Shown here piece by piece: positions 1-64,000 of a stretch of DNA of 64,000 nucleotides. A program made the position numbers and the translations under genes. The notes beneath the pieces were generated by a model. That model was given only the letters and a program-made list of their open reading frames with translations. It did no database searches and had not been told where the DNA came from. The stretch is taken from assembly GCA_002720855.1 (NCBI GenBank), contig PBIN01000014.1, positions 519,619 to 583,618 on the forward strand, given 5' to 3'. Source of the DNA: Rhodospirillaceae bacterium. Its GTDB lineage: Bacteria > Pseudomonadota > Alphaproteobacteria > MPNO01 > UBA2964. Position 1 is the first letter of the stretch; every line of letters begins with the position of its first letter.

Positions 1-1
1 G

Positions 2-946
2 GTGTATATTCAGCATCTGCCGCTTTTTAACGCTTCCATGTATCCCAATGGTATGATGATTGTGAATACTGGTTTGCTGTTGCGCGCCCACAACGAGGCG
101 CAAATGGCTGCTGTCCTAGGGCATGAATTAGCACATTATCTGCGTCGACATAGCATGCAGCGTTTCAGAAACGCTCAGGAAACCGCGAATGCGATGGTGA
201 TATTGCAATTCGGCTTAGCGGCGGTGGGAATTCCGGGATTAGGTGATATAGCGACCCTCGTGGCCATGGCTTCACGATCCGCTTACAGTCGAGATCATGA
301 ACGAGAAGCCGACGAACTTGGATTGGAATTAATGGCTAAAGCGGGATACGACCCGCGAGAGGCATCCAATATGTGGCAACAACTTATCCAAGAGCGGGAT
401 GCGGATCCGGAAGATAAGAACAAGATATTATTCTTGGCAAGTCATCCTAGTAGCGAAGAACGTGCGGATACGCTCGCTAAATTAGCGGACGAGATCATTG
501 AAAAACGCGGTTTTGCAGGCGTGAAAAATCAAGCGGCTTATCAATCTGTCATTGGGCCAAGACGTCGTACATTTTTGCGAGATGAAACACAATTACGGCG
601 ATTTGCGCGAGCGCATAAACTTATGGAAATGCTTGCGGAGCTTGGTCTTCCGAAGGGTGAGCTAAATTTCTTTAGGGGCGAACTTCATCGAATAAAGGAT
701 GAAGAATCAGACCATGACGACGAGGAACATGAAAAAGGCAAAAAGTTTATGAAGGCCCTGGAATTTTACAGAAAAGCGATTGCAGAAAAGGACCATCCCC
801 CTGAAGTTCACAAATATATGGGGCTCGTCTATCGAAAGTTAAATATGTTCAAAGAAGCGAGTGCAGCATTCCGCGAATATCTAAGGCGCGCGCCCAAGTC
901 GCGTGACCGTTTAATGATCCAGGCGCTTATGAATAAGATCGGATAA
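2..946 (+). CDS. M48 family zinc metalloprotease with C-terminal TPR-like region (5' end outside window)
   Basis: The visible 314 residues are the catalytic and C-terminal part of a BepA/YfgC-like M48 peptidase, a periplasmic family that degrades or assists misfolded outer-membrane proteins. HELAH at visible residues 41-45 supplies two zinc ligands and the catalytic Glu; E100 in the ExxAD motif is the likely third ligand. The last ~60 residues (FYRKAIAE, YMGLVYRKLN) look like a TPR. The reading frame is open to the left edge and no signal peptide is visible, so the GTG at position 2 is only the first in-window start and the true start lies upstream. A lipoprotein gene follows after 5 bp, suggesting an operon. 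Confidence 0.88.
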   Translation: MYIQHLPLFNASMYPNGMMIVNTGLLLRAHNEAQMAAVLGHELAHYLRRHSMQRFRNAQETANAMVILQFGLAAVGIPGLGDIATLVAMASRSAYSRDHEREADELGLELMAKAGYDPREASNMWQQLIQERDADPEDKNKILFLASHPSSEERADTLAKLADEIIEKRGFAGVKNQAAYQSVIGPRRRTFLRDETQLRRFARAHKLMEMLAELGLPKGELNFFRGELHRIKDEESDHDDEEHEKGKKFMKALEFYRKAIAEKDHPPEVHKYMGLVYRKLNMFKEASAAFREYLRRAPKSRDRLMIQALMNKIG

Positions 947-951
947 GAGAA

Positions 952-1518
952 ATGAAAACACTTAGAATTTTATTTGCTGTCGTAGTTTGTGGTCTATTGA
1001 CCGGTTGTCCTTCGGTGACTCTTGTGAAGCCGGGGCCGGTGACTATTCAAGACCACGTAATTGTTGAGCCTTCGCAAGAGTGGTCTCATCTGTCTGGCTT
1101 TAGCAAATGGGACGTCCTGACCGTTGATGGCTCGCGTTTACAGAGAGTATCGATTCTTGGTGGCCTTGAGGACGGAGAAACGATTTTTTCGTTCCGAGAA
1201 GGGGTAAAGGCACCAAAATTTAAATCAAATATGACATCTGTGGAAATCGCAGACGCAATCAAGGCATCTGTTGCGGCTGTTAATATTCGGAACTTTAAAA
1301 TTTTGAATTTGCGGCCTTATACGTTCGGCGGCGAAGAGGGGTTCAAGTTTGATTGTACCTATAAAACCAAAGAAGGATTGGATTTCAAATGTATTTTTGT
1401 TGGTGCAGTCCATAAAAAACGACTGAATCTAATCGCGGTTTACGGCACTTCGGTCCACTATTTCGACAAATATGTCGAGGAAGCGGAAAGAATAATTCGA
1501 TCCGCCCGTTTTATATAA
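952..1518 (+). CDS. Putative lipoprotein
   Basis: A 188-residue protein with a clear lipoprotein signal: basic N terminus, hydrophobic core and lipobox LLTG-C with the lipidated Cys at residue 19. It starts 5 bp after the M48 protease gene, so the two are probably co-transcribed and may act together in the periplasm. The mature part is a mixed beta-rich domain that I cannot assign to a characterised family. The function is unknown; a role in envelope quality control is an inference from the neighbour only. Confidence 0.8.
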   Translation: MKTLRILFAVVVCGLLTGCPSVTLVKPGPVTIQDHVIVEPSQEWSHLSGFSKWDVLTVDGSRLQRVSILGGLEDGETIFSFREGVKAPKFKSNMTSVEIADAIKASVAAVNIRNFKILNLRPYTFGGEEGFKFDCTYKTKEGLDFKCIFVGAVHKKRLNLIAVYGTSVHYFDKYVEEAERIIRSARFI

Positions 1519-1536
1519 AAACAGGCTTGGCGCTTT

Positions 1537-2637
1537 TTATACGTTGAACCTAAACAGGATAACGTCGCCGTCTTTCACAACATAGTCGCGGCCCTCCTGG
1601 CGCATTTTGCCGGCGTCCTTTGCGCCGTTCTCGCCATCGCAGTCGATGTAATCGTCGAACGAAATTGTTTCAGCGCAGATAAACCCTTTTTCAAAATCCG
1701 TATGAATTACGCCGGCGGCCTGTGGCGCTTTTGTCCCTTCGGTTATGGTCCATGCGCGGGATTCCGTTGGGCCGGCCGTAAGATAGGTAATCAAGCCCAA
1801 CAGTTGATATCCAGCCCCAATTATCCGCGACAAACCCGTTTGTTCGAGTCCCAAGGACTCCAGGAATTCAGAACGCTCTTCATCGTCCGTGAGTTGCGCG
1901 ATTTCGGCCTCGATTGCAGCTGAAATTACAACATACACCGCACCTTCCGTGGCAGCGTGATCAGCGACCCTCGACGAAAACTTATTTCCGGTGGCGGCAT
2001 CTTCCTCATTGACGTTGCAGACATACATGACGGGCTTTGCCGTTAACAGCTGAAGTCCTTTGAACAAGGCTTTATCCTCGAATTGAGCTTCAACAGAACG
2101 GGCCGGTTTTCCCTTTTTAAGGGCGTCAATGATTTTTTCGACCATGGCGAGGGTTGCGATGGCCTCTTTGTCGTTGCCTCGGGATTTCTTAATAAGGTTT
2201 TCGCTCCGGCGCTCGAGGCTCTCAAGGTCCGCCAGCATTAATTCGGTATCGATTGTCTCTATGTCACTAATCGGATCAATTTTGCCTTCGACATGAGTGA
2301 TGTTCTCGTCCTCAAAACAACGTACGACATGCGCTATGGCATCGACTTCCCGAATATGACCAAGAAATTGATTTCCGAGCCCTTCGCCCGTACTTGCACC
2401 GCGGACAAGTCCGGCAATGTCAGCAAAATCTATTTGGGTGGGGGTGATCTTTGCTGATTTTGCAAGTGTTGCGATCTGATCCAAGCGGGCATCCGGAACC
2501 GCGATGCGCCCTACATTGGGTTCAATTGTACAAAACGGATAATTTTCCGCCTGAGCGGCAATGGTGGCCGTCAAAGCGTTGAACAGGGTTGATTTTCCCA
2601 CATTTGGGAGGCCAACGATTCCACAAGTAAATCCCAT
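1537..2637 (-). CDS. ychF: Redox-regulated ATPase YchF (OLA1 family)
   Basis: A 366-residue protein of normal length for the YchF/Obg-related P-loop ATPases, which associate with ribosomes and influence stress and translation. The P-loop GLPNVGKS lies at residues 9-16. The usual GTPase specificity motif NKxD is replaced by NVNE, which is the family hallmark and gives ATP preference. A TGS domain occupies roughly the last 80 residues. It directly follows pth: the pth stop and the ychF start share base 2637, so pth-ychF is a translationally coupled pair, as in many proteobacteria. Confidence 0.97.
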   Translation of the reverse strand: MGFTCGIVGLPNVGKSTLFNALTATIAAQAENYPFCTIEPNVGRIAVPDARLDQIATLAKSAKITPTQIDFADIAGLVRGASTGEGLGNQFLGHIREVDAIAHVVRCFEDENITHVEGKIDPISDIETIDTELMLADLESLERRSENLIKKSRGNDKEAIATLAMVEKIIDALKKGKPARSVEAQFEDKALFKGLQLLTAKPVMYVCNVNEEDAATGNKFSSRVADHAATEGAVYVVISAAIEAEIAQLTDDEERSEFLESLGLEQTGLSRIIGAGYQLLGLITYLTAGPTESRAWTITEGTKAPQAAGVIHTDFEKGFICAETISFDDYIDCDGENGAKDAGKMRQEGRDYVVKDGDVILFRFNV

Positions 2638-3272
2638 TATTTTTCTTTCGTATTTTCAGTGGAGGGAGCAGCATCGCCTGCTTCCTTTTTCGATTTCAGC
2701 GGTTGTGTCAACAAGGCTACACGGGTGGTAAAGGCAGCGGCGTCCCCGTCGAACAAAAGCGGGATGGCGTCCGCGATAGCATCAAGCGTATTCGTAACCC
2801 AATCTTTGTCAGCCTTTGAGAAATCCCGAAGTACATGCCCCGTAACGCGATCCTTATCGCCTGGGTGGCCGACACCAATTCGTACCCGCCAGTAATCCTG
2901 GCCGATATGTGAATCTATGCTCCGTAGCCCATTATGACCGGCATGACCGCCACCCCGTTTAGCGCGCACCTTTCCCGGTGCAAGGTCGAGCTCATCATGC
3001 AGGACAAAAATTTCGTTTGGCTCAAGGCGCCAGTAACGCATGGCGTCTCCCACGGCTTGTCCTGAATCATTCATATATGTCAGCGGTTTAAGGGTAACGA
3101 TTTTGGTAGCCTCAACGAGGCCTTCGCTAAAGATACCTTGGGGGCGTGATCGGGTTCTCGGCGAGCTGAAACCATGACGGCGGACGATTTCGTCCACCAC
3201 CATGGCGCCGATATTGTGTCGGTTTCCAGCATATTCCTGACCCGGGTTTCCCAGGCCGACCAGGAGCAACAT
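2637..3272 (-). CDS. pth: Peptidyl-tRNA hydrolase
   Basis: A 211-residue enzyme that releases tRNA from prematurely dropped peptidyl-tRNA. The N terminus carries the family signature: GLGNPG at residues 6-11 and the catalytic His in NRHNIG (H19). The HDELD motif near residue 90 contains the supporting Asp, and GGGHAGHNGLRS is the conserved loop. The last ~20 residues form a Lys/Glu-rich tail beyond the catalytic domain. It lies between the L25 gene (30 bp upstream) and ychF, the common rplY-pth-ychF order. Confidence 0.97.
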   Translation of the reverse strand: MLLLVGLGNPGQEYAGNRHNIGAMVVDEIVRRHGFSSPRTRSRPQGIFSEGLVEATKIVTLKPLTYMNDSGQAVGDAMRYWRLEPNEIFVLHDELDLAPGKVRAKRGGGHAGHNGLRSIDSHIGQDYWRVRIGVGHPGDKDRVTGHVLRDFSKADKDWVTNTLDAIADAIPLLFDGDAAAFTTRVALLTQPLKSKKEAGDAAPSTENTKEK

Positions 3273-3302
3273 GGTGCCTCCGGTGTGGGGACGGGGAGAG
3301 TT

Positions 3303-4010
3303 TTACTCTCCACCCTCCGATTTGTCGTCTTCGCCGCCTTCGGCACCTTCCGCGCCTTCGGCACCTTCTTCGCCTTCGACACCCTCTTCGCCTTCGAGAC
3401 CTTCTTCGCCTTCGAGGTCTTCTTCCTCTTCCTCGACGGTCATGATGGTCGGTGCGGCAATCGTCGCGATTGTGAAGTCACGATCCGTAATCGTTAGTTC
3501 AACACCTTCCGTTAGGGTCAGTGCGCTCGCGTGAATAGAATCGCCAACTTCAAGACCTGTCAGGTCGATCTCGAATCCTTCCGGAATCGCATCGGCAACG
3601 CACAAGACCTCGATGGTATGGCGGACGACGTTCAGAACGCCGCCTGTTTTTAGACCCGGTGATTCATCCTCATTCAGGAACTGGACAGGAATTTCAACTG
3701 TCAGTTTCCGGTCTGCTGAATAGCGCAAGAAGTCCACATGAAGCGGTCTATCGGTTACGGGGTGAAACTGGGTATCGCGAGGCAAAACACGATGGGTGTT
3801 GCCATCGACTTCGACATCCAGAAGCCGAATAAAGAAGCCACTCTTACCAAGTTCCTGTTCCAGCCGTACGCGGTCAACGGTGATTAATAGGGGTTCTTCC
3901 TTATTGCCGTAAATAACAGCCGGGATTTGTCCGGCGCGGCGTGCAGCCCGGGCGGTCCCCTTTCCAGCCCGTTCGCGAGATGCCGCGGCAATGGTTTGTA
4001 TTTCGGCCAT
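3303..4010 (-). CDS. rplY: 50S ribosomal protein L25/Ctc with acidic repeat tail
   Basis: A 235-residue long-form L25 (Ctc/TL5 type) that binds 5S rRNA in the large subunit. Residues 1-95 are the L25 domain, about 100-185 the TL5-type beta domain. From residue 192 the protein becomes an almost pure Glu/Gly tail of about 44 residues built from GEEG-x-EG units; the matching DNA (about 3305-3440) is a short imperfect tandem repeat. The order rplY-pth-ychF with short gaps indicates an operon. Acidic tails are known in alphaproteobacterial L25, but the repeat number is likely variable between strains. Confidence 0.96.
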   Translation of the reverse strand: MAEIQTIAAASRERAGKGTARAARRAGQIPAVIYGNKEEPLLITVDRVRLEQELGKSGFFIRLLDVEVDGNTHRVLPRDTQFHPVTDRPLHVDFLRYSADRKLTVEIPVQFLNEDESPGLKTGGVLNVVRHTIEVLCVADAIPEGFEIDLTGLEVGDSIHASALTLTEGVELTITDRDFTIATIAAPTIMTVEEEEEDLEGEEGLEGEEGVEGEEGAEGAEGAEGGEDDKSEGGE

Positions 4011-4101
4011 GCCGTATCTCCATAGTTTAAGTTTGCGCCTGCCTCCAGGGGTGCCGACGCATCAAATTCCGCCAAAAAGACGGAGGCGATGGGTTTTAAT
4101 C

Positions 4102-5046
4102 TTATGCAGCGGAATAGTCAAACAAACTAGACACAGATTTTTCTTCACTGATCCGCGCAATTGCCTCGCCCATCAAGGGGGCAATCGATAGCTGTCTGAC
4201 ATTTTGCGATACCCTTACAGCCTCAGTACCCATGATGCTGTCAGTGGTGACCATATTCTCAATAGGGGAAGAGGATACGCGAGACACCGCACCTCCTGAA
4301 AGAACGCCGTGCGTAATGTAGGCGGACACTGATTTTGCACCCGCATCCATGAGCGCGACCGCCGCATTACAGAGCGTTCCAGCCGAGTCGACAATGTCAT
4401 CGACGACAATACAATCGGCACCCGTTACATCACCAATGATATGCATTACCTCCGAAACGCCGGCACGTTCGCGCCGTTTGTCGATTATCGCGAGATCGGC
4501 TTCAAGCGGCTTGGCCAGTGCCCTCGCACGAAGGACGCCACCCACATCAGGCGATACCATGGTCAGGTTGCCGCAGTCGAAGTTCTGCTTAATGTCCCGG
4601 AGAAAAACGGGGGCAGTGAATAGATTGTCGACGGGTATGTCGAAAAAGCCCTGAATCTGGCCGGCGTGGAGATCAAGGGTCAAAACCCGGTCAACACCGG
4701 CTTCGGTAATCAGGTTGGCAACCAATTTGGCCGATATTGGAGTTCTGGGTCCGGACTTACGATCCTGCCGGGCGTATCCAAAATAAGGAATAACAGCTGT
4801 GATGCGACGTGCCGAACCCCGTCGAAGGGCATCGATACATACCAGCAATTCCATCAAATTGTCATTGGCCGGATATGAAGTCGATTGGACGACAAAGACA
4901 TCCTCGCCCCTGACGTTCTCCTCAATTTCAACAAAGCATTCCATGTCCGCAAACCGACGGATACTTGCTTTACAAAGTGAGAGATTGAGATAGGCGGCAA
5001 TCGCTTCTGCGAGTGGACGATTGCTATTGCAGGCGACGATTTTCAT
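4102..5046 (-). CDS. prs: Ribose-phosphate pyrophosphokinase
   Basis: A 314-residue PRPP synthetase that converts ribose 5-phosphate and ATP to PRPP for purine, pyrimidine, histidine and NAD synthesis. The metal-binding motif [12 protein letters not shown] is at residues 125-136 and the PRPP-binding loop [11 protein letters not shown] at 214-224; length is typical. It lies 91 bp upstream of rplY on the same strand, a frequent neighbourhood in proteobacteria (prs near rplY-pth). Confidence 0.97.
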
Positions 5047-5157
5047 CCCGACTTTCCCTGGCTAACCGTCCCCCCGGAGGCAGCCTAAATGCAAATGCCA
5101 TTGGCTCGCGCAATTTACCAGTGCCCAAAGCCTAAGTAAACGACTCCACGGATTACA

Positions 5158-6075
5158 TCAGCGGGTTTTTTTATCCTGTGGAAAACTATTCAGCGGCAGT
5201 CGATTTACGATTTCACTTACCCCACCGGCGGCATTTTTGGCGATAACCTGAGACAGCAATTGCCAGTTGTTTTTTATTGTGGATACGCTGACGGCATTTT
5301 TTTGATCCAGTTTTCCCAACTGCTTGCCGCTGGCATTCAATACGGCCCAGCTAATTGTGATCGGTTGCCGTCCCTGCCGGACCGGCCCCAGTGAAACAGC
5401 TCCCGTGATGATTAGTGCAGCGCCGTCCAACCCCTTTAAAACTGGGAATTTTCGAAATTTTAGCGTCTGCTCCATTGCAGACTTTAGAACGGCTGATCTG
5501 TCTTCATCGATTCCATCAACCGGCCATACATGCAATGGCGGTAAAGCGCTTATCGGGGCCGCGACGCCTTCAAGGCGTGTTCTCAAGATTAATCGGGCAA
5601 AATGCCGCGCCGTTCGTTTTGCTGTATCGGAATAGTTTTCAGGGGTCGGGTTTTTTAGATTCCCTCGGCCAAGAAATTTCGACGACTGATACTTGCCGAT
5701 CAGGTTTCCCTGCGAATCGGTAAGCCGCCACAATATCCGAACCCCCGTTCGATCCCGTGATGTCCCATCGGTAAATGCAAATCCCTCCAAAAACTGGCTG
5801 CGCTTGTTCGCGCCAGAGGTCGCTGCAGGAATTTCGAGTTTGATAAACGCATCTGCAACGGCCCTGGAAAGGGCATCAGATTGAATTTTTGTAAGCCCGG
5901 CGATGGGGTTTACTGTAACCCCGGCGATATCGGGGCGATTTGCGACACTTGGGTCACCAGTACCAGAAGGATGCGCAAATGGTGCCGGGACCGGCTGGCA
6001 GGCCGATAAACCAACCATGAGAAAAGTCACAACAGCAAGGTTGCCAAATAAAATTCTAAAATCAGACGAGAACAC
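5158..6075 (-). CDS. Putative lipoprotein of unknown function
   Basis: A 305-residue protein with a long signal peptide and lipobox GLSA-C (lipidated Cys at residue 26). The mature part has two similar-looking halves: one mentions a SRAVADAF-type helix and an RILWRLTD strand, the other KSAMEQTL and ISWAVLN, suggesting a duplicated alpha/beta domain. It is the last gene of the hldD-lgt-midA-pgeF group, 59 bp after pgeF. I do not recognise a characterised family; envelope location is predicted, function is unknown. Confidence 0.75.
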   Translation of the reverse strand: MFSSDFRILFGNLAVVTFLMVGLSACQPVPAPFAHPSGTGDPSVANRPDIAGVTVNPIAGLTKIQSDALSRAVADAFIKLEIPAATSGANKRSQFLEGFAFTDGTSRDRTGVRILWRLTDSQGNLIGKYQSSKFLGRGNLKNPTPENYSDTAKRTARHFARLILRTRLEGVAAPISALPPLHVWPVDGIDEDRSAVLKSAMEQTLKFRKFPVLKGLDGAALIITGAVSLGPVRQGRQPITISWAVLNASGKQLGKLDQKNAVSVSTIKNNWQLLSQVIAKNAAGGVSEIVNRLPLNSFPQDKKTR

Positions 6076-6134
6076 AACTTGCCACCAGACCGATAAAACA
6101 GGCGATGCAAAATATTATCAGATGAGGCATGCCG

Positions 6135-6935
6135 TCATTCCCTTATTACGATAACAGAAATCCCACGGCCATAGTCCTGTTCGCCGGAAAGGGTGGATCG
6201 CCGGTAGCTGTAAAAAGATTCAGTTTCTGCACAATTGTCCATGTCAATCACGTCGATTTTTGATAATCCGGCGCGTTCTAACCTCAGTTGCACAAAACCG
6301 CCCAGATCAAATCGCAAATGAGTCTCGTCGTCATCAGCGAAATAGGATGAAAATTTGGCGTTCTGCTCCGTAAATTTGTTTCTGAACTCCAATCCAACTT
6401 GATAGGACGGCTGTGCGATACAGGGACCGACCGCTGCAGCAATATTTTCCCGTTGCGCACCCAGAGATTCCATCGCCGAGACAGTGGACTCAATGACACC
6501 GTCGAGTGCACCCCGCCAGCCTGCATGGCACGCACCAACGATGCGGTTTTGGTTGTCCGCGAAAAGAACAGGCGCACAATCGGCAGTCAGTATACCGAGT
6601 GCTATACCGGCACGAGCCGTTACCATTCCATCAGCTCTCGGTGCTTCGGCCCTATTCCATGGCTGCTCGACGGCAACCACATCTGTACCGTGAACCTGAT
6701 AGGTGCAGGTCAAAGAAGTTGGTGTGATCCCTAAAAATTGGCTCACCCTTCGGCGGTTTTCGGTGATCTTGTTCTCCTCGTCGCTGGAGCCATAACCGCA
6801 ATTTAACGAGCTATAGATGCCCTGGCTGACGCCGCCGACGCGTCCGAAAAACCCATGCCGGATTTGCTCGTATCCGCCGAGCGTTGCTGCGGTGAAAACC
6901 TGCAGCTTTTCTGTGTCAAGATTAGTCACTCGCAC
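6135..6935 (-). CDS. pgeF: Peptidoglycan editing factor PgeF (multicopper polyphenol oxidase/laccase-domain family)
   Basis: A 266-residue YfiH/DUF152-family protein. The metal-binding His and Cys residues are visible in YQVHGTDVV, TADCAPV and CHAGWRG. Members hydrolyse or correct misincorporated residues in peptidoglycan precursors, and some have purine nucleoside phosphorylase activity; the editing role is the current family assignment and was not shown here. Its start overlaps the 3' end of the methyltransferase gene by 10 bp, so the two are translationally coupled. Confidence 0.93.
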   Translation of the reverse strand: MRVTNLDTEKLQVFTAATLGGYEQIRHGFFGRVGGVSQGIYSSLNCGYGSSDEENKITENRRRVSQFLGITPTSLTCTYQVHGTDVVAVEQPWNRAEAPRADGMVTARAGIALGILTADCAPVLFADNQNRIVGACHAGWRGALDGVIESTVSAMESLGAQRENIAAAVGPCIAQPSYQVGLEFRNKFTEQNAKFSSYFADDDETHLRFDLGGFVQLRLERAGLSKIDVIDMDNCAETESFYSYRRSTLSGEQDYGRGISVIVIRE

Positions 6936-8035
6936 ACACCGTTATGACGTTTCTCAAACCCCGCCGGAATTACGCTGTCCTTTGGGGTAAGTGCCATCGC
7001 CTTGAAGAGGGTGCCCATACCGTCAGAGGCAATCAACCGACGGCATCCGTCTGTGAGAAGGTTGGCCTGCTTAACACTAGCGTTAGCCGACAGTATCTCT
7101 GCTCTTTGCTCGATTCCAAGTGACGATAAAAAATCACCCTGGAAGATCGGACCGTGCACGATGCAGCCTTGCTCGGTACTGGCGGCATCGAGAGCAGCAA
7201 AATCGACATGGGCCGTTAAATCGATTTCACCGATTTCCGCAAGTGGGTTATGAAATTGGTGCGATTTCATCGCCTGCAGAGTATCGCCAAGTCCGTGTTG
7301 ATTGTGTCCATAATCCAGTATCAAAGCAGCAATTCCGTCTTGCGCAATCCGGCCCGCGAGAGAGCCAGTAATTTCCTTTCCTACGACATTCTCCTCAAAA
7401 ACCGAATTGACTGGCGCCGCCACAATCTCGGACGGAAAATCCGCGTCGTTGGGGTGCCTCATGGGCATCGTCGCAAAAGTAAGAGTGTCATCGTTTGGAG
7501 ATAGGGAAACGCAACGTTCCTGCCAGCCATCCTCAGTTTTTACGAATTGATCGATTGGCAGAGCGTCAAAGAACTCATTTGCAACAACGAGAATTTTGCC
7601 ACCTGGAATGGATTCAACATTTTCGTGCCAGGTAACCTTATGTTCCTTTAGAGCTTCCTCCTGTAATCCGCGCAAAACAGGACTGGTTTCCACCAGGTGC
7701 ACATCTATGGCCGAAGCAAAGTCAGGGGCGGTGGCGTGAATCGCCCGTAGCATGTCTGACATAAGCGTTCCGCGCCCGGGGCCAAGTTCAACCAGTTTGA
7801 CGTCAGTAGCACTGCCCGATGCCTGCCACATAACGGCACACCATAGTCCGATGATCTCACCGAACACCTGACTGATTTCAGGAGACGTTATGAAGTCGCC
7901 CTCTCCGCCGATCGGATTCCGCGTTTTGTAGTACCCCAATTCAGGATCGCATAATGCCATGTTCATGAATTCTGAAACCGGGAGCGGGCCAGAAGCGTTG
8001 ATGCGCTTGCGAATTTTGGTTTCGAGCGGGGTCAA
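6926..8035 (-). CDS. SAM-dependent methyltransferase, MidA/NDUFAF7 family
   Basis: A 369-residue DUF185-type class I methyltransferase. The SAM-binding glycine motif is in VELGPGRGTLMSDML; the N terminus has the family's SEFMNMALCDPELGYY segment and a conserved GDFITSPEISQVFGE stretch. Mitochondrial NDUFAF7 methylates an Arg of complex I subunit NDUFS2; whether the bacterial protein does so is unproven. It overlaps lgt by 4 bp upstream and pgeF by 10 bp downstream, giving the conserved alphaproteobacterial order lgt-midA-pgeF. Confidence 0.93.
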   Translation of the reverse strand: MTPLETKIRKRINASGPLPVSEFMNMALCDPELGYYKTRNPIGGEGDFITSPEISQVFGEIIGLWCAVMWQASGSATDVKLVELGPGRGTLMSDMLRAIHATAPDFASAIDVHLVETSPVLRGLQEEALKEHKVTWHENVESIPGGKILVVANEFFDALPIDQFVKTEDGWQERCVSLSPNDDTLTFATMPMRHPNDADFPSEIVAAPVNSVFEENVVGKEITGSLAGRIAQDGIAALILDYGHNQHGLGDTLQAMKSHQFHNPLAEIGEIDLTAHVDFAALDAASTEQGCIVHGPIFQGDFLSSLGIEQRAEILSANASVKQANLLTDGCRRLIASDGMGTLFKAMALTPKDSVIPAGFEKRHNGVCE

Positions 8036-8823
8036 GGTTGGCGGCGGGCCCGGTGAATTAGCCAGGCACCGATGATGATTAATGGTAGAGACAAGAGTTG
8101 CCCCATGGTCGCGATGCCGTAGAGGGTCCCCAGGTGGGCGTCAGGTTCTCGGACGAACTCTACGATATAACGTGACAGTCCGTATCCAGCCATAAATACC
8201 CCCATGGATAAACCCGGTCTCGCCATGGCATTGAACCGGTAAATCATTGCTGCGATAACGCAGAACAACAACAACCCTTCGAGACCCGCTTCATAAAGCT
8301 GGCTGGGATGACGTGGCTCTGAGCCGCCCCGTGGAAAGACCATAGCCCAAGGGACATCCGTTATTCGGCCGTATAACTCACCATTAATAAAATTGGCGAT
8401 ACGGCCGAAAAAAAGACCTATTGGTGCCGCAGCACATACCATGTCGCCAAAGGTCAGAAATGAGATGTTCTTTTTGCGGACGAAAACCCAGGTAACGAGG
8501 ATGACGCCAATGAGTCCTCCGTGAAAGGACATTCCACCCTGCCACATAGCAAAGATCAGGAGAGGGTTATCTGCGAAATAACCAGGGTTGTAGAAGATCA
8601 CATATCCGAACCGACCGCCGAGAATGATACCAAGCGTCGCCCAAATTATAAAATCGTCAACATGTCCGCGATCGACACCGATATCGGATTTTGCTGCGAG
8701 GATAATGATATAGCGCCAACCAAGTAGAATCCCTGCAACATAAGCCAGGGAGTACCATCGGATGACGAGAGGGCCAAGTTCTAGCGCGATGGGATCGATG
8801 GCCGGAAACGCTAGTGCATACAT
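8032..8823 (-). CDS. lgt: Prolipoprotein diacylglyceryl transferase
   Basis: A 263-residue multi-spanning inner-membrane enzyme that transfers diacylglyceryl from phosphatidylglycerol to the lipobox Cys of prolipoproteins, the first step in lipoprotein maturation. The essential HGG motif is at residues 101-103 and the Lgt signature GRIANFINGELYGR at 140-153. About seven hydrophobic segments are visible. Substrates in this window would include the lipoproteins at 952-1518 and 5158-6075. It lies 29 bp after hldD and overlaps the methyltransferase by 4 bp. Confidence 0.97.
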   Translation of the reverse strand: MYALAFPAIDPIALELGPLVIRWYSLAYVAGILLGWRYIIILAAKSDIGVDRGHVDDFIIWATLGIILGGRFGYVIFYNPGYFADNPLLIFAMWQGGMSFHGGLIGVILVTWVFVRKKNISFLTFGDMVCAAAPIGLFFGRIANFINGELYGRITDVPWAMVFPRGGSEPRHPSQLYEAGLEGLLLFCVIAAMIYRFNAMARPGLSMGVFMAGYGLSRYIVEFVREPDAHLGTLYGIATMGQLLSLPLIIIGAWLIHRARRQP

Positions 8824-8852
8824 TGACTTAATGCCCTCTTTCTGGGGGTGTT

Positions 8853-9845
8853 TTAAATATAAGGGTCCTCGGTCGCGAGGAAGTTACGCACATATTGCGA
8901 AACGCCGTTTTCCAAATCCGTAAAGGGAGCGGAATACCCGGCCTGCCGCAGGCGATCCATACGGGCTTCCGTAAAATACTGATACTTGTCCCGAATAGCG
9001 ATCGGCGTGTCGATAAACTTAATCTCCGGCGTAATTTTTGCGGCGGCGAATATCGCATTGGCAAGATCAGCAAAACTCCGGGCCTTTCCTGTGCCGAGGT
9101 TGAAGAGCCCTGAAACCGAAGGGGTTTCCATTAGCCAAAGCATCACTTTTACGCAGTCGCCGACCCATACAAAATCACGGCTTTGCCCACCATCCTCGTA
9201 GTCCGGATTATGTGACCGGAAGAGCACGGCTGGGCCACCCGCTGAAATTTCACGATAATTTTTTAGCGCTACGCTGATTTGTCCCTCTTTGTGATATTCG
9301 TTTGGGCCGTACACGTTGAAGAACTTCAATCCAGCCCATTGCGGTGGTGCCTGATCGTTCGACTCTGTAGCTAAAGTTCGACTTACCCACCGATCGAAAA
9401 GATGTTTGCTCCACCCATAAGCGTTTAAAGGTTTCAGGCTGGCGAGATGGTCCCGATCTCCATTGTCGTCGAATCCCACTGCACCGTCGCCATATGTGGC
9501 CGCGGATGACGCATAAATAAACGGGATCCCATATCGGGTACAACGCGTCCATAACTCGCAGGAAAGCCGGAAATTATTATCAATAATGAGGTCGGCGTCG
9601 GTCTCGGTGGTCGCAGAAATGGCGCCGAGATGAAAAATAGTTTCAAGACGATTGGCATTGCTATCTATGAAGGGCAAAACGTTCTCAGGCGCGATGATGT
9701 CCGCAAGATCACGCTTGGCAATGTTGCGCCATTTTTCATCGCTGCCCAGCCTATCGCATACGACGATGTCATTTGCCCCGGCGGATTCAAGCTCCGCGAC
9801 GAGGTTTGATCCGATAAATCCGGCACCACCTGTAACTAGGATCAT
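8853..9845 (-). CDS. hldD: ADP-L-glycero-D-manno-heptose 6-epimerase
   Basis: A 330-residue short-chain dehydrogenase/epimerase that makes the heptose donor for the lipopolysaccharide inner core. The NAD(P)-binding TGGAGFIG is at residues 5-12, the catalytic YxxxK is Y143/K147, and the NVYGPNEYHK segment is typical of HldD and distinguishes it from UDP-sugar epimerases. It is the first gene of a minus-strand run with lgt (29 bp downstream). fhs ends upstream, 94 bp away. Confidence 0.93.
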   Translation of the reverse strand: MILVTGGAGFIGSNLVAELESAGANDIVVCDRLGSDEKWRNIAKRDLADIIAPENVLPFIDSNANRLETIFHLGAISATTETDADLIIDNNFRLSCELWTRCTRYGIPFIYASSAATYGDGAVGFDDNGDRDHLASLKPLNAYGWSKHLFDRWVSRTLATESNDQAPPQWAGLKFFNVYGPNEYHKEGQISVALKNYREISAGGPAVLFRSHNPDYEDGGQSRDFVWVGDCVKVMLWLMETPSVSGLFNLGTGKARSFADLANAIFAAAKITPEIKFIDTPIAIRDKYQYFTEARMDRLRQAGYSAPFTDLENGVSQYVRNFLATEDPYI

Positions 9846-9939
9846 GATTTAGTCCTGTCACGCATTGCGTTGGCGTATCTTATAGGGTTCACAATGGTTT
9901 GCTTCAAGAAAAGGTGTCAAAAGCAGTTACTTTTTGCTT

Positions 9940-11631
9940 CTAGAACAGGCCGGTAATATTTCCTTTTTCGTCGACTTTTATATCGTGCGCTGCCGGCACA
10001 CGAGGTAATCCAGGCATCGTCATAATGTCACCACAGACCACAACCAAAAATTCCGCACCATTGGCCAACCTTACCTCCCTTATCTGCACGACATGATCGC
10101 TTGGTGCATTTTTGAGGTTGGCATCGGTTGAGAAGCTATATTGTGTCTTAGCGACACAAATCGGGAATTTGGCGGCACCCTCCTTTTCAAGATCGCGTAT
10201 TTGGTTTCGAATCTTTGTGTCCGCGGCAATTTCGCTCGCCCCATAAATCTTTTGAGCGATTGCCTCAATTTTGTTCCAGAGGGGCATTTCGTCATCATAT
10301 AGATACTTGAAGGAAGAACCGTCATTGCCCTCGGCTAGTTCCACAACTTTATTCGCCAGTTCTTCCGTGCCAGCGCCGCCATTGGCCCAATGTGTGCAAT
10401 CAATAGCTTCGACATTTTGTTCGGCACATCGTTCGCGGATCATCGCTATTTCCGCATCGCTATCGGTTACAAATCGATTGATTGCGACCACTGCCGGCAC
10501 GCCAAAACCAAGAACGTTGTTGACGTGTCGGGACAGGTTATCGAGACCCTTCTGCAATGCTTCCAGATTTTCGTTGCCAAGTTCGTCCTTTTTGACTCCA
10601 CCATGCATTTTTAGGGCGCGGGCGGTTGCAACAACAACTGCCGCGTTCGGTGTTAAACCCGCTTTACGGCATTTGATGTCAAAGAATTTCTCGGCCCCCA
10701 AATCGGCGCCGAAGCCAGCCTCGGTCACGACATAATCGGAAAGTTTGAGGGCTGTCTTTGTCGCTATAACGGAGTTACAGCCGTGAGCAATATTGGCGAA
10801 AGGGCCACCATGAACAAAGGCGGGGTTATTTTCCAGCGTTTGAACCAGGTTAGGCTTGATTGCGTCTTTTAAAAGTGCCGTCATGGGCCCGTCTGCCTTT
10901 AGGTCACGAGCATAGATCGGTTTACGATCACGTGTGTGACCGACAACAATATTCGCAAGCCTGCTATTTAGGTCTTCGATGCTTTGCGCGAGACAAAAGA
11001 TCGCCATGACTTCAGAAGCGACCGTAATATCGAATCCTGCTTCCTTGGGAAAACCATTTGCGACACCGCCCAGCGACGTCACGATTGAGCGCAGGGCGCG
11101 GTCATTCATGTCAACAACACGTCGCCAGGTAACACGCCTAAGGTCCAAGGCCGGTTCCTGCGCCCAGTAAATGTGGTTATCTATCAACGCAGAGAGCAGA
11201 TTGTTCGCCGTGCCGATCGCGTGAAAATCACCCGTAAAATGCAGGTTGATTTCTTCCATTGGCACAACTTGCGCAAATCCGCCGCCAGCTGCGCCACCTT
11301 TCATTCCAAAGCAAGGTCCCAGAGAAGGTTCGCGCAGACAAATCAGAGCATTTTTACCGATCCGGTTTAAACCATCACCCAGGCCGACAGTTGTGGTTGT
11401 CTTGCCTTCCCCGGCTGCGGTTGGCGTCATTGCCGTAACAAGTATGAGCTTTGCATCGGGGCGATCAGGAAGCGTGGCGACATGATCAAGTGAAATCTTC
11501 GCCTTGTAATGACCGTAAGGATCAAGGTGTTCTGGCGCTATATCGAACCGCTCTTTGGCAATGTCGACAACGGGTCGCATGTCCGCTTCACGGGCTATTT
11601 CAATATCTGATTTGTATTCAGTTTGTGCCAT
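9940..11631 (-). CDS. fhs: Formate-tetrahydrofolate ligase
   Basis: A 563-residue enzyme that forms 10-formyl-THF from formate, ATP and THF for one-carbon metabolism. The P-loop-like [12 protein letters not shown] is at residues 69-80; the conserved [18 protein letters not shown] follows and length is typical. Its presence suggests formate assimilation or use of formate from C1 or demethylation reactions, common in marine Alphaproteobacteria. It is the first gene of its minus-strand run and shares a 189-bp divergent upstream region with ubiK. Confidence 0.97.
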
Positions 11632-11820
11632 GGCTCTGAACTCTACTCATGAATCTTAAATTGGAATGAGGAAATAGATTGGTTTTGATTAAGCACGGGC
11701 AACGCAGATTGTACAGTGCTATCAACCAATGCGTTTGACCGGTGTAAAATTTCTGAAAAGTCCCTATATAGTAGTGGAGCGAGATTGAGCTGCAGCTTTT
11801 CAACATTCGGAGATGTGAAC

Positions 11821-12123
11821 ATGCAAACTCGAAGCCGAATCTTTGATGATGCCGCCAAATTGGCGGGTGGGGCGGTTGGGACTATCGAAAGCATTCGCCG
11901 GGAAGTCGAAGCGTTGGTCAAACAACAGGTTGAGCGTGTTATGTCCAGATTCGATTTGGTGACTCGCGACGAGTTCGAGGCTGTCAAGGAAATGGCGACG
12001 CAAGCCCGTATCCAGCAAGAGGAGCTTGCTGCCAAGCTTAGTGAACTGGAAGCCAGTCAGACGAAAACCTCGCGCCCAAAGAAGGCAGTACGTCGTAAAC
12101 GACCGAAGGCCAAAAAGGCTTGA
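11821..12123 (+). CDS. ubiK: Ubiquinone biosynthesis accessory factor UbiK (BMFP family)
   Basis: A 100-residue coiled-coil protein. The N-terminal MQTRSRIFDDAAKLAGGA and the VTRDEFEAVKEMA heptads match the BMFP/YqiC/UbiK family, which helps the ubiquinone biosynthetic complex and has membrane-fusogenic trimers. The start at 11821 was chosen because family members begin at this Met; the frame is open further upstream but that part is not conserved in style. A Lys/Arg-rich tail (PKKAVRRKRPKAKKA) ends the protein. Confidence 0.87.
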   Translation: MQTRSRIFDDAAKLAGGAVGTIESIRREVEALVKQQVERVMSRFDLVTRDEFEAVKEMATQARIQQEELAAKLSELEASQTKTSRPKKAVRRKRPKAKKA

Positions 12124-12294
12124 ACAAATAAATTCAGTTTTCCACAGAAACTGACGCTTTTATTTAAATCTACCCTTGCACCCCGACTCTGCTTTTGGCA
12201 CCCTACATATGGTAGTTGATGGCGATGCCAACACAATATCTTCTTAGATTTCGGTTGGTATCGTTCATTGTCGCGTATTTATGGGGGATCTCAA

Positions 12295-12801
12295 ATGGCG
12301 GTAACGGCAGTAAAGGATTCGAGTCAGGTTACCACCAATCCGATCGATCTAATTGAACAGATTGCCGGCGCCCAGGGATGGACGTTCGAAAGGTCGGCAG
12401 ACTATGAGATTGCTGCGGAAATTTCCGGTCGTTGGACTGATTATCGCCTATTTTTTTCCTGGCTGGACGACATTTGTGCGGTGCATTTCGCCTGTGCATT
12501 TGAGCTTACCGTGCCAGATCACCGCCGGACGGCATTTAATGATTTGATGGCAAGGGTAAATGAACAGCTCGCCGTCGGGCATTTCGACCTGTGGGCTGAT
12601 CGTGGGTTGCCTGTTTTCAGGCACGCGATGCTGCTGCGTGGCATTTCTGGCGCCAGCGTCGAACAGGTCGAAGACATGGTGGAAATAGCCTTGATAGAAA
12701 GTGAACGATTCTATCCGGCATTTAATTATGTTGTCTGGGGCGGGAAAACTCCTGAGGAGGCATTTGACGCCGCAATGATCGACACGGTCGGCGAAGCCTA
12801 G
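12295..12801 (+). CDS. YbjN domain-containing protein
   Basis: A 168-residue YbjN-family protein, a type III secretion chaperone-like fold often called a sensory transduction regulator in Alphaproteobacteria. The pattern DYRLFFSWLDDICAVHFACAF followed by a VEDMVEIALIESERFYPAF helix is characteristic. The start at 12295 follows a GGGGGA ribosome-binding site at about 12282-12287; the longer in-frame start at 12268 has none. It sits upstream of proC, which is a common pairing, with a 108-bp gap. Confidence 0.85.
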   Translation: MAVTAVKDSSQVTTNPIDLIEQIAGAQGWTFERSADYEIAAEISGRWTDYRLFFSWLDDICAVHFACAFELTVPDHRRTAFNDLMARVNEQLAVGHFDLWADRGLPVFRHAMLLRGISGASVEQVEDMVEIALIESERFYPAFNYVVWGGKTPEEAFDAAMIDTVGEA

Positions 12802-12909
12802 ATCACGGAACGTTTTTTCCTTCCCTTTCTATGTTACTAAAATACTTTTTTTGACGCCGCTGTGCTTCCTGATTGACGGCGTCCTGTATGGGCTGTGGGG
12901 AGGATGATT

Positions 12910-13719
12910 GTGGATCAAAATTTACTACTTGTTGGATGCGGCAAGATGGGCGGGGCTCTTCTCTCCGGCTGGCTGGATCGTGATCTGGCCGCAGAAGATG
13001 TCTTAGTCGTTGAGCCCTTTGGCGGCGATGCTCTACAAAATCAATTCGGAGTATCCGTGGTCGAGAAACTTGAGGGTGTGCCGCAGAGCTACTCCCCCGA
13101 TATCGTTGTGTTTGCAGTTAAACCGCAGGCAATGGATGAAATCGTTCCTCTCTATGCCCGTTTTGTCGATAAGGGACCGATGTTTTTGTCCATCGCTGCG
13201 GGCAAGCCGTCGTCCTATTTTTTAAATTGTCTGGGCGAAAATGCAGCGATTGTTCGTAGCATGCCCAATACACCTGCCGCTGTTGGGCGCGGCATAACCG
13301 TCGCGTATGGCAGTGACGCTGTTTCAAAAGAGCAAAAGTCAGTTGCAACTACCTTGCTGGAAGCCGTTGGTGAGGTCGGCTGGGTAGAGAATGAGGCATT
13401 GATTGATGGTGTTACCGCGGTTTCAGGCAGCGGTCCCGCTTATGTGTTCCTCCTGATTGAGTGTCTGGCGCAGGCAGGAATCGAAGTCGGTCTGGATCCT
13501 GACCTAGCTGCGCGATTGGCGCTGGCTACCGTTGCAGGGAGTGGTGAACTGGCGCGCCAATCGACCGAAAGTGCTTCGACGCTACGAGAAAACGTTACCA
13601 GTCCGGGTGGAACGACGGCCGCAGCTCTTGAGATCCTTATGGCCGATGATGGTTTGCAAAATTTGATGAGCCGCGCTGTGGCTGCGGCAGAAACCCGTTC
13701 CCGCGAACTGGCAAGCTGA
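12910..13719 (+). CDS. proC: Pyrroline-5-carboxylate reductase
   Basis: A 269-residue enzyme that catalyses the last step of proline synthesis, reducing P5C with NAD(P)H. The Rossmann motif GCGKMGGALL is at the N terminus, the RSMPNTPAAVGRG loop is conserved, and the C-terminal dimer domain has VSGSGPAYVF and the TSPGGTTAAALEIL signature. GTG at 12910 was chosen as start because a strong GGGGAGG Shine-Dalgarno (12897-12903) ends 6 bases before it; ATG at 12904 and GTG at 12895 are too close to or overlap that site. It converges with the RpoH paralogue, with only 4 bp between stops. Confidence 0.95.
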   Translation: MDQNLLLVGCGKMGGALLSGWLDRDLAAEDVLVVEPFGGDALQNQFGVSVVEKLEGVPQSYSPDIVVFAVKPQAMDEIVPLYARFVDKGPMFLSIAAGKPSSYFLNCLGENAAIVRSMPNTPAAVGRGITVAYGSDAVSKEQKSVATTLLEAVGEVGWVENEALIDGVTAVSGSGPAYVFLLIECLAQAGIEVGLDPDLAARLALATVAGSGELARQSTESASTLRENVTSPGGTTAAALEILMADDGLQNLMSRAVAAAETRSRELAS

Positions 13720-13723
13720 GAAA

Positions 13724-14602
13724 TTACGCGATACGAGGCGGTTTGCCCGGAAGGGATTGACCTGCTGCTTCAGCATGTTCTCGCAACGGCTGTAAAAGCC
13801 CTTTTAGTTTTGCGAGTGCCCGAACCTCTAATTGTCGAACCCGTTCCTTAGAGAGGCCGAGCTCAGCACCTAAATCAGCCCGGCTGGGGGTTCGATCTGC
13901 GAGGAATCGTCGCCGAATTATGAAAGATTCGCGAGGCGGAAGCGATGATAGAGCGCTGACCAACCTGTCGCGCCAATATCGACTGTCTCTATCCTTAATA
14001 AGCGTATCTTCGGGCGTTGGTCGATCATCAATGACCTGGTCAACGAATGTTGCAGAACCGTCTTGTCCCGCGGGAAAATCGAGGGATTGATCCGGCCGTC
14101 TAATGCGGCGCGCAAATTTAACCACATCCGTAACAGAGGTGTTAAAGCGCGTCGCCAGAAAACGCGCCAATTCTTCAGGTAATGATTCTTCCCACGGACG
14201 TTCTGCCATACGGCGCCTGATATTCAAAAATAGTGATTTCTGCGCGGCTGTCGTTCCAATTTTCACTAGGGACCGGGAGCGAATGACATAATCTTGAATA
14301 GCCGCTCTGATCCACCACATTGCGTACGTGGAAAGCCGCGTGCCCTTATCGGGATTGAAACGCTTAAGCGCTTCCATGAGCCCGACAGTTCCTTCCTGAA
14401 TTAATTCAGCAAGTGGATGGCCATGGCTTTTATATCGGCGAGCAATATGCAGAACAAACCGCAGATGACTCGTGACCAATTCTTGTGCGGCACTTTTATC
14501 GCCATTTCTCAATTTTTTCAGAAGTTCCCGCTCGCGCGTACGACTCAATCTCGGCTGGTGGAGAATGATTTGCATCAAATTGTGAAGAGCGGCACGTGGC
14601 AT
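13724..14602 (-). CDS. RNA polymerase sigma-32-type factor (second RpoH paralogue)
   Basis: A 292-residue group 3 sigma factor. Region 2 (ELIQEGTVGLMEALKRFNPDKG, STYAMWWIRAAIQDYVIRS) and region 4 (GLSKERVRQLEVRALAKL) are clear, and the RpoH box is recognisable as QKSLFLNIRRRM. It differs from the second RpoH-type gene at 29457-30332 mainly in the middle and at the C terminus, where it carries an extra ~20-residue tail. Several Alphaproteobacteria have two RpoH proteins, one for classical heat shock and one for oxidative stress. Here I infer this one is RpoH2-like because it is more divergent. Confidence 0.88.
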   Translation of the reverse strand: MPRAALHNLMQIILHQPRLSRTRERELLKKLRNGDKSAAQELVTSHLRFVLHIARRYKSHGHPLAELIQEGTVGLMEALKRFNPDKGTRLSTYAMWWIRAAIQDYVIRSRSLVKIGTTAAQKSLFLNIRRRMAERPWEESLPEELARFLATRFNTSVTDVVKFARRIRRPDQSLDFPAGQDGSATFVDQVIDDRPTPEDTLIKDRDSRYWRDRLVSALSSLPPRESFIIRRRFLADRTPSRADLGAELGLSKERVRQLEVRALAKLKGLLQPLREHAEAAGQSLPGKPPRIA

Positions 14603-14696
14603 GGTGACGTCGTTCCAAGTTCGAGATATTTAAAAATCGCACACGCGCCGCGCCGTTTCAATGAATTCCGCCAAAATTTTCGCCTGTTTAGAATAC

Positions 14697-14725
14697 TTGG
14701 AACCTCGTCGCAGAGCGCATAATAT
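14697..14725 (+). promoter_or_regulatory. Candidate sigma-70 promoter of the TetR/COQ9-like gene
   Basis: TTGGAA (14697-14702) and TAATAT (14720-14725) are separated by exactly 17 bases, and the expected transcript start would lie about 20 bases before the ATG at 14753. The -35 box also lies inside an inverted repeat arm (CTTGGAAC, 14696-14703) whose partner GTTCCAAG is at 14612-14619, next to the start of the divergent sigma factor gene. Sequence match only. Confidence 0.4.
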
Positions 14726-14752
14726 GGAGACGCAGATAGGATCGTAGCGAAC

Positions 14753-15361
14753 ATGGCGAAACGACCTCAAAATAACCGAAGAAAAATTCTGGATGCCGCG
14801 CTGGATTGCGCCGCTGAAGCCCGTTGGGGTGATGTGTCGCTGTCGAAGATTGCGAAGGAGGCTGATGTTTCCCTAAAGCAATTGTATGCTGAATTCGCGT
14901 CAAAGGCGGACATTGTTGCCGCCATCATCGTGCAGACAACTACCTCCGTTGTCGAGGGGACCGATCCGTCGGCAGCTGACGAACCGGCTCATGATCGATT
15001 GCTGGATGCAATACTAAGGCGTTTTGATGCTCTCGCGCCGCACAAGGCGGCGGTTACATCCATACTTCGGGATATGCCGCTTGATCCTTTAACCTCTCTT
15101 CGTCTAATGCCAAATTATTTTGATGCTATGGCCTGGGTCCTTGAGTCTGCCGGAATTAGTTCAACCGGTTTAGCCGGTCGTATCCGTACGAAAGGATTGG
15201 CCGTCATAAATCTGGCTGCAATGGGCATCTGGATACGTGACGACACAGCCGATCTAACAAAGACGATGGCATTTCTGGATCGCCGCCTTAAACAGGCTGT
15301 TCAGGTTGCAGCATTTCTTCCTTTTGGCGTTGTCAACCGGACGGCGGATAAAGCTGATTAG
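14753..15361 (+). CDS. TetR-fold protein, regulator or COQ9-like
   Basis: A 202-residue protein. Residues 10-56 form a TetR-type helix-turn-helix (ILDAALDCAAEARWGDVSLSKIAKEADVS and QLYAEFASKADIV), which would make it a DNA-binding regulator. The C-terminal part has WIRDDTADLTKTMAFLDRRL, close to the signature of COQ9, a TetR-fold lipid-binding protein of ubiquinone synthesis. I call the fold with confidence but cannot decide between regulator and COQ9-like function. It is divergent from the RpoH paralogue and precedes the SGNH hydrolase gene by 51 bp. Confidence 0.75.
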   Translation: MAKRPQNNRRKILDAALDCAAEARWGDVSLSKIAKEADVSLKQLYAEFASKADIVAAIIVQTTTSVVEGTDPSAADEPAHDRLLDAILRRFDALAPHKAAVTSILRDMPLDPLTSLRLMPNYFDAMAWVLESAGISSTGLAGRIRTKGLAVINLAAMGIWIRDDTADLTKTMAFLDRRLKQAVQVAAFLPFGVVNRTADKAD

Positions 15362-15412
15362 TCCTCGGTTAATACTCACATTGCTCAAACCGGTACGCCC
15401 GTCATTTCGAGT

Positions 15413-16489
15413 TTGAAAAAAATTGTCGGCTGGAATGCCGCAATTTTGTTGGTCGGTCTTCTTGGCGGTGAATTGATATTCGGTTCGTGGTTGAAAGGCG
15501 GTGGCCTGGGTACGGTGCACGTGCCTCGAGATTTGAATTTACAGCACGACGTTAGTGAAATTCGTCCGGATGGTGGCATCGTTCGATATAGCCGCGACCG
15601 GTGGGGCTTGCGTGGATCACATCAGAGTGCCGCAGCAATTGATATCCTGGCCATCGGCGGCAGTACGACAGATGAGTTGTACAGCGACGATAGCGAAACC
15701 TGGACTTTCCAACTCGAACAAAAATTCCGGCAGGCAGGAATTCCCATTACCGTGGGTAATGCTGGAATTAACGGGCATTCGACAATCGGCCATATTTATA
15801 GTCTGGAAAACTGGCTACTGCGTGTACCGAACCTCCAGCCCAAAATCATTTTGTTCTATATCGGCATTAATGATGCGGTGCTTCCAGCAGACGGAAGCTA
15901 TGATGCCATTGTACCTGCCAATGGATGGGGCAAGTTCCGCCGGTATGCGATCAATAACAGCGCGGTTATTCGCTTAATTCGCGTTGTACGGGGGTCAATA
16001 TTGGCATCTGAATTGCGACTGGCTTATCGAGCATGGGCACCGACACCTTTAAAGCCAGTAGCACCGCCGGCAATCCACAGGAAACTTTATATCAAAAGGT
16101 TATCCACCTACCGCCAACGGGTTTTACGTCTTATACAGCTTGCTGTTGAGAGAGGGGCGACACCTATTCTTGTAACCCAGCGTCGTGGTGATGCGCATTC
16201 GCGGAATGGAATATTGTTCGCGCGTTCGGCAGAAGCAGCCAAGGTTCATGAACTTCAGCGGCTATTCAATCAGGAAATGTTATCGGCATGTCGGTCAAAA
16301 GGAGCGGTGTGTGTAGATCTCGCCAGCGAAATTAATCTTACCTACCAGGATTTTTTCGACTCAATGCATACGAATCCGGCAGGCTCGGAAAAGATCGCAG
16401 AGTATCTGTTTTCTGTACTAAAACCGCTGACTGCACCGGTAAATTTAGACGGGAAGCCTCATGCGGATTCTCGTTCCTCCCATCGATGA
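15413..16489 (+). CDS. Membrane-anchored SGNH/GDSL-type hydrolase
   Basis: A 358-residue protein with an N-terminal hydrophobic anchor (about residues 5-25). SGNH blocks are visible: block I IGGSTTDEL with the nucleophilic Ser, block II Gly in NAGINGHS, block III in YIGINDAV with the oxyanion Asn, and block V DSMHTNPAGSEKIAEYL with the catalytic Asp/His. It likely cleaves an ester on an envelope glycan or lipid; the substrate cannot be told. The start is a TTG at 15413. Its last 45 bp overlap the convergent histidine kinase gene. Confidence 0.85.
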   Translation: MKKIVGWNAAILLVGLLGGELIFGSWLKGGGLGTVHVPRDLNLQHDVSEIRPDGGIVRYSRDRWGLRGSHQSAAAIDILAIGGSTTDELYSDDSETWTFQLEQKFRQAGIPITVGNAGINGHSTIGHIYSLENWLLRVPNLQPKIILFYIGINDAVLPADGSYDAIVPANGWGKFRRYAINNSAVIRLIRVVRGSILASELRLAYRAWAPTPLKPVAPPAIHRKLYIKRLSTYRQRVLRLIQLAVERGATPILVTQRRGDAHSRNGILFARSAEAAKVHELQRLFNQEMLSACRSKGAVCVDLASEINLTYQDFFDSMHTNPAGSEKIAEYLFSVLKPLTAPVNLDGKPHADSRSSHR

Positions 16490-17758
16490 TTCTTCGATAG
16501 TGAGGTCTCCGCCGTGAGCCCTGATGACGTCTCGGGCAATCGTTAGCCCGAGGCCGCTGCCGCCAGTATCGGGATTGCGCGCACTATCGAGCCGGTAAAA
16601 GGGTTTAAAAACTTCCTCACGTTCATCCTCCGGGATTCCCGGCCCATCATCATCGACGGTAATTTGTATGGCTCCCTGAATTTCACTTAGCTCAACAGCG
16701 ACTTTCTCGCCGTAGAGCATTGCGTTATTGACCAAATTGGTAACCGCACGTTTGAAGCCGTTCGGTTTAAGCGGGATGAAAATGCGATCCTTGGTTTCCA
16801 GGGACACAGGTGTCTCGTTGAGGTGAGCGCCGTTGACGACATCTCGAAGAATGGCCGATACATTTACATTTGCGACTTGCTCGGCACTCTCGCCACGGGC
16901 AAATGCGAGATACTCCTCGACCATTTTTTCCATTTCTTCGACATCGGAACAAAGTTCGGCAATTTCGGGTGAATCACCCAACATGGCGAGCTGCAACTTC
17001 ATGCGGGTGAGTGGCGTGCGAAGGTCGTGGGAAATACCCGCCAGCATTTCCGTCCGCTGGTTCATCGTCCGCTGAATGCGTTCGCGCATGAGATTGAATG
17101 CCGCCGCTGCCTGACGAATTTCGGTGGACCCTTCCGGCTTGAAGTCAGAATCTTCCCGACCCTTACCAAAATTGTCGACTGCTGTTGCCAAACGCCTTAT
17201 CGGCCGTACCTGGTTGCGCATAAATATAGTGGCGATGGCGAAGAGCAGCATTGATGTGCCGACCATCCACATGACGAATATATAGGTTGTTGAGCTAAAG
17301 AGCCGTTCTCTATCGACGACAACATCCATAACACCGTCTGGCAATTGAACCTGAATCCTCACTTCGCGCTCATGGCTCACAGTATCCATGTGAAAGGGTC
17401 GTCGAACGCGCTCCCGCAAGGCATTTCCAAGCAGTTCATCAAGGGTAGAGGAACCGGTTGTTCTTGGTGAATTCGGAAGGATGTCGTCTTTGCGGACACT
17501 AATCCGAAGACCTAAATTGGCGCCCGCTGAAAAGAAGACCCAAGTCTGATTTTCTTCGCCCGGGAAATTACGCCGGTTATCAATTACGCTGGAAATTTCA
17601 CCAGCGACAGCCGACGCAAGACGCCTTGTTACTGTTTCCCAATGGCGGTCATAAAATATCCAGGTAGAAACGACCTGTAAGAGAACGAGCGGCGTGACGA
17701 TGATCATAACCGAACGTCCGAACAGCGTACGTGGCAGGAACTGTTTGATAGAAATCAT
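16445..17758 (-). CDS. EnvZ-like sensor histidine kinase
   Basis: A 437-residue inner-membrane sensor kinase. Two transmembrane segments (about 15-35 and 158-180) enclose a ~120-residue periplasmic domain; a HAMP domain follows (about 181-233). The H box is GISHDLRTPLTR with the phosphorylated H244, then the N box (NLVNNAMLYG) and the G boxes DDDGPGIPEDERE and GSGLGLTIARDV. It lies 12 bp after its response regulator gene, so the two form an operon. The arrangement is EnvZ/OmpR-like, but the signal is unknown. Confidence 0.94.
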   Translation of the reverse strand: MISIKQFLPRTLFGRSVMIIVTPLVLLQVVSTWIFYDRHWETVTRRLASAVAGEISSVIDNRRNFPGEENQTWVFFSAGANLGLRISVRKDDILPNSPRTTGSSTLDELLGNALRERVRRPFHMDTVSHEREVRIQVQLPDGVMDVVVDRERLFSSTTYIFVMWMVGTSMLLFAIATIFMRNQVRPIRRLATAVDNFGKGREDSDFKPEGSTEIRQAAAAFNLMRERIQRTMNQRTEMLAGISHDLRTPLTRMKLQLAMLGDSPEIAELCSDVEEMEKMVEEYLAFARGESAEQVANVNVSAILRDVVNGAHLNETPVSLETKDRIFIPLKPNGFKRAVTNLVNNAMLYGEKVAVELSEIQGAIQITVDDDGPGIPEDEREEVFKPFYRLDSARNPDTGGSGLGLTIARDVIRAHGGDLTIEESSMGGTRIRMRLPV

Positions 17759-17770
17759 CGGACGGTATCT

Positions 17771-18457
17771 CTAATCGGGACGTAAAACATAACCGTGTCC
17801 CCGAACAGTTTGAATATAACGAGGGCTGCGGGAGTTAGGTTCAATTTTTCGTCGCAATCTCGTTACCTGTACATCTACAGTTCTCACGCCCCCGCTGATA
17901 CCACTGTTCTGAATGAGTGTCTCACGGCTCACTGGGTTGCCAAGTTCAGCGACCAGGCTCTGAAGTAGGCTCGCTTCCATTTCCGTGAGATGTATGCGCT
18001 GTCCATCCTGCCAAAGTTCCTGCCGGTCCGATTTATATATGCAGCTGCCGAACTGGATATCAATCAGTGGCTCCATTGGTGCCGAACTCTGTACGCGCCT
18101 TAAAATAGTTGTGATGCGCAGGAGGAGTTCCTGTGGATCGAACGGTTTCGACAGATAGTCGTCTACCCCTTTCTCGAAACCCGCAATTCGATCTTGTACC
18201 TCGCCTCGCGCAGTTAACATAAGGATAGGAACGTCGTTTCGTGGCCTGAGCCATTCGGTAAAGGCTAACCCATCTTCTTCCGGCATCATGACATCGAGCA
18301 CGATGAGGTCGAAGGTTATGCCGGCCAATAGTTTTCTGGCCTCCGCAGCACTTGAAGCTGACGAGACAGAAAATCCATTGTCGCTCAAATAGCGCTGTAG
18401 CAGGTCCCGCAGTCGCGTGTCGTCATCGACGACCAGAATATGTGGTAAGTCAGACAA
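17771..18457 (-). CDS. OmpR-family response regulator
   Basis: A 228-residue two-domain regulator. The receiver domain has the acidic pocket VVDDD and the phosphorylated D55 in LIVLDVMMP, with Lys in LSKPFDPQELL. The C-terminal winged-helix DNA-binding domain ends with VDVQVTRLRRKIEP and YIQTVRGHGYVLRPD. It is the first gene of the two-component operon and shares a 288-bp divergent upstream region with serC, which it could regulate, although nothing in the sequence proves this. Confidence 0.95.
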   Translation of the reverse strand: MSDLPHILVVDDDTRLRDLLQRYLSDNGFSVSSASSAAEARKLLAGITFDLIVLDVMMPEEDGLAFTEWLRPRNDVPILMLTARGEVQDRIAGFEKGVDDYLSKPFDPQELLLRITTILRRVQSSAPMEPLIDIQFGSCIYKSDRQELWQDGQRIHLTEMEASLLQSLVAELGNPVSRETLIQNSGISGGVRTVDVQVTRLRRKIEPNSRSPRYIQTVRGHGYVLRPD

Positions 18458-18689
18458 ATTCTCACCGTTTCATGGCACATACGCAGCTTCGAATTCCACT
18501 GCTAGAATTCATGCCACCATCGAAAAGTCTAAGCATATCCGCAATTGTTACAATTGGGGAAAGTTCGTTCGAATCAGATGATATGACGTTTTCATTTGTT
18601 CCGTATTCAATAGCTCGATGCGACAAATTCGCTCATCTTCAATCTTTTTCAAATCTTTCATTGACCCTTAACGGTCATCCCACTACAAG

Positions 18690-18740
18690 AACCGCGGGCC
18701 ACGACCCCCCAACGGGTTGCGCCTCTTCTGTAAGGGAGAG
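18690..18740 (+). ncRNA. Candidate serC leader RNA (regulatory 5' structure)
   Basis: Just upstream of serC, two possible stems follow each other. An upper one pairs AACC (18690-18693) with GGTT (18715-18718) and encloses a GGG/CCC run. A final one pairs CTCTTC (18723-18728) with GGAGAG (18735-18740) around a 6-base loop and buries the serC Shine-Dalgarno AAGGGAGAG. This matches the known serC leader of alphaproteobacterial serC-serA operons, whose last stem covers the ribosome-binding site. Identification rests on context and hand folding, not a covariance-model search. Confidence 0.5.
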
Positions 18741-18745
18741 TTATT

Positions 18746-19927
18746 ATGACAAATGAAAGCTTCGCGCGTCCTGCGCGGCTACCGAACAATCCTTGTTTTT
18801 CCTCTGGTCCCTGCGCCAAACGTCCCGGTTGGGATGCTTCAGCGCTTGGCGATGCGCTTGTTGGCAGGTCACACAGATCTGGCCCCGGCAAAGAGCGCCT
18901 TGGCGAAGTTTTGTCGCGTTCGCGAGATATTTTAGGGCTCCCGGATGATTATCGAATTGGAATCGTACCCGCCTCCGATACAGGCGCGGTTGAAATGGCG
19001 CTTTGGTCGTTATTAGGCGCTCGGGGCGTCGACGTCTTAGCCTGGGAGAGTTTCGGTTCTGGTTGGGTAACCGATGTCACAAAACAATTGCGGCTTGAAG
19101 ATGTTCGGGTGATCAAATCGGGCTACGGCGAGCTTCCGGATTTATCCGAAGCCGATTGGTCACGCGATGTCGTCTTTACCTGGAACGGCACTACCTCTGG
19201 CGTAAAAGTACCCAACGGGGATTGGATTGCGTCGGATCGTGAAGGTTTGGCAATTTGTGATGCCACATCGGCTGCATTTGCAATGCCTCTCCCTTGGGAA
19301 AAGCTCGATGTTATTACCTATTCCTGGCAAAAGGTTATGGGTGGCGAAGCCCAACACGGAATTCTTATCTTAAGTCCCAGGGCCGTCGAGCGTCTTGAAA
19401 ACTATGTACCTGCCTGGCCCATGCCAAAAATTTTTCGCCTGACATCTGGCGGAAAATTGAATGAAGGCGTCTTTCGCGGTGAGACAATCAATACACCATC
19501 GATGGTATGCGTCGAGGACGCGCTTGATGGTTTGAAATGGGCTGAGTCAATTGGCGGCGCCAAGAGTTTGATTGACCGCTCAGACGCTAATCTGAGCGCA
19601 ATCACGAAGTGGGTCGATAATACCGACTGGGTTGATTTCCTCGCGGCAGCGCCGGATATCAGATCAAACACATCTGTATGCCTGAGCATCGTTGACCCGT
19701 GGTTCCTCGAATTACCCGAAGATGCGCGGGCGAAAGTTCCAAAGAAGATCGACACAATTTTAGAACGTGAGAATGTCGCGTACGACATAAATGGATATCG
19801 CGATGCACCTCCCGGATTAAGAATCTGGGCTGGCGCGACTATTGAAACCCGAGATTTGCAGGATTTGTTTCCGTGGCTCGATTGGGCTTACGCCTCGGTC
19901 AAAGCCGAGTTGATGGAAGCGGAGTGA
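18746..19927 (+). CDS. serC: Phosphoserine aminotransferase
   Basis: A 393-residue PLP enzyme converting 3-phosphohydroxypyruvate and glutamate to phosphoserine. The N terminus [15 protein letters not shown] is typical of the alphaproteobacterial/archaeal-type SerC, and the PLP Lys is K196 in [11 protein letters not shown]. It is followed after 7 bp by serA, forming the serine biosynthesis operon. Translation is probably controlled by the leader structure covering its ribosome-binding site. Confidence 0.96.
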
Positions 19928-19934
19928 GGATAAA

Positions 19935-21533
19935 ATGCCAAAAGTATTAATTTCTGACAGTTTGAGCTTGCGTGCGGTCGACATATTCAAGAACCGAGGG
20001 CTTGAAGTTGACGTTAAAACCGGTATGACGCCGGAGGAGCTGATTGAGTGCATTGGCAACTATGATGGCTTGGCCGTGCGTTCTGCGACCAAAGTGACCC
20101 CAGAAGTGTTAGCTGCAGCCAAGAATTTGAAGGTTGTTGGGCGAGCGGGTATCGGCGTTGACAACATCAATATAGATGAGGCCTCGGCAAACGGCGTCGT
20201 GGTTATGAATACACCGTTCGGCAATGCAATAACGACAGCAGAACATGCTATCGCGATGATGTTTGCCTTGGCACGCCAGATTCCGTCGGCGGATCAAATG
20301 ACACAGGCAGGGAAGTGGGAAAAATCCCGTTTTATGGGTACAGAGCTCACTGGCAAAACACTCGGGATCATCGGTTGCGGCAATATCGGTTCACGCGTTG
20401 CCGAGCGGGCGATCGGGCTAAAAATGCGCGTTGTTGCCTATGACCCTTTCCTGACAGTGGATCGAGCGCAGGACCTTGGCGTCGAAAAGGTCGAATTGGA
20501 AGAATTATTTCCGCGTGCCGATATCATAACGCTGCATACGCCATTAACTGATGCCACACGAGATGTACTGAACAAGACCGCATTTGCGCAAATGCGTGAT
20601 GGCGTCCTGATCGTGAATTGCGCACGCGGGGAATTGGTCGTTGAGGAAGATATTAAATCCGCACTTGAATCTGGCAAAGTTGGCGGATTCGCTGTCGATG
20701 TTTTTCCGACTGAACCCCCTGAAAATTACAGTTTGTTCGGGATGGATAATGTCGTGGCAACTCCTCATCTCGGTGCGGCGACCGCTGAAGCACAGGAAAA
20801 TGTTGCACTTCAGGTTGCCGAACAGATGTCCGATTACTTGCTCAGCGGCGCCGTCGTAAATGCCATCAATATGGCGTCGGTATCGGCAGAAGATGCGCCA
20901 AAACTGAAGCCTTATATGCATCTCGCTGAATTGCTTGGTGGTTTTGCGGGGCAAATTATAGAAACGGGTTTGCAGTCCATTACTATCGAATATGAGGGAC
21001 ATGCCGCAAGTTTGAACACCAAGCCGCTCACCGCTTGCGCGCTTACCGGTGTGATGTCTCCCGCCATGGAATCGGTGAATATGGTCAATGCTCCAGTTAT
21101 TGCGCGGGACCGTAATATCGGTGTGTCCATCGTCAATCACGAAAGGGAGTGCGAATATCAAACGCTGGTGCATCTCACTGTGAAAACTGAAAAGCGACAG
21201 CTTTCCGTTGCTGGTACTCTTATTGGTGGCGATAAGCCACGGATTGTGGAAATTGGCGGCGTCCCGATGGAAGCCTCATTGGGGCGTCAAATGGTTTATA
21301 CGGTGAACAGGGATATGCCGGGCATTATCGGTGCGTTCGGTATGGCGATGGCAAATGCAGGCGTCAATATTGCGAACTTTATCCTTGGCAGAACGAAGCC
21401 TGGCGGTGATGCGGTAGCACTTCTCGAATTGGATCACGAAGTAAGCGAAGACGTATTACAAACTATTCGTGAAGTTCCTCATGTTCTTGAAGCCACTCAA
21501 TTGAGTTTTCCCTCCATTGACGCAAGCGTTTAG
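19935..21533 (+). CDS. serA: D-3-phosphoglycerate dehydrogenase
   Basis: A 532-residue long-form PGDH, the first committed enzyme of serine synthesis. The Rossmann motif GCGNIG is at residues 147-152; NCARGELVVEED and TPHLGAATAEAQ contain the catalytic Arg and His; an intervening domain (about 315-450) and a C-terminal ACT domain (VYTVNRDMPGIIGAFG...) follow, typical of serine-sensitive long PGDHs. It is cotranscribed with serC. Its stop overlaps the convergent carbonic-anhydrase-like gene by 4 bp. Confidence 0.97.
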   Translation: MPKVLISDSLSLRAVDIFKNRGLEVDVKTGMTPEELIECIGNYDGLAVRSATKVTPEVLAAAKNLKVVGRAGIGVDNINIDEASANGVVVMNTPFGNAITTAEHAIAMMFALARQIPSADQMTQAGKWEKSRFMGTELTGKTLGIIGCGNIGSRVAERAIGLKMRVVAYDPFLTVDRAQDLGVEKVELEELFPRADIITLHTPLTDATRDVLNKTAFAQMRDGVLIVNCARGELVVEEDIKSALESGKVGGFAVDVFPTEPPENYSLFGMDNVVATPHLGAATAEAQENVALQVAEQMSDYLLSGAVVNAINMASVSAEDAPKLKPYMHLAELLGGFAGQIIETGLQSITIEYEGHAASLNTKPLTACALTGVMSPAMESVNMVNAPVIARDRNIGVSIVNHERECEYQTLVHLTVKTEKRQLSVAGTLIGGDKPRIVEIGGVPMEASLGRQMVYTVNRDMPGIIGAFGMAMANAGVNIANFILGRTKPGGDAVALLELDHEVSEDVLQTIREVPHVLEATQLSFPSIDASV

Positions 21534-22165
21534 TTGGAGATGAATTCATCCCCTGCGGGGTCGAACCAGGAAAATTCGCGGTTTCGTTCATCGTAAAACC
21601 AGCCATGAAGTGCGATTGACCCTGTATAAACACGATCGAGAATCCAAGGGTAGGTCATCAGGTTTTCAAATGAAATCCGCGTTAGCTCCTGGCTGCATAT
21701 ACGTTGCCGCTCGCTATCCGGAATATTGGCACTGCCAACGCGGTTGATCGCGGAAGCGGTAAGTTGCGTCCAGCTGGGCAGGTATTGACCATCGACAATC
21801 GCTGCTATTCCTTCCGCTTCTTCATTCAAGAGACAATTTAGAAGCCCACAATTTGGACTAACCAGGACGATAAGGTGTTCTACATTACAGACTTGGACGG
21901 CAAATTCGAGCGCAGCGCCGATTGAAAAGTCCATCCCGTCGCCAGCGCCCGGTGTCACCAGCCCCGCGGTATTTCGGATAACGTAAAACGTGCCCGCTGC
22001 AGCGCCGGTGAGGTCATGTGGATCGATCGGGAAATCTGCGGCGGTAATTACTGCCGCGACTGGCTTTGAATTTTCTGGCAAATCTTTGGGAGTGGTCGCG
22101 GAACTAGTTTTTGTTGCAAAATTCTTCGCTGCCGCGACCCAGTTATCGACATGACTATTATCCAT
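21530..22165 (-). CDS. Beta-carbonic-anhydrase-fold protein lacking the usual zinc ligands
   Basis: A 211-residue protein with the beta-carbonic anhydrase core: the FYVIRNTAGLV strand (cf. RNxAN), the SIGAALEFAVQVCNVEHLIVL helix-strand and the IALHGWFYD ending. However, the zinc-binding CxDSR block is replaced by ITAADFP (residues 40-46) and the HxxC block by SPNCG (103-107), leaving only C106 of the three protein ligands and neither the catalytic Asp nor Arg. It is therefore probably not an active anhydrase; a binding or regulatory role is possible. It is divergent from the Rieske dioxygenase gene. Confidence 0.7.
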   Translation of the reverse strand: MDNSHVDNWVAAAKNFATKTSSATTPKDLPENSKPVAAVITAADFPIDPHDLTGAAAGTFYVIRNTAGLVTPGAGDGMDFSIGAALEFAVQVCNVEHLIVLVSPNCGLLNCLLNEEAEGIAAIVDGQYLPSWTQLTASAINRVGSANIPDSERQRICSQELTRISFENLMTYPWILDRVYTGSIALHGWFYDERNREFSWFDPAGDEFISN

Positions 22166-22289
22166 GTCTTTTGTGTTGCTGTTGTTGCTGAATCATCAGT
22201 TCGCTCGAATGTTGTTGTATGTCTAGGGCCAAAGCTTGCTCGGGCAGAGCTTAAGCTTCATGATTAACCCAAAATAACAGGGTGTAGCT

Positions 22290-23594
22290 ATGGATGTCGA
22301 ACAGCTGGTGCAGGCGGACAGAGTGCACCGCCGCGTATACAATGACACAGAGATTTTTGAGCTTGAAATAGAGAAAATATTTTCTGTCGCCTGGATTTAT
22401 ATTGGTCACGTTAGCCAAGTTCAGAATCCTGGCGATTTTTATTGCACCGATATTGCACTTCAACCCGTCGTTATGACTCGCCACTCGGATGGCGAAATTA
22501 AAGTGTTGTTTAATAGGTGCGGGCATCGTGGTGCGCAAGTTATCCGTCCAGAGAATGGTAGTTCTGAAACATATCGATGTTGCTACCATGGTTGGGAATA
22601 TGACACCGATGGAACTCTCATCGCCGTCCCGCGTCCACGAGGTTACGAGAAAAGCGCGGTGCAGCCCGGAGACCCCGCATATGGGATGACACATGTTCCT
22701 CGAATGGCGGAGTATCGCGGATTCGTTTTTGCGTCTTTGTCTCCTACCGGTCCAACACTCGAGGAATTTCTCGGACCAATTGCGACTTCTATCGACGATT
22801 TGGTCGATCGCGCACCGGATGGCGAAATAGAGGTCGCTGGAGGCGTTGCGCGTCACCTTTATCAGGGAAACTGGAAGCTCGTATTCGAAAATCTGTGTGA
22901 TGGTTTGCATCCGAACTGTGTACATCAATCCTCAATCGAAGCAGCGAACCAACAAGACGACACAACCTACTCAGATGGCGCTGGTGAAATAGGAGTTCGT
23001 CAAATGCGCCAGAATGGGGCTCCTTGGGAATTTTGGGAGGATCAGGTTGGTTTGTGGGCTTATCGGTTTGGCCATAGTTACCTCGGTGATTACCATGACG
23101 ATGCGAAACTGGTGGCCGCTAGGAACGATTCTTCGTTTGACGACTACTACGCTGCCATGGAGGCGGCTAAGGGCAATGCGAGGACGCAAGAGATTTTGGG
23201 AGTTATGCGTTGGAATACGAATATTTATCCAACGATATCTTTTATGAGTCAGTTTCGTCAGCTCCGCGTTATCAGGCCGGTGAGCGTGGACCAAACGGAA
23301 GTCCTGGGGTTTTGCTTCCGCCTAAAAGGGGCTCCCGAGAAGATGTTCCATGACACAATCCGATTTGCGAATATCACAAATGCTGTGGCGTCCCCTGTTT
23401 TGACCGATGATTTAGAGACCTATGACCGGATTCGTCGAGGTTTAATGACCGATGGAAATGATTGGATAGCGACATCACGGGGCTTAGGCGGAGATGCGCC
23501 GGATGAAGATGGTGGTTGGTGTGCCGAAAATGGGCTGAGTGAATTGCATATACGAAATATGTTCGATGCCTGGTCGCATTATATGACGGATTAA
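22290..23594 (+). CDS. Rieske aromatic-ring-hydroxylating dioxygenase, alpha subunit
   Basis: A 434-residue catalytic subunit. The Rieske [2Fe-2S] ligands are C77/H79 (RCGHRG) and C97/H100 (RCCYHGW). The mononuclear iron site is in the NLCDGLHPNCVH segment: H207 and H212, with D204 as the bridging Asp to the neighbouring Rieske centre. Length and overlap with the beta subunit gene (5-bp gap) indicate an alpha3beta3 enzyme. The aromatic substrate cannot be predicted. No ferredoxin or reductase gene lies nearby, so electrons must come from elsewhere. Confidence 0.92.
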   Translation: MDVEQLVQADRVHRRVYNDTEIFELEIEKIFSVAWIYIGHVSQVQNPGDFYCTDIALQPVVMTRHSDGEIKVLFNRCGHRGAQVIRPENGSSETYRCCYHGWEYDTDGTLIAVPRPRGYEKSAVQPGDPAYGMTHVPRMAEYRGFVFASLSPTGPTLEEFLGPIATSIDDLVDRAPDGEIEVAGGVARHLYQGNWKLVFENLCDGLHPNCVHQSSIEAANQQDDTTYSDGAGEIGVRQMRQNGAPWEFWEDQVGLWAYRFGHSYLGDYHDDAKLVAARNDSSFDDYYAAMEAAKGNARTQEILGVMRWNTNIYPTISFMSQFRQLRVIRPVSVDQTEVLGFCFRLKGAPEKMFHDTIRFANITNAVASPVLTDDLETYDRIRRGLMTDGNDWIATSRGLGGDAPDEDGGWCAENGLSELHIRNMFDAWSHYMTD

Positions 23595-23599
23595 ATGCG

Positions 23600-24100
23600 A
23601 TGGCGGGTCAAAAAAATTTAGAGCAAGAGCAATTAAGATCGATCGAACTATTTTTGTTCAAGGAATCTCAGCTGCTCGATCATCGACAGTTTGATGACTG
23701 GCTAAATTTGTTTAAGGACAATGGGTGGTATTGGGTGCCAATTTCGCCGGATCAGGACAACCCCACTGATACTGTCTCGATTATTTATGATGACAGAAAA
23801 CTTCTGGAGACGAGAGTTCGTCGGCTGAATAATGTTAATATTCATGCTGAAAGTCCGCCCTCTCGGACCAGCAGAATAATTGGCAACATTGTTGTAGAAA
23901 GTACCGACACTCCTGTTGGCACCATCAATGTTTCATCTCGATTTCAGCTGATTGAATTTCGGAGTGATCGGCAAAGGCTGTTCGCGGGGACAGCTCATCA
24001 TATTTTGATACCCAATGACATCAGCTTCCTAATTCAAGGAAAACGCGTTGATCTCGTAAATGCGGAGGGAATGCTGGAGGGCATAACCTCACTTTTCTAA
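23600..24100 (+). CDS. Rieske dioxygenase, beta subunit
   Basis: A 166-residue small subunit of the SnoaL-like/NTF2 fold, with the family pattern DDWLNLFKDNGWYWVPISPDQ, an IIYDDRKLLETRVRRL helix region and SRFQLIEFRSDRQRLFAG strands. It has no cofactor of its own and supports hexamer assembly with the alpha subunit 5 bp upstream. The downstream hisZ gene starts 113 bp later and is likely a separate unit. Confidence 0.9.
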   Translation: MAGQKNLEQEQLRSIELFLFKESQLLDHRQFDDWLNLFKDNGWYWVPISPDQDNPTDTVSIIYDDRKLLETRVRRLNNVNIHAESPPSRTSRIIGNIVVESTDTPVGTINVSSRFQLIEFRSDRQRLFAGTAHHILIPNDISFLIQGKRVDLVNAEGMLEGITSLF

Positions 24101-24213
24101 TCGATTCTCAAATCCGTTTGCACAGGGGCCTCAAACCCGGTAGATACGCCGCGATACGCGCAGTAAACTGTGCCGTCAATTAATTTTCATTTGCCGTCAT
24201 TCGGCGGAACGAC

Positions 24214-25374
24214 ATGACTGAAAAAGAAAAACACGCATTGCTGCCTGCTGGCTTGAGAGATGTATTGCCTGACGATGCGGCTTTCGAAGCTGACATTGTC
24301 GAGCGGATAATGGCGTTCTTCGGTCAGAACGGATATGAGCGTGTTAAAGCACCATTGACTGAATTTGAAGATGGGTTGTTGAGCGGCGCCGGTGTGGCCC
24401 TGGCCCCGCAGACTTTTCGTCTTATGGACCCGGTTTCACAAAGGATGATGGGCGTTCGTGCAGACATCACGCCGCAAATAGCGAGAATTGCCAGGACTCG
24501 ACTTGGGGAATCGCCAAGGCCATTACGTCTTTCCTATGCTGGCGACGTCTTACGTGTCCGAGGGAGCCAGCTGCGACCCGAACGGCAAATTCTTCAGGTT
24601 GGTGCGGAATTGATCGGATCCGGATCGCCGTTGGCTGATACGGAAATAATCATTTTGGCTGCAAATGCAATCAGTACAATTGGGGTCGACAATTTTAGCG
24701 TCGACCTGACTGTTCCGCGTCTGGTCCCCAGCATTGTGGATCAATACGAGTTGTCAGAAGGCGCGGCAGCCGAGATCAGGGCGGCGCTGGACCGCAAAGA
24801 TCCCGAAGCAGTCCGATCAGTGGCCGGGCCGGCAACCGATATTCTAATATCAATGCTGGAAGCGACGGGCACTGTAGACAGTGCCCTAGACACCCTAAAG
24901 GCGCTCAACTTGCCTGAGACCGCGGCGGCTGAAAGAGAACGACTCGAGGTCGTTGTTGGTCACTTGCGCGGTGCCTCGCCGGAATTGCAGTTAACGCTCG
25001 ACCCAGCCGAAAACAGAGGGTTTGAATATCACACAGGCATCGGCTTCTCGATATTTGCCAAGGGCCTTGCCGGCGAGCTCGCGCGTGGCGGAAGATATCG
25101 CGTTGAGGGCAAATCCATTGACGAGGACGGAGAGCGGGCCACCGGTGTTACGCTTTACACCGACACTCTTCTTGGCATGCTCCCCAAACCGGCAGGTCGG
25201 AAACGTATTCTGGTGTCCGGTACGACGTCCCGTGAGACGATTTTGAGATTGCAAGAAGAAGACTGGATTACGGTTTCGGCACTGGAAATCAGTTCAGATT
25301 TGAATGCAGAGGCGATTCGCTTGGGTTGTTCACATATTCTAGGGAAAACCGGCCCTGAACCGGCAAAGGGATAG
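24214..25374 (+). CDS. hisZ: ATP phosphoribosyltransferase regulatory subunit HisZ
   Basis: A 386-residue class II aminoacyl-tRNA-synthetase-like protein related to HisRS. It activates the short-form HisG in the first step of histidine synthesis. [13 protein letters not shown] and [19 protein letters not shown] are HisZ-type motif regions, and LSYAGDVLR replaces the HisRS histidyl-specific motif. A C-terminal anticodon-binding domain is absent, as expected. HisG is not in the window. purA follows after 8 bp; hisZ-purA is a common alphaproteobacterial order. Confidence 0.93.
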
Positions 25375-25382
25375 AAGCCAAA

Positions 25383-26675
25383 ATGGCAAATGTAGTGGTC
25401 GTCGGCTCGCAATGGGGGGACGAGGGAAAAGGAAAAATCGTTGATTGGTTGTCGCACCGCGCCGACGTGGTCGTCCGGTTCCAGGGAGGACACAATGCAG
25501 GTCATACTCTGGTTATCGACAATGTTACCTATAAACTTAGTCTCCTGCCGTCAGGTGTGGTTCGTCCTGGAAAACTTTCGATCATTGGTAATGGCGTCGT
25601 TGTTGATCCGTGGGCACTTCTCTCCGAAATAGATGGTTTGCGGGAGCAAGGTGTCGAGGTTTCGCCCGAGACGCTTAAAGTTGCCGAGAACGCAACATTG
25701 ATACTGCCATTGCACGGTGCCCTTGATCGTGCACGGGAAGAAGCGCGCGGTAGTGACAAGATTGGAACAACCGGTCGAGGTATTGGCCCGGCCTATGAGG
25801 ACAAGGTCGCCAGGCGCGCGATCCGGGTTTGCGACCTGGCGGAGCCTGATGCGTTGGAGGCCCGAGTCGATCAACTTCTGATGCATCACAATGCCCTTTT
25901 GAAGGGACTTGGAGCAGCACTCGTAGACCGCGATGAACTTCTGAGACAGCTGACTGAGCTGGCACCAAGGTTGCTTCCATACGCAGATAGTGTTTGGCAA
26001 CGACTCCATGAAGCAAGCAGAACGGAAAAAAGAATTCTTTTCGAAGGTGCGCAAGGTGCCATGCTCGACGTGGACCACGGAACCTATCCCTTTGTAACTT
26101 CTTCTAATACGCATGCGGCCCAGGCGGCGGTCGGGTCTGGCATGGCGGCGAAAGCAGCGGGTTACGTTTTGGGAATTACCAAAGCATATACGACGCGCGT
26201 TGGCAGTGGTCCGTTTCCCACCGAACAGGACAATGAAACGGGACAAAAATTGGGCGAACGAGGAAATGAGTTTGGTACTGTTACCGGTCGCCGTCGTCGC
26301 TGCGGCTGGTTTGATGCGGTCATGGTCCGGCAGGCAATCAAAGTTGGCGGCATCGATGGTATTGCGTTAACCAAACTCGATGTATTGGACGGCTTTGACA
26401 GTTTGAAGGTGTGTATCGGCTATCGATATCAAGGGGAGGAATATGATTTCTTTCCGGCCGGACGCGATGCGCAGGCAGGCGTAGAGCCTATTTATGAGAC
26501 CTTAGATGGATGGACCGAAAGTACATGCGGTGCTCAAAGTTGGGCGGAATTACCAGCAACCGCTGTTAAATACATCCGGCGAATTGAGGAGCTAATAGAG
26601 ACGCCTGTTGCTTTGCTTTCCACCAGTCCCGAACGGGATGATACGATATTGGTCCGTGACCCATTTGCAAATTGA
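25383..26675 (+). CDS. purA: Adenylosuccinate synthetase
   Basis: A 430-residue GTP-dependent enzyme that converts IMP and aspartate to adenylosuccinate, the first step of AMP synthesis. The GDEGKGK phosphate-binding loop is at residues 12-18, HNAGHT follows near residue 40, and [12 protein letters not shown] and [11 protein letters not shown] are family signatures. It is in one operon with hisZ, linking purine and histidine synthesis. Confidence 0.97.
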
Positions 26676-26809
26676 CCCGATTGCTGGCGATTTAAAACAC
26701 CAAGCAAATCACGCGACCGGACAAATATTAACGATCTTTTTCCGTTAACGGTTAATTTGCTTTAGCAACCTACTCTTAAATCCTTTTTAGGTTAGGATTT
26801 TAGAGAGTT

Positions 26810-28849
26810 ATGGCTGAGGCCGACACTTCGTCAAACAACGCAGATGACGCCGGGGAAAGGACCGGTTTTGAGGTCGTTATCGCAAATCGGTATCGAATCC
26901 AGACCGATTCAGCACTGCCAAACCTAAATCTTGGCAATGCTAAAGCTTATACCGTTCGCGACGACAAGTCCCCTAAAGAGCCGTTGTTCGCCCGGGTGTG
27001 TGGTCCTGAATCGATCCCGCGATTAAATATCCTCAACAATTTAAAACACATGATGGATGCGAACCTGCTCAGGCCCGTTGAGTGCGAGGATATTGCCTGG
27101 CCGGGGGGTGAAGGTCGCCGGATTGCGATCATCTTTCGAAAACCGGATCATGAAGTAATGTTTCCGGCAAACGAGTCGAGAGTTACGCCGCTACAACCCG
27201 ATGAAATGGCAAAAACGCTTCTTGCCCCTGCGGTTTTAACTTTGGGATATATGGCACAACGCGGTCTTAGCCATAGGGCAATTCGAGCAGACAACATATA
27301 CTGGCACGGCGGGGGACGAAATTCGATTTTGCTCGGCGATTGCATTTCACATGCTCCAGCTCATCTGCAACCTGTTTTGTATGAAACGATCGAATCCGGT
27401 ATGACCCCGCCAATAGGTCGCGGGCCGGGCACGATCAGGGATGATTTCTATGCATTGGGTGTAACTGTGCTGGTTATGTCTCTCGGGGAACGCCCCCTGG
27501 ATACATTGACCGATGAACAAGTTCTTGATGCGAAATTGGCGCGCGGATCGTTTTCAGCTTTGATGGATGGTGGACGTCCACCATTTGGATTACGTGAACT
27601 TTTGCGAGGATTGCTTTCTGACGATCCTTACGAACGCTGGGGGCTAGAGCAACTTGAGCAATGGCTCGGCGGAGGCCTGCGTTCTTCTGTTCAGGAAATA
27701 CGTACGGGGGCCGTAGAACGTAGTTTTGAATTTGACGGAAAAGAATATACCAACTGCAGGGCCCTCGCGAGCGCATTCGGCAACAACTGGTCCAAAGCCG
27801 CCAAAACAATTCTCGATTCAGGGTTTGAAAAATGGTTACGCCGAGGTGTGACAGATCTTTCACTGGCGGGACGCCTTCGAAAGACCCTGGCAATCGGTGG
27901 ACTGCCGGATAAAGAGAAGGGTTTAGATGCGCGGAAAGTAGCGCAGGCCTGCATGATAATGGATAAACACGGTCCGGTTAGGTTCCAGGGTTTGGTGGCG
28001 ATGCCAACGGCGATGGGTCTGATGTTAGCCGACGGGTATTACCGGAAAAATTCTAAATCCATCAAACTTGTTGCAGAGGCTATTTCTTCGGGTGCGGTCT
28101 TGGACTGTTACACGCTGCAAGGTGGTGCGGAGACGATCATCTATGAAGCTGAAATTACGCAGCTCAAGCAAATGCAGCATTTATTGAAATCGACCGCAGC
28201 AGGATACGGTGTTGAACGATGTTTATATATGCTCAACCCCACCTATCCCTGCCAAAGTGAAGTGCTGCTCGGCAAGTATGTTCAGAATATTCGTGATGTG
28301 TTGCCAGCGCTTGAGGAAATCGTGGAGCAACACGGGTCCATGCCGAAGGTTGTTGATCGACACCTGGTGGCATTCATTGCCTGCAGGATTAAAGCCAACA
28401 TCGATAAGCCGCTGGCAGCTCTCGACGCCGCAAGCGATGCAACCGCGACCAAGCTCGCGATGCTGGGAATATTTGCCCGCATGCAGTCTAAATTTGGTCC
28501 CAAGAACTTACCCCACCTGACACAATGGTTGGCCAAGGAACTGGAACTGACAGTTGATCGTGTAAATGGAAAATCCATGCGTGACCAGCTTCGGGATCGG
28601 GTTCAATCGCTTGGACAATCGGGGAGTTTGGTGGAATTACAAAATTGTTTGAATAACGACAAAATCATTCGCCAGGATGAGACGGCGCGTAAAAAAGCTG
28701 TAAAAGAATTTAATGATGCCGCCCGCGAAATTTCACAACTTGAGTCAAAGGAATTTCAAGAAAGTGCACAACGCCAGGGTTGGCGAATAGCATCAAGAAT
28801 AAGCGCGACTGTTTCCATCGGAACAATGGCATATGTCGTCTTCTCATGA
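26810..28849 (+). CDS. Membrane-anchored protein-kinase-like protein, probably a pseudokinase
   Basis: A 679-residue protein. Residues 20-290 have a protein-kinase layout: an N-lobe region (NRYRIQ...), a catalytic-loop-like HRAIRADN at 155-162, a D177 in the activation-segment position and DDFYALGVTVL near 211 as subdomain IX. HRD has become HRA, the catalytic Lys of the loop is Arg, DFG is DCI and no N-lobe VAIK lysine is evident, so ATP transfer is doubtful. Residues 300-640 are a helical region of unknown type, and a C-terminal transmembrane helix (about 660-679) tail-anchors it. A small membrane protein gene starts 20 bp downstream. Confidence 0.8.
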   Translation: MAEADTSSNNADDAGERTGFEVVIANRYRIQTDSALPNLNLGNAKAYTVRDDKSPKEPLFARVCGPESIPRLNILNNLKHMMDANLLRPVECEDIAWPGGEGRRIAIIFRKPDHEVMFPANESRVTPLQPDEMAKTLLAPAVLTLGYMAQRGLSHRAIRADNIYWHGGGRNSILLGDCISHAPAHLQPVLYETIESGMTPPIGRGPGTIRDDFYALGVTVLVMSLGERPLDTLTDEQVLDAKLARGSFSALMDGGRPPFGLRELLRGLLSDDPYERWGLEQLEQWLGGGLRSSVQEIRTGAVERSFEFDGKEYTNCRALASAFGNNWSKAAKTILDSGFEKWLRRGVTDLSLAGRLRKTLAIGGLPDKEKGLDARKVAQACMIMDKHGPVRFQGLVAMPTAMGLMLADGYYRKNSKSIKLVAEAISSGAVLDCYTLQGGAETIIYEAEITQLKQMQHLLKSTAAGYGVERCLYMLNPTYPCQSEVLLGKYVQNIRDVLPALEEIVEQHGSMPKVVDRHLVAFIACRIKANIDKPLAALDAASDATATKLAMLGIFARMQSKFGPKNLPHLTQWLAKELELTVDRVNGKSMRDQLRDRVQSLGQSGSLVELQNCLNNDKIIRQDETARKKAVKEFNDAAREISQLESKEFQESAQRQGWRIASRISATVSIGTMAYVVFS

Positions 28850-28869
28850 GCGTGACAGGTTAGATTGAT

Positions 28870-29418
28870 ATGGCAGCTACGAAATCCAAAAAAGGCTCTA
28901 AGCCGCTAATGTTTGCGATCATTGGCCTTACGATCATTTTTGCGGCGCTGCCTACCGCGATGTTGCTTGCAATGGGTCTGGCACCAACCCTGGTTGCCAG
29001 AATTGTCGATATGACACCTGGTCGCTATCTGACCAAATGCGTCGCCTGGATGAATTTGGCCGGACTTTCGCCCTTTTTAGCCAATCTATGGCTTACAGGG
29101 CACGACATGGCGACTGCTATCAAAATAGTTACAGATGTGTATTCCTGGTTCATCGTTTACAGCGCTGCGGCGATGGGTTGGTTGCTTTTCCTGGGATTGC
29201 CGGGCGCGGTAGCCATGTTCCGGGCGCTCAATGCCAAACGACGTATCTATTTTCTTCGCGAAAAGCAAAAAGACCTTATCCTGGAATGGGGTGAATGCGT
29301 TTTGCCTGCAAGCGAAAAATCAGATGATAAAAGAACCGGTAATATTGATGAAAATCTTGTGGGCAAAAAAGAAACCAATGCCGCACCCATAGCCGAGAAA
29401 TTAACCACACAGGCCTAA
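28870..29418 (+). CDS. Membrane protein linked to the pseudokinase
   Basis: A 182-residue protein with hydrophobic segments near residues 16-38, 58-75 and 88-116, and a cytoplasmic-looking C-terminal stretch rich in Lys/Glu (from about residue 118). It begins 20 bp after the pseudokinase gene, so the two are an operon and could form a membrane complex. I do not recognise the family. It is convergent with rpoH; the gap of 38 bp leaves little room for terminators. Confidence 0.75.
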   Translation: MAATKSKKGSKPLMFAIIGLTIIFAALPTAMLLAMGLAPTLVARIVDMTPGRYLTKCVAWMNLAGLSPFLANLWLTGHDMATAIKIVTDVYSWFIVYSAAAMGWLLFLGLPGAVAMFRALNAKRRIYFLREKQKDLILEWGECVLPASEKSDDKRTGNIDENLVGKKETNAAPIAEKLTTQA

Positions 29419-29456
29419 GAGAATAGGTTTACGGTGAAGAAACCGGCTGAACAAAT

Positions 29457-30332
29457 CTAAGCAGCGAGTGCCGCTGATTTAATTGCTTTTTGTACTTTCT
29501 CAAACGCCCGAACTTCTATTTGTCGTACGCGTTCGCGTGAGATGTTGTATTCCTCGCTGAGTTCTTCCAGCGTTTTTGGGTTCTCCGTAAGACGTCTTTC
29601 GACAAAAATGTGTCGTTCGCGCTCATTGAGGTTCGTCAAGGCATTCGCCAGCAGCTTTCGCCGCCCCGCAAGCTCTTCTCGGTCCCCAAGAACTTCTTCC
29701 TGATTGGCCGATTCGTCGACCAGCCAGTCCTGCCATTCGCCATCGTCCTCGGCCTTTAGCGGCGCGTTGAGAGAGTTGTCGGGGCCCGAAAGTCGCCGAT
29801 TCATCGAAACGACTTCTGTTTCCGGTACGTTCAGTCGCTCAGAAATCTGCTTTACGTTCTCGGGTGAGAGGTCGCCATCGTCAATGGCCTGGAGCTGCCC
29901 TTTCAATTTGCGCAGGTTGAAAAAGAGTTTCTTCTGGGCAGCGGTGGTGCCGATTTTCACGAGCGACCAGGTATGCAGGATGTACTCTTGGATCGACGCT
30001 TTAATCCACCACATAGCGTACGTCGAAAGGCGGAAGCCCTTGTCGGGGTCAAATCGTTTGACCGCCTGCATGAGCCCTACGTTTCCTTCGGAAATCAGTT
30101 CTCCGAGCGGTAGTCCGTAACCGCGATATCCCATGGCGATTTTAGCCACAAGACGCAGATGGCTGGTTACCAGCTTATGGGCGGAATCCGTATCGTCGCG
30201 TTCGGTCCAGTTCTTGGCGAGCATGAATTCTTCCTGCGCTTCCAGAATTGGAAATTTGCGAATTTCTGAAAGGTAGCGCGACAGGTTTGTACTCGGATCT
30301 AGTCCGGTGACGGCGGGAAGATTTGTAGCCAT
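29457..30332 (-). CDS. rpoH: RNA polymerase heat-shock sigma factor RpoH
   Basis: A 291-residue sigma-32 factor. The N terminus has DPSTNLSRYLSEIRKFPIL, region 2 is DSAHKLVTSHLRLVAKIAMGYRGYGLPLGELISEGNVGLMQAVKRFDPDKGFR..., the RpoH box QKKLFFNLRKLK is intact and region 4 is NISRERVRQIEVRAFEKV. Downstream of an SD GAGGGG, 5 bases before the ATG. The upstream region contains a CTTG-N18-CTTATCTATAG element, suggesting self-activation. The more canonical RpoH box points to this copy as the main heat-shock sigma. Confidence 0.96.
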   Translation of the reverse strand: MATNLPAVTGLDPSTNLSRYLSEIRKFPILEAQEEFMLAKNWTERDDTDSAHKLVTSHLRLVAKIAMGYRGYGLPLGELISEGNVGLMQAVKRFDPDKGFRLSTYAMWWIKASIQEYILHTWSLVKIGTTAAQKKLFFNLRKLKGQLQAIDDGDLSPENVKQISERLNVPETEVVSMNRRLSGPDNSLNAPLKAEDDGEWQDWLVDESANQEEVLGDREELAGRRKLLANALTNLNERERHIFVERRLTENPKTLEELSEEYNISRERVRQIEVRAFEKVQKAIKSAALAA

Positions 30333-30410
30333 TCCTGTTACCCCTCTTATTGGTGTCTTTTATCTGTTATGCACAGGTTAGACGCCAAATTGGCAATCCT
30401 ATGTTCAATT

Positions 30411-30443
30411 CTATAGATAAGAATTCGACAAGATGATTTCAAG
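30411..30443 (-). promoter_or_regulatory. Candidate sigma-32 (RpoH) promoter upstream of rpoH
   Basis: On the minus strand CTTG (30443-30440) is separated by 18 bases from CTTATCTATAG (30421-30411), close to the alphaproteobacterial heat-shock consensus CTTG-N17/18-CYTATNTNNG with a mismatch at the final G. It also overlaps a sigma-70-like pair, TTGAAA-N17-TATCTA. The -10 ends 78 bases before the rpoH start codon, and the -35 directly follows the rluD stop codon. Autoregulation of rpoH would fit Caulobacter-type circuits. Evidence is by eye only. Confidence 0.5.
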
Positions 30444-30446
30444 GAA

Positions 30447-31439
30447 TTAAAGGGTTTCTAACAAAGCAATTAATATGCTCATTTCAATTGGCAATTGTGA
30501 CGAAAATTTGACGGTTTTTGCACTCCCTGGATGTCTGAAACCGAGCGCGAAAGCGTGCAACGCCTGACCGTCCAGAGTCTTGATATGGTCTAATGTTTTA
30601 TCTCCGAGCGATGATTTGCGTGCACGGCTGATGCCACCGCCATACGTTTTGTCGCCGATTACCGGGTGCCCTATATGCGCCATATGGACACGTATCTGAT
30701 GTGTTCGCCCCGTCGCAAGTTTGCATTCGATAAGGCTCGCACGTTCTCCAAACCGCTGCAGCAACTTGTATTCTGTCCGGGCCGGTTTGCCGCCGGTTTT
30801 TACCACCGCCATTTTCTTACGGTTCTGTCGATTGCGCCCGATATTGCCCTCGATGGTTCCACTCGGTGGACGCGGCACACCCCAGATCAACGCCTGGTAG
30901 GCCCGGTCAATTGTCCGCGCGGAGAATTGCGCCGAAAGATCGGTATGGGTTCGATCGTTTTTTGCAGCGACAATCAATCCGCTGGTTTCCTTGTCCAGAC
31001 GATGCACGATACCAGGTCGCTTGACGCCACCGATGCCTGACAGGCTGTCACCGCAATGGGCGAGCAGGGCGTTCACCAGCGTGCCGCTATAATTTCCCGG
31101 GGCAGGGTGAACAACGAGCCCCGCCGGTTTGTCGATGACGATGAGATCGTCGTCCTCATGAAGGACGTTAAGGTCAATCTCCTCCGGTTGGGGAAGCGCC
31201 GGTTCGGATACAGGGATGTTGAGTGTAAAGGTTTCACCCGATTTGACCCTGTATGAGGGGTCGGTTATCGTCCCGCCCGCCGAAGACAACTGTCCCTGTT
31301 CTATAAGGGCTTTGATCCTGGTGCGCGAATGGTTCGAAAGAGTGTTCGCCAATAGACGGTCAACCCGTTCGCCGCCATCCTCAGCAGTTATAATATGGTG
31401 GGTGCTTACGGGTTCAGATGTGTCGGGCGTCGTCGTCAT
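30447..31439 (-). CDS. rluD: Ribosomal large subunit pseudouridine synthase, RluD/RluA family
   Basis: A 330-residue enzyme from the chosen start. An S4-like N-terminal domain (about 15-75: VDRLLANTLSNHSRTRIKALIEQGQL) precedes the catalytic domain with HRLDKETSGLIVAAK, whose Asp is the catalytic nucleophile. This family makes pseudouridines in 23S rRNA. The longer in-frame start at 31574 would add a non-conserved Thr/Pro-rich stretch that overlaps the divergent DUF6476-like gene, so ATG at 31439 was preferred. It is divergent from that gene and upstream of rpoH. Confidence 0.92.
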   Translation of the reverse strand: MTTTPDTSEPVSTHHIITAEDGGERVDRLLANTLSNHSRTRIKALIEQGQLSSAGGTITDPSYRVKSGETFTLNIPVSEPALPQPEEIDLNVLHEDDDLIVIDKPAGLVVHPAPGNYSGTLVNALLAHCGDSLSGIGGVKRPGIVHRLDKETSGLIVAAKNDRTHTDLSAQFSARTIDRAYQALIWGVPRPPSGTIEGNIGRNRQNRKKMAVVKTGGKPARTEYKLLQRFGERASLIECKLATGRTHQIRVHMAHIGHPVIGDKTYGGGISRARKSSLGDKTLDHIKTLDGQALHAFALGFRHPGSAKTVKFSSQLPIEMSILIALLETL

Positions 31440-31461
31440 AGCAACAGAGTGAGCATATTCC

Positions 31462-31791
31462 ATGCGTGGGCTCAAGAGTTTGGTTATTGGAATGGGTGTC
31501 TTGATCGTCGTCGGGTTGACGGTCGTGATTGTTACCATTGTTAAGCGATATGGCGGCAATGAAAGTGGAGCCAACCCTACCTCTCAGGCTGGTGTATCGG
31601 TTCCGGTGGAGCGGGGTTTTGGTGAACGGCGAATTACGACGCCTAAGGGTGCCAAAGTTGTCGAGACAATCATTGACGGCAATCGACTGGTTTTGCGTTT
31701 GAATTTAGCTGATGGTGCGGAGGCGCTCCTTCTTATCGATGCGACAACCGGCCAACGTACCGGTCTTATTCGACTTGATCCGCAGCAATAA
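31462..31791 (+). CDS. Small single-pass membrane protein, DUF6476-like
   Basis: A 109-residue protein with one N-terminal transmembrane helix (about residues 7-28) and a small beta-rich domain (VVETIIDGNRLVLRLNLAD, LLLIDATTGQRTGLIRL). This alphaproteobacterial type is annotated DUF6476, and it often lies next to rluD-rpoH, as here. It is predicted to sit in the inner membrane with the domain in the periplasm. Its function is not known. Confidence 0.75.
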   Translation: MRGLKSLVIGMGVLIVVGLTVVIVTIVKRYGGNESGANPTSQAGVSVPVERGFGERRITTPKGAKVVETIIDGNRLVLRLNLADGAEALLLIDATTGQRTGLIRLDPQQ

Positions 31792-31859
31792 TATTCGGAC
31801 GTGCTCTAAATCGCTTGATCCATAGCGAATGCTCGCCTAAGAAGCTGGTATGTCCAAAC

Positions 31860-31935
31860 GTCCCCTTCGTCTAGTGGCCTAGGACATCGCCCTCTCACGG
31901 CGAAAACAGGGGTTCGAGTCCCCTAGGGGACGCCA
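31860..31935 (+). tRNA. tRNA-Glu (anticodon CUC)
   Basis: A complete 76-base cloverleaf with encoded CCA. The acceptor stem pairs GTCCCCT (31860-31866) with AGGGGAC (31925-31931), the anticodon stem is TCGCC/GGCGA with a CTCTCAC loop giving anticodon CTC (reads GAG), and the T arm is AGGGG-TTCGAGT-CCCCT. A G discriminator and CCA (31933-31935) follow. It stands alone between the DUF6476-like gene and an unexplained 520-bp region. Confidence 0.95.
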
Positions 31936-32455
31936 TTTTTCAGACTCTTCGTAACCAGCCTTCAGACCTTTGGCCGTTACTTCTGGCCACTTCACGCCAC
32001 GTATCCAGACAAAAGGGGCCCTCACTTACGGCCGCTAGATTTGAAGTTGCCTTGAGGTCAGTGCTGACCGCACGAACCTCATCGAACCGCTCAATATAAG
32101 CGGACCGGAATTCGGCAGATAAGATTGAGATACGACAGCAGGCATCAGGCACCCTCGATATGCAACCGCGAGCCAATGCACAAGACGACAGGCTCCCATG
32201 AGCCCACCTGCTCACGCTTTTCGAGCCTATTGAGAAAGCAGATCCGGTGCAAGGTTCACCTGATTGATCGCCATCCTTCTGTGTTCCCCGTGAACGAAGT
32301 TTATGGTTCCGGACGAGAACCTGGCCGCCGAAGAAACTATTTGGATAAATTAAGGAAGACTCTCGTTCTTTACTGTATAGCTAACCCGATCACTTTAAAC
32401 TGATAAGAGCGTTTCCCATATTTCGTATGCGCATGTTTGAAAAAGGGCTTTCCTG
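31936..32455 (+). other. Unexplained 520-bp region downstream of tRNA-Glu
   Basis: No convincing gene was found. It holds a perfect inverted repeat GGTCAG-TG-CTGACC (32056-32069) and a 91-codon open frame on the minus strand (31940-32215) with no good ribosome-binding site. The strong stretch 31970-32110 has coding-like composition but no family match I can name. Position next to the 3' end of a tRNA makes a dispersed repeat or a decayed insertion possible. No integrase is present. Confidence 0.4.
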
Positions 32456-32776
32456 TTGAAAATCTCCGTACCTAAAAGGTTTATGCCCATTGTGGTTTTC
32501 GTCGCAAATGTTGTTGGCGTATGGTTGTGGGCTGTTGCGTTTTTATGGCTGGATTTATTCGCAACGCTGGAGGCCGCGGTTTATTTTTCCTTCGCGACAC
32601 TTACAACACTTGGGTATGGCGATGTAACTTTGCCGAAAGACTGGCGGGTTCTTTCTGGGATATGTGCCGCCAATGGTTTGCTGTTATTTGGTCTATCGGC
32701 TGCGATTTTATTCGAATTATTCAGGCGCCTGCACTCGCGACAATTTGGTGATCACGAAGAAGACCCACCCAACTAG
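32456..32776 (+). CDS. Minimal two-helix potassium channel protein
   Basis: A 106-residue Ion_trans_2-type channel: a first transmembrane helix (about 11-33), a pore region with the K+ selectivity filter TLTTLGYGD (about 47-55), and a second helix (about 66-88). Four subunits would be needed for a pore. There is no ligand-binding or RCK domain, so it is smaller than usual. A TTG start at 32456 is used; the in-frame Met at residue 9 is an alternative. Confidence 0.85.
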   Translation: MKISVPKRFMPIVVFVANVVGVWLWAVAFLWLDLFATLEAAVYFSFATLTTLGYGDVTLPKDWRVLSGICAANGLLLFGLSAAILFELFRRLHSRQFGDHEEDPPN

Positions 32777-32792
32777 ATGCGGTATTGATCTG

Positions 32793-32948
32793 CTAACAGG
32801 TTTCTGCGACACCGCCCTCTGTTTCGCCTTGCGCCGCTTTTCGCTGATCGGATTTCTCCTGTTTTGCGCGCTGGCGGTCCGCTTTTTTCTGGGCGCGCGC
32901 TTTTTCGCGTTCGCGGCGCTCGAAGCCGTAGTTTGTTTTTCGGGCCAT
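32793..32948 (-). CDS. Small highly basic protein of an alphaproteobacterial NYGFERRERE type
   Basis: A 51-residue protein. It starts MARKTNYGFERREREKARAQ and is a single Lys/Arg/Gln-rich helix with an acidic Gly-rich tail. Similar short proteins that begin MxRxTNYGFERRERxK are widespread in Alphaproteobacteria, and their function is unknown. The ATG is preceded by a GGAGAA ribosome-binding site with correct spacing (about 4 bases). It is shorter than usual length cut-offs, so is easily missed. Confidence 0.85.
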   Translation of the reverse strand: MARKTNYGFERREREKARAQKKADRQRAKQEKSDQRKAAQGETEGGVAETC

Positions 32949-33065
32949 CGGCTTCTCCTCTATAGGTGTTGGACGTGAAGCATCAGTGATAGTTGATCCC
33001 TGATCTGCTGTACAGTGACCATTTCAGACATCGACAGGCCGCCATGCTCTAAAAAATTGATTTAC

Positions 33066-33094
33066 TTGACTTTTTGTCTGGTTGGGCCCATTTA
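33066..33094 (+). promoter_or_regulatory. Candidate promoter of the RhlE helicase gene, in a 320-bp gap
   Basis: TTGACT (33066-33071) and CATTTA (33089-33094) are 17 bases apart and would give a 5' leader of about 165 bases before the GTG at 33269. The rest of the gap (32949-33268) has no plausible gene; it contains a small inverted repeat TCGCG-atag-CGCGA. Long leaders are common for cold-inducible DEAD-box genes, but this is an inference. Confidence 0.3.
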
Positions 33095-33268
33095 CGCTCC
33101 GTTGATTGTCTCGCGATAGCGCGAAGCGCTTGATACCAGGCGCCAATTCAAGAGATCAATAATCAAAAACAACCGCTTGCCCTGGCCGCGCCTGGGGCAG
33201 AGTTAAATGACAAGGCCCGTTCACGGCAATACCGCCCTGCGCGTCTAATCGTATTAAGGAAATCAGTA

Positions 33269-34570
33269 GTGAGTATTAGTAGATTTTCGGAGCTTGGCTT
33301 GGCCAAGCCAATCCAACGTGCGTTGAAAGAGCGTAAACATTCTATCCCAACACCCATTCAGGCAAGATCAATACCGGATCTTCTAAAGGGCCGGGACATG
33401 TTAGGCATCGCACAGACCGGAACTGGGAAGACCGGTGCATTTGCCCTTCCGTTGTTGCATCGATTGTCCGGAGCCGCTGGTAAATCAGGCCCGAGGAATC
33501 CACGCGCCTTAATTTTGGCGCCGACGCGAGAACTCGCGATCCAGATTGGCGATGAGTTTCGTGCCTATGCCAAACATCTTCCACTGCGCCATACGGTGAT
33601 ATTTGGCGGCGTTAAACAGAATTCTCAGGTTTCAGCGCTGCAGCGCGGTGTCGATATTTTAGTTGCAACGCCCGGACGCTTGCTTGATCTGAAACGTCAG
33701 GGCGTTCTCAAATTGAGTGACATCAAATATCTCGTTCTTGATGAAGCTGATCGAATGCTCGATATGGGTTTTGTTCATGATGTTCGGAAAATTATCTCTG
33801 CATTGCCTCAGGAGCGCCAGTCATTGTTGTTTTCGGCAACAATGCCCGACGAAGTCAGTAAGCTTTCCAAAGACCTATTGTACAAGCCGCTCAGGATCGA
33901 AATTACGCCGCAGGCGACACCGGTCGAAACAATTAGGCAAAGCGTTTATCACGTGTCATCGGGCGACAAACGGCGCCTTCTTGAGGAAATCCTCGGCGAC
34001 CGTTCCCTTTCGAAAGTCATTGTATTTTCCAGAACCAAACACCGAGCCAATCGCGTTGCACAGCAACTCACCAAGGCCGGGATCGAATCCGACGCTATTC
34101 ACGGCAATAAATCTCAGGGCGCTCGTCAGCGCGCCTTAAAACGGTTTCGCAAAGGCGATATTCGAGTACTGGTTGCGACCGATATAGCAGCCCGCGGCAT
34201 CGATGTAGACGGTATCACTCATGTCATAAATTTTGAGTTGCCAAATGAACCTGAGAGCTATGTTCATCGGATTGGCCGAACGGCAAGGGCAGGTGCCCAC
34301 GGCGCAGCAATATCGTTCTGCGATAACACAGAACGGTTCTATTTGCGTGATATCGAGCGCCTAATCGGCGCAAAGATAAATGTCATAGGTAACGATCCCG
34401 AGGGTGATCCCGTTAAACCACCGTCAAAGTCACGAAATCGCAATCGTGGTGCAACAAAGAGTTCAAAAAAAACGCGTCATCGGAGCGGTCGCAGTGCCAA
34501 ACACCGGAAAGGTCAATCAAACCCAAACAATGGCGCTGGCAGACGAACGGTAATCAAAAAAGCAGCTTAA
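33269..34570 (+). CDS. rhlE: DEAD-box RNA helicase, RhlE-like
   Basis: A 433-residue ATP-dependent RNA helicase. The Q motif (about 10-35) is followed by the Walker A AQTGTGKT (48-55), motif Ia PTRELA, motif II DEAD (159-162), SAT in FSATMP and [10 protein letters not shown] near the C terminus. It ends with a basic Arg/Lys/Ser-rich tail (about 385-433) typical of RhlE-type proteins. GTG start with an AAGGA site 8 bases upstream. It converges with the flavoprotein gene, 6 bp between stops. Confidence 0.94.
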
Positions 34571-34576
34571 TACGGA

Positions 34577-36052
34577 CTAAGGCCTGTTTGGTTTCCCAAC
34601 AAAGCCTTCGCCATGTCCGGTTTCATTTGCTGCCCATCCGCCTGCAACGCGTCCGCTAAAGACAGAGGGTCCGAGCATCGTGCCTTCGAGCCCGGCGCTT
34701 CCGTTGATGTGACCGCCTGCCATACCGCAGGCTTCACCTGCCGCGTAGAGGCCTTCGATGGGTTCAAAATGCTTGTTGAGGACCCGGCATTTGATATCTG
34801 TCTTGATACCCCCAAAGTTTTTGCGCGCGGTTGGGACGAACTGCAACGCGTAATAGGGAGGTGTGTCGAACGGTTTCGACATGCCGAGCGGTTTGCCAAA
34901 CTCCGGTTCGTTATCAAGACCTTTTTCGCACGCGTCATTGTAACGCTCTATTTCTCCAAGAAATGTTGCGGGGTCGACTTCAATCTCTTTCGCCAGCTGC
35001 TCCAGGGTTTCCGCGCTTTTGACAAAAGGAGAGTTCGCCAGAAGTTCTTCGACATTTTCGCGGATAATTTCATCCCCGTTGCGATAATACGGATCGGCGA
35101 TCTCAAGATTGGCTTTCATGGGTGTGTCAACGATTGCCCAGGCATGCGGCGGATCTTGTGCCAGCATTGCAGGACTCGCCGAGTTTCCACCCGATAGGGA
35201 CTCATTATGGAAGCGTTTGCCCTGCTGGTTGACCCAGATATATCCCGGAATATGACGGCAAACGAGTCCGCGCTTTTGATCAGGATCCCGATAGTCCGGT
35301 GTGGAGTAAACATAGAACCAGACATTCTCCATATGGGTTAAATAGCCGCCCACATCGGTTACCATTTTATGTCCTGAACCTGTCGAGCCGTGTCCCGAAC
35401 CTTCCATGACCTTGTGGCCCTTGAGTTCCGGGCGGGCTTCCAGAACCATATCGATATTTGAATTAAAACCGCCGGTGGTCACGATGACGGTCTTACAACT
35501 GACTTCCACTTCCTCACCGGTTTCCGAATTAACCCCCAAGAAGCCAACGGCTCTCCCATTGCTGGTCTTGATTTCTTTTATTTCGGTATTGGCAACGATT
35601 TCGCCGCCTTTGTCGCGAAAAGCCTGTGTTAAATGCGTCATGAGGCCGAGGCCATTGCGCTCCGGTCGGGTCCACCGCATCACGGAGTTCCCTTCCTGCG
35701 GTTTCATATCGACCCATTTTACGCCGAAATTTTCTGCCCAGTGATAAAGGTCATGCAAACTATGTTCGATATAGTAGCGCGCCCAGACAACGTCCGTTGA
35801 CGGCCCGCCCCATTTGACCCAGTCGTTGAAGGCGAGGTCAGGGTTGTCCTCAATACCTGCTGCTTTTTGGATTGGTGACCCAACGATACAGCACCCGCCA
35901 CCGGAAATCGCCGCAGCACCACCAAGGTCGGCAGCTTTCTCGAACACGATCACGCTCGCGCCAGCATCGCAGGCTTCTATCCCCGCAGCGATACCGGCGC
36001 CCCCGGACCCGATAATTGCAATTTCAGTTTCGTAGGTCTTCTTGTCCGCCAT
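34577..36052 (-). CDS. FAD-dependent oxidoreductase, fumarate reductase/KstD-like family
   Basis: A 491-residue flavoprotein. The FAD-binding GSGGAGIAAG is at residues 15-24 and continues VIVFEKAADLGGAAAISGGG. It has the two-domain layout of fumarate reductase flavoprotein-type, 3-ketosteroid dehydrogenase and tricarballylate dehydrogenase proteins. The C-terminal signature GSAGLEGTMLGPSVFSGRVAG is conserved. No heme or Fe-S partner is coded here. It is the last gene of a three-gene unit with the split ThDP decarboxylase (15 bp gap), which suggests a common pathway on an organic acid or related substrate. Confidence 0.85.
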   Translation of the reverse strand: MADKKTYETEIAIIGSGGAGIAAGIEACDAGASVIVFEKAADLGGAAAISGGGCCIVGSPIQKAAGIEDNPDLAFNDWVKWGGPSTDVVWARYYIEHSLHDLYHWAENFGVKWVDMKPQEGNSVMRWTRPERNGLGLMTHLTQAFRDKGGEIVANTEIKEIKTSNGRAVGFLGVNSETGEEVEVSCKTVIVTTGGFNSNIDMVLEARPELKGHKVMEGSGHGSTGSGHKMVTDVGGYLTHMENVWFYVYSTPDYRDPDQKRGLVCRHIPGYIWVNQQGKRFHNESLSGGNSASPAMLAQDPPHAWAIVDTPMKANLEIADPYYRNGDEIIRENVEELLANSPFVKSAETLEQLAKEIEVDPATFLGEIERYNDACEKGLDNEPEFGKPLGMSKPFDTPPYYALQFVPTARKNFGGIKTDIKCRVLNKHFEPIEGLYAAGEACGMAGGHINGSAGLEGTMLGPSVFSGRVAGGWAANETGHGEGFVGKPNRP

Positions 36053-36067
36053 TCGTATGGTCTCCGT

Positions 36068-36637
36068 TTAGAAATTCTTCACCGCTTCCGCGAAATCTTC
36101 GCGAAGCTTCGCACTGTGCATGTGTCGGTAGTCCTGCGGATAATCTTCGCCCGGCACGCATTTCAAAGTCACAAAGGTTGGACCTTCTTCCTGAAGTATG
36201 CTGCCGATATTGTCCTCGAAACTCTCCAAATCCGAGAGCTCATGACAATTGTTATACCCTGCGGACTCCGCCATCCCTGCAAAACTGGCGCTGTTCTGTC
36301 CCGGAATAGGGTGTCCGCCATTCGCTTCGTAGGTACCGTTTTCGAGCACAAAATGGATTAAATTTTTCGGTGCCGCATTTGCCGTCGTAACGAGACATCC
36401 GAGATTCATTAGTAAGCTGCCATCGCCGTCTAGCAATATGATTCGCCGATCTGGCCAGGCCAACGCGAAACCAAGCGCATGGGACGACGTCATTCCCATG
36501 GCGCCAGAAGAGATATAGTTGCAGGGGCTGGGCCGAATGGCGATCCATTCAAAGGCGGTGGTATAGGCGGCAACGACGATTTCGTCTTGCGCTATTTTAC
36601 CAGCGAGGGATTTTAAACAGTCGTCACGTTTCATCAT
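36068..36637 (-). CDS. ThDP-dependent decarboxylase, beta (PP-domain) subunit, sulfopyruvate/phosphonopyruvate decarboxylase-like
   Basis: A 189-residue PP domain. The thiamine diphosphate/Mg motif is GDG at 71-73 followed by N100 (GDG-x26-N). Preceded by SSGAMGMTSSHALGFALA. Split enzymes of this type (ComD/ComE, sulfopyruvate decarboxylase; also phosphonopyruvate decarboxylase) decarboxylate 3-sulfo- or phosphonopyruvate to the aldehyde. The substrate here is not determined. It overlaps the alpha subunit gene by 4 bp (ATGA), so both subunits are made together. Confidence 0.85.
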   Translation of the reverse strand: MMKRDDCLKSLAGKIAQDEIVVAAYTTAFEWIAIRPSPCNYISSGAMGMTSSHALGFALAWPDRRIILLDGDGSLLMNLGCLVTTANAAPKNLIHFVLENGTYEANGGHPIPGQNSASFAGMAESAGYNNCHELSDLESFEDNIGSILQEEGPTFVTLKCVPGEDYPQDYRHMHSAKLREDFAEAVKNF

Positions 36638-37176
36638 GCGGCTAACGGGGGTCTGCCTATGAGCATCGCGACAGGGCTTGATGTCTCATAACACTTGTTG
36701 ATGGCGGGTGTGATAAGACCGATATCGTCATCGGTTTCGATCAGATGTCGGTCAATATTCATAGTATCCAGGATCGGTTCAACAATTCTGATTCCGAAAC
36801 GTTTTGATTCCGTTGGGGCAACACCGGGTTCCTTGCTCAGCAGCCCAACCATCATACAGATCGGCATCTGATACTCGCAGCCAATCGCACGTATGGCGTT
36901 CATAGAGTCGAGCAAACCGGTATATTGGATTAAAATTAAGGTGCGCTGCCCGCTATAGGACATCGCGGCACTGATGCCAACGGTTTCATCTTCCTTGCAA
37001 ACGCGGATATGGCGCAACTCTTCATCTGCTGCAATGGGTCGTAACAATCCTTCTGAAGTTGTTTTATCGGGAACGGTCAGAATGGTGTTGACGCCGCTTT
37101 TTTTGACAGCATCAATTATCAGGCTTCCTGTCAGGCAATCTGCCGGTGTGCCTTCCTCACTTGCTGAATTTGTCAT
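36634..37176 (-). CDS. ThDP-dependent decarboxylase, alpha (PYR-domain) subunit, sulfopyruvate decarboxylase-like
   Basis: A 180-residue PYR domain. RVCKEDETVGISAAMSYSG carries the Glu that activates the ThDP aminopyrimidine, and YTGLLDSMNAIRAIG and QMPICMMVGLLSKE are typical of ComD-like subunits. With the beta subunit downstream (4-bp overlap) it would form a heteromeric decarboxylase. It is the first gene of the unit, divergent from the zinc-ribbon/TauD/cupin set; the 221-bp space between may hold operators. Confidence 0.83.
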   Translation of the reverse strand: MTNSASEEGTPADCLTGSLIIDAVKKSGVNTILTVPDKTTSEGLLRPIAADEELRHIRVCKEDETVGISAAMSYSGQRTLILIQYTGLLDSMNAIRAIGCEYQMPICMMVGLLSKEPGVAPTESKRFGIRIVEPILDTMNIDRHLIETDDDIGLITPAINKCYETSSPVAMLIGRPPLAA

Positions 37177-37383
37177 TTGTCCTCAATCGATTTCGATTGT
37201 TGGTAGGTTTACGCTGTTTGTAGTGTCACGGAATTTCGAGCAAATACAACCTAGCGGCCGGGTTTTTTCCGTAAAGTCCTTATTTTTGCTATATAAATTA
37301 ACCATTTTTCGGCAAAAAAGTGCGACTTTTTGACCTAAAAAGCGAAATTCCTTAATCTTTTTGTTTCACTTTTTTTAAAAACA

Positions 37384-37401
37384 CCATACGTTACCGTATG
37401 G
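37384..37401 (+). promoter_or_regulatory. Inverted repeat over the start codon of the zinc-ribbon gene
   Basis: CCATACG (37384-37390) and CGTATGG (37395-37401) are perfect 7-base arms around a TTAC loop, so the first ATG (37398) is within the downstream arm. It could be a protein-binding operator or an RNA hairpin that hides the start codon. Another A/T-rich inverted repeat (CTTTTT-gacct-AAAAAG, 37326-37342) lies in the same divergent region. Confidence 0.4.
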
Positions 37402-37574
37402 CTATGACAAATAAATCGAAAAAGCCGGAACCTGAACGGGTCTATGTAATGAAAAAGCGTAACTGCTTGAAATGTGGAGAGCGTTTCGACAGCAGTTGGG
37501 CAGGTGAGCGCGTCTGCAAACGCTGCAAATCCAGCGGAAGCTGGCGCAGCGGGTCGGACTTTGAGGCCGCCTAG
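37398..37574 (+). CDS. Small zinc-ribbon protein
   Basis: A 58-residue protein not listed by long-ORF criteria. Two CxxC pairs (CLKC and CKRC, about residues 24-27 and 41-44) with a 13-residue spacing form a treble-clef/zinc-ribbon motif; the rest is Lys/Arg/Ser-rich. Such proteins are common in Alphaproteobacteria and may bind nucleic acid. A second Met at 37404 is possible. The first ATG lies in a perfect inverted repeat (CCATACG-TTAC-CGTATGG, 37384-37401). Confidence 0.8.
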   Translation: MAMTNKSKKPEPERVYVMKKRNCLKCGERFDSSWAGERVCKRCKSSGSWRSGSDFEAA

Positions 37575-37676
37575 AGCCTTTGCAGGCCCAGGAGGGGCCG
37601 TTCGCTCATAGACCCTACAAATCTTCAGTGCTAAAGTCCGTTTCTCAGTGGATTTTTTGGTGTGAGGACGTGTGCC

Positions 37677-38579
37677 ATGGATCAACCGGTAAAAGTTCAA
37701 TACAAACCGCTTTCTTCCGCCTGCGGTGTGGAAATTCTCGGCCTGGATTTGCGCGAGAACCTGCCGCAGCAGACGATTGATGAAATTCGCGCATTGTGGA
37801 ACCAGTACATCGTTCTGGTATTTCGCAATCAGACTATTACAGAAGACGAACAACTGCGTTTTGCGGGAAAGTTCGGTGATCTCGGTGAGCGAAAAGCACC
37901 GCCGGAAGAGTTAAAGGAACGCACGACCGGCGTATTACAGAACGACCAACGTGTGATGCTCGTCAGCAATAAAATGCTCGAGGGAAAGCCGGTCGGTTCG
38001 TTTGGCGATGGCGATATGTGGTATCACATCGATTCCGGTTACGCGAAAAACCCGTATACTTATACCTTCCTCTATGGCGTCGAGTTGCCGTCGGAAGGCG
38101 GGAATACGCTTTTTGGTAACATGTATAAGGCCTACGACTCGCTGAGCCAGGATCTAAAAGATAAACTGGCCGGTCAGAAGGCACTTCATATCCATCAATA
38201 TGAACGGCGTGCGCGTGTCGATATATCAGGCGATATCAGCAAGATTCCACACTGGTTCCATCCGGTATTTGTCACGCATCCGGAGTCCGGGCGTAAATCC
38301 CTGTTCGTGGACCGGTTGATGACCCAGCGCATTGAAGGGGTTAGCCACGACGAGAGTGAAGCGATCCTTGAGGAGCTTTATGCTGCAGGCGAAAATCCTG
38401 AAAACGTTTATGAGCATGAATGGGAATTGGGTGATTTCGTCATGTGGGACAATCGTTGCGCCATTCACGGACGCACATGGTTTGACCCTCAAGAACCCCG
38501 GTTGTTGCGTCGCTGTACGATTGAGGGCGGCCCACTATACGAAGAGTTATCGGACTACCCCCAGAATCAATCCGCCTAG
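37677..38579 (+). CDS. TauD/TfdA-family Fe(II)/2-oxoglutarate dioxygenase
   Basis: A 300-residue dioxygenase from the chosen start. The iron ligands are H117-x-D119 (WYHIDSG) and H264 (CAIHGRTWF), and R275 is the likely 2-oxoglutarate-binding Arg. Family members hydroxylate taurine, alkylsulfates, 2,4-D and other substrates. ATG 37677 is preceded by GAGGA 8 bases upstream; the upstream start at 37662 lacks this. It lies 102 bp after the zinc-ribbon gene and 80 bp before the cupin gene. Confidence 0.9.
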   Translation: MDQPVKVQYKPLSSACGVEILGLDLRENLPQQTIDEIRALWNQYIVLVFRNQTITEDEQLRFAGKFGDLGERKAPPEELKERTTGVLQNDQRVMLVSNKMLEGKPVGSFGDGDMWYHIDSGYAKNPYTYTFLYGVELPSEGGNTLFGNMYKAYDSLSQDLKDKLAGQKALHIHQYERRARVDISGDISKIPHWFHPVFVTHPESGRKSLFVDRLMTQRIEGVSHDESEAILEELYAAGENPENVYEHEWELGDFVMWDNRCAIHGRTWFDPQEPRLLRRCTIEGGPLYEELSDYPQNQSA

Positions 38580-38659
38580 ACACACGTTTCAAAGGTGGCG
38601 TTGACGTGCGGGAATTCCCGTGTTTCGGTTTCTCCAAAGATTGAGAAAGGAGAATTTCT

Positions 38660-39208
38660 ATGGCTGTTGCCCGTCACCCACGCCCCCCTGAACTTGTCGA
38701 TACGCCCATCGATGAGATCATGGAGCAGTATGTTGCCCGGTTTAGGACCCGCATTCCCGACTGGGAAGCTTTCGAAGATGCAAAAATAGAAGGGTACAAG
38801 CGGGCACAGCATCGTTTCATTGGTGCCGGCGGATCGGGCAAGCATGGCGATATGAACGCAATTCCGCCGCGCGCACACACGCTGAGCATAATGTATGTCG
38901 AGCCGGGCCAGGGAAACGCACCCCACACGCATGAAGTCGAAGAGACATTTTTCGTGCTTAAGGGGCACCTTGATGTTTTTGTTGAGGACGAGGAAGGCAA
39001 TCGTCTAACGACCAGACTCGGACAGTGGGACTGCATCACGTCGCCGCCAGGCGTAATTCATGGTTACGACAATAACAGTCTCGAGCCGGTATGGTTTCAG
39101 GTCATGCTCGGTCGTGGTGTTCCTGAGACGATGGGCTATGCCGATGACGAACTTTTTGCGCGCCGCGATGCCCATTTGAAGGAGAGCAATAACCCTCCGC
39201 AAAGTTAG
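38660..39208 (+). CDS. Cupin-domain protein
   Basis: A 182-residue protein with a single cupin barrel (about 75-160). Candidate metal ligands H89, H91, E95 and H134 are all present (GNAPHTHEVEETFFVLKGH and PPGVIHGYD), so it probably binds a metal and may be an enzyme. Its N-terminal ~70 residues are helical. It follows the TauD-type gene on the same strand. The last 4 bp overlap the stop of the convergent transporter gene. The substrate is unknown. Confidence 0.85.
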   Translation: MAVARHPRPPELVDTPIDEIMEQYVARFRTRIPDWEAFEDAKIEGYKRAQHRFIGAGGSGKHGDMNAIPPRAHTLSIMYVEPGQGNAPHTHEVEETFFVLKGHLDVFVEDEEGNRLTTRLGQWDCITSPPGVIHGYDNNSLEPVWFQVMLGRGVPETMGYADDELFARRDAHLKESNNPPQS

Positions 39209-39789
39209 GCTGGTTGTATTCCAAGCCGTTCATCACGCTGGCGTAACCACATAATCGCTGGCAGAGCGAGGACGATCATCCAGCTCTTGCCAACAATTTG
39301 CCCCGCGATGAAGTCGAGACTGCCGAACGCCAGATAGAGGAAGATGGCGCTGTCGATTACGAGACCGACAATGCCGCTGGCGAATACAGCTAAAACCAGT
39401 CTCCGACGCTGCAAAGGTGTGTAGACAGCGAAGTCTGCCAACTCGGACACAAGGAAAGCAGTGCCAGAGGCGAGGACCAAAGCGGGTGGTGCCAAAAAAG
39501 CCGATAGTGCAGCTCCTGCCAAAATCGCAGCGATTGCGAACTTGACGCCGAGTCTCCGTTGAACGAGGTCGCGTAAGACCAACGCCAAACCAATCATTAA
39601 AACGCCACTGGGTGCCATTAAACCCGGTGCGACGGGAATTAAACAGGGACCGTTATCGAGGCATACGGTTCCCGCATTTCCGATCAGCCAGTTTGCAGCA
39701 GGAATGGTCAACGCAAACGCGCACAGGTAAATGTACCCCTCCGTTCGCAAGGATTTGACCATGCTGTCGGTTTTGTTTGTGTCTTGCAT
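39205..39789 (-). CDS. VUT family transporter (YhhQ-like, queuosine precursor importer)
   Basis: A 194-residue integral membrane protein with about six hydrophobic segments and the VUT/YhhQ pattern (GLALVLRDLVQRRLG, YTPLQRRR, GLVIDSAIFLYLAFG). E. coli YhhQ imports preQ0/preQ1. It starts 1 bp after the queC stop, so queC-VUT is an operon, which supports a queuosine-precursor role. Confidence 0.85.
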   Translation of the reverse strand: MQDTNKTDSMVKSLRTEGYIYLCAFALTIPAANWLIGNAGTVCLDNGPCLIPVAPGLMAPSGVLMIGLALVLRDLVQRRLGVKFAIAAILAGAALSAFLAPPALVLASGTAFLVSELADFAVYTPLQRRRLVLAVFASGIVGLVIDSAIFLYLAFGSLDFIAGQIVGKSWMIVLALPAIMWLRQRDERLGIQPA

Positions 39790-39790
39790 G

Positions 39791-40519
39791 TTATTCTATG
39801 GGTCTGTGGGCTTTAACGATTTTTTCTATAAATCCTTCATGACCGGCCGCCCGCAGCGCACAGGCCGGGCAGCCGCCACAACCATAACCCCAATCGTGTC
39901 GCGTATTACGATCGCCGAGATAGCAACTATGGCTATATTCGACAATGATATCAGTTAGTTGGGTGCCACCTATCTGATCAGCGAGCTCCCAAATCGCCGT
40001 TTTGTCGAGATGCATGAGCGGCGTGTGTAAAACAAAATCACTATCCATTCCAATATTGAGCGCGTTCTCCATAGCGGTAATCGCGTCGCTCCGGCAATCG
40101 GGATAACCTGAATAGTCGACCTCTCCGACACCAAGAACAATATGCCGGATGCCGCGGCGGTAAGCGATAGCGGCGGCCAATGTCAAAAAAACGAGGTTGC
40201 GGCCCGGAACAAACGTGTTGGGAAGCCCACCTTCAGCGAAGGCAATCTCGGTGTCCCGCGTCAGTGCCGTCTCACTGATATTCCCAAGAACGGGTATGGC
40301 ATGCAGGTGATCGCTGCCAAGTTTTCGTTTCCAAGGAGGAAAGGTGTTTTTTATTGCCGCTAAAACCTGCTCGCGGCAATCGAGTTCTACCGAGTGTCGC
40401 TGGCCATAGTCAAAACCGACCGTTTCCACATTGGTAAATTGGTCGATTGCCCAAGCGAGACAGGTTGAACTGTCCTGCCCGCCAGAGAAGAGCACTAACG
40501 CTTTGGTTTCGTCCGTCAT
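39791..40519 (-). CDS. queC: 7-cyano-7-deazaguanine synthase
   Basis: A 242-residue PP-loop ATPase making preQ0 from 7-carboxy-7-deazaguanine and ammonia. [10 protein letters not shown] (about 12-21) is the PP loop; the zinc site is in the CxxxD...GGCPACALR region near the C terminus ([16 protein letters not shown]). Downstream it is coupled to the VUT transporter. queD and queE are not in the window. Confidence 0.96.
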
Positions 40520-40674
40520 AGGCTCTCCCTAACCTTTCCCTGACAGCCGTGCAAGTCTTCCTTTGAGCCCCCTGTTGGCGTGACAGAATCTCTTCCGTCG
40601 CCTATAAATTACGGGTCGTTTATAGGCTTAAACGTGGCGCATATTGATTTGTTGGAGATGTTTCGACGATCCGC

Positions 40675-40857
40675 TTGTTGCTCGCAATTCTTCTGCCCTG
40701 GCTTTCGTTCTTTTTTATCGGAAAGACGATGCAGGGAATTATCTGCATAATTTTGCAGTTGACGTTAATCGGGTGGATACCCGCGGCAATATGGGCCGTT
40801 TACGCACTTAGCCAGTACAATACGGATAAGAAAATTGCCGAGGCGACGAAACAATAG
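40675..40857 (+). CDS. YqaE/Pmp3-family small membrane protein
   Basis: A 60-residue protein with two hydrophobic helices (about 2-18 and 21-47) and a short basic tail; UPF0057/Pmp3 proteins influence membrane potential and salt tolerance. The TTG at 40675 is the first standard start. Family members begin with about two more residues (M-R/I-R-LLLA...), which here would start at ATC (40669) or ACG (40666); a GGAG site at 40654-40657 is well spaced for these but far from the TTG. The true start may be non-canonical. Confidence 0.8.
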   Translation: MLLAILLPWLSFFFIGKTMQGIICIILQLTLIGWIPAAIWAVYALSQYNTDKKIAEATKQ

Positions 40858-40880
40858 CCGCGACATCCTGAAGGAATATT

Positions 40881-41132
40881 ATGTCCAATAGTGCCGTCTC
40901 AACGATCATCAAGATCGCGATATTTTCTCTCCTGGTCGGGTTAGCACTCGCCTTTTTTGACATTAGTCCGCGATCTCTCGTCGAAAATCTCGGTGAGACT
41001 GTTGTTGATATTTATGAGGTCGTTCTCAGTTTCTTCAAATGGGCCTTCAAATACATATTGCTGGGCGCGGTCGTCGTCGTACCGATCTGGTTGGTGTTTT
41101 TCCTGATCGGATTGGCCAAGAAGAAAAAATAG
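40881..41132 (+). CDS. Small membrane protein, DUF6460-like
   Basis: An 83-residue protein with two transmembrane helices (about 9-26 and 56-78) joined by an amphipathic segment LVENLGETVVDIYEVVLSFF. The pattern NLGETVVDIYEV...YILLGAVVVVPIWLV resembles alphaproteobacterial DUF6460 proteins. It lies 23 bp after the YqaE-like gene on the same strand and is probably co-transcribed. Function unknown. Confidence 0.75.
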   Translation: MSNSAVSTIIKIAIFSLLVGLALAFFDISPRSLVENLGETVVDIYEVVLSFFKWAFKYILLGAVVVVPIWLVFFLIGLAKKKK

Positions 41133-41150
41133 TACCCTGATTTTAAGGGT
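41128..41150 (-). terminator. Weak candidate terminator of the D-2-hydroxyacid dehydrogenase gene
   Basis: ACCCT (41134-41138) pairs with AGGGT (41146-41150) around a 7-base loop that includes the stop codon of the minus-strand gene. On the minus strand a T-rich run follows the stem after about four bases (complement of AAAAAA, 41123-41129). The 5-bp stem is short. Confidence 0.3.
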
Positions 41151-42258
41151 TAGGCGGGCCGTATCCCGGATGATCGGGAGTTGGCTCATTTGCGGTCAAA
41201 ACGGTGGTTCCTGCAAACCGCTCTTTCCAGCGATCTATGACTTCAGGGTTAAAGACATTGTTGGGTACTTCGCCTGCAAGGGCCTGCAGTACAGCATTTG
41301 TTGCCCAAACATAGCCCGGTCCCAATCCGCTGGCCTGATTTGACGATACCATATGTGGTGACAGAATTACCTTGTCGCCGAGCTTCTTGAGTGGCGAATT
41401 CTTGTCGATAGGTTCGTCCGCAAAGGCGTCAATTGCGGCGGCGGCGATTACATCATTTTCCAGAGCATCAGCCAAAGCTGCCTCGTCAACATTGGCGCCG
41501 CGGGAGGTATTTACGAATATGGCCGATGGTTTCATCTGGGCGAACCTTTCAGCGTTCATAAGTTTCGATGTTTCCTTTGTGTTGACGCAATGCATGCTGA
41601 CGATGTCAGATTCCGCGAGTAGCGTATCGAGGTCGACTTTCTCGACGCCATTTCGAATAAACCTTTCATCATCGATATACGGATCGGCGGCAATAATTTG
41701 CATATTCCATGGCGCAAATAGTTGGGCCACCCGCGCACCAATTCTGCCAAGACCAATCAGGCCGAGGGTAAGGCCGGGGTAACCGTCAGTCGAACGGCGA
41801 CCGAGATACTGACCCATCAATCCGGGGTCGCGCCAGTCGCCACCTTTGACTGCGGCGTCCCGCTGGCTGGTTTTTTTAAGTGTTGCCAAAATAAACGCGA
41901 CTGTGCCTTCCGCAACGCCGTAGCAGTTGGATTCTGTTGGGGCGTGGCAAACCAATATTCCGAGTTCAGTTGCAGCTTCGACATCGACATCGTCGGTTCC
42001 AACAGTGCATTTGGCGACAACGCGCAGGTTGGGACTCGACTCCAAAATATTTCGGGTGATGGGACTTGATCGGATTGAGGTCCCCATGAGCGCTTCCGCA
42101 TCTTTTGCCATTTCGATCATGTCTTGTTCATTGTCGCCTTGAGGCGAATGCCAACCGGCCTGGCCCATTGAGAGGCCGCAGCCATATTTTTCCAGCTTGG
42201 TGTGACATTCGGCTTCTTCATCTACCGGCGCGAATATAAAGACCTTTGGATCGCTCAT
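41143..42258 (-). CDS. D-2-hydroxyacid dehydrogenase family protein
   Basis: A 371-residue NAD-dependent dehydrogenase. The NAD-binding motif is GLIGLGRIGARVA (near residue 165); NTSRGANVDE holds the substrate-binding Arg, DAFADEPID the Glu and LSPHMVSSN the catalytic His. It has no ACT domain, so differs from serA at 19935-21533. The N-terminal ~50 residues and the tail extend past the core. The natural 2-hydroxyacid is unknown. Confidence 0.9.
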   Translation of the reverse strand: MSDPKVFIFAPVDEEAECHTKLEKYGCGLSMGQAGWHSPQGDNEQDMIEMAKDAEALMGTSIRSSPITRNILESSPNLRVVAKCTVGTDDVDVEAATELGILVCHAPTESNCYGVAEGTVAFILATLKKTSQRDAAVKGGDWRDPGLMGQYLGRRSTDGYPGLTLGLIGLGRIGARVAQLFAPWNMQIIAADPYIDDERFIRNGVEKVDLDTLLAESDIVSMHCVNTKETSKLMNAERFAQMKPSAIFVNTSRGANVDEAALADALENDVIAAAAIDAFADEPIDKNSPLKKLGDKVILSPHMVSSNQASGLGPGYVWATNAVLQALAGEVPNNVFNPEVIDRWKERFAGTTVLTANEPTPDHPGYGPPNP

Positions 42259-42362
42259 AATTCCCTCAAATTTCTGGAGTAAGTGTAATTTGGTGTCAGT
42301 GTATCAAATCAAAACGGTGGCGCTAGGGCGCGAGGAAAACGCACAGGCGCCTTTGAGATATC

Positions 42363-42377
42363 AACAAGTTTCTTGTT
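42363..42377 (+). repeat. Inverted repeat in the divergent region before the 110-residue gene
   Basis: AACAAG-TTT-CTTGTT (42363-42377) is a perfect inverted repeat, followed immediately by TTAACGTTAA. It lies between the divergent genes at 42258 and 42453, so it may be an operator. No binding protein can be named. Confidence 0.35.
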
Positions 42378-42452
42378 AACGTTAATAATTTGGAAAATTT
42401 TTTGCGCCATCATTTATGTCGAATGGACTATGGAATGAAGGCTGCATAAGTC

Positions 42453-42785
42453 ATGTCAAACACGACAGAAATCTATATTTGCTATCCTGGACAGTCGATC
42501 AAGGAAGGCAAATGCGAATATAGCGATATCCAAACGCGTATGGAGGCGGACAGCGATGCCGCCAGGAGATTTGCTGCAGATCCTGGAATCGCGAAGATCG
42601 CCTATTACAAAGTCAACGAAGACGGCGACTTTAAAATCATGTGCACAAAAGAAAACGCGAACGTGCAAAATACGCGCGGCCGCAAGAAGCTGGATTCAGG
42701 AGCACGCACCCATCCGGATCGCAAGCGTCGGGCCCCCAAAAAACAGGGTCTTTTTGGTCGCCTAAAATCCGCTTTGGCGGACTAA
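42453..42785 (+). CDS. Small hypothetical basic protein
   Basis: A 110-residue protein. The N-terminal ~65 residues alternate strands and helices (IYICYPGQS, AKIAYYKVNEDGDFKIMC); from residue 68 it is Arg/Lys-rich, ending in KKQGLFGRLKSALAD. I do not recognise it. The frame has codon use like its neighbours and no competing gene, and it begins 38 bases after an ATG-poor leader. It converges with the DUF1491 gene, 4 bp between stops. Confidence 0.7.
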   Translation: MSNTTEIYICYPGQSIKEGKCEYSDIQTRMEADSDAARRFAADPGIAKIAYYKVNEDGDFKIMCTKENANVQNTRGRKKLDSGARTHPDRKRRAPKKQGLFGRLKSALAD

Positions 42786-42789
42786 CATT

Positions 42790-43122
42790 CTAAAGCCCGT
42801 CGACTGGCACGTTTCCGTCGCGGCTTTCAATTTCGATCACCCATAGATCAGGGTCCTGTTGGATCGATTTGCGGATGCGTTCATCGGCGTCGTGTTCTTC
42901 TATAACGTCTTCTTTATGGGCTGCATACCAACTCAAATTACCGTCCAGATCGCGTATTTGTGAAAAAAGGCGGCAGCCCACGCCCGCCTGATAGATTTTT
43001 AGTAAAATTGTTCCACCCATTCTCTCGCCGGAGTTAATTACCACGGCCGGAATGCCCTCCACTGAACAGCGTTTTAAATGCGCGTCGATCCAAATATGTG
43101 TCGGAATTCTATCATCTGTCAT
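42790..43122 (-). CDS. DUF1491 family protein
   Basis: A 110-residue protein of a family found almost only in Alphaproteobacteria. HIWIDAHLKRCSVEGIPAVVINSGERMGGTILLKI at the start and DPDLWVIEIESRDG near the end are the characteristic segments. It is 8 bp downstream of the DUF1501 gene on the same strand. Function unknown. Confidence 0.88.
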   Translation of the reverse strand: MTDDRIPTHIWIDAHLKRCSVEGIPAVVINSGERMGGTILLKIYQAGVGCRLFSQIRDLDGNLSWYAAHKEDVIEEHDADERIRKSIQQDPDLWVIEIESRDGNVPVDGL

Positions 43123-43130
43123 CGCGCTTA

Positions 43131-44327
43131 CTATGTCCGTACTAATTTACCTGGCGGTGGCACCGCCCCTTTGCTGTCTGGGAAAATTTTACGTTCCAAA
43201 ATCCCATTAGGGATATCGAAATGTTGATGCATTATCGTTTTAAAGAGTGCGCGGGTATCACTGGTTGCTGCCAAATCACGTCCGCCGAAGAGTGCATCCT
43301 GTCGAAGGCTGGGCCAGTGTGTTGCTACGCGTCCGCCTGCAACAGCGCCGCCAAGCAGAATTGCTGCGCCGCCGGCACCGTGGTCGGTTCCTTTGCTGCC
43401 ATTCATACGTACCGTGCGCCCGAATTCGGTAACAACACAAATAACGGTATCGCGCCAGACAGGTTTTAGTCTGCCCGCCAGTTCATTCAGCCCATTGCCC
43501 AAAAGCCCCAGGTTCCTGGCTAACCTGCCGGCCTCCGCACCCTGATTTGCGTGAGTGTCCCACCCGCCCATTTCAATTACCGCGACTCGGGCACCCTGAT
43601 CAGCGGCAAGCAGGCGACCGGCCGCCTCTGCGAGTGTTTTGAATCGCCCAGGGTTGCGCATGTTGCCGCGCTTCATTTTCGTATCACCGAGGACGGAACC
43701 GGTCATGGCTTGAGCTCTTCTCCCTTCTTTTAAAGCGCGATTAAAAATCGGGTCTGCCTGATAGAGCCTTCCAAGCGAATTTAGCAGATGTTCTGGCGAT
43801 GGCGGTATCCGCGCTGGGGCCCAGGACGCTATCGGTGTGGATCCACGCATCACGGGCGGTGTGTCGTAGCCCACAGCCAGTCCCAGTCTACCAGCGCTCT
43901 TATCAATCACACCAAGAGCTCTATTGAGCCAGCCATCCTGAAGCATGTGGGCCTTTGCAGCTCCATTTTCGAGGACATTTTGCGCATCAAAATGTGACCG
44001 TGTTCGTTGTGGGACAGCAATCGCATGTATAATCGCCATGTCACCTGATCTGTAATATTTTTGTATCGGCGTTAAAGATTTGTGCATCGCAAAGTTCTGA
44101 TCGAGAGCGATCGTATTGTCAGAGGCCTGCAACAAACCGTCCCGAAGATCGCTATAGTTCGGATCACCCAGCGGGGGAAATGCGGCGAGGCCATCCATAC
44201 CACCGCGCAACACGACCAGGACAAATCTTTTTTTGGTGTTGGCAGCGGCAACAGCAAGGCCAGGCACAGCGGTGCTGGACAACGCAGTGGCGGAGGCTCC
44301 GATAAGGAATTCGCGGCGGGTCGTCAT
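43131..44327 (-). CDS. DUF1501 domain-containing protein (sulfatase-like fold), Tat-exported
   Basis: A 398-residue protein with a Tat signal (TRREFLIG, residues 3-10, then a hydrophobic core to about 28). The mature part has the DUF1501 pattern VLRGGMDGLAAFPPLGDP, MGGWDTHANQG and VVTEFGRTVRMNGSKGTDHGAGG; it is related to alkaline-phosphatase/sulfatase-like proteins. It is exported folded, perhaps with metal cofactors. It begins 3 bp after the DUF1800 gene ends; the two families co-occur as pairs in many bacteria. Its substrate is unknown. Confidence 0.93.
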   Translation of the reverse strand: MTTRREFLIGASATALSSTAVPGLAVAAANTKKRFVLVVLRGGMDGLAAFPPLGDPNYSDLRDGLLQASDNTIALDQNFAMHKSLTPIQKYYRSGDMAIIHAIAVPQRTRSHFDAQNVLENGAAKAHMLQDGWLNRALGVIDKSAGRLGLAVGYDTPPVMRGSTPIASWAPARIPPSPEHLLNSLGRLYQADPIFNRALKEGRRAQAMTGSVLGDTKMKRGNMRNPGRFKTLAEAAGRLLAADQGARVAVIEMGGWDTHANQGAEAGRLARNLGLLGNGLNELAGRLKPVWRDTVICVVTEFGRTVRMNGSKGTDHGAGGAAILLGGAVAGGRVATHWPSLRQDALFGGRDLAATSDTRALFKTIMHQHFDIPNGILERKIFPDSKGAVPPPGKLVRT

Positions 44328-44330
44328 TTT

Positions 44331-45656
44331 CTACCTCCTTTGAAATTCCGGACTGGAAAGGAGAAGAGATAGCGCCGCCCGGCGGCTCGGGGCTTGCTTA
44401 AGTGCCGTCAGGGTTTCGATACGGGCAATTGGCCCTAAGGCTTGTTCTGCAAGTTGTACTGGATCGTGCCGCTTGGTGTTGCGGCGCGCCAGGAGATCCA
44501 TCAGCTCAACCCGGCGCAGTAAGGATTCTGGACTTATCCAATCCTTTGCTGTGTCTGGCCACCCCGCAGGAGAAGGCGCTGAAAATGGGAGTTGGCCAAG
44601 CAATCGCAAAGCATGGATCATATGTTTGGGCTTGTCGGGTGGACCCAGCATGCGAAAAGCAGAAATCACGAGCCCGCTTGGCGACTTGATTTTTGTCAAA
44701 GGTTTGTTCCAGATGGCGGGAAGAGCGACAAGTTCACGCGCCATTGCGCCGAGATTTCCATTGGTTTCCAGATATTTTTTTTGCAGCTGTTTTACGACCG
44801 CGGGCGGTGGATTGTCGGCGACAAAATGGCGGGCAAGTTTGGTTGCAATAAATTGGGCTGTTGAGGGGTGTTGCGCAAGATTGCGGAGTGCTCGCTCAGC
44901 TTCTTGTTGTCCATCCTCAGGATACCGGCGGCCCAAAAGTGTTTTCGAATCCGGTTCATGGCGTCTGTCATTGAACCAGAATCCGCCAGCGTTACTGTGT
45001 CGTTTTGGCGCAACAGTCCAGCCCGTCAACATTTTAGCCAGTGCGATGACGTCGGTTTGGGTATATCCGCCATTTACGCCCAAAGTGTGCAGCTCTAGGA
45101 TTTCGCGCGCCAGGTTTTCGTTAAGTCCCCGGCCCCGGCGTAACCCTACTGTGGAATTCGGGCCAATAGATGAAACATTGTCGAGATAAACCAGCATCGC
45201 GGGGTGTTTCGTGACGGCCACCAACATTTCCGCGAAGTTTCCGGCAACATATGGGCGGATAGCTTCGCGCTCAAATGCGCCAGCTATACCGCGAATTCGG
45301 CCTTTGGTTTTCGAAACGGTGAAATGGTTGCTCCAGAACCGGACCAGCCGTTCGCGAAAAGGAGTATCAGTTTCGATAGCGGCACGATTGCGGCGCCGGA
45401 TTTCCTTGAAAAATAAAGGCCGAATACGGTCTTTGTTAAACATTTTCCGCATTTCGCGGGACCCACGCGCTTGCATCCATTCCTGAATGATTTCTTCGCT
45501 ACGAGGTAAATCATTGAAATAGGGTAGGGCGCCGTCCTCTGTTCCGAGTTGTCGGAGCAACCAACTTTGCGGGTCAGCAGCAATTCCGCCAAGATATCCT
45601 CGCTTGGGTCCGAGGCCAAAGCGATTTGCCGCAATAAATGCATCTACACTCGTCAT
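44331..45656 (-). CDS. DUF1800 domain-containing protein
   Basis: A 441-residue protein of the DUF1800 family. AANRFGLGPKRG at the N terminus, ENLAREILELHTLGVNGGYTQTDVIALAKMLTGW in the middle and FRMLGPPD...LGQLPFSAPSPAGWPDTAKDWISPESLLRRV are the family segments. No signal peptide is evident. It starts the DUF1800-DUF1501-DUF1491 operon. Such pairs occur in Planctomycetes and Proteobacteria; the function is not established. Confidence 0.93.
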   Translation of the reverse strand: MTSVDAFIAANRFGLGPKRGYLGGIAADPQSWLLRQLGTEDGALPYFNDLPRSEEIIQEWMQARGSREMRKMFNKDRIRPLFFKEIRRRNRAAIETDTPFRERLVRFWSNHFTVSKTKGRIRGIAGAFEREAIRPYVAGNFAEMLVAVTKHPAMLVYLDNVSSIGPNSTVGLRRGRGLNENLAREILELHTLGVNGGYTQTDVIALAKMLTGWTVAPKRHSNAGGFWFNDRRHEPDSKTLLGRRYPEDGQQEAERALRNLAQHPSTAQFIATKLARHFVADNPPPAVVKQLQKKYLETNGNLGAMARELVALPAIWNKPLTKIKSPSGLVISAFRMLGPPDKPKHMIHALRLLGQLPFSAPSPAGWPDTAKDWISPESLLRRVELMDLLARRNTKRHDPVQLAEQALGPIARIETLTALKQAPSRRAALSLLLSSPEFQRR

Positions 45657-45774
45657 ACTCTCGTCTCCGACGCCAATCCAAAATTGGATCTTGGCGGCGC
45701 TAAGATAGTAGGCAACGCGCCCTTATATCTATTACGAACGATTTGAGCGTTTTATTCCCGTCGATAAAAATTAA

Positions 45775-46719
45775 TTATTTATCTATTTGTGTGCGAAGGT
45801 CAGCAACATAATCAGCAAATGCGTCTTCCATTGAGAACTCGGGTTCCCAATCAAGCATTTCTTTCGCGCGTGTGATATCGAGGGGTGCCGCCCTGTTTGT
45901 CGGCGGTGTTCCTGGGACAATTTCGACTCTGAGATCGGGCAACTGATCTTTAATGACTGAAACCAGGTCATCAAACGAAGTGGTAAATGGATAGGCTATA
46001 TTAAAGGCGTTCTCAGCGGGCTGGTCGACGGTTGCACAAATATCGATGGCACGACCACAATCCTTGGCATAGAGGTAAACAAAGTCCATCGTTTGCTCTT
46101 CGGGTATTTTAGCCGGTTCACCGGTTATTCCGGCCATAACCAGGTCCTGTACTTTCTGGCCGCCGCCCGATCCACCCCAGAAATGACCGACGCCAAAGAC
46201 ATTACCAAGCCTTAACATGAAAATATCGAACCCTGCTTCAAGCGCATAAGCCTCCATAATCATTTCCTGCGCTACTTTGGAGTTGCTATAGGCTGTGCCC
46301 GCTCCCATAAGGTCGTCCTCAGGAACGGGCCCCGCGCCCATTTTGCGCCAGTCATAAACACCAAATGTGCTGATATGCACGACACGCTTAATGCCGGTCA
46401 GCCTGGCGGCATCCGCGACGGCCTGTGTCCCACCGACGTTGAGATCGTACCCAAAATGAATGGGATCATTTACTTTCTTGCCGATTACAGAAGCCGTATT
46501 GAGTATTGTGTCAACACCATGAGCATTGATCGTTGAAATGAGGCCGGGGAGGCTTCGAACATCTTCATTCAAATAGGTAAAATCCGCATTTCCCATTTTG
46601 GCGCGAATAAAATCTTCACGCGGAATTGGGTCGACAAAGACGACTTTTTCGCCACGTCGTACGGCGGACTGAGCATAAGAAGTGCCGACCAATCCGGCGC
46701 CGGTTATTAGTGTCGTCAT
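45775..46719 (-). CDS. NAD-dependent epimerase/dehydratase family protein
   Basis: A 314-residue extended SDR. N-terminal TGAGLVGTSYA is the nucleotide-binding loop, and AYSNSKVAQEM holds the YxxxK catalytic pair. It has the two-domain layout of sugar-nucleotide epimerases. The substrate is not clear; UDP-sugar and steroid types are both possible. A DMT transporter gene ends 46768, 48 bp upstream on the same strand. Confidence 0.85.
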   Translation of the reverse strand: MTTLITGAGLVGTSYAQSAVRRGEKVVFVDPIPREDFIRAKMGNADFTYLNEDVRSLPGLISTINAHGVDTILNTASVIGKKVNDPIHFGYDLNVGGTQAVADAARLTGIKRVVHISTFGVYDWRKMGAGPVPEDDLMGAGTAYSNSKVAQEMIMEAYALEAGFDIFMLRLGNVFGVGHFWGGSGGGQKVQDLVMAGITGEPAKIPEEQTMDFVYLYAKDCGRAIDICATVDQPAENAFNIAYPFTTSFDDLVSVIKDQLPDLRVEIVPGTPPTNRAAPLDITRAKEMLDWEPEFSMEDAFADYVADLRTQIDK

Positions 46720-46767
46720 TTTCGCCTCCCAATAATTATTTGCCTTGTGCTATCATCAATAGCCTTT

Positions 46768-47709
46768 TCAGCTTTCTTTCGCTATGGGCTTTTTGGTGTT
46801 TTCCGCTCGCAGAAGATAGATACTGCTGCCAATAATGACTGCTGCCCCACCATAGCTCCACCAGCCGGGCGTTTCGGAAAACCAGATGATGCCCAGAACA
46901 AATGCATACACAATCCGCATGTAATCGAATGGCATAACAAAGCTTGTTTCGCCGAGCCCGACGCCGTGTGTAAAGAGGCCCTGTCCGACGATGCCCAGTG
47001 TGCCTGTTAGCACAAGTAAGAAAACCTCAGTCCACGTTGGCGTTTGCCAGACGATCATCGCCGGAATAAAAGCGAGAAGCGTCGTAAAGAGCGCGAAGTA
47101 AAACATTATGGTAACCGTATGTTCTGTACGGCTGAGCAGTTTAACCGTTAGAACAACGCCGGTTCCAAAAAGTGTTCCGCACAAAGCCACTAGGTACCAG
47201 GGGTCAAATCCACCCCCAAAAGGTTTGGTTATCAGAAGGATTCCACTAAAACCAATAATTGTGACAATCCCACGCTTAAATCCGATTACCTCATTCAGAA
47301 ACAGGGCGGCGACAACGATCATTATCATCGGGCGAGAAAACTGAATCGTTACGGTGTCGGCCAGAGAGATATGGATGAGGGCATAGAAGAAACATAAGTT
47401 TCCCATAAACCCCACCAACCCGCGCGTACCGTGCAGCTGAATTTTTGATGTTTTGACAATCGGGAGCCCCATTCGCCACACCAGCGGCGCAATGACAATG
47501 AGACCTGCGAGAAACCTCGCAAACAGTACCTGGAATGCAGGCAATGATTGACCAAGGTGCTTTACGAGGGAGGCCATAACGATCAGGAGAAATGCACCGA
47601 CTACGACGAAACAGGCACCGCGAATGTTGGGTGGGATTCGTTCCCATTTGTCCTGTATAGATGAGAGCAAAGGAATTCGGTTTTGTCTGCGCTTCTCGGA
47701 CGGTGACAT
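46768..47709 (-). CDS. DMT/EamA-family transporter
   Basis: A ~313-residue protein with about ten transmembrane helices in two EamA repeats (GAFLLIVMASLVKHLG... and YFALFTTLLAFIPA...). The start at 47709 was taken because the upstream in-frame TTG at 47757 adds 16 non-conserved residues. It could export amino acids or drug-like metabolites; the substrate is unknown. A similar gene with the same fold is at 57053-57967. Confidence 0.85.
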   Translation of the reverse strand: MSPSEKRRQNRIPLLSSIQDKWERIPPNIRGACFVVVGAFLLIVMASLVKHLGQSLPAFQVLFARFLAGLIVIAPLVWRMGLPIVKTSKIQLHGTRGLVGFMGNLCFFYALIHISLADTVTIQFSRPMIMIVVAALFLNEVIGFKRGIVTIIGFSGILLITKPFGGGFDPWYLVALCGTLFGTGVVLTVKLLSRTEHTVTIMFYFALFTTLLAFIPAMIVWQTPTWTEVFLLVLTGTLGIVGQGLFTHGVGLGETSFVMPFDYMRIVYAFVLGIIWFSETPGWWSYGGAAVIIGSSIYLLRAENTKKPIAKES

Positions 47710-47895
47710 CGCCCGCAATGTGTGCGCCAGAAATCTGCTTGTCAAACCCACTGCCAAATGTTGCGCCGAACTTCTTCCGCGCCTACCGTGACAGACTGCG
47801 GCGGCAATAAGGCTAAAGAATTAGAAATCGTTGCCACTAACGATCGCTGGCAAAGACGGCGTGATTTAACAACAGGTTAGAGATTGGATTGAAAC

Positions 47896-48693
47896 ATGAC
47901 ACCAAATGCAAAAATGGAAGGTAAAGTGGCTCTGGTTACGGGTGGCGGTGGCGCAATTGGCGGTGCGTCGGCGCGATTGTTGGCGAGCGAAGGAGCGAAA
48001 ATACTTGTTGCCGACGAACGCGGTGAAATGGCTAAAAAAGTAGCGCAGGAAATACGGGAAGCGGGAGGTAACGCGGAGTCCATTGCTGTCGATGTTGCAG
48101 ACGCATCGCAGTGCAAATCGGCCACTGACGCCGCTGTAACGGCTTTTGGTGAGCTGCATGTCCTGGTAAACGTCGCCGCTGCTGTTACACCTGATGCTCC
48201 GGTCGACGAATTGCCACTGGAGGAGTGGGATCGTGCGTTCGCTGTAAATCTTACGGGTCCATTTTTGATGTCGAAATTTGCGGTTCCCGAAATCCGTAAA
48301 GCGGGCGGTGGCGCCATTGTGAATATGGCATCTCAGCTGGGAACAATCGGTGTACCCAACCGATCGGCTTATTGTACGACGAAGGCTGCACTCATTCATT
48401 TTACGACGATTTTGGCGGCGGAAGTGGCAGACGATAACATTCGTGTAAACTCGGTTTCACCCGGTGTGATCGAAACACCTAGAACAAGGCGTCGGTTTGA
48501 CACTGCAGAGGAATTTCATGAGTCGCGCGGCAAACTTCATATGTTGGGCCGCGTTGGTCAACCGGAAGAAATTGCCAATGCCGTTCTATTTTTGTCTGCG
48601 GAAGATTCATCGTTTGTGACCGCGACGAATCTTTTGGTAGATGGCGGTTATATCTACTTGAAGCGACAGCCCGGAGAAAACGGCAAGGTCTAG
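47896..48693 (+). CDS. SDR-family oxidoreductase
   Basis: A 265-residue classical short-chain dehydrogenase. The TGGGGAIGGASARLL cofactor motif, the Ser of the MASQLGTIG segment and the YCTTKAAL (YxxxK) pair are visible. The aldo/keto reductase remnant starts the base after its stop. It is divergent from the transporter, 186 bp apart. The substrate is unknown. Confidence 0.9.
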   Translation: MTPNAKMEGKVALVTGGGGAIGGASARLLASEGAKILVADERGEMAKKVAQEIREAGGNAESIAVDVADASQCKSATDAAVTAFGELHVLVNVAAAVTPDAPVDELPLEEWDRAFAVNLTGPFLMSKFAVPEIRKAGGGAIVNMASQLGTIGVPNRSAYCTTKAALIHFTTILAAEVADDNIRVNSVSPGVIETPRTRRRFDTAEEFHESRGKLHMLGRVGQPEEIANAVLFLSAEDSSFVTATNLLVDGGYIYLKRQPGENGKV

Positions 48694-49525
48694 ATGCTCA
48701 AGCGCAAAATTCCTTCGACCGGTGAGGAGCTTCCTGTTGTCGGTTTGGGGACCTGGAGGTCATTCGATATCGGCACCGGCCAAGAGGAACGATCCACGCA
48801 AACTAAAGTTCTCAACATGTTTTTTGCCGCAGGTGGATCGGTAATTGATTCATCGCCCATGTATGGCGCTGCAGAACGCGTTGTTGGCGATCTTTTGGTG
48901 GATGCAGGTCATCGTGCAAATGCATTCATAGCGACCAAGGTCTGGACGGAGGGCGCGCAACACGGTATCGACCAAATGCGGCGCTCGATGGAATTATTGC
49001 GGGTTTCAGTTATCGATCTTATGCAAATCCATAATTTGGTCGATTGGGAAACACATCTTTCGACGCTGCAGGGTTGGAAAGAACAGGGCCTTGTTCGTTA
49101 TATAGGTTATAGGTGTCACGCACTACACCACCCGGGCGTTTGACCAGTTAGCGAACATTATAAAATCGCAAACGATAGACTTTGTGCAGTTGCCATTTTC
49201 TATTTCCGTCCGCAATGCCGAAGATCATTTGCTATCTCTCGCAGCCGATCAAGGTGTCGGTGTTATTGTAAACCGTCCCTTTGACGGAGGTCAGTTAATC
49301 GAAAGGATGTATGGGTCGAGAATTCCTGCATGGGCGGAAGAAATCGGTTATTCCAGTTGGGCAGCGTTATTACTCAACTACATTATCGGCAATCCGGCAG
49401 TAACGTGCGTCATTCCTTCTACGGGTTCGACAACCCATATTCAGGAAATTTTAGAGGCCGGAAAATTGGAGTTACTGGATAAAGTAGCGCGACGGCGATT
49501 GGAAAACTTCGTTTCAGAAATCTAG
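48694..49525 (+). pseudogene. Aldo/keto reductase, frameshifted by a 7-bp tandem duplication
   Basis: Frame 1 codes 137 intact residues and then runs into unrelated residues and a stop at 49143; the rest of the protein (from VTHYTTRAF on) continues in another frame to 49525. The catalytic tetrad D52, Y57, K82 and H113 is in the first part. At 49101-49114 the heptamer TATAGGT occurs twice; removing one copy restores one open frame of 274 residues reading RYIGVTHYTTRAF. The gene is therefore probably inactive in this sequence, or the duplication is an assembly error. It follows an SDR gene directly. Confidence 0.88.
49101..49114 (+). repeat. 7-bp tandem duplication TATAGGT x2 causing the frameshift
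   Basis: TATAGGT at 49101-49107 is repeated exactly at 49108-49114. It interrupts the aldo/keto reductase frame. Deleting one copy gives one continuous reading frame. Confidence 0.95.
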
Positions 49526-49578
49526 AATTAGATGCGTTTGGAAGCAGCGCCGGAATTTTTATTTCCGAAGGCTAGAGA

Positions 49579-50409
49579 TTAATTGGCGCGGTAACGCATA
49601 AATCTGAAACCGACGAGACCGAGCGCAAGCAATGCTATCGACGCGGGTTCGGGAATTTCGCGAAGACCGATCTCATTGACCAGCACTTGTATACTATTTT
49701 GCGTTCCAACGCTGGGGACAGTACATGAAGACCCAAATTCCCGATCCAACAGACGCGCCGCATTCGGCAAATCGATGGCCCCGGTCGCCATAATCGGGTT
49801 AAGTCCGGTTGGCGTTACTGATCCAGCAACTGCGCAATGTTGAAGATTGACAGTGTGCGCAATTTCATGCGCCAGGGTCCCGTTTATCACATGCGTGATT
49901 TCGCTAAGGTCGCCCGGAGTTCCCAGCCCATTAAATACGTCGGTAAATATATTGTCTGTATACACTGCACCGAGAACGGCTCCGGCCCCAAAGGCCGAGA
50001 CACCATCAGTAAACGCTTCTCCGAGAGGTTCAGATATATTGTTGGCTTCCCCAACAACTATATAATAATACTCGCTGTCGCCACCGGCTGTTGCTCCGAG
50101 ATCACCAAACGCTCCTTGGACAAAATCAACATCGAGCTGCATTCCAACCGGTATAGACGGCGATACGATATTGTGAAAATCGTTCTTCAGCTCCGTCATG
50201 ATTGACGAGATAACAGTGTTGCGTTGTCCCGCCGTTAAACCATATGGCGTCACGTCGAAGGCAGACATCGGCGTCGTGTTAAAGGAGAATTGCGCTACGG
50301 GATCGAAATCAATGACAAACGTCAACGCGTTCGCACGCTTCGTAGGGCTGACTGCGATTACAATAAAAAGTAACGCACTCGCCAACGCGGAGAGAGCAAA
50401 CCGATACAT
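49579..50409 (-). CDS. PEP-CTERM-anchored zinc metalloprotease, NF038122-like
   Basis: A 276-residue exported protein. After a signal peptide (about 1-28) comes a zinc site HEIAHTVNLQH at residues 181-191, a metzincin-like HExxHxxNxxH. The C terminus has a PEP-CTERM sorting signal: IPEPASIALLALGLVGFRFMRYR (PEP at 253-255, hydrophobic helix, basic end). Such proteins are processed by exosortase and sent to the cell surface, often in exopolysaccharide-producing bacteria. No exosortase gene is in the window. Confidence 0.85.
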   Translation of the reverse strand: MYRFALSALASALLFIVIAVSPTKRANALTFVIDFDPVAQFSFNTTPMSAFDVTPYGLTAGQRNTVISSIMTELKNDFHNIVSPSIPVGMQLDVDFVQGAFGDLGATAGGDSEYYYIVVGEANNISEPLGEAFTDGVSAFGAGAVLGAVYTDNIFTDVFNGLGTPGDLSEITHVINGTLAHEIAHTVNLQHCAVAGSVTPTGLNPIMATGAIDLPNAARLLDREFGSSCTVPSVGTQNSIQVLVNEIGLREIPEPASIALLALGLVGFRFMRYRAN

Positions 50410-50597
50410 ACTAAAGTGCCTCTAACCCTGTACCGATCAGATCTACTCCCCCAGCCAATCTGATCATAATTCGTAAAAAATTAAACTTACTCTAGAAGTA
50501 CATTCGACGATATTGGTACTTTATGGAAGCAAATTCTGCGCTCTGAACCTAATTTTTATCGTTATATTACAATAGTTAAGCATTTTTTTTATCCTAT

Positions 50598-50846
50598 TTG
50601 AGTTTTAGCATATTTTTCTTCGTCTTTTTAAAATTCATAGTTGAAATTCTTGTCACTTTAATTCGAAAATTGTTGATTGGCATAGTCAGGGGTGGGCTTC
50701 TCTCCGTACTGGCCATATATCTTGTTGTCAGATTTCCTCCGGCTGCTGATAATAGTTTACGGAAGTTTGTGGAGGATTATCCACCTTCAATAAATTTGGA
50801 AGGCACCCTTGACAGAAGTAACGCGTGCAAACGGACATCGGCTTGA
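50598..50846 (+). CDS. Possible short membrane protein overlapping the next gene
   Basis: An 82-residue frame with a TTG start and a ~45-residue hydrophobic N terminus (SIFFFVFLKFIVEILVTLIRKLL...), then a polar tail. It overlaps the start of the pseudo-protease gene by 38 bp in another frame. No clear ribosome-binding site precedes it. It could encode a membrane anchor, or be chance in A/T-rich sequence. Confidence 0.3.
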   Translation: MSFSIFFFVFLKFIVEILVTLIRKLLIGIVRGGLLSVLAIYLVVRFPPAADNSLRKFVEDYPPSINLEGTLDRSNACKRTSA

Positions 50847-51831
50847 TGGTATTTTGCCACTCGGCGAGCCGCCTATGCCAGGTCCTCAACCAACTAACGA
50901 TGATGTTTCATTTGATTTAGAGGCAGGTTTATCCGCTGTTCGGTCACTAAGATCGAAAATTCCTGCGGATGCCCATAGTGCGCGAAACCTCGGAACCGAA
51001 CGGGAGGGCAACGCAGTCTTAATCGATTCGGATGGAACGCTGGTCACGATCGGCTATCTGATTACGGAAGCGACTGATGTGATGATTGGCGGGCCTGATG
51101 GAGAAGAAGTCCCAGCCCAGGTCGTTGGGTACGATCATAGAACCGGATTTGGGCTGGTAAGGACTGTCGACACACTCGATTTACCACCTTTGAAAGTTGC
51201 CAATGATGTCGGTGGCGTTTTTCGCGATGACAAAGTTATTGTCGCTGGCGCTGGCGGCGTTTCATCTGCAATTTTGGGGCAAGTCGTTGATCGGCGAGAA
51301 TTCGCAGGCTCTTGGGAGTATTTACTGGAATCGGCGATATTTACAACGCCACTTCATCCGCGTTGGAGCGGCGGTGCCCTGATTGATCCACGATCTGGAT
51401 TGTTGTTGGGAATCGGGTCGCTCTTTGTTCAGGATCCGAGCGGAGAAAGTGCCGAAAGTCAGGGTAATATGTTTGTGCCTGTCGATCTGTTGCCGCCGAT
51501 TTTTGAAGAGCTGGTAACAACAGGGCGGGCGCAAACGCAGGCAAAACCATGGCTTGGAATGCAGACGACCGAAGCTCTAGGACATTTAGTGGTTTCGGGC
51601 GTTCATGAGGGGGGACCTGCTGACAACGCGGATATTCAGGTCGGTGACATTGTAGAAGAAATCGAATCGTCGCCGGTGGAAAGTTTGCCAGACATGTACC
51701 GAAAAATTTGGGCTGTGGGTGGAGCGGGTTCAGACATTAGTGTCAGTGTTGTCCGCGGATCGAGGCAGATCGACGTCGTGATTCGATCAGGCGACCGTCA
51801 TGATTATCTTATCGTACCGCGTCGCCACTGA
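50809..51831 (+). CDS. S1C (DegP/HtrA-like) protease homologue lacking two catalytic residues, with PDZ domain
   Basis: A 340-residue protein. Residues 60-235 form a trypsin-like DegP-type domain and about 240-335 a PDZ domain. At the catalytic positions GYxxTxAH is replaced by GYLITEAT (T89 for His), DxxTD by DHRTG (G113 for Asp), and only the Ser region WSGGAL (S187) remains. It is therefore probably a binding protein. There is no signal peptide in this frame. A GGAAGG site lies 5 bases before the TTG start. Confidence 0.8.
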   Translation: MTEVTRANGHRLDGILPLGEPPMPGPQPTNDDVSFDLEAGLSAVRSLRSKIPADAHSARNLGTEREGNAVLIDSDGTLVTIGYLITEATDVMIGGPDGEEVPAQVVGYDHRTGFGLVRTVDTLDLPPLKVANDVGGVFRDDKVIVAGAGGVSSAILGQVVDRREFAGSWEYLLESAIFTTPLHPRWSGGALIDPRSGLLLGIGSLFVQDPSGESAESQGNMFVPVDLLPPIFEELVTTGRAQTQAKPWLGMQTTEALGHLVVSGVHEGGPADNADIQVGDIVEEIESSPVESLPDMYRKIWAVGGAGSDISVSVVRGSRQIDVVIRSGDRHDYLIVPRRH

Positions 51832-51899
51832 CTGCATTCAGAGACAAAAAACTAAGAGAGTTTTGGCGAGTTCTTTGGTTTGGTTTTTCGACCCAGATC

Positions 51900-52121
51900 T
51901 TATCGGTCTGAATTCAATCGTGCTATTCGTGCATCGGCAACGGCAATTGCGACGCGAACATTTTCATCTTCCTGCGGCAATGATGAAAGGCCCTGACGAT
52001 AAGCACGCCATTCATCCAATGAGCCGGAAATCAAATCCGGTTCACCTTCAATCTCCAGGCGTTGTCGTTCGCTTGAAGCTGATGTGCTTGAAGATTTTCC
52101 GTTTTCCGAAGCAGTATACAT
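51900..52121 (-). CDS. Small acidic hypothetical protein
   Basis: A 73-residue protein. Its composition is soluble and acidic (SLDEWRAYRQGLSSLPQEDENVRVAIAVADARIA) and its codon use is that of a real gene. The fragment LDEWRAYRQGL resembles phage tail-associated chaperone-type proteins, but this is too short to conclude anything. It lies directly after the PEP-CTERM-like gene on the same strand. A TTG at 52133 would extend it by 4 residues. No strong ribosome-binding site is seen. Confidence 0.45.
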   Translation of the reverse strand: MYTASENGKSSSTSASSERQRLEIEGEPDLISGSLDEWRAYRQGLSSLPQEDENVRVAIAVADARIARLNSDR

Positions 52122-52126
52122 GGACG

Positions 52127-52948
52127 TTAACAAGACCGCTGCTGGCTGCCGCGGCGGCGGGTCAGACCCAATCCAATGAGTGCTAAACTCAGAATCAAAT
52201 AGCTAGAAGGTTCAGACACTTCAGCTCGCCCCCTTGCATCGACGAACAGTCCGACACTGGTTTCACCACCCGCCAGAACGAGGACGTCGACAGAGAGGAT
52301 CGCGGTATCGGTGAATGTCTCAAATGAACCGCTTACGCCATCGGCCGTCGCAAGTTCGTCAACATGAAAAATGTCGGATCCGACTTGGTCGTCCAGGCTA
52401 TCAAAAATAAGCGTATCAACAATAATGCTTGCGAAGGCATACGCAATTTCTGGAAAAGCAGTTGTCGAAGCCGTCACAGTGTAGGCCCAATCAATACCGA
52501 GAGTGACTGTTACGTCTTCAGTTCCATCATTGATGAACAAAATTTCGCCGTTTGTAACCTGATCAGTAACGGAAAACCCGCCAGATCCTCCAGGGCTTGA
52601 GCTTGCGCTACCACTTGCCGTCGCGATGTTTGTTACGCTTTCGCCTGCGACCATATCAAGCGGGTCAACTGCGGTAACCGTTGTTGTTTCGGTAATCGTT
52701 GCTGTTCCTGTTCCGCCGGAACTGGTGCCACTTTCACTGGGGCTTGGATCGGAAGAGCCTTCGATAAACAAATCACCAGGTTGTGGAACTGGAGTCGATG
52801 CTATTGAAAAGCTGGTAATCGAAACGGTCGCAGAACTGCTTGCGCTATATGTCGCTATGGCGTATGCGGCACCGGAAAACGCAATGGATACACCGACGGT
52901 GGCGATAACAATCGCAACCATTTTTCGCATGTAATTCCAGAGCTTCAT
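52127..52948 (-). CDS. Exported protein with PEP-CTERM-like sorting signal
   Basis: A 273-residue protein. It has a signal peptide (about 8-30), a low-complexity Ser/Thr/Gly-rich body (repeat-like SSDPSPSESGTSSGGTGT and ASGSASSSPGGSGG) and a C-terminal VSEPSSYLILSLALIGLGLTRRR, a variant (SEP instead of PEP) of the PEP-CTERM signal. It may be surface-exposed with beta-rich repeats. Together with the metalloprotease 1.7 kb away it points to an exosortase-based sorting system in this organism. Confidence 0.75.
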   Translation of the reverse strand: MKLWNYMRKMVAIVIATVGVSIAFSGAAYAIATYSASSSATVSITSFSIASTPVPQPGDLFIEGSSDPSPSESGTSSGGTGTATITETTTVTAVDPLDMVAGESVTNIATASGSASSSPGGSGGFSVTDQVTNGEILFINDGTEDVTVTLGIDWAYTVTASTTAFPEIAYAFASIIVDTLIFDSLDDQVGSDIFHVDELATADGVSGSFETFTDTAILSVDVLVLAGGETSVGLFVDARGRAEVSEPSSYLILSLALIGLGLTRRRGSQQRSC

Positions 52949-53133
52949 TAAACCAGTTACCAGCTATCTATCCAAACGACCGAAATCAAACCATTTTGAC
53001 GCACTATCCCAATAGGAAATATGCAAGAAATGTGCCATCTGAGCTAGGTCATTAGATTCCAGCAGTTTAGCGGCCAAACAACATGGATTAGAATGGAAGG
53101 TGTAAAATACACCGACAGTCTTAGTAAGGTGCC

Positions 53134-54297
53134 CTATAAAGCTGGCACTGTTTCGCGGCTTTTGCTGGCAGTTCGCCATTCCCGTAGGACATCCGGATCG
53201 GCTTCTTTGGTGGCGTGACGTTTGGCAATTTTGCCAAATTCTTCAGCGGGTGCGAGTCGCGACAAGGCCCAGACAGCCATTGCTCGGACGAGGGGAGACT
53301 CGTCCTCTAATTTGGCCTTTGCGTGTGGGATAAATTCTTCTGACCTGCTATTGCCAATGGCGACCAAAACATTTCTCAAGAATCGATTTCGCCCAAGCCT
53401 TTTTACAGGTGATCCAGAGAACACGGAGCGGAATGCCGCATTGTCGAGTTGCACAAGATCATCAAGACGTGGCCAGCGCAACTCGAGCCTGGCATCAAGT
53501 TCCGGTTCGTTTGTTTTCACGGCGAACTTGTTCCACGGGCAAACCGCCAGACAGTCATCACAGCCATAAATTCTATTGCCGATGGCTTCCCTGAATTCGC
53601 CGGGAATATGACCCTTATGCTCAATAGTCAGATATGAAATGCAGCGCCGGGCATCCAGCTGATACGGCGCTAAAAAAGCGTCTGTCGGGCACGCAGAAAT
53701 ACATTGCGAACAATTGCCACATTTGTTGTTTTCTTCTTCGTTGGTCTCGAGACGTAATGTCGTATAAATCTCTCCCAGGAATAGCCACGACCCATTCGTT
53801 TTTGAAACGAGATTGGTATGCTTCCCTTGCCATCCAAGTCCTGCTTTTGCGGCAAGCGGCTTTTCCATCACCGGCGCGGTATCGACAAAAAGTTTTACAT
53901 CGCCCTCAAAATTGTCCGCGATGTACCGAGCCAAAATTCTCAGCTTTTTCTTAGAGACGTCGTGATAATCGCGACCCCGGGCATACACCGAAATTGCGCC
54001 TCGTTCCGGTTTTTCATGAATTTCGAGAGGATCTTCATCCGGCCCGTAATTGAGCCCTACGACGATGACTGTTTTCGCCTCAGGCCATAAATCGGTCGGC
54101 TGGGATCGTTGCTTCATCCGATCAGACAACCATCCCATATCGCCGTGATAACCATTGGAAACAAATTCGGAAAGCCGATTGCGTGCATCAGATCCCAATT
54201 CGGCGGGTGCGAAGCCAACCACATCGAAGCCAACCGCTAATGCGCGATCTCGGATCGCCTCTGTCGGATCAATGGAATCGGGAGGGATTGAAGTCAT
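53134..54297 (-). CDS. queG: Epoxyqueuosine reductase
   Basis: A 387-residue iron-sulfur enzyme that reduces epoxyqueuosine to queuosine in tRNA. Two 4Fe-4S motifs are visible ([12 protein letters not shown] and [10 protein letters not shown]), and a C-terminal HEAT-like helical segment ends the protein. The ATG at 54297 was chosen because it gives the usual start MTSIPPDS and overlaps queF by 4 bp (ATGA); the longer frame to 54405 lies inside queF. It ends the queA-tgt-queF-queG operon. Confidence 0.95.
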
Positions 54298-54758
54298 CCG
54301 CGGCCACGATAGTTGCTGACGCCTTGGTCGGGAATCCATAGATCTGCCGGTGGCGGGCCGCTTTGGTAAAAAACGTCGATGGGCATTCCGCCCCTCGGAT
54401 ACCAATAGCCACCGATACGGAGCCAGTGTGGGTTTAACAGTTGCTCCAGCTTCTTGGCGATTCCTACTGTGCAGTCTTCATGGAAGGCTCCGTGATTTCG
54501 GAAAGACCCGAGATAGAGTTTTAGTGACTTGCTCTCGACGATCCAGGAGTCCGGCGCATAATCGATTACCAAATGAGCAAAATCCGGTTGACCTGTAACC
54601 GGACACAGGCTCGTGAATTCTGGACAGGTGAAGCGCGCGAGATAAAGTTGTCCCGTTTGCGGATTACGCACGCGTTCCAGCGTCGCGTCCTCCGGCGATG
54701 CAGGCAACGGGGTGTGGGCACCCAGTTGGGTCAAGTCATGTTCACTGTCTGTAGTCAT
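54294..54758 (-). CDS. queF: NADPH-dependent 7-cyano-7-deazaguanine reductase (preQ1 synthase)
   Basis: A 154-residue short QueF, which reduces the nitrile of preQ0 to preQ1. [23 protein letters not shown] contains the nucleophilic Cys, and [11 protein letters not shown] is the conserved active-site region. It lies 18 bp after tgt and overlaps queG by 4 bp. Confidence 0.95.
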
Positions 54759-54776
54759 TGACCAGCTCCAAAATTG

Positions 54777-55913
54777 CTAGGACTCCGCTACCGTTGCGCC
54801 GGCATCGTTCTCGGCATCAAACTTGGCGACAAATTCATCGAATGAACCATCCGCGATGGCCGCTCTTATTCCTTCCATCAATGATTGATAATAATGGAGG
54901 TTATGCAAGGTCAAAAGCATTCCGGCCAGCATCTCTCCCGCTTTTACAAGATGGTGTAGATAGGCCCGGCTGTAATTTGCGCATACCCGGCAGCTGCACG
55001 CCGCATCGAGTGGTTTGCTATCATCAGAATGCCGCGCGTTTCTCATATTGAGGAAACCGCCACGGACGAATGCCTGACCGGTTCTGCCAGATCGCGTCGG
55101 GATTACGCAGTCGAACATATCGATTCCTCTTCGGACGGCACCAACGATATCATCCGGTTTTCCGACACCCATGAGATAGTGAGGGCGTTCTTTTGGTAGG
55201 GCGGGAACAGTAATATCCAGAACGTTGAACATTTCATCTTGGGGTTCTCCGATTGCGAGCCCACCGACGGCATAGCCATCAAAGCCGGTATCTACTAGGC
55301 GGGCCGCTGACTCGCGACGAAGTTCGGGAAACATACTCCCCTGAACTATGCCGAAAATTCCGTATCCGGATCGTTCTTCAAAGGCCGCTTTGCTTCTTGA
55401 CGCCCACCGCATAGAGAGTTCCATAGATTGTCTGGCCATGTCCTCAGTCACCGGCCATTCGGTGCATTCGTCAAGAACCATCGTGATGTTTGAGTCGAGA
55501 AGATTCTGCACCTCAACAGATCGCTCCGGTGTTAGTTCGACTTTTGCGCCGTCGATATGTGACTGGAAGACGACGCCCTCTTCATTGATCGACCGGCGAT
55601 TAGCGAGTGAGAAGACTTGATACCCTCCGGAATCTGTCAAAATAGGTTTGTGCCAGTTCATAAATTTATGGAGACCACCAAGCTTTGCAATTCTCTCCGC
55701 TGTCGGGCGCAACATAAGATGATAGGTATTGCCGAGAATAATTTCCGCACCGGTCGCAGCGACGTCTTCGGGCATCATTGCTTTTACTGTCCCTGCCGTA
55801 CCGACAGGCATAAAGGCAGGGGTATTGATATCGCCATGCGCCGTCGACAGACGCCCGCGTCGGGCTTTGCCGTCGGTGGCTAAAACCTCAAATTCAATTC
55901 CGGGTTCAGTCAT
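54777..55913 (-). CDS. tgt: tRNA-guanine transglycosylase
   Basis: A 378-residue bacterial TGT that inserts preQ1 into the anticodon wobble position of GUN tRNAs. [10 protein letters not shown] holds a catalytic Asp; [33 protein letters not shown] the second; the zinc site is [17 protein letters not shown] (three Cys and a His). Its start overlaps the queA stop by 4 bp. Confidence 0.96.
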
Positions 55914-56941
55914 GAGATCTCGTCACGATCCAACAAACAGGCATCGCCATAGGAATAAAACCGGTAGCCTGAATTAATGGCATGTTGGTAGGCATCTTTC
56001 ATTCGTTCCAAGCCGGCGAAGGCGGACACCAGCATAAACAAGGTCGAGCACGGTAGATGAAAATTGGTCATCAATCTGTCAACTATCCGAAATTTATAGC
56101 CAGGTGTAATAAAAATGTCGGTGTCACCTTCGAAGGGCATCAACACGTCATTTTCGATAGACGCCGATTCCAGAAGTCGTAAAACCGTTGTTCCACAGGC
56201 AATAACCCGACCACCGGCTCCGCGTACGGCATTGATTTTCTCTGCGCCTGTTTGGTTTAACTTGCCCCATTCTGAATGCATCTTGTGATCTTCGGTATCA
56301 TCCACCTTTACAGGAAGAAAGGTGCCGGCCCCCACGTGAAGCGTTAGCTCAATAACTTCGACACCGCTATTCCTGATTTCCGTTAGAAGCTCTTCAGTAA
56401 AGTGCAGACCAGCGGTCGGCGCCGCCACAGCGCCCGCAGCTGCTGCATAGACCGTCTGGTAACTCTGATGGTCGGATTCATGACTGCCTGTTTTTCTGTC
56501 GATATAGGGAGGCAACGGCATAGAACCGTTTTCTTCCAGGCCTTTTGTAAATTCCTGACCCGAGAAATTTACAATGATTTCGCCGCTATCTAGTTTTTGG
56601 GAAATGCGGGCCGAAAAATCTTCGGCGAAATTAATGACATCGCCTGCCTTTAATTTCCGTGCCGGCCGGGCGAAAGCGCACCAGCTTCCATCTCTGTTCA
56701 ATTTGTGAAGAGTAATTTCAATCGACGTTTCATGGCGCTTCCCGCGTAGTCGCGCTGGAATGACTTTTGTGTTGTTCAGAACCAGCACATCGCCTGGAGA
56801 AAACAATCTCGGCAAGTCGCGAACGCACAAATCCGTAAAGACATTTCCAACATGCAAAAGTCGGGCAGAGTCTCGTGGGGATGCGGGTTGTTGAGCGATT
56901 AATTCTTTGGGTAGCTCAAAATCGAAGATGTCGGTTTTCAT
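55910..56941 (-). CDS. queA: S-adenosylmethionine:tRNA ribosyltransferase-isomerase
   Basis: A 343-residue enzyme that adds the ribosyl group of SAM to preQ1-tRNA, making epoxyqueuosine. [19 protein letters not shown] is the usual N terminus, so ATG 56941 was taken instead of the longer frame to 57004. [22 protein letters not shown] and [10 protein letters not shown] are family segments. It starts the queuosine operon. Confidence 0.95.
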
Positions 56942-57052
56942 ATTCTTAATAGGGTAAGCGCGACTATCGGCGTTCTTTAGCAGGTTTCGGCAATGCTGTG
57001 CCATCCACTATCAAACATGCTAAGGAGAGTTTCTGCACACCAAGATTTATGA

Positions 57053-57967
57053 ATGGCAAATTTCAAGTCTCGTATTACTGCGTTGTTCGCGCCTGTCCCT
57101 GACAATGCCAAGGGTGTTGGGCTTATGCTCAGCTCTGCGGGGTCAATTTCGGCTGCTAACGGAGCAGTACAATATTTGTCGCATAGCATCCATGTCTTTG
57201 AGATCGCATTTTTTCGACAACTCCTTGGTGTGATTTTTATGTCCGTGGTTTTTTTACGCGGTGGTTTGCGACCTTTGTTTACACAAAAGATCGGACTGCA
57301 TTTATTGCGGGCAGTACTCAACGTCGGTGCGATGCTGGCATTTTTTTATGGACTTAGTCTGGAGCCGTTGGCGAAGGTCGTTTCTTTGGGTCTGACATCG
57401 CCACTATTTGCAACTGTCGGTGCGGTTATATTCCTCAGAGAACGCATGACGCCACATCGGTGGATTGCACTTGCGATCGGTGTCGCTGGCGCATTGATTA
57501 TTCTCAGGCCCGGCGTGCAGGTGGTTTCTATTGGCGCGCTGATGGTCCTTGTTTCCAATATGCTCTGGGCATCAGCGCTCGTGGTTATCAAAGTGCTTAC
57601 CCGCACGGATTCTTCCGTTACCGTCGCCCTGTACGCCAGCCTGTTGCAGGCACCAATCGCTTTTGTTTTCGCGTTGTTTTTCTGGCAGTGGCCGACCGGT
57701 GAACAGCTCGCCTGGTTGGCGTTTATCGCCATTTTTGGGACTTTGTCACAGCTGGCGTTAACTGAAGCCTTCCGAAAAGCTGATGCGACACTGGTTTTGC
57801 CCGCAGATTTTACCAAGGTGATTTGGGCGAGCATGATCGGCTATTTCTTTTTCAATCAGATTCCCGAAATCTGGATTGGTATCGGCGCCGTCGTGATCTT
57901 TAGCGCGGTATTCTACAATACCTACTCAGATTCCCGGTCGCCCGACGTCGACAGTTCTAAACCGTAA
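57053..57967 (+). CDS. DMT/EamA-family transporter
   Basis: A 304-residue ten-helix membrane protein with two EamA repeats. It is divergent from queA. It is similar in layout to the one at 46768-47709. The substrate cannot be predicted; a queuosine role is not supported by the sequence. Its last 46 bp overlap the convergent peptidase gene. Confidence 0.85.
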   Translation: MANFKSRITALFAPVPDNAKGVGLMLSSAGSISAANGAVQYLSHSIHVFEIAFFRQLLGVIFMSVVFLRGGLRPLFTQKIGLHLLRAVLNVGAMLAFFYGLSLEPLAKVVSLGLTSPLFATVGAVIFLRERMTPHRWIALAIGVAGALIILRPGVQVVSIGALMVLVSNMLWASALVVIKVLTRTDSSVTVALYASLLQAPIAFVFALFFWQWPTGEQLAWLAFIAIFGTLSQLALTEAFRKADATLVLPADFTKVIWASMIGYFFFNQIPEIWIGIGAVVIFSAVFYNTYSDSRSPDVDSSKP

Positions 57968-58671
57968 CGATGCAGTTCATGGCCGTTATAGCGAAACCAG
58001 TTGCGGCCTTTCTCACAATCCTCAGATAGATTTTCGACGATCGTCCAGAAACGCGCCGAATGATTCATCTCGGCCAAATGAGCAACTTCGTGGGCAACCA
58101 AATAGTCGAAGGCAATTTCTGGTGCCATGATAATTCGCCATGAAAAGCTGAGATCGCCTGACGATGAACAACTACCCCAGCGGGTTGTCGTGTCGCGCAC
58201 GGATAGTCGACCATAGTGCCGGCCGAGCATTGCTGATTTTTGTTTTGCGAGGGACGCTATTTCACAACCTGCTTCGCGTCGGTACCAGTCCGTCACAGAG
58301 CGTGAAATTCGCGCTTTGGGACATGCGACTAAAAGCGCGTTCCCGTCTACCCTGACGTCGGCGCGCCCCGCGTCGCTGTGATCTATTCTAAGGAACCGGC
58401 CGAGTAGAGGAATTTCCGCACCATCCTGAAATGGGACTGGCTCTTCATATTTCGCCAAACGTTCTTCAAGCCACTCCGCCTTTTCTCGCAGAAACGCAAG
58501 TCCCTTTCGTCGGGACAGGCGACGGGGCAGGACAAGTTCAGCCTGACCCACTCCAGGCAGTATCCGAACCGCCACATTCCGCGCCCGATCGCTTGTTCTG
58601 ATTTTGACAACTGCTGTCTTGCCTGACGGCAATCTTAAAGCTGTACTGTCCGGGGTTGATGTTTGGGGCAT
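57922..58671 (-). CDS. YgjP-like metallopeptidase (DUF45/M48-related)
   Basis: A 249-residue protein with the HExxH zinc motif HEVAHLAEMNHSARFW near residue 193-207, preceded by DTTTRWGSCSSSGDLSFSWRI. It has no signal peptide. It overlaps the DMT gene (57922-57967) tail to tail. The substrate is unknown. Confidence 0.88.
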   Translation of the reverse strand: MPQTSTPDSTALRLPSGKTAVVKIRTSDRARNVAVRILPGVGQAELVLPRRLSRRKGLAFLREKAEWLEERLAKYEEPVPFQDGAEIPLLGRFLRIDHSDAGRADVRVDGNALLVACPKARISRSVTDWYRREAGCEIASLAKQKSAMLGRHYGRLSVRDTTTRWGSCSSSGDLSFSWRIIMAPEIAFDYLVAHEVAHLAEMNHSARFWTIVENLSEDCEKGRNWFRYNGHELHRYGLELSTSGDRESE

Positions 58672-58702
58672 TGATTACATGATTGCCGATTGAGCCAGTA
58701 GG

Positions 58703-59188
58703 ATGCAAGAAGACCTGACCTCACAGCAGCTTGGGGCTTATGTTCTTTCGATCAAACTGCAGCGTTCCTTTTGCGGTAAAGTCGGCGCATTGGGCGATGT
58801 TGATTTGTCTCCCGGGCACTATTTCTATTTTGGCAGTGCCCGCGGCCCAGGCGGACTAGCGGCACGATTGAGTCGCCATGTCCGAATGAAGAAAACAATT
58901 CATTGGCATGTCGATCATCTAACCACCTTTGGTCAGGTCACTGAGATCTTGGCGGTCGAAGGCGGGGACGAATGTGATCTTCGACATTTGGCTATGCAAT
59001 TGAATTCGATTTCCGTGCCGGTTACCGGCTTCGGTAGCAGCGACTGTCCTCGATGTCCTGCCCATCTTCTCGCTTCAGAAGAAGAAGCGTCGGAAACCTT
59101 ATTTTTGCTCGCGGGAAAGACCGGCGGGAGACTCTATTCAGCTGAGTCCTTTTTACCGATTACGGCTGCACAACCTTCTACGGTTTGA
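58703..59188 (+). CDS. GIY-YIG-like DUF123 protein
   Basis: A 161-residue protein. GAYVLSIKLQRS at the start and HYFYFGSARGPGGLAARLSRHVR match the DUF123/GIY-YIG superfamily, and CPRCPAHLLASEE has a possible metal-binding Cys pair. Whether it cuts DNA is unknown. It overlaps the convergent DUF1932 dehydrogenase gene by 55 bp. Confidence 0.85.
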   Translation: MQEDLTSQQLGAYVLSIKLQRSFCGKVGALGDVDLSPGHYFYFGSARGPGGLAARLSRHVRMKKTIHWHVDHLTTFGQVTEILAVEGGDECDLRHLAMQLNSISVPVTGFGSSDCPRCPAHLLASEEEASETLFLLAGKTGGRLYSAESFLPITAAQPSTV

Positions 59189-60036
59189 CGCAGAGTTCTG
59201 CTCTTGTCGACAGTTTCACGAATTTCGGAGGCGTAAGGCGACTCGGTCATAAGGTCGTATAAGCTTGCAGACCCATTGTGGAAGCCACTTGGCAAATTCA
59301 CAGCGCTCATGGTCTTGGCGATCTCCTTCATCTCACCGATATAGCGATCGGAAACCGCTGGCAGCGCAGGTGTAAGCGCTTCCATACGCTTGTACATGGC
59401 ACCTTGGCTCGAACTTAGCTCGGCATGAAGCTCATCAGCAATATCCAGCTTCTCCGCCGCCATCAGCATCGCCGCATGGAGCGCGCTCGTGCCTTTGGTA
59501 ATGCCCGCGTAACACATTTTTACAGCTGAAGCCTTACCGGCCACCGGTCCACATTGTTTTATTTCGATGCCCATACCATCAAAGATATCCATTTCCGCAG
59601 CGCCGCTTCCGCTCACATAAAATCTTGTAGGAGCCGCAGCGCCGGGTGGGTTGCCGACGATGCCACCATCTATATAGGCGGCGCCTGCTGCTTCGATCGT
59701 TGCACCAATCTGTGCAGCTGTTTCCGGGGATATCGCATTACAATCGAAATAGGGTGGTGTATGGCCTGTTTCAGTCATGGCAGCGGCGACGCGCTCAGCC
59801 TGCGCCAATGCATCACCCGGCGGCAATATTGAGAACACGATGTCCGCTTCCGCCAAAACCGATGCGATGGTTCCGCAATCCCGAAATCCAACTGCCGCGG
59901 CCCTTTTCCGCGACGTTTCGCTGCGTCCTTCGAGCGCAGTTACGATGTCGAAGCCATGTTCCTGAAAGGCTTTACCGGTAGCAGCACCCATTTCGCCCGG
60001 ACTCAAAATTGCGATGGTTTTGATCGTCATGGTCAA
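59134..60036 (-). CDS. NAD(P)-dependent oxidoreductase, DUF1932-type
   Basis: A 300-residue 6-phosphogluconate-dehydrogenase-related protein. AILSPGEMGAATGKAFQEHG is the cofactor-binding segment; the C-terminal helical domain (from about 190) contains KMCYAGITKGTSAL. The substrate is unknown. It lies 50 bp upstream of the MFS gene stop on the same strand. Confidence 0.88.
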   Translation of the reverse strand: MTMTIKTIAILSPGEMGAATGKAFQEHGFDIVTALEGRSETSRKRAAAVGFRDCGTIASVLAEADIVFSILPPGDALAQAERVAAAMTETGHTPPYFDCNAISPETAAQIGATIEAAGAAYIDGGIVGNPPGAAAPTRFYVSGSGAAEMDIFDGMGIEIKQCGPVAGKASAVKMCYAGITKGTSALHAAMLMAAEKLDIADELHAELSSSQGAMYKRMEALTPALPAVSDRYIGEMKEIAKTMSAVNLPSGFHNGSASLYDLMTESPYASEIRETVDKSRTLRQTVEGCAAVIGKKDSAE

Positions 60037-60086
60037 ATCCTTTGAATTTCCATTTTTTCAATATTAGGGATGACGGATGTGCTGTG

Positions 60087-61532
60087 CTAGCGTCCGGTGC
60101 GAAATTTCCAGCCCCATCCCACGGCTCGATAGCAGACGATGGCAGCGATCGCCGGAAGGAGGGCTGTTAAACCCAGCACCCAGGCAGCGACGTGTTGAAT
60201 GGTCTCTTTGGACATCCCCCCGTCTAATCCGGCGCTGTTTGCTACCAGACCTGCAGCCGCCGCTCCGAAGGCGACGCCTAGGGCCCTAATCGTAGGCATT
60301 GCTGCCGCTGTTATTCCTTCCTCTCCTTCGCGTGCGACCGCCATTCCGTAATTCGTCATCAAAACATTCGTGATACCGATGCCGAACCCGACCAAGGTAA
60401 CCCAAACGGTAATCCACACCAAAGTCCCGGAAAGAATTGATAAGGTAAAAGCGACCGTCGTTGCGGCTGCGAATACCATGCCTAAGACAGACCCACTTCT
60501 TTCCCACATTCCCGTCCAGCCAGCGACCGCGATTGATCCGATTGTCCAACCAGTAGAAAACACGAGCGACAAATAACCTAAATATAGTGGTGTGACTTGG
60601 TGCAATTCCTGAAGGAAAAGAGGCGCAAATATCAATAGCGTTGTGTAGGTGATTGAAATCAAAAAGTACGACCAATAGGCCAATCCGACAGGTGCGAATA
60701 TTGAAAGGGCTTTGCTTGGAAAAAGTTTGGTTTCGGATGCCTCGTCCCGTTGAAACGTTTGCCAGACGAGGAATGTAGCGAGGACGATGAGCAATGCGCT
60801 TGTCATTGGCGTCTTGAACTGACTGGTGAGTCCGACGGACATGACACCCGCCGCCAGTAATAGAAGCCGCCGCCACGGCAGTTGCGCTTGGGTCTCTGAA
60901 CCCGATTTTTCTGGTATAAGCTGCCACGACATTGCGACGAAAGCGATCACGAAAGGTGCTTGTGCCCAAAAGGCCCCGCGCCAGTAATCGATCTCGGCGA
61001 ATACGCCGCCAATACCGGGTCCAAAAAGCGAAGCCACAGTCCATGTTGTTGATACCGTTGCAAGAATTCGCGTTCTAATGGAGGGTCCATAAAGGTCGCT
61101 AATCAATGCCATCGACTGGGCAATGACCAATCCGCCGCCAATTCCTTTTACAACGCGGGCGACAAGAAGAGTTCCCATATCTGGCGGGATGGCGCAGGCG
61201 ATGGTTCCCACGAGTAGGATTATACCGCCCCAGACATAACCTCGACGCGTACCCAAACGCGCCCGAATATGGCCGCCAGCAGCCGACCCCACGATGGTAC
61301 CAACCATATAGAGCATCGATGTCCACGCATAAAATGAGATGCCTCCAATATCCGCGACTACAGTCGGCATAATTGTCGTGATCACAAATATGTCGATGGC
61401 ATGTAGGGCTATTCCGAGATTAAGGAGGATTGTATAGGGGCCCAGACCATTCCGAAGAAGGTCCATCCAGCTTGATTTCTCGTCTTTGGTTTTGTCCGAA
61501 GGAGATTCGGTGGAGGGTGGACTATCTGACAT
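60087..61532 (-). CDS. MFS transporter, DHA2-like
   Basis: A ~481-residue protein with about 14 hydrophobic segments. The motif near GGHIRARLGTRRGYVWGG and the YLVGTIVGS-type loop fit DHA2/EmrB drug-proton antiporters. The ATG at 61532 gives a Ser/Asp-rich N terminus; the upstream in-frame start at 61568 is less likely. It is divergent from the luciferase-like gene, 56 bp apart. It may export a metabolite. Confidence 0.88.
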   Translation of the reverse strand: MSDSPPSTESPSDKTKDEKSSWMDLLRNGLGPYTILLNLGIALHAIDIFVITTIMPTVVADIGGISFYAWTSMLYMVGTIVGSAAGGHIRARLGTRRGYVWGGIILLVGTIACAIPPDMGTLLVARVVKGIGGGLVIAQSMALISDLYGPSIRTRILATVSTTWTVASLFGPGIGGVFAEIDYWRGAFWAQAPFVIAFVAMSWQLIPEKSGSETQAQLPWRRLLLLAAGVMSVGLTSQFKTPMTSALLIVLATFLVWQTFQRDEASETKLFPSKALSIFAPVGLAYWSYFLISITYTTLLIFAPLFLQELHQVTPLYLGYLSLVFSTGWTIGSIAVAGWTGMWERSGSVLGMVFAAATTVAFTLSILSGTLVWITVWVTLVGFGIGITNVLMTNYGMAVAREGEEGITAAAMPTIRALGVAFGAAAAGLVANSAGLDGGMSKETIQHVAAWVLGLTALLPAIAAIVCYRAVGWGWKFRTGR

Positions 61533-61588
61533 CAATGCAGTGTATGCGGCGCGGTGCAATTCACGCAATGTCCGTCTAAAATGGGGCT

Positions 61589-62623
61589 ATGACCAAACTA
61601 AGTGTTCTGGATCAATCACCAATTCGCAGCGGGGCGACACCGGCGGATGCCCTGAGCGATACGCTTGCTCTTGCCGAACACGTAGACCGTTTGGGTTATC
61701 ACCGGTACTGGCTCGCAGAGCATCACAGCAGCAATGGGCTCGCGGGTGCAGCGCCGGAGATTATGATCCCTCAGGTTGCCGGACGAACGCATGGAATCCG
61801 CGTGGGATCGGGCGGCGTCATGCTCAGCCATTATAGCCCCCTCAAGGTTGCGGAAGCATTTCGGACGATTGAGACGTTATTTCCAGGACGGATTGATCTC
61901 GGAATAGGGCGCGCTCCCGGCAGCGACCATATTACGGATCAAGCGCTGCAAACCGGACCGGGAGCATCGGGGCCGGAGCACTACCCGGTCCAGGTCCGCG
62001 ACATGATGGGTTATCTCGCGGGAAGCCTTCCTGAAGATCATCCATTCGCCAATGTTCGAGCGCAACCGGCTGGACCAACAGTTCCGGATGTTTGGATGTT
62101 GGGATCGAGCGATCAAAGCGCATCGCTCGCAGCTTACTTCGGCGTACCATTCTCCTTTGCCCATTTTATCGTCGCCGAAGGCGGTCCCGAAGCAGTCGCG
62201 GCATATCGGGAGAACTACCGTCCTTCCGAATCCTGGCCGGAGCCGATTGCCAATATTGGTGTGTTTGCAATTGCTGCGGACACGGAAGATGACGCTGAAC
62301 GGTTGATGAAATGCCGCGACCTTTCTTCGGTTCGACAACGCACCGGCCGGGCCGGGCCAGTGCCTTCCGTCGAGGAAGCTGAAACTTATGAATACACCCC
62401 GCAGGAGGAGGCATTACGCCGCTACAATCGACAGCGTTGCATCTGGGGGACGGGCGAGCAGGTTCGCGACGGTCTGCTTGAACTTGGCCAACTCTATGAC
62501 ATCGACGAGTTTATCGTTCTCACAATTTGCCCGACGCTGGAAGCAAGATTGCGTTCTTACGAATTACTTGCGGATGCTTTCGAATTGGAGGCAAGGGACG
62601 TTACCGCCTCTGCCGCAGAATAA
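61589..62623 (+). CDS. LLM class flavin-dependent oxidoreductase, MsnO8-like group
   Basis: A 344-residue bacterial-luciferase-like protein. LSVLDQSPIRSG at the start and EHVDRLGYHRYWLAEHHSSNGLAG are signatures of the luciferase family oxidoreductase group 1. It probably uses reduced FMN, supplied by another protein. The substrate is unknown. Confidence 0.9.
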   Translation: MTKLSVLDQSPIRSGATPADALSDTLALAEHVDRLGYHRYWLAEHHSSNGLAGAAPEIMIPQVAGRTHGIRVGSGGVMLSHYSPLKVAEAFRTIETLFPGRIDLGIGRAPGSDHITDQALQTGPGASGPEHYPVQVRDMMGYLAGSLPEDHPFANVRAQPAGPTVPDVWMLGSSDQSASLAAYFGVPFSFAHFIVAEGGPEAVAAYRENYRPSESWPEPIANIGVFAIAADTEDDAERLMKCRDLSSVRQRTGRAGPVPSVEEAETYEYTPQEEALRRYNRQRCIWGTGEQVRDGLLELGQLYDIDEFIVLTICPTLEARLRSYELLADAFELEARDVTASAAE

Positions 62624-62732
62624 TAAACAATTTCAGTAATTTATATCTAAAATTCCAACAATTTCTGGGCTGATTGGAAACGATTTTTAATGCTGTCCGG
62701 CTAGCGTGAGCCCCGAATGACGGGGAATATTT

Positions 62733-63989
62733 ATGGCGAGCACTGCCAGACAACATCAGGACCTTAGCAGTATTCTTCAGAGCGAAGATTCTTCTGCTTG
62801 GTTGGAACTTGCCGTAGACCCAACGACACCCCCTGAAGTCCTTTACTTTCTTGCAGAGAACGGCGAAGTCGATATACGGCGGGCCGTCGCTGAAAATTCT
62901 TCAACCCCTAACCAAGCCGATGTTTTCTTGTCGCGGGACGACGATGTGTCCGTGAGATGCGCTCTGGCACGAAAGATCGTCGGCGAAGGATTGGATCACG
63001 AAGCTCGAAGCAATCTTTGGCGTATGGGATTTACAATTTTAGAAACGTTGTTGCGGGACAAGGTCGTTGGTGTCCGCAAAATTCTTTCTGAGGCATTTTG
63101 CACGTCACATGATGCGCCACGACAGATTGTTGTTGGTTTGGCAGGTGATAAGGCAAGCGATGTCGCAGCACCGATTTTATCCGGATCGCCTATTTTGACC
63201 GAGGATGATTTAGCTGCCTTTATTCAAGATGATGCTCCCGACTGGGCTAAATCCGCAGTCGCAAGTCGGACCGATCTCTCTCCTCATCTTTGCGATATTT
63301 TGATCAGCGATGAATGTCCTGAGGTGATGACTGGACTGGCAGAAAATCTCAGCGTGAATCTGGATGAACCCGTGCTCGAGAAAATGGTTCAAAAGTCTGA
63401 GTCCGTTCCTGAAATTCAACCAGCATTGGTTAAACGGCACGACCTGACCGACAATGTACTGGTACGGATGGCCAAATTTGTCGCTGCTCCCTTGCTTTCT
63501 AAATTATGTCTTGGCCGTGCTGTTGATGCTGGTGTTGCGGCAAGGATGAACCGGGCGATTGAAAGCCGCAGCGATCAACCCGCGGAACGCGTAGTTTCAA
63601 ATTCGTTGAATGCAGAGCCTGTATCAAATGCCGGTCAGGCTGGGGGAGAAGCACCGCGTCACCGAGCCAAACACTTGTTTGAGAATGAGAAGCTGACCGA
63701 CGAATCCGTTGCAGCAGCACTTGATAAGAAGAATTTGGAATTTGTCTTGGCGGCACTTGCTTTGAGAGCCGGCCTTCCAATGCCCACTGTCGAGCGTATG
63801 GTCCGCGTTCAAAGTGTAAAAACGATCGTTGCACTGGCCTGGAAGGCGGGTTTTAGCGCGCGTTTTGCAATGGATCTGCAACGCGATCTGGCCTTCATAT
63901 CACCCAACAAGGTCATGAATGCGCGGGACGGTATTGATTTCCCGATGCGCACCGATGAGATGGAATACCAGCTTTCTCTTTTCGAATAA
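62733..63989 (+). CDS. DUF2336 domain-containing protein
   Basis: A 418-residue helical-repeat protein. Residues 10-300 carry HEAT/leucine-rich-repeat-like units, such as EVLYFLAENGEVDIRRAVAENSSTPNQADVFLSRDDDVSVRCALARKI, and DUF2336 is known from Alphaproteobacteria. The function is unknown; other DUF2336 proteins lie near motility or second-messenger genes. It starts 109 bp after the LLM gene and ends 11 bp before the window edge. Confidence 0.88.
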   Translation: MASTARQHQDLSSILQSEDSSAWLELAVDPTTPPEVLYFLAENGEVDIRRAVAENSSTPNQADVFLSRDDDVSVRCALARKIVGEGLDHEARSNLWRMGFTILETLLRDKVVGVRKILSEAFCTSHDAPRQIVVGLAGDKASDVAAPILSGSPILTEDDLAAFIQDDAPDWAKSAVASRTDLSPHLCDILISDECPEVMTGLAENLSVNLDEPVLEKMVQKSESVPEIQPALVKRHDLTDNVLVRMAKFVAAPLLSKLCLGRAVDAGVAARMNRAIESRSDQPAERVVSNSLNAEPVSNAGQAGGEAPRHRAKHLFENEKLTDESVAAALDKKNLEFVLAALALRAGLPMPTVERMVRVQSVKTIVALAWKAGFSARFAMDLQRDLAFISPNKVMNARDGIDFPMRTDEMEYQLSLFE

Positions 63990-64000
63990 CCTCTAATTCT

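Follow-up and report, generated by a model that had tools for sequence, protein, structure and literature searches.

The window, the whole stretch of 64,000 nucleotides analysed here, derives from one genus of uncultured alphaproteobacteria, which is probably marine. The genes that the original prediction had described are real and correctly placed. On the minus strand, a FAD_binding_2 flavoprotein of 491 aa with a fumarate-reductase fold (34577–36052; PF00890, 213.9 bits) is encoded next to the beta subunit (ThDP/pyrophosphate-binding half; 36068–36637; PF02775 TPP_enzyme_C, 54.4 bits) and the alpha subunit (pyrimidine-binding half; 36634–37176) of a split ThDP decarboxylase. Since the alpha and beta genes share 4 bp and 15 bp lie between beta and the FAD_binding_2 gene, these minus-strand genes resemble one operon. 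A divergent intergenic region, 221 bp long as originally given (37177–37397), separates alpha from a plus-strand gene for a four-cysteine zinc-ribbon protein of 58 aa (37398–37574), which is followed on the same strand by a TauD/TfdA-family Fe(II)/2-oxoglutarate dioxygenase (37677–38579; PF02668, 209.5 bits) and by cupA, a single-domain cupin with a 3-His/1-Glu motif (38660–39208). For the dioxygenase, the start at 37677 was preferred to a GTG at 37662 because the alignment of its relatives begins at 37677. Beyond cupA lie genes for a Vut_1/queuosine-precursor-transporter-like membrane protein (39205–39789, minus strand; PF02592), a D-2-hydroxyacid dehydrogenase (41143–42258, minus strand; PF02826/PF00389), an NAD-dependent epimerase/dehydratase-like protein (45775–46719, minus strand), an EamA transporter (46768–47757, minus strand) and an SDR (47896–48693, plus strand), the last three being the outer part of an older module.

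Adjacent PYR and PP half-proteins, a catalytic Glu and a GDG...N motif assign alpha and beta to the split ThDP decarboxylase superfamily; the TPP_enzyme_N score of the PYR half lies barely below the Pfam cut-off (26.4 vs 26.8 bits), and Glu61 of its KEDE motif is invariant in 11 aligned sequences. The pair had been likened to sulfopyruvate or phosphonopyruvate decarboxylase, and of this likeness the architecture stands while the family names are weakened. The top family match of alpha is TIGR03845 (83.6 bits, below the cut-off of 147.95), and beta scores 125.1 bits with NF004813, 115.7 with TIGR03297 and 110.1 with TIGR03846, its third match, all under cut-off (221.5 bits for TIGR03846; 312.5 bits for TIGR03297, with which alpha reaches 42.4). 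ComDE sulfopyruvate decarboxylase (TIGR03845/TIGR03846) has the same split architecture and family, but the pair differs from it in these scores and in a catabolic-type neighbourhood. The nearest PDB chain to beta is RhiF (9iz3_B, E 8.4e-18), with the GDG...N motif in both, and alpha matches RhiE (9iz3_A, E 1.8e-6) with the catalytic Glu aligned. RhiEF (PDB 9iz3/9iz4) is likewise a two-subunit ThDP decarboxylase, but its similarity to the pair is low (31 bits for alpha, 68 bits for beta). The accessible part of PMC12141560 presents RhiEF as a biosynthetic phosphonopyruvate decarboxylase; unlike the RhiEF setting, the window locus holds no recognised phosphonate gene. The window genome carries five split ThDP pairs, this locus being one, and none of them scores above the curated sulfopyruvate cut-offs. 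It also has two single-chain relatives, one with reversed domain order, which bring its alpha-like genes to seven. Alpha and beta evolve faster along the branch of the window, but a DEAD helicase and QueC have the same long branch there, so that a pathway-specific effect was rejected.

The flavoprotein, with orthologues of 61–89% identity in 18 of 60 other genomes (E<=1e-60), shares the FAD_binding_2 fold with flavocytochrome c3 fumarate reductase and urocanate reductase (E 2.4e-45 and 2.8e-37), but unlike flavocytochrome c3 it has no heme domain match. It scores 231.9 bits with TIGR01813, under the cut-off of 285.45. We take the substrate and catalytic residues of Fcc3 to be His365, Thr377, Glu378, Arg381, Arg402, His504 and Arg544, the last two numbered His505 and Arg545 in chain 1d4d. 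In a phmmer alignment with 1d4d these positions read T, L, V, H, G, K and G in the flavoprotein, so that none of the seven is kept, and the term fumarate-reductase-like holds for the fold only. A Ser of the window protein at a site where genus relatives have Arg was considered as a sign of a broken active site and rejected; since the 17 of 18 sequences that have a residue at that position show R, K, E, A or S, the site is not catalytic. An AlphaFold2 model built from a two-sequence input reached a pLDDT of 33.8, too low for use.

Aligned to E. coli TauD, the dioxygenase keeps the HxD...H facial triad and the equivalents of Thr126 and of the 2-oxoglutarate-binding Arg266, which it has in common with the 2-oxoglutarate dioxygenases TauD and RdpA, the latter being its nearest solved relative (E 1e-35). 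The taurine contacts of TauD are presumably H70, Y73, N95, V102, S158, F159, F206 and R270. At these positions the window protein has R, P, G, S, gap, gap, M and R; H70, Y73, N95, V102 and F206 are replaced and S158/F159 are unaligned, so that seven of the eight contacts are not kept and only R270 is. The protein also falls below the taurine dioxygenase model NF007104 (140.7 vs 313 bits). cupA belongs to the cupin superfamily by its Cupin_2 score (PF07883, 48.6 bits) and its four metal ligands. Taking HXH(X)3,4E(X)6G and PXG(X)2H(X)3N as the cupin motifs, we found the ligands intact, as predicted: His89, His91, Glu95 and His134 are present in 24 of 24 aligned copies (23 copies and one 60% paralogue). 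Of 61 genomes, 24, its own included, hold the gene with an identity of ≥69%; its AlphaFold2 model, from a one-sequence input, had an equally unusable pLDDT of 36.5.

The shared intergenic region had been said to contain two perfect inverted repeats. Both exist, but only CAATCGA-TT-TCGATTG (37184–37199) lies wholly within the 221 bp, since CCATACG-TTAC-CGTATGG (37384–37401) crosses the zinc-ribbon start codon. With 7-bp perfect arms, a loop of up to 12 and at least two G/C per arm, 87 of 500 dinucleotide shuffles match or exceed the count in the region, and among six aligned relatives the former repeat is found in none and the latter in one (L024). The repeats were rejected as operators because conservation is absent and their frequency is within chance. 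A further palindrome, AAAAGT-GCG-ACTTTT (37316–37330), which the original prediction had not named, recurs identically upstream of the zinc-ribbon gene, one copy per genome, in four of nine genomes; an alignment of seven loci also speaks for it. Since its count alone is not above chance in the window (at least one in 21 of 100 shuffles, one mismatch allowed), it is supported by position, and it is a candidate operator of the zinc-ribbon gene. The zinc-ribbon protein matches no family above cut-off and is 93–98% identical in seven other genomes of the genus. It is probably a bystander; in G010 its gene is on contig C136 and alpha on C93.

A genome scan for related loci returned one locus only. 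In all seven genus loci with both genes, alpha and TauD are divergent and 501–519 bp apart. Two other genera also have linked homologues of both, which are divergent and 706 bp apart in G012, and on the same strand 1503 bp apart with an amidohydrolase between them in G010. Neither the flavoprotein nor cupA was seen beside alpha and beta outside the genus; in the eight non-genus genomes with both flavoprotein and alpha, the two are on different contigs in seven and about 19 kb apart in one, several contigs being short. Conservation of the two halves together, on which the original prediction was to be judged, therefore holds for alpha/beta with TauD, but beyond the genus it fails for the flavoprotein and cupA, which joined the others only in this genus. 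cupA is part of the older module that extends to position 48693. L178 and L179 hold this module (TauD, cupA, D-2-hydroxyacid dehydrogenase, extradiol-type dioxygenase, epimerase, EamA and SDR), with the epimerase, EamA and SDR order (45775–48693) identical in both, and L180 and L181 hold only part of it. The dehydrogenase is near cupA in four genera (g1 to g4, L178–L181, 64–78% identity); of the two D-2-hydroxyacid dehydrogenase genes, the one near 20 kb is the likelier housekeeping SerA. The Vut_1-like gene is kept beside cupA in L178 and L180 and is not listed in L179 or L181. Near nine of 18 cupA loci there is a gene for a Mo-hydroxylase FAD subunit, in five of these with an ABC transporter too. 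In sister species, beta and the flavoprotein are separated by a second cupin gene; the window genome lacks this cupin and the extradiol-type dioxygenase, both present in most sister genomes. The proposed extent of 34577–39208 thus placed the genes but missed the boundaries, given the cupA module to 48.7 kb and the sisters' second cupin. Six cluster or module genes compared with four relatives gave pN of 0.05–0.18 and pS of 0.62–0.91, indicating purifying selection.

At 16 outer alpha/beta loci, an alpha/beta hydrolase lies directly upstream in eight and an amidohydrolase_2 within 1.5 kb in six; of these, four and five cases, respectively, come from genus g5 and are not independent. An aminotransferase is directly upstream in two and an AstE-type deacylase in two, and three have none of these. 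Since alpha/beta orthologues have several different neighbourhoods, context gives no single substrate. The locus looks catabolic, as had been proposed, and no named product was found. An organosulfur, organophosphorus or dicarboxylate substrate had also been suggested; here the catabolic look persists, but the sulfonate, phosphonate and fumarate guesses are weakened by the scores, by the lack of any Xsc or PhnX above cut-off in the genus genomes searched and by the residues that are not kept.

That alpha/beta is a sulfopyruvate decarboxylase serving the breakdown of sulfolactate, cysteate or DHPS while TauD acts on a sulfonate would agree with the ranks of TIGR03845 and TIGR03846 among the matches and with the aminotransferase that adjoins two alpha loci in other families. 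We consider it improbable: both subunits are under the cut-offs, alpha is above that of TIGR03845 in none of 12 family genomes vs two of 14 control genomes, Xsc is above cut-off in none of the eight genus genomes searched and in one of 12 overall (G009), in a search confined to Xsc among sulfoacetaldehyde enzymes, and of the eight taurine contacts a single one is left in TauD. Still less credible is a phosphonopyruvate decarboxylase in phosphonate metabolism. RhiE and RhiF are the nearest solved structures, PEP mutase is above cut-off in nine of 12 family genomes, the window genome included (384.4 vs 319.55 bits), so that this genome likely makes phosphonates as far as its genes indicate, and an ABC importer present in relatives bears a weak resemblance to 2-aminoethylphosphonate transporters. 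However, the importer scores far below cut-offs, TIGR03297 is missed, and the PEP mutase, on another contig (C15), is offset by a separate single-chain phosphonopyruvate decarboxylase elsewhere in the genome (L211, 438.6 vs a cut-off of 312.5 bits). The pair that adjoins PEP mutase in G006 is only a paralogue that shares 23% and 32% identity with alpha and beta, and phosphonatase PhnX is above cut-off in none of 12 genomes. The substrate is unlikely to be a simple sulfonate or phosphonate.

By analogy with LumK/LumL, alpha and beta might instead decarboxylate a heteroaromatic carboxylate in aromatic or N-heteroaromatic catabolism, with relatives of the cupin, the extradiol-type dioxygenase and the Mo-hydroxylase oxidising the ring. 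The accessible part of PMC12746152 describes LumK/LumL as a split ThDP enzyme that decarboxylates a quinoxaline carboxylate; like the pair here it belongs to a catabolic cluster, a likeness drawn from that description alone, and the Mo-hydroxylase and extradiol dioxygenase of that cluster have counterparts near relatives of the window genes. These neighbours include an extradiol-type VOC (HpaD/catechol 2,3-dioxygenase-like, below cut-off), amidohydrolase_2, alpha/beta hydrolase, FAA hydrolase with UbiD (L034) and the Mo-hydroxylase by cupA. We nevertheless hold this to be unlikely, because the extradiol-type gene is absent from the window genome, the Mo-hydroxylase subunits are nearest to CO-dehydrogenase/glyceraldehyde-dehydrogenase models and below cut-off, and, in contrast to the cluster as described there, no Rieske dioxygenase or P450 was found among the 19 window proteins scanned. 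A further difference from that cluster concerns an amidase, which was seen next to the locus in G008 and G005 but in no other genome. Slightly more plausible, if still rather doubtful, is that an alpha/beta/flavoprotein operon and a TauD/cupin operon with different jobs are neighbours by descent only. The flavoprotein and cupA are elsewhere outside the genus, the zinc ribbon is unlinked in G010, and the unrelated DEAD helicase and QueC belong to the same genus synteny. On the other side, G008 (L025) lacks the DEAD-helicase flank and QueC but keeps alpha, beta, second cupin and flavoprotein together with TauD and cupA, and alpha/beta recurs with a TauD homologue in two other genera.

The best explanation, to which we give an even chance, is a catabolic locus, belonging to one alphaproteobacterial genus, whose pathway includes the decarboxylation of a 2-oxo acid or a comparable heteroaromatic acid. 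A minus-strand set of decarboxylase and soluble flavoprotein, a divergent dioxygenase and metal cupin, and the older module of dehydrogenase, transporter-like and epimerase/SDR genes are joined in this genus. In such a pathway, the dioxygenase or the cupin would oxidise a compound that is taken up, a 2-oxo acid or a heteroaromatic carboxylate equivalent to it would arise through the D-2-hydroxyacid dehydrogenase or some other oxidation, and alpha/beta would release CO2 via a ThDP adduct. The flavoprotein may then carry out C-C or C-N dehydrogenation of an intermediate rather than fumarate reduction, and the substrate would lie outside the classical sulfonates, phosphonates and fumarate-type compounds. 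The window species would have a reduced version without the sisters' second cupin and extradiol-type dioxygenase. Against this catabolic reading, genus synteny of more than 10 kb could hold neighbours together without common function, the pathway in the window genome may differ or be incomplete given those two absences, and dehydrogenase and decarboxylase are linked by proximity only.

No report of this gene cluster or enzyme set was found in the open-access literature searched. The locus offers a concrete, small and testable enzyme set for an organic compound, and labels such as sulfopyruvate decarboxylase, taurine dioxygenase or fumarate reductase on such genes could mislead surveys of the sulfur and phosphorus cycles. 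Two-subunit ThDP decarboxylases are called rare in the accessible part of PMC12746152, which names, besides the lumichrome enzyme, just those of coenzyme M and rhizocticin synthesis, whereas a single genome here has five split pairs. It is possible, though we put it forward tentatively, that split ThDP decarboxylases have multiplied in this group of alphaproteobacteria to form a set of catabolic enzymes and that this locus represents a new specificity, for an acid oxidised by TauD/cupin and possibly heteroaromatic, within a pathway without a name in the databases searched.

All of the genes named in the original prediction were found in the window. On the minus strand, the alpha gene (36634-37176) overlaps the beta gene (36068-36637) by 4 bp, the two encoding the halves of a split ThDP decarboxylase, and a gap of 15 bp separates beta from the flavoprotein gene (34577-36052). 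The genes for a 58-aa zinc ribbon (37398-37574), the TauD-type 2-oxoglutarate dioxygenase (37677-38579) and a cupin, cupA (38660-39208), lie on the plus strand, and the divergent intergenic region comprises 221 bp. The two inverted repeats predicted in this region both exist, but they are not kept across the seven aligned loci: one is unique to the window, and the other is shared with L024 alone, a locus of a genus relative. The number of 7-bp perfect repeats in the 221 bp was matched or exceeded by 87 of 500 shuffles. Better conserved than either inverted repeat is a palindrome at 37316-37330, just upstream of the zinc-ribbon gene and identical in four of nine genomes.

The unassigned cluster proved to be real and conserved in the genus, which is presumably of marine origin. 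Seven of the nine genus genomes (G000–G008) carry a full alpha; G004 has an alpha fragment of 35 residues, and G005 (1.4 Mb, 71% complete) gave a match only to a distant paralogue. Alpha and TauD are divergent and 501-519 bp apart in all seven loci holding both. When six genes of the cluster and module were compared between the window and four relatives, pN was 0.05-0.18 and pS 0.62-0.91, which places the window's cluster under purifying selection. The zinc-ribbon protein, named by no family, displayed the strongest constraint among the proteins compared (98% identity and pN 0.007, from comparison with the single relative L024). For the flavoprotein, the distance between L024 and the window (0.110) is smaller than that between L024 and L021 (0.161), in contrast to the other eight genes compared, which place L024 nearer to L021; recombination is a possible explanation. 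Six relatives have a gene for a 155-aa cupin between beta and the flavoprotein, and in G004 115 residues of this cupin adjoin the flavoprotein at a contig end; in the window genome (98% complete), only partial matches to it were found elsewhere, at 44-56%. An extradiol-type VOC dioxygenase gene, present in seven of the eight genus relatives, was not found in the window genome. At 43131-45656 the window has a DUF1501/DUF1800 gene pair; five genus relatives (L021–L024 and L040) have at this site a fused ABC permease alongside the VOC gene, accompanied in three by a solute-binding protein (complete, or truncated where the locus ends), and L023 also has a 101-aa DUF1800-like remnant there.

The decarboxylase family of alpha/beta is expanded in the window genome, with seven alpha-like places, none of them over the alpha cut-off. 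Split pairs occupy five of these places (that of the window, one on contig C12, two in tandem on C5 and one on C2) and single chains of 379 and 388 aa the other two, the former a phosphonopyruvate decarboxylase over its cut-off. The 388-aa chain (C7:115500-118500; L212:1280-2446, minus strand) has its beta-like part first (residues 1-187, 39% identical to the window's beta), followed by an alpha-like part (225-377). The tandem pairs (C5:188500-192500) share 58% and 52% identity, and G001, G003 and G007 also have two alpha-like matches, separated by about 1.1 kb. Another family has three genomes (loci L124–L126) in which a relative of the 155-aa cupin (48-51%) is encoded close to M3 peptidase and ABC1-kinase genes and a paralogous alpha/beta pair (Pfam was run for L124 alone), a hint that such cupins work together with split ThDP enzymes.

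The chemistry, suggested in the original prediction to be breakdown or modification of an organosulfur, organophosphorus or dicarboxylate compound, was the weakest part of its reading. Alpha/beta has both the GDG...N motif and the catalytic Glu; among solved structures its nearest relative is the phosphonopyruvate decarboxylase RhiE/RhiF, yet it scores well under the curated sulfopyruvate and phosphonopyruvate decarboxylase cut-offs. In TauD the residues that bind iron and 2-oxoglutarate are retained, but only one of eight taurine contacts is. All seven residues that define fumarate reductase in Fcc3 are missing from the flavoprotein (in the aligned chain the last two are shifted by one residue, to higher numbers). 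All four metal ligands of the cupin are kept.

Sulfonate breakdown via the standard route is not supported, because Xsc exceeded its cut-off in only one of 12 genomes, G009, which belongs to another genus. As for phosphonates, PhnX exceeded its cut-off in none of the 12, but PEP mutase did so in nine, window genome included. The phosphonate pathway in the window genome has its own decarboxylase, and the pair next to PEP mutase in G006 is related to the window's alpha/beta only as a distant paralogue. That G006 locus (C119:2500-9000) has a PEP mutase frame followed directly by the split pair and a 375-aa gene, and looks like a phosphonate-synthesis operon. In 16 outer loci, where genes were called from basic open-reading-frame criteria and Pfam was run on a selection of the proteins, most neighbours of alpha/beta orthologues are catabolic. 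Directly upstream there is an alpha/beta hydrolase in eight loci and an aminotransferase in two, an amidohydrolase_2 is nearby in six and a deacylase in two, and three loci have none of these; one genus supplies four of the eight hydrolase and five of the six amidohydrolase_2 loci. On this reading, alpha/beta would remove CO2 from a 2-oxo acid or from a heteroaromatic acid of similar shape. The latter has a parallel in LumK/LumL, of the same split ThDP type, which can act on a quinoxaline carboxylate (PMC12746152).

Beyond the genus, alpha orthologues (49-63% identity) were found in 13 further genomes of 61 searched, mostly incomplete assemblies, with orthology judged from similarity and position rather than trees. 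Among 385 genomes of the class, the threshold of E 1e-25 was passed by 11, four of these only at 8.4e-30 to 2.4e-27. In G012 and G010 alpha/beta is accompanied by a TauD homologue, divergent at 706 bp in the former and on the same strand at 1503 bp in the latter. Of 60 other genomes, 18 have the flavoprotein. Eight genomes outside the genus have it together with alpha; the two are on separate contigs in seven of these and about 19 kb apart in one (G016). Since some contigs are short, a lack of linkage there is only weakly informative.

Of 61 genomes, 24 encode cupA with at least 69% identity. In G012 and G011, of other genera, it is accompanied by a TauD homologue (in G012 another than that by alpha/beta), a D-2-hydroxyacid dehydrogenase, an extradiol-type VOC, an epimerase-like gene, EamA and SDR, a set that the window has, reaching 48693, minus the VOC gene. 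In cupA loci, where representatives were tested and the remaining neighbour families assigned by clustering, a Mo-hydroxylase FAD-subunit gene is nearby in 9 of 18, all from the families f2 and f3, and ABC transporter genes intervene in five of these nine, all from one genus. A serC leader RNA (RF00517, 46.4 bits) lies at 18692-18744 (plus strand), and the region after it encodes a second D-2-hydroxyacid dehydrogenase-like protein (20067-20771). The housekeeping SerA therefore probably resides in that region, and the dehydrogenase at 41143-42258 would be a different enzyme. Given the occurrence of cupA with module genes outside the genus, together with the different linkage of alpha/beta, the flavoprotein and TauD, the predicted cluster is the junction of two modules, one of which predates the genus.
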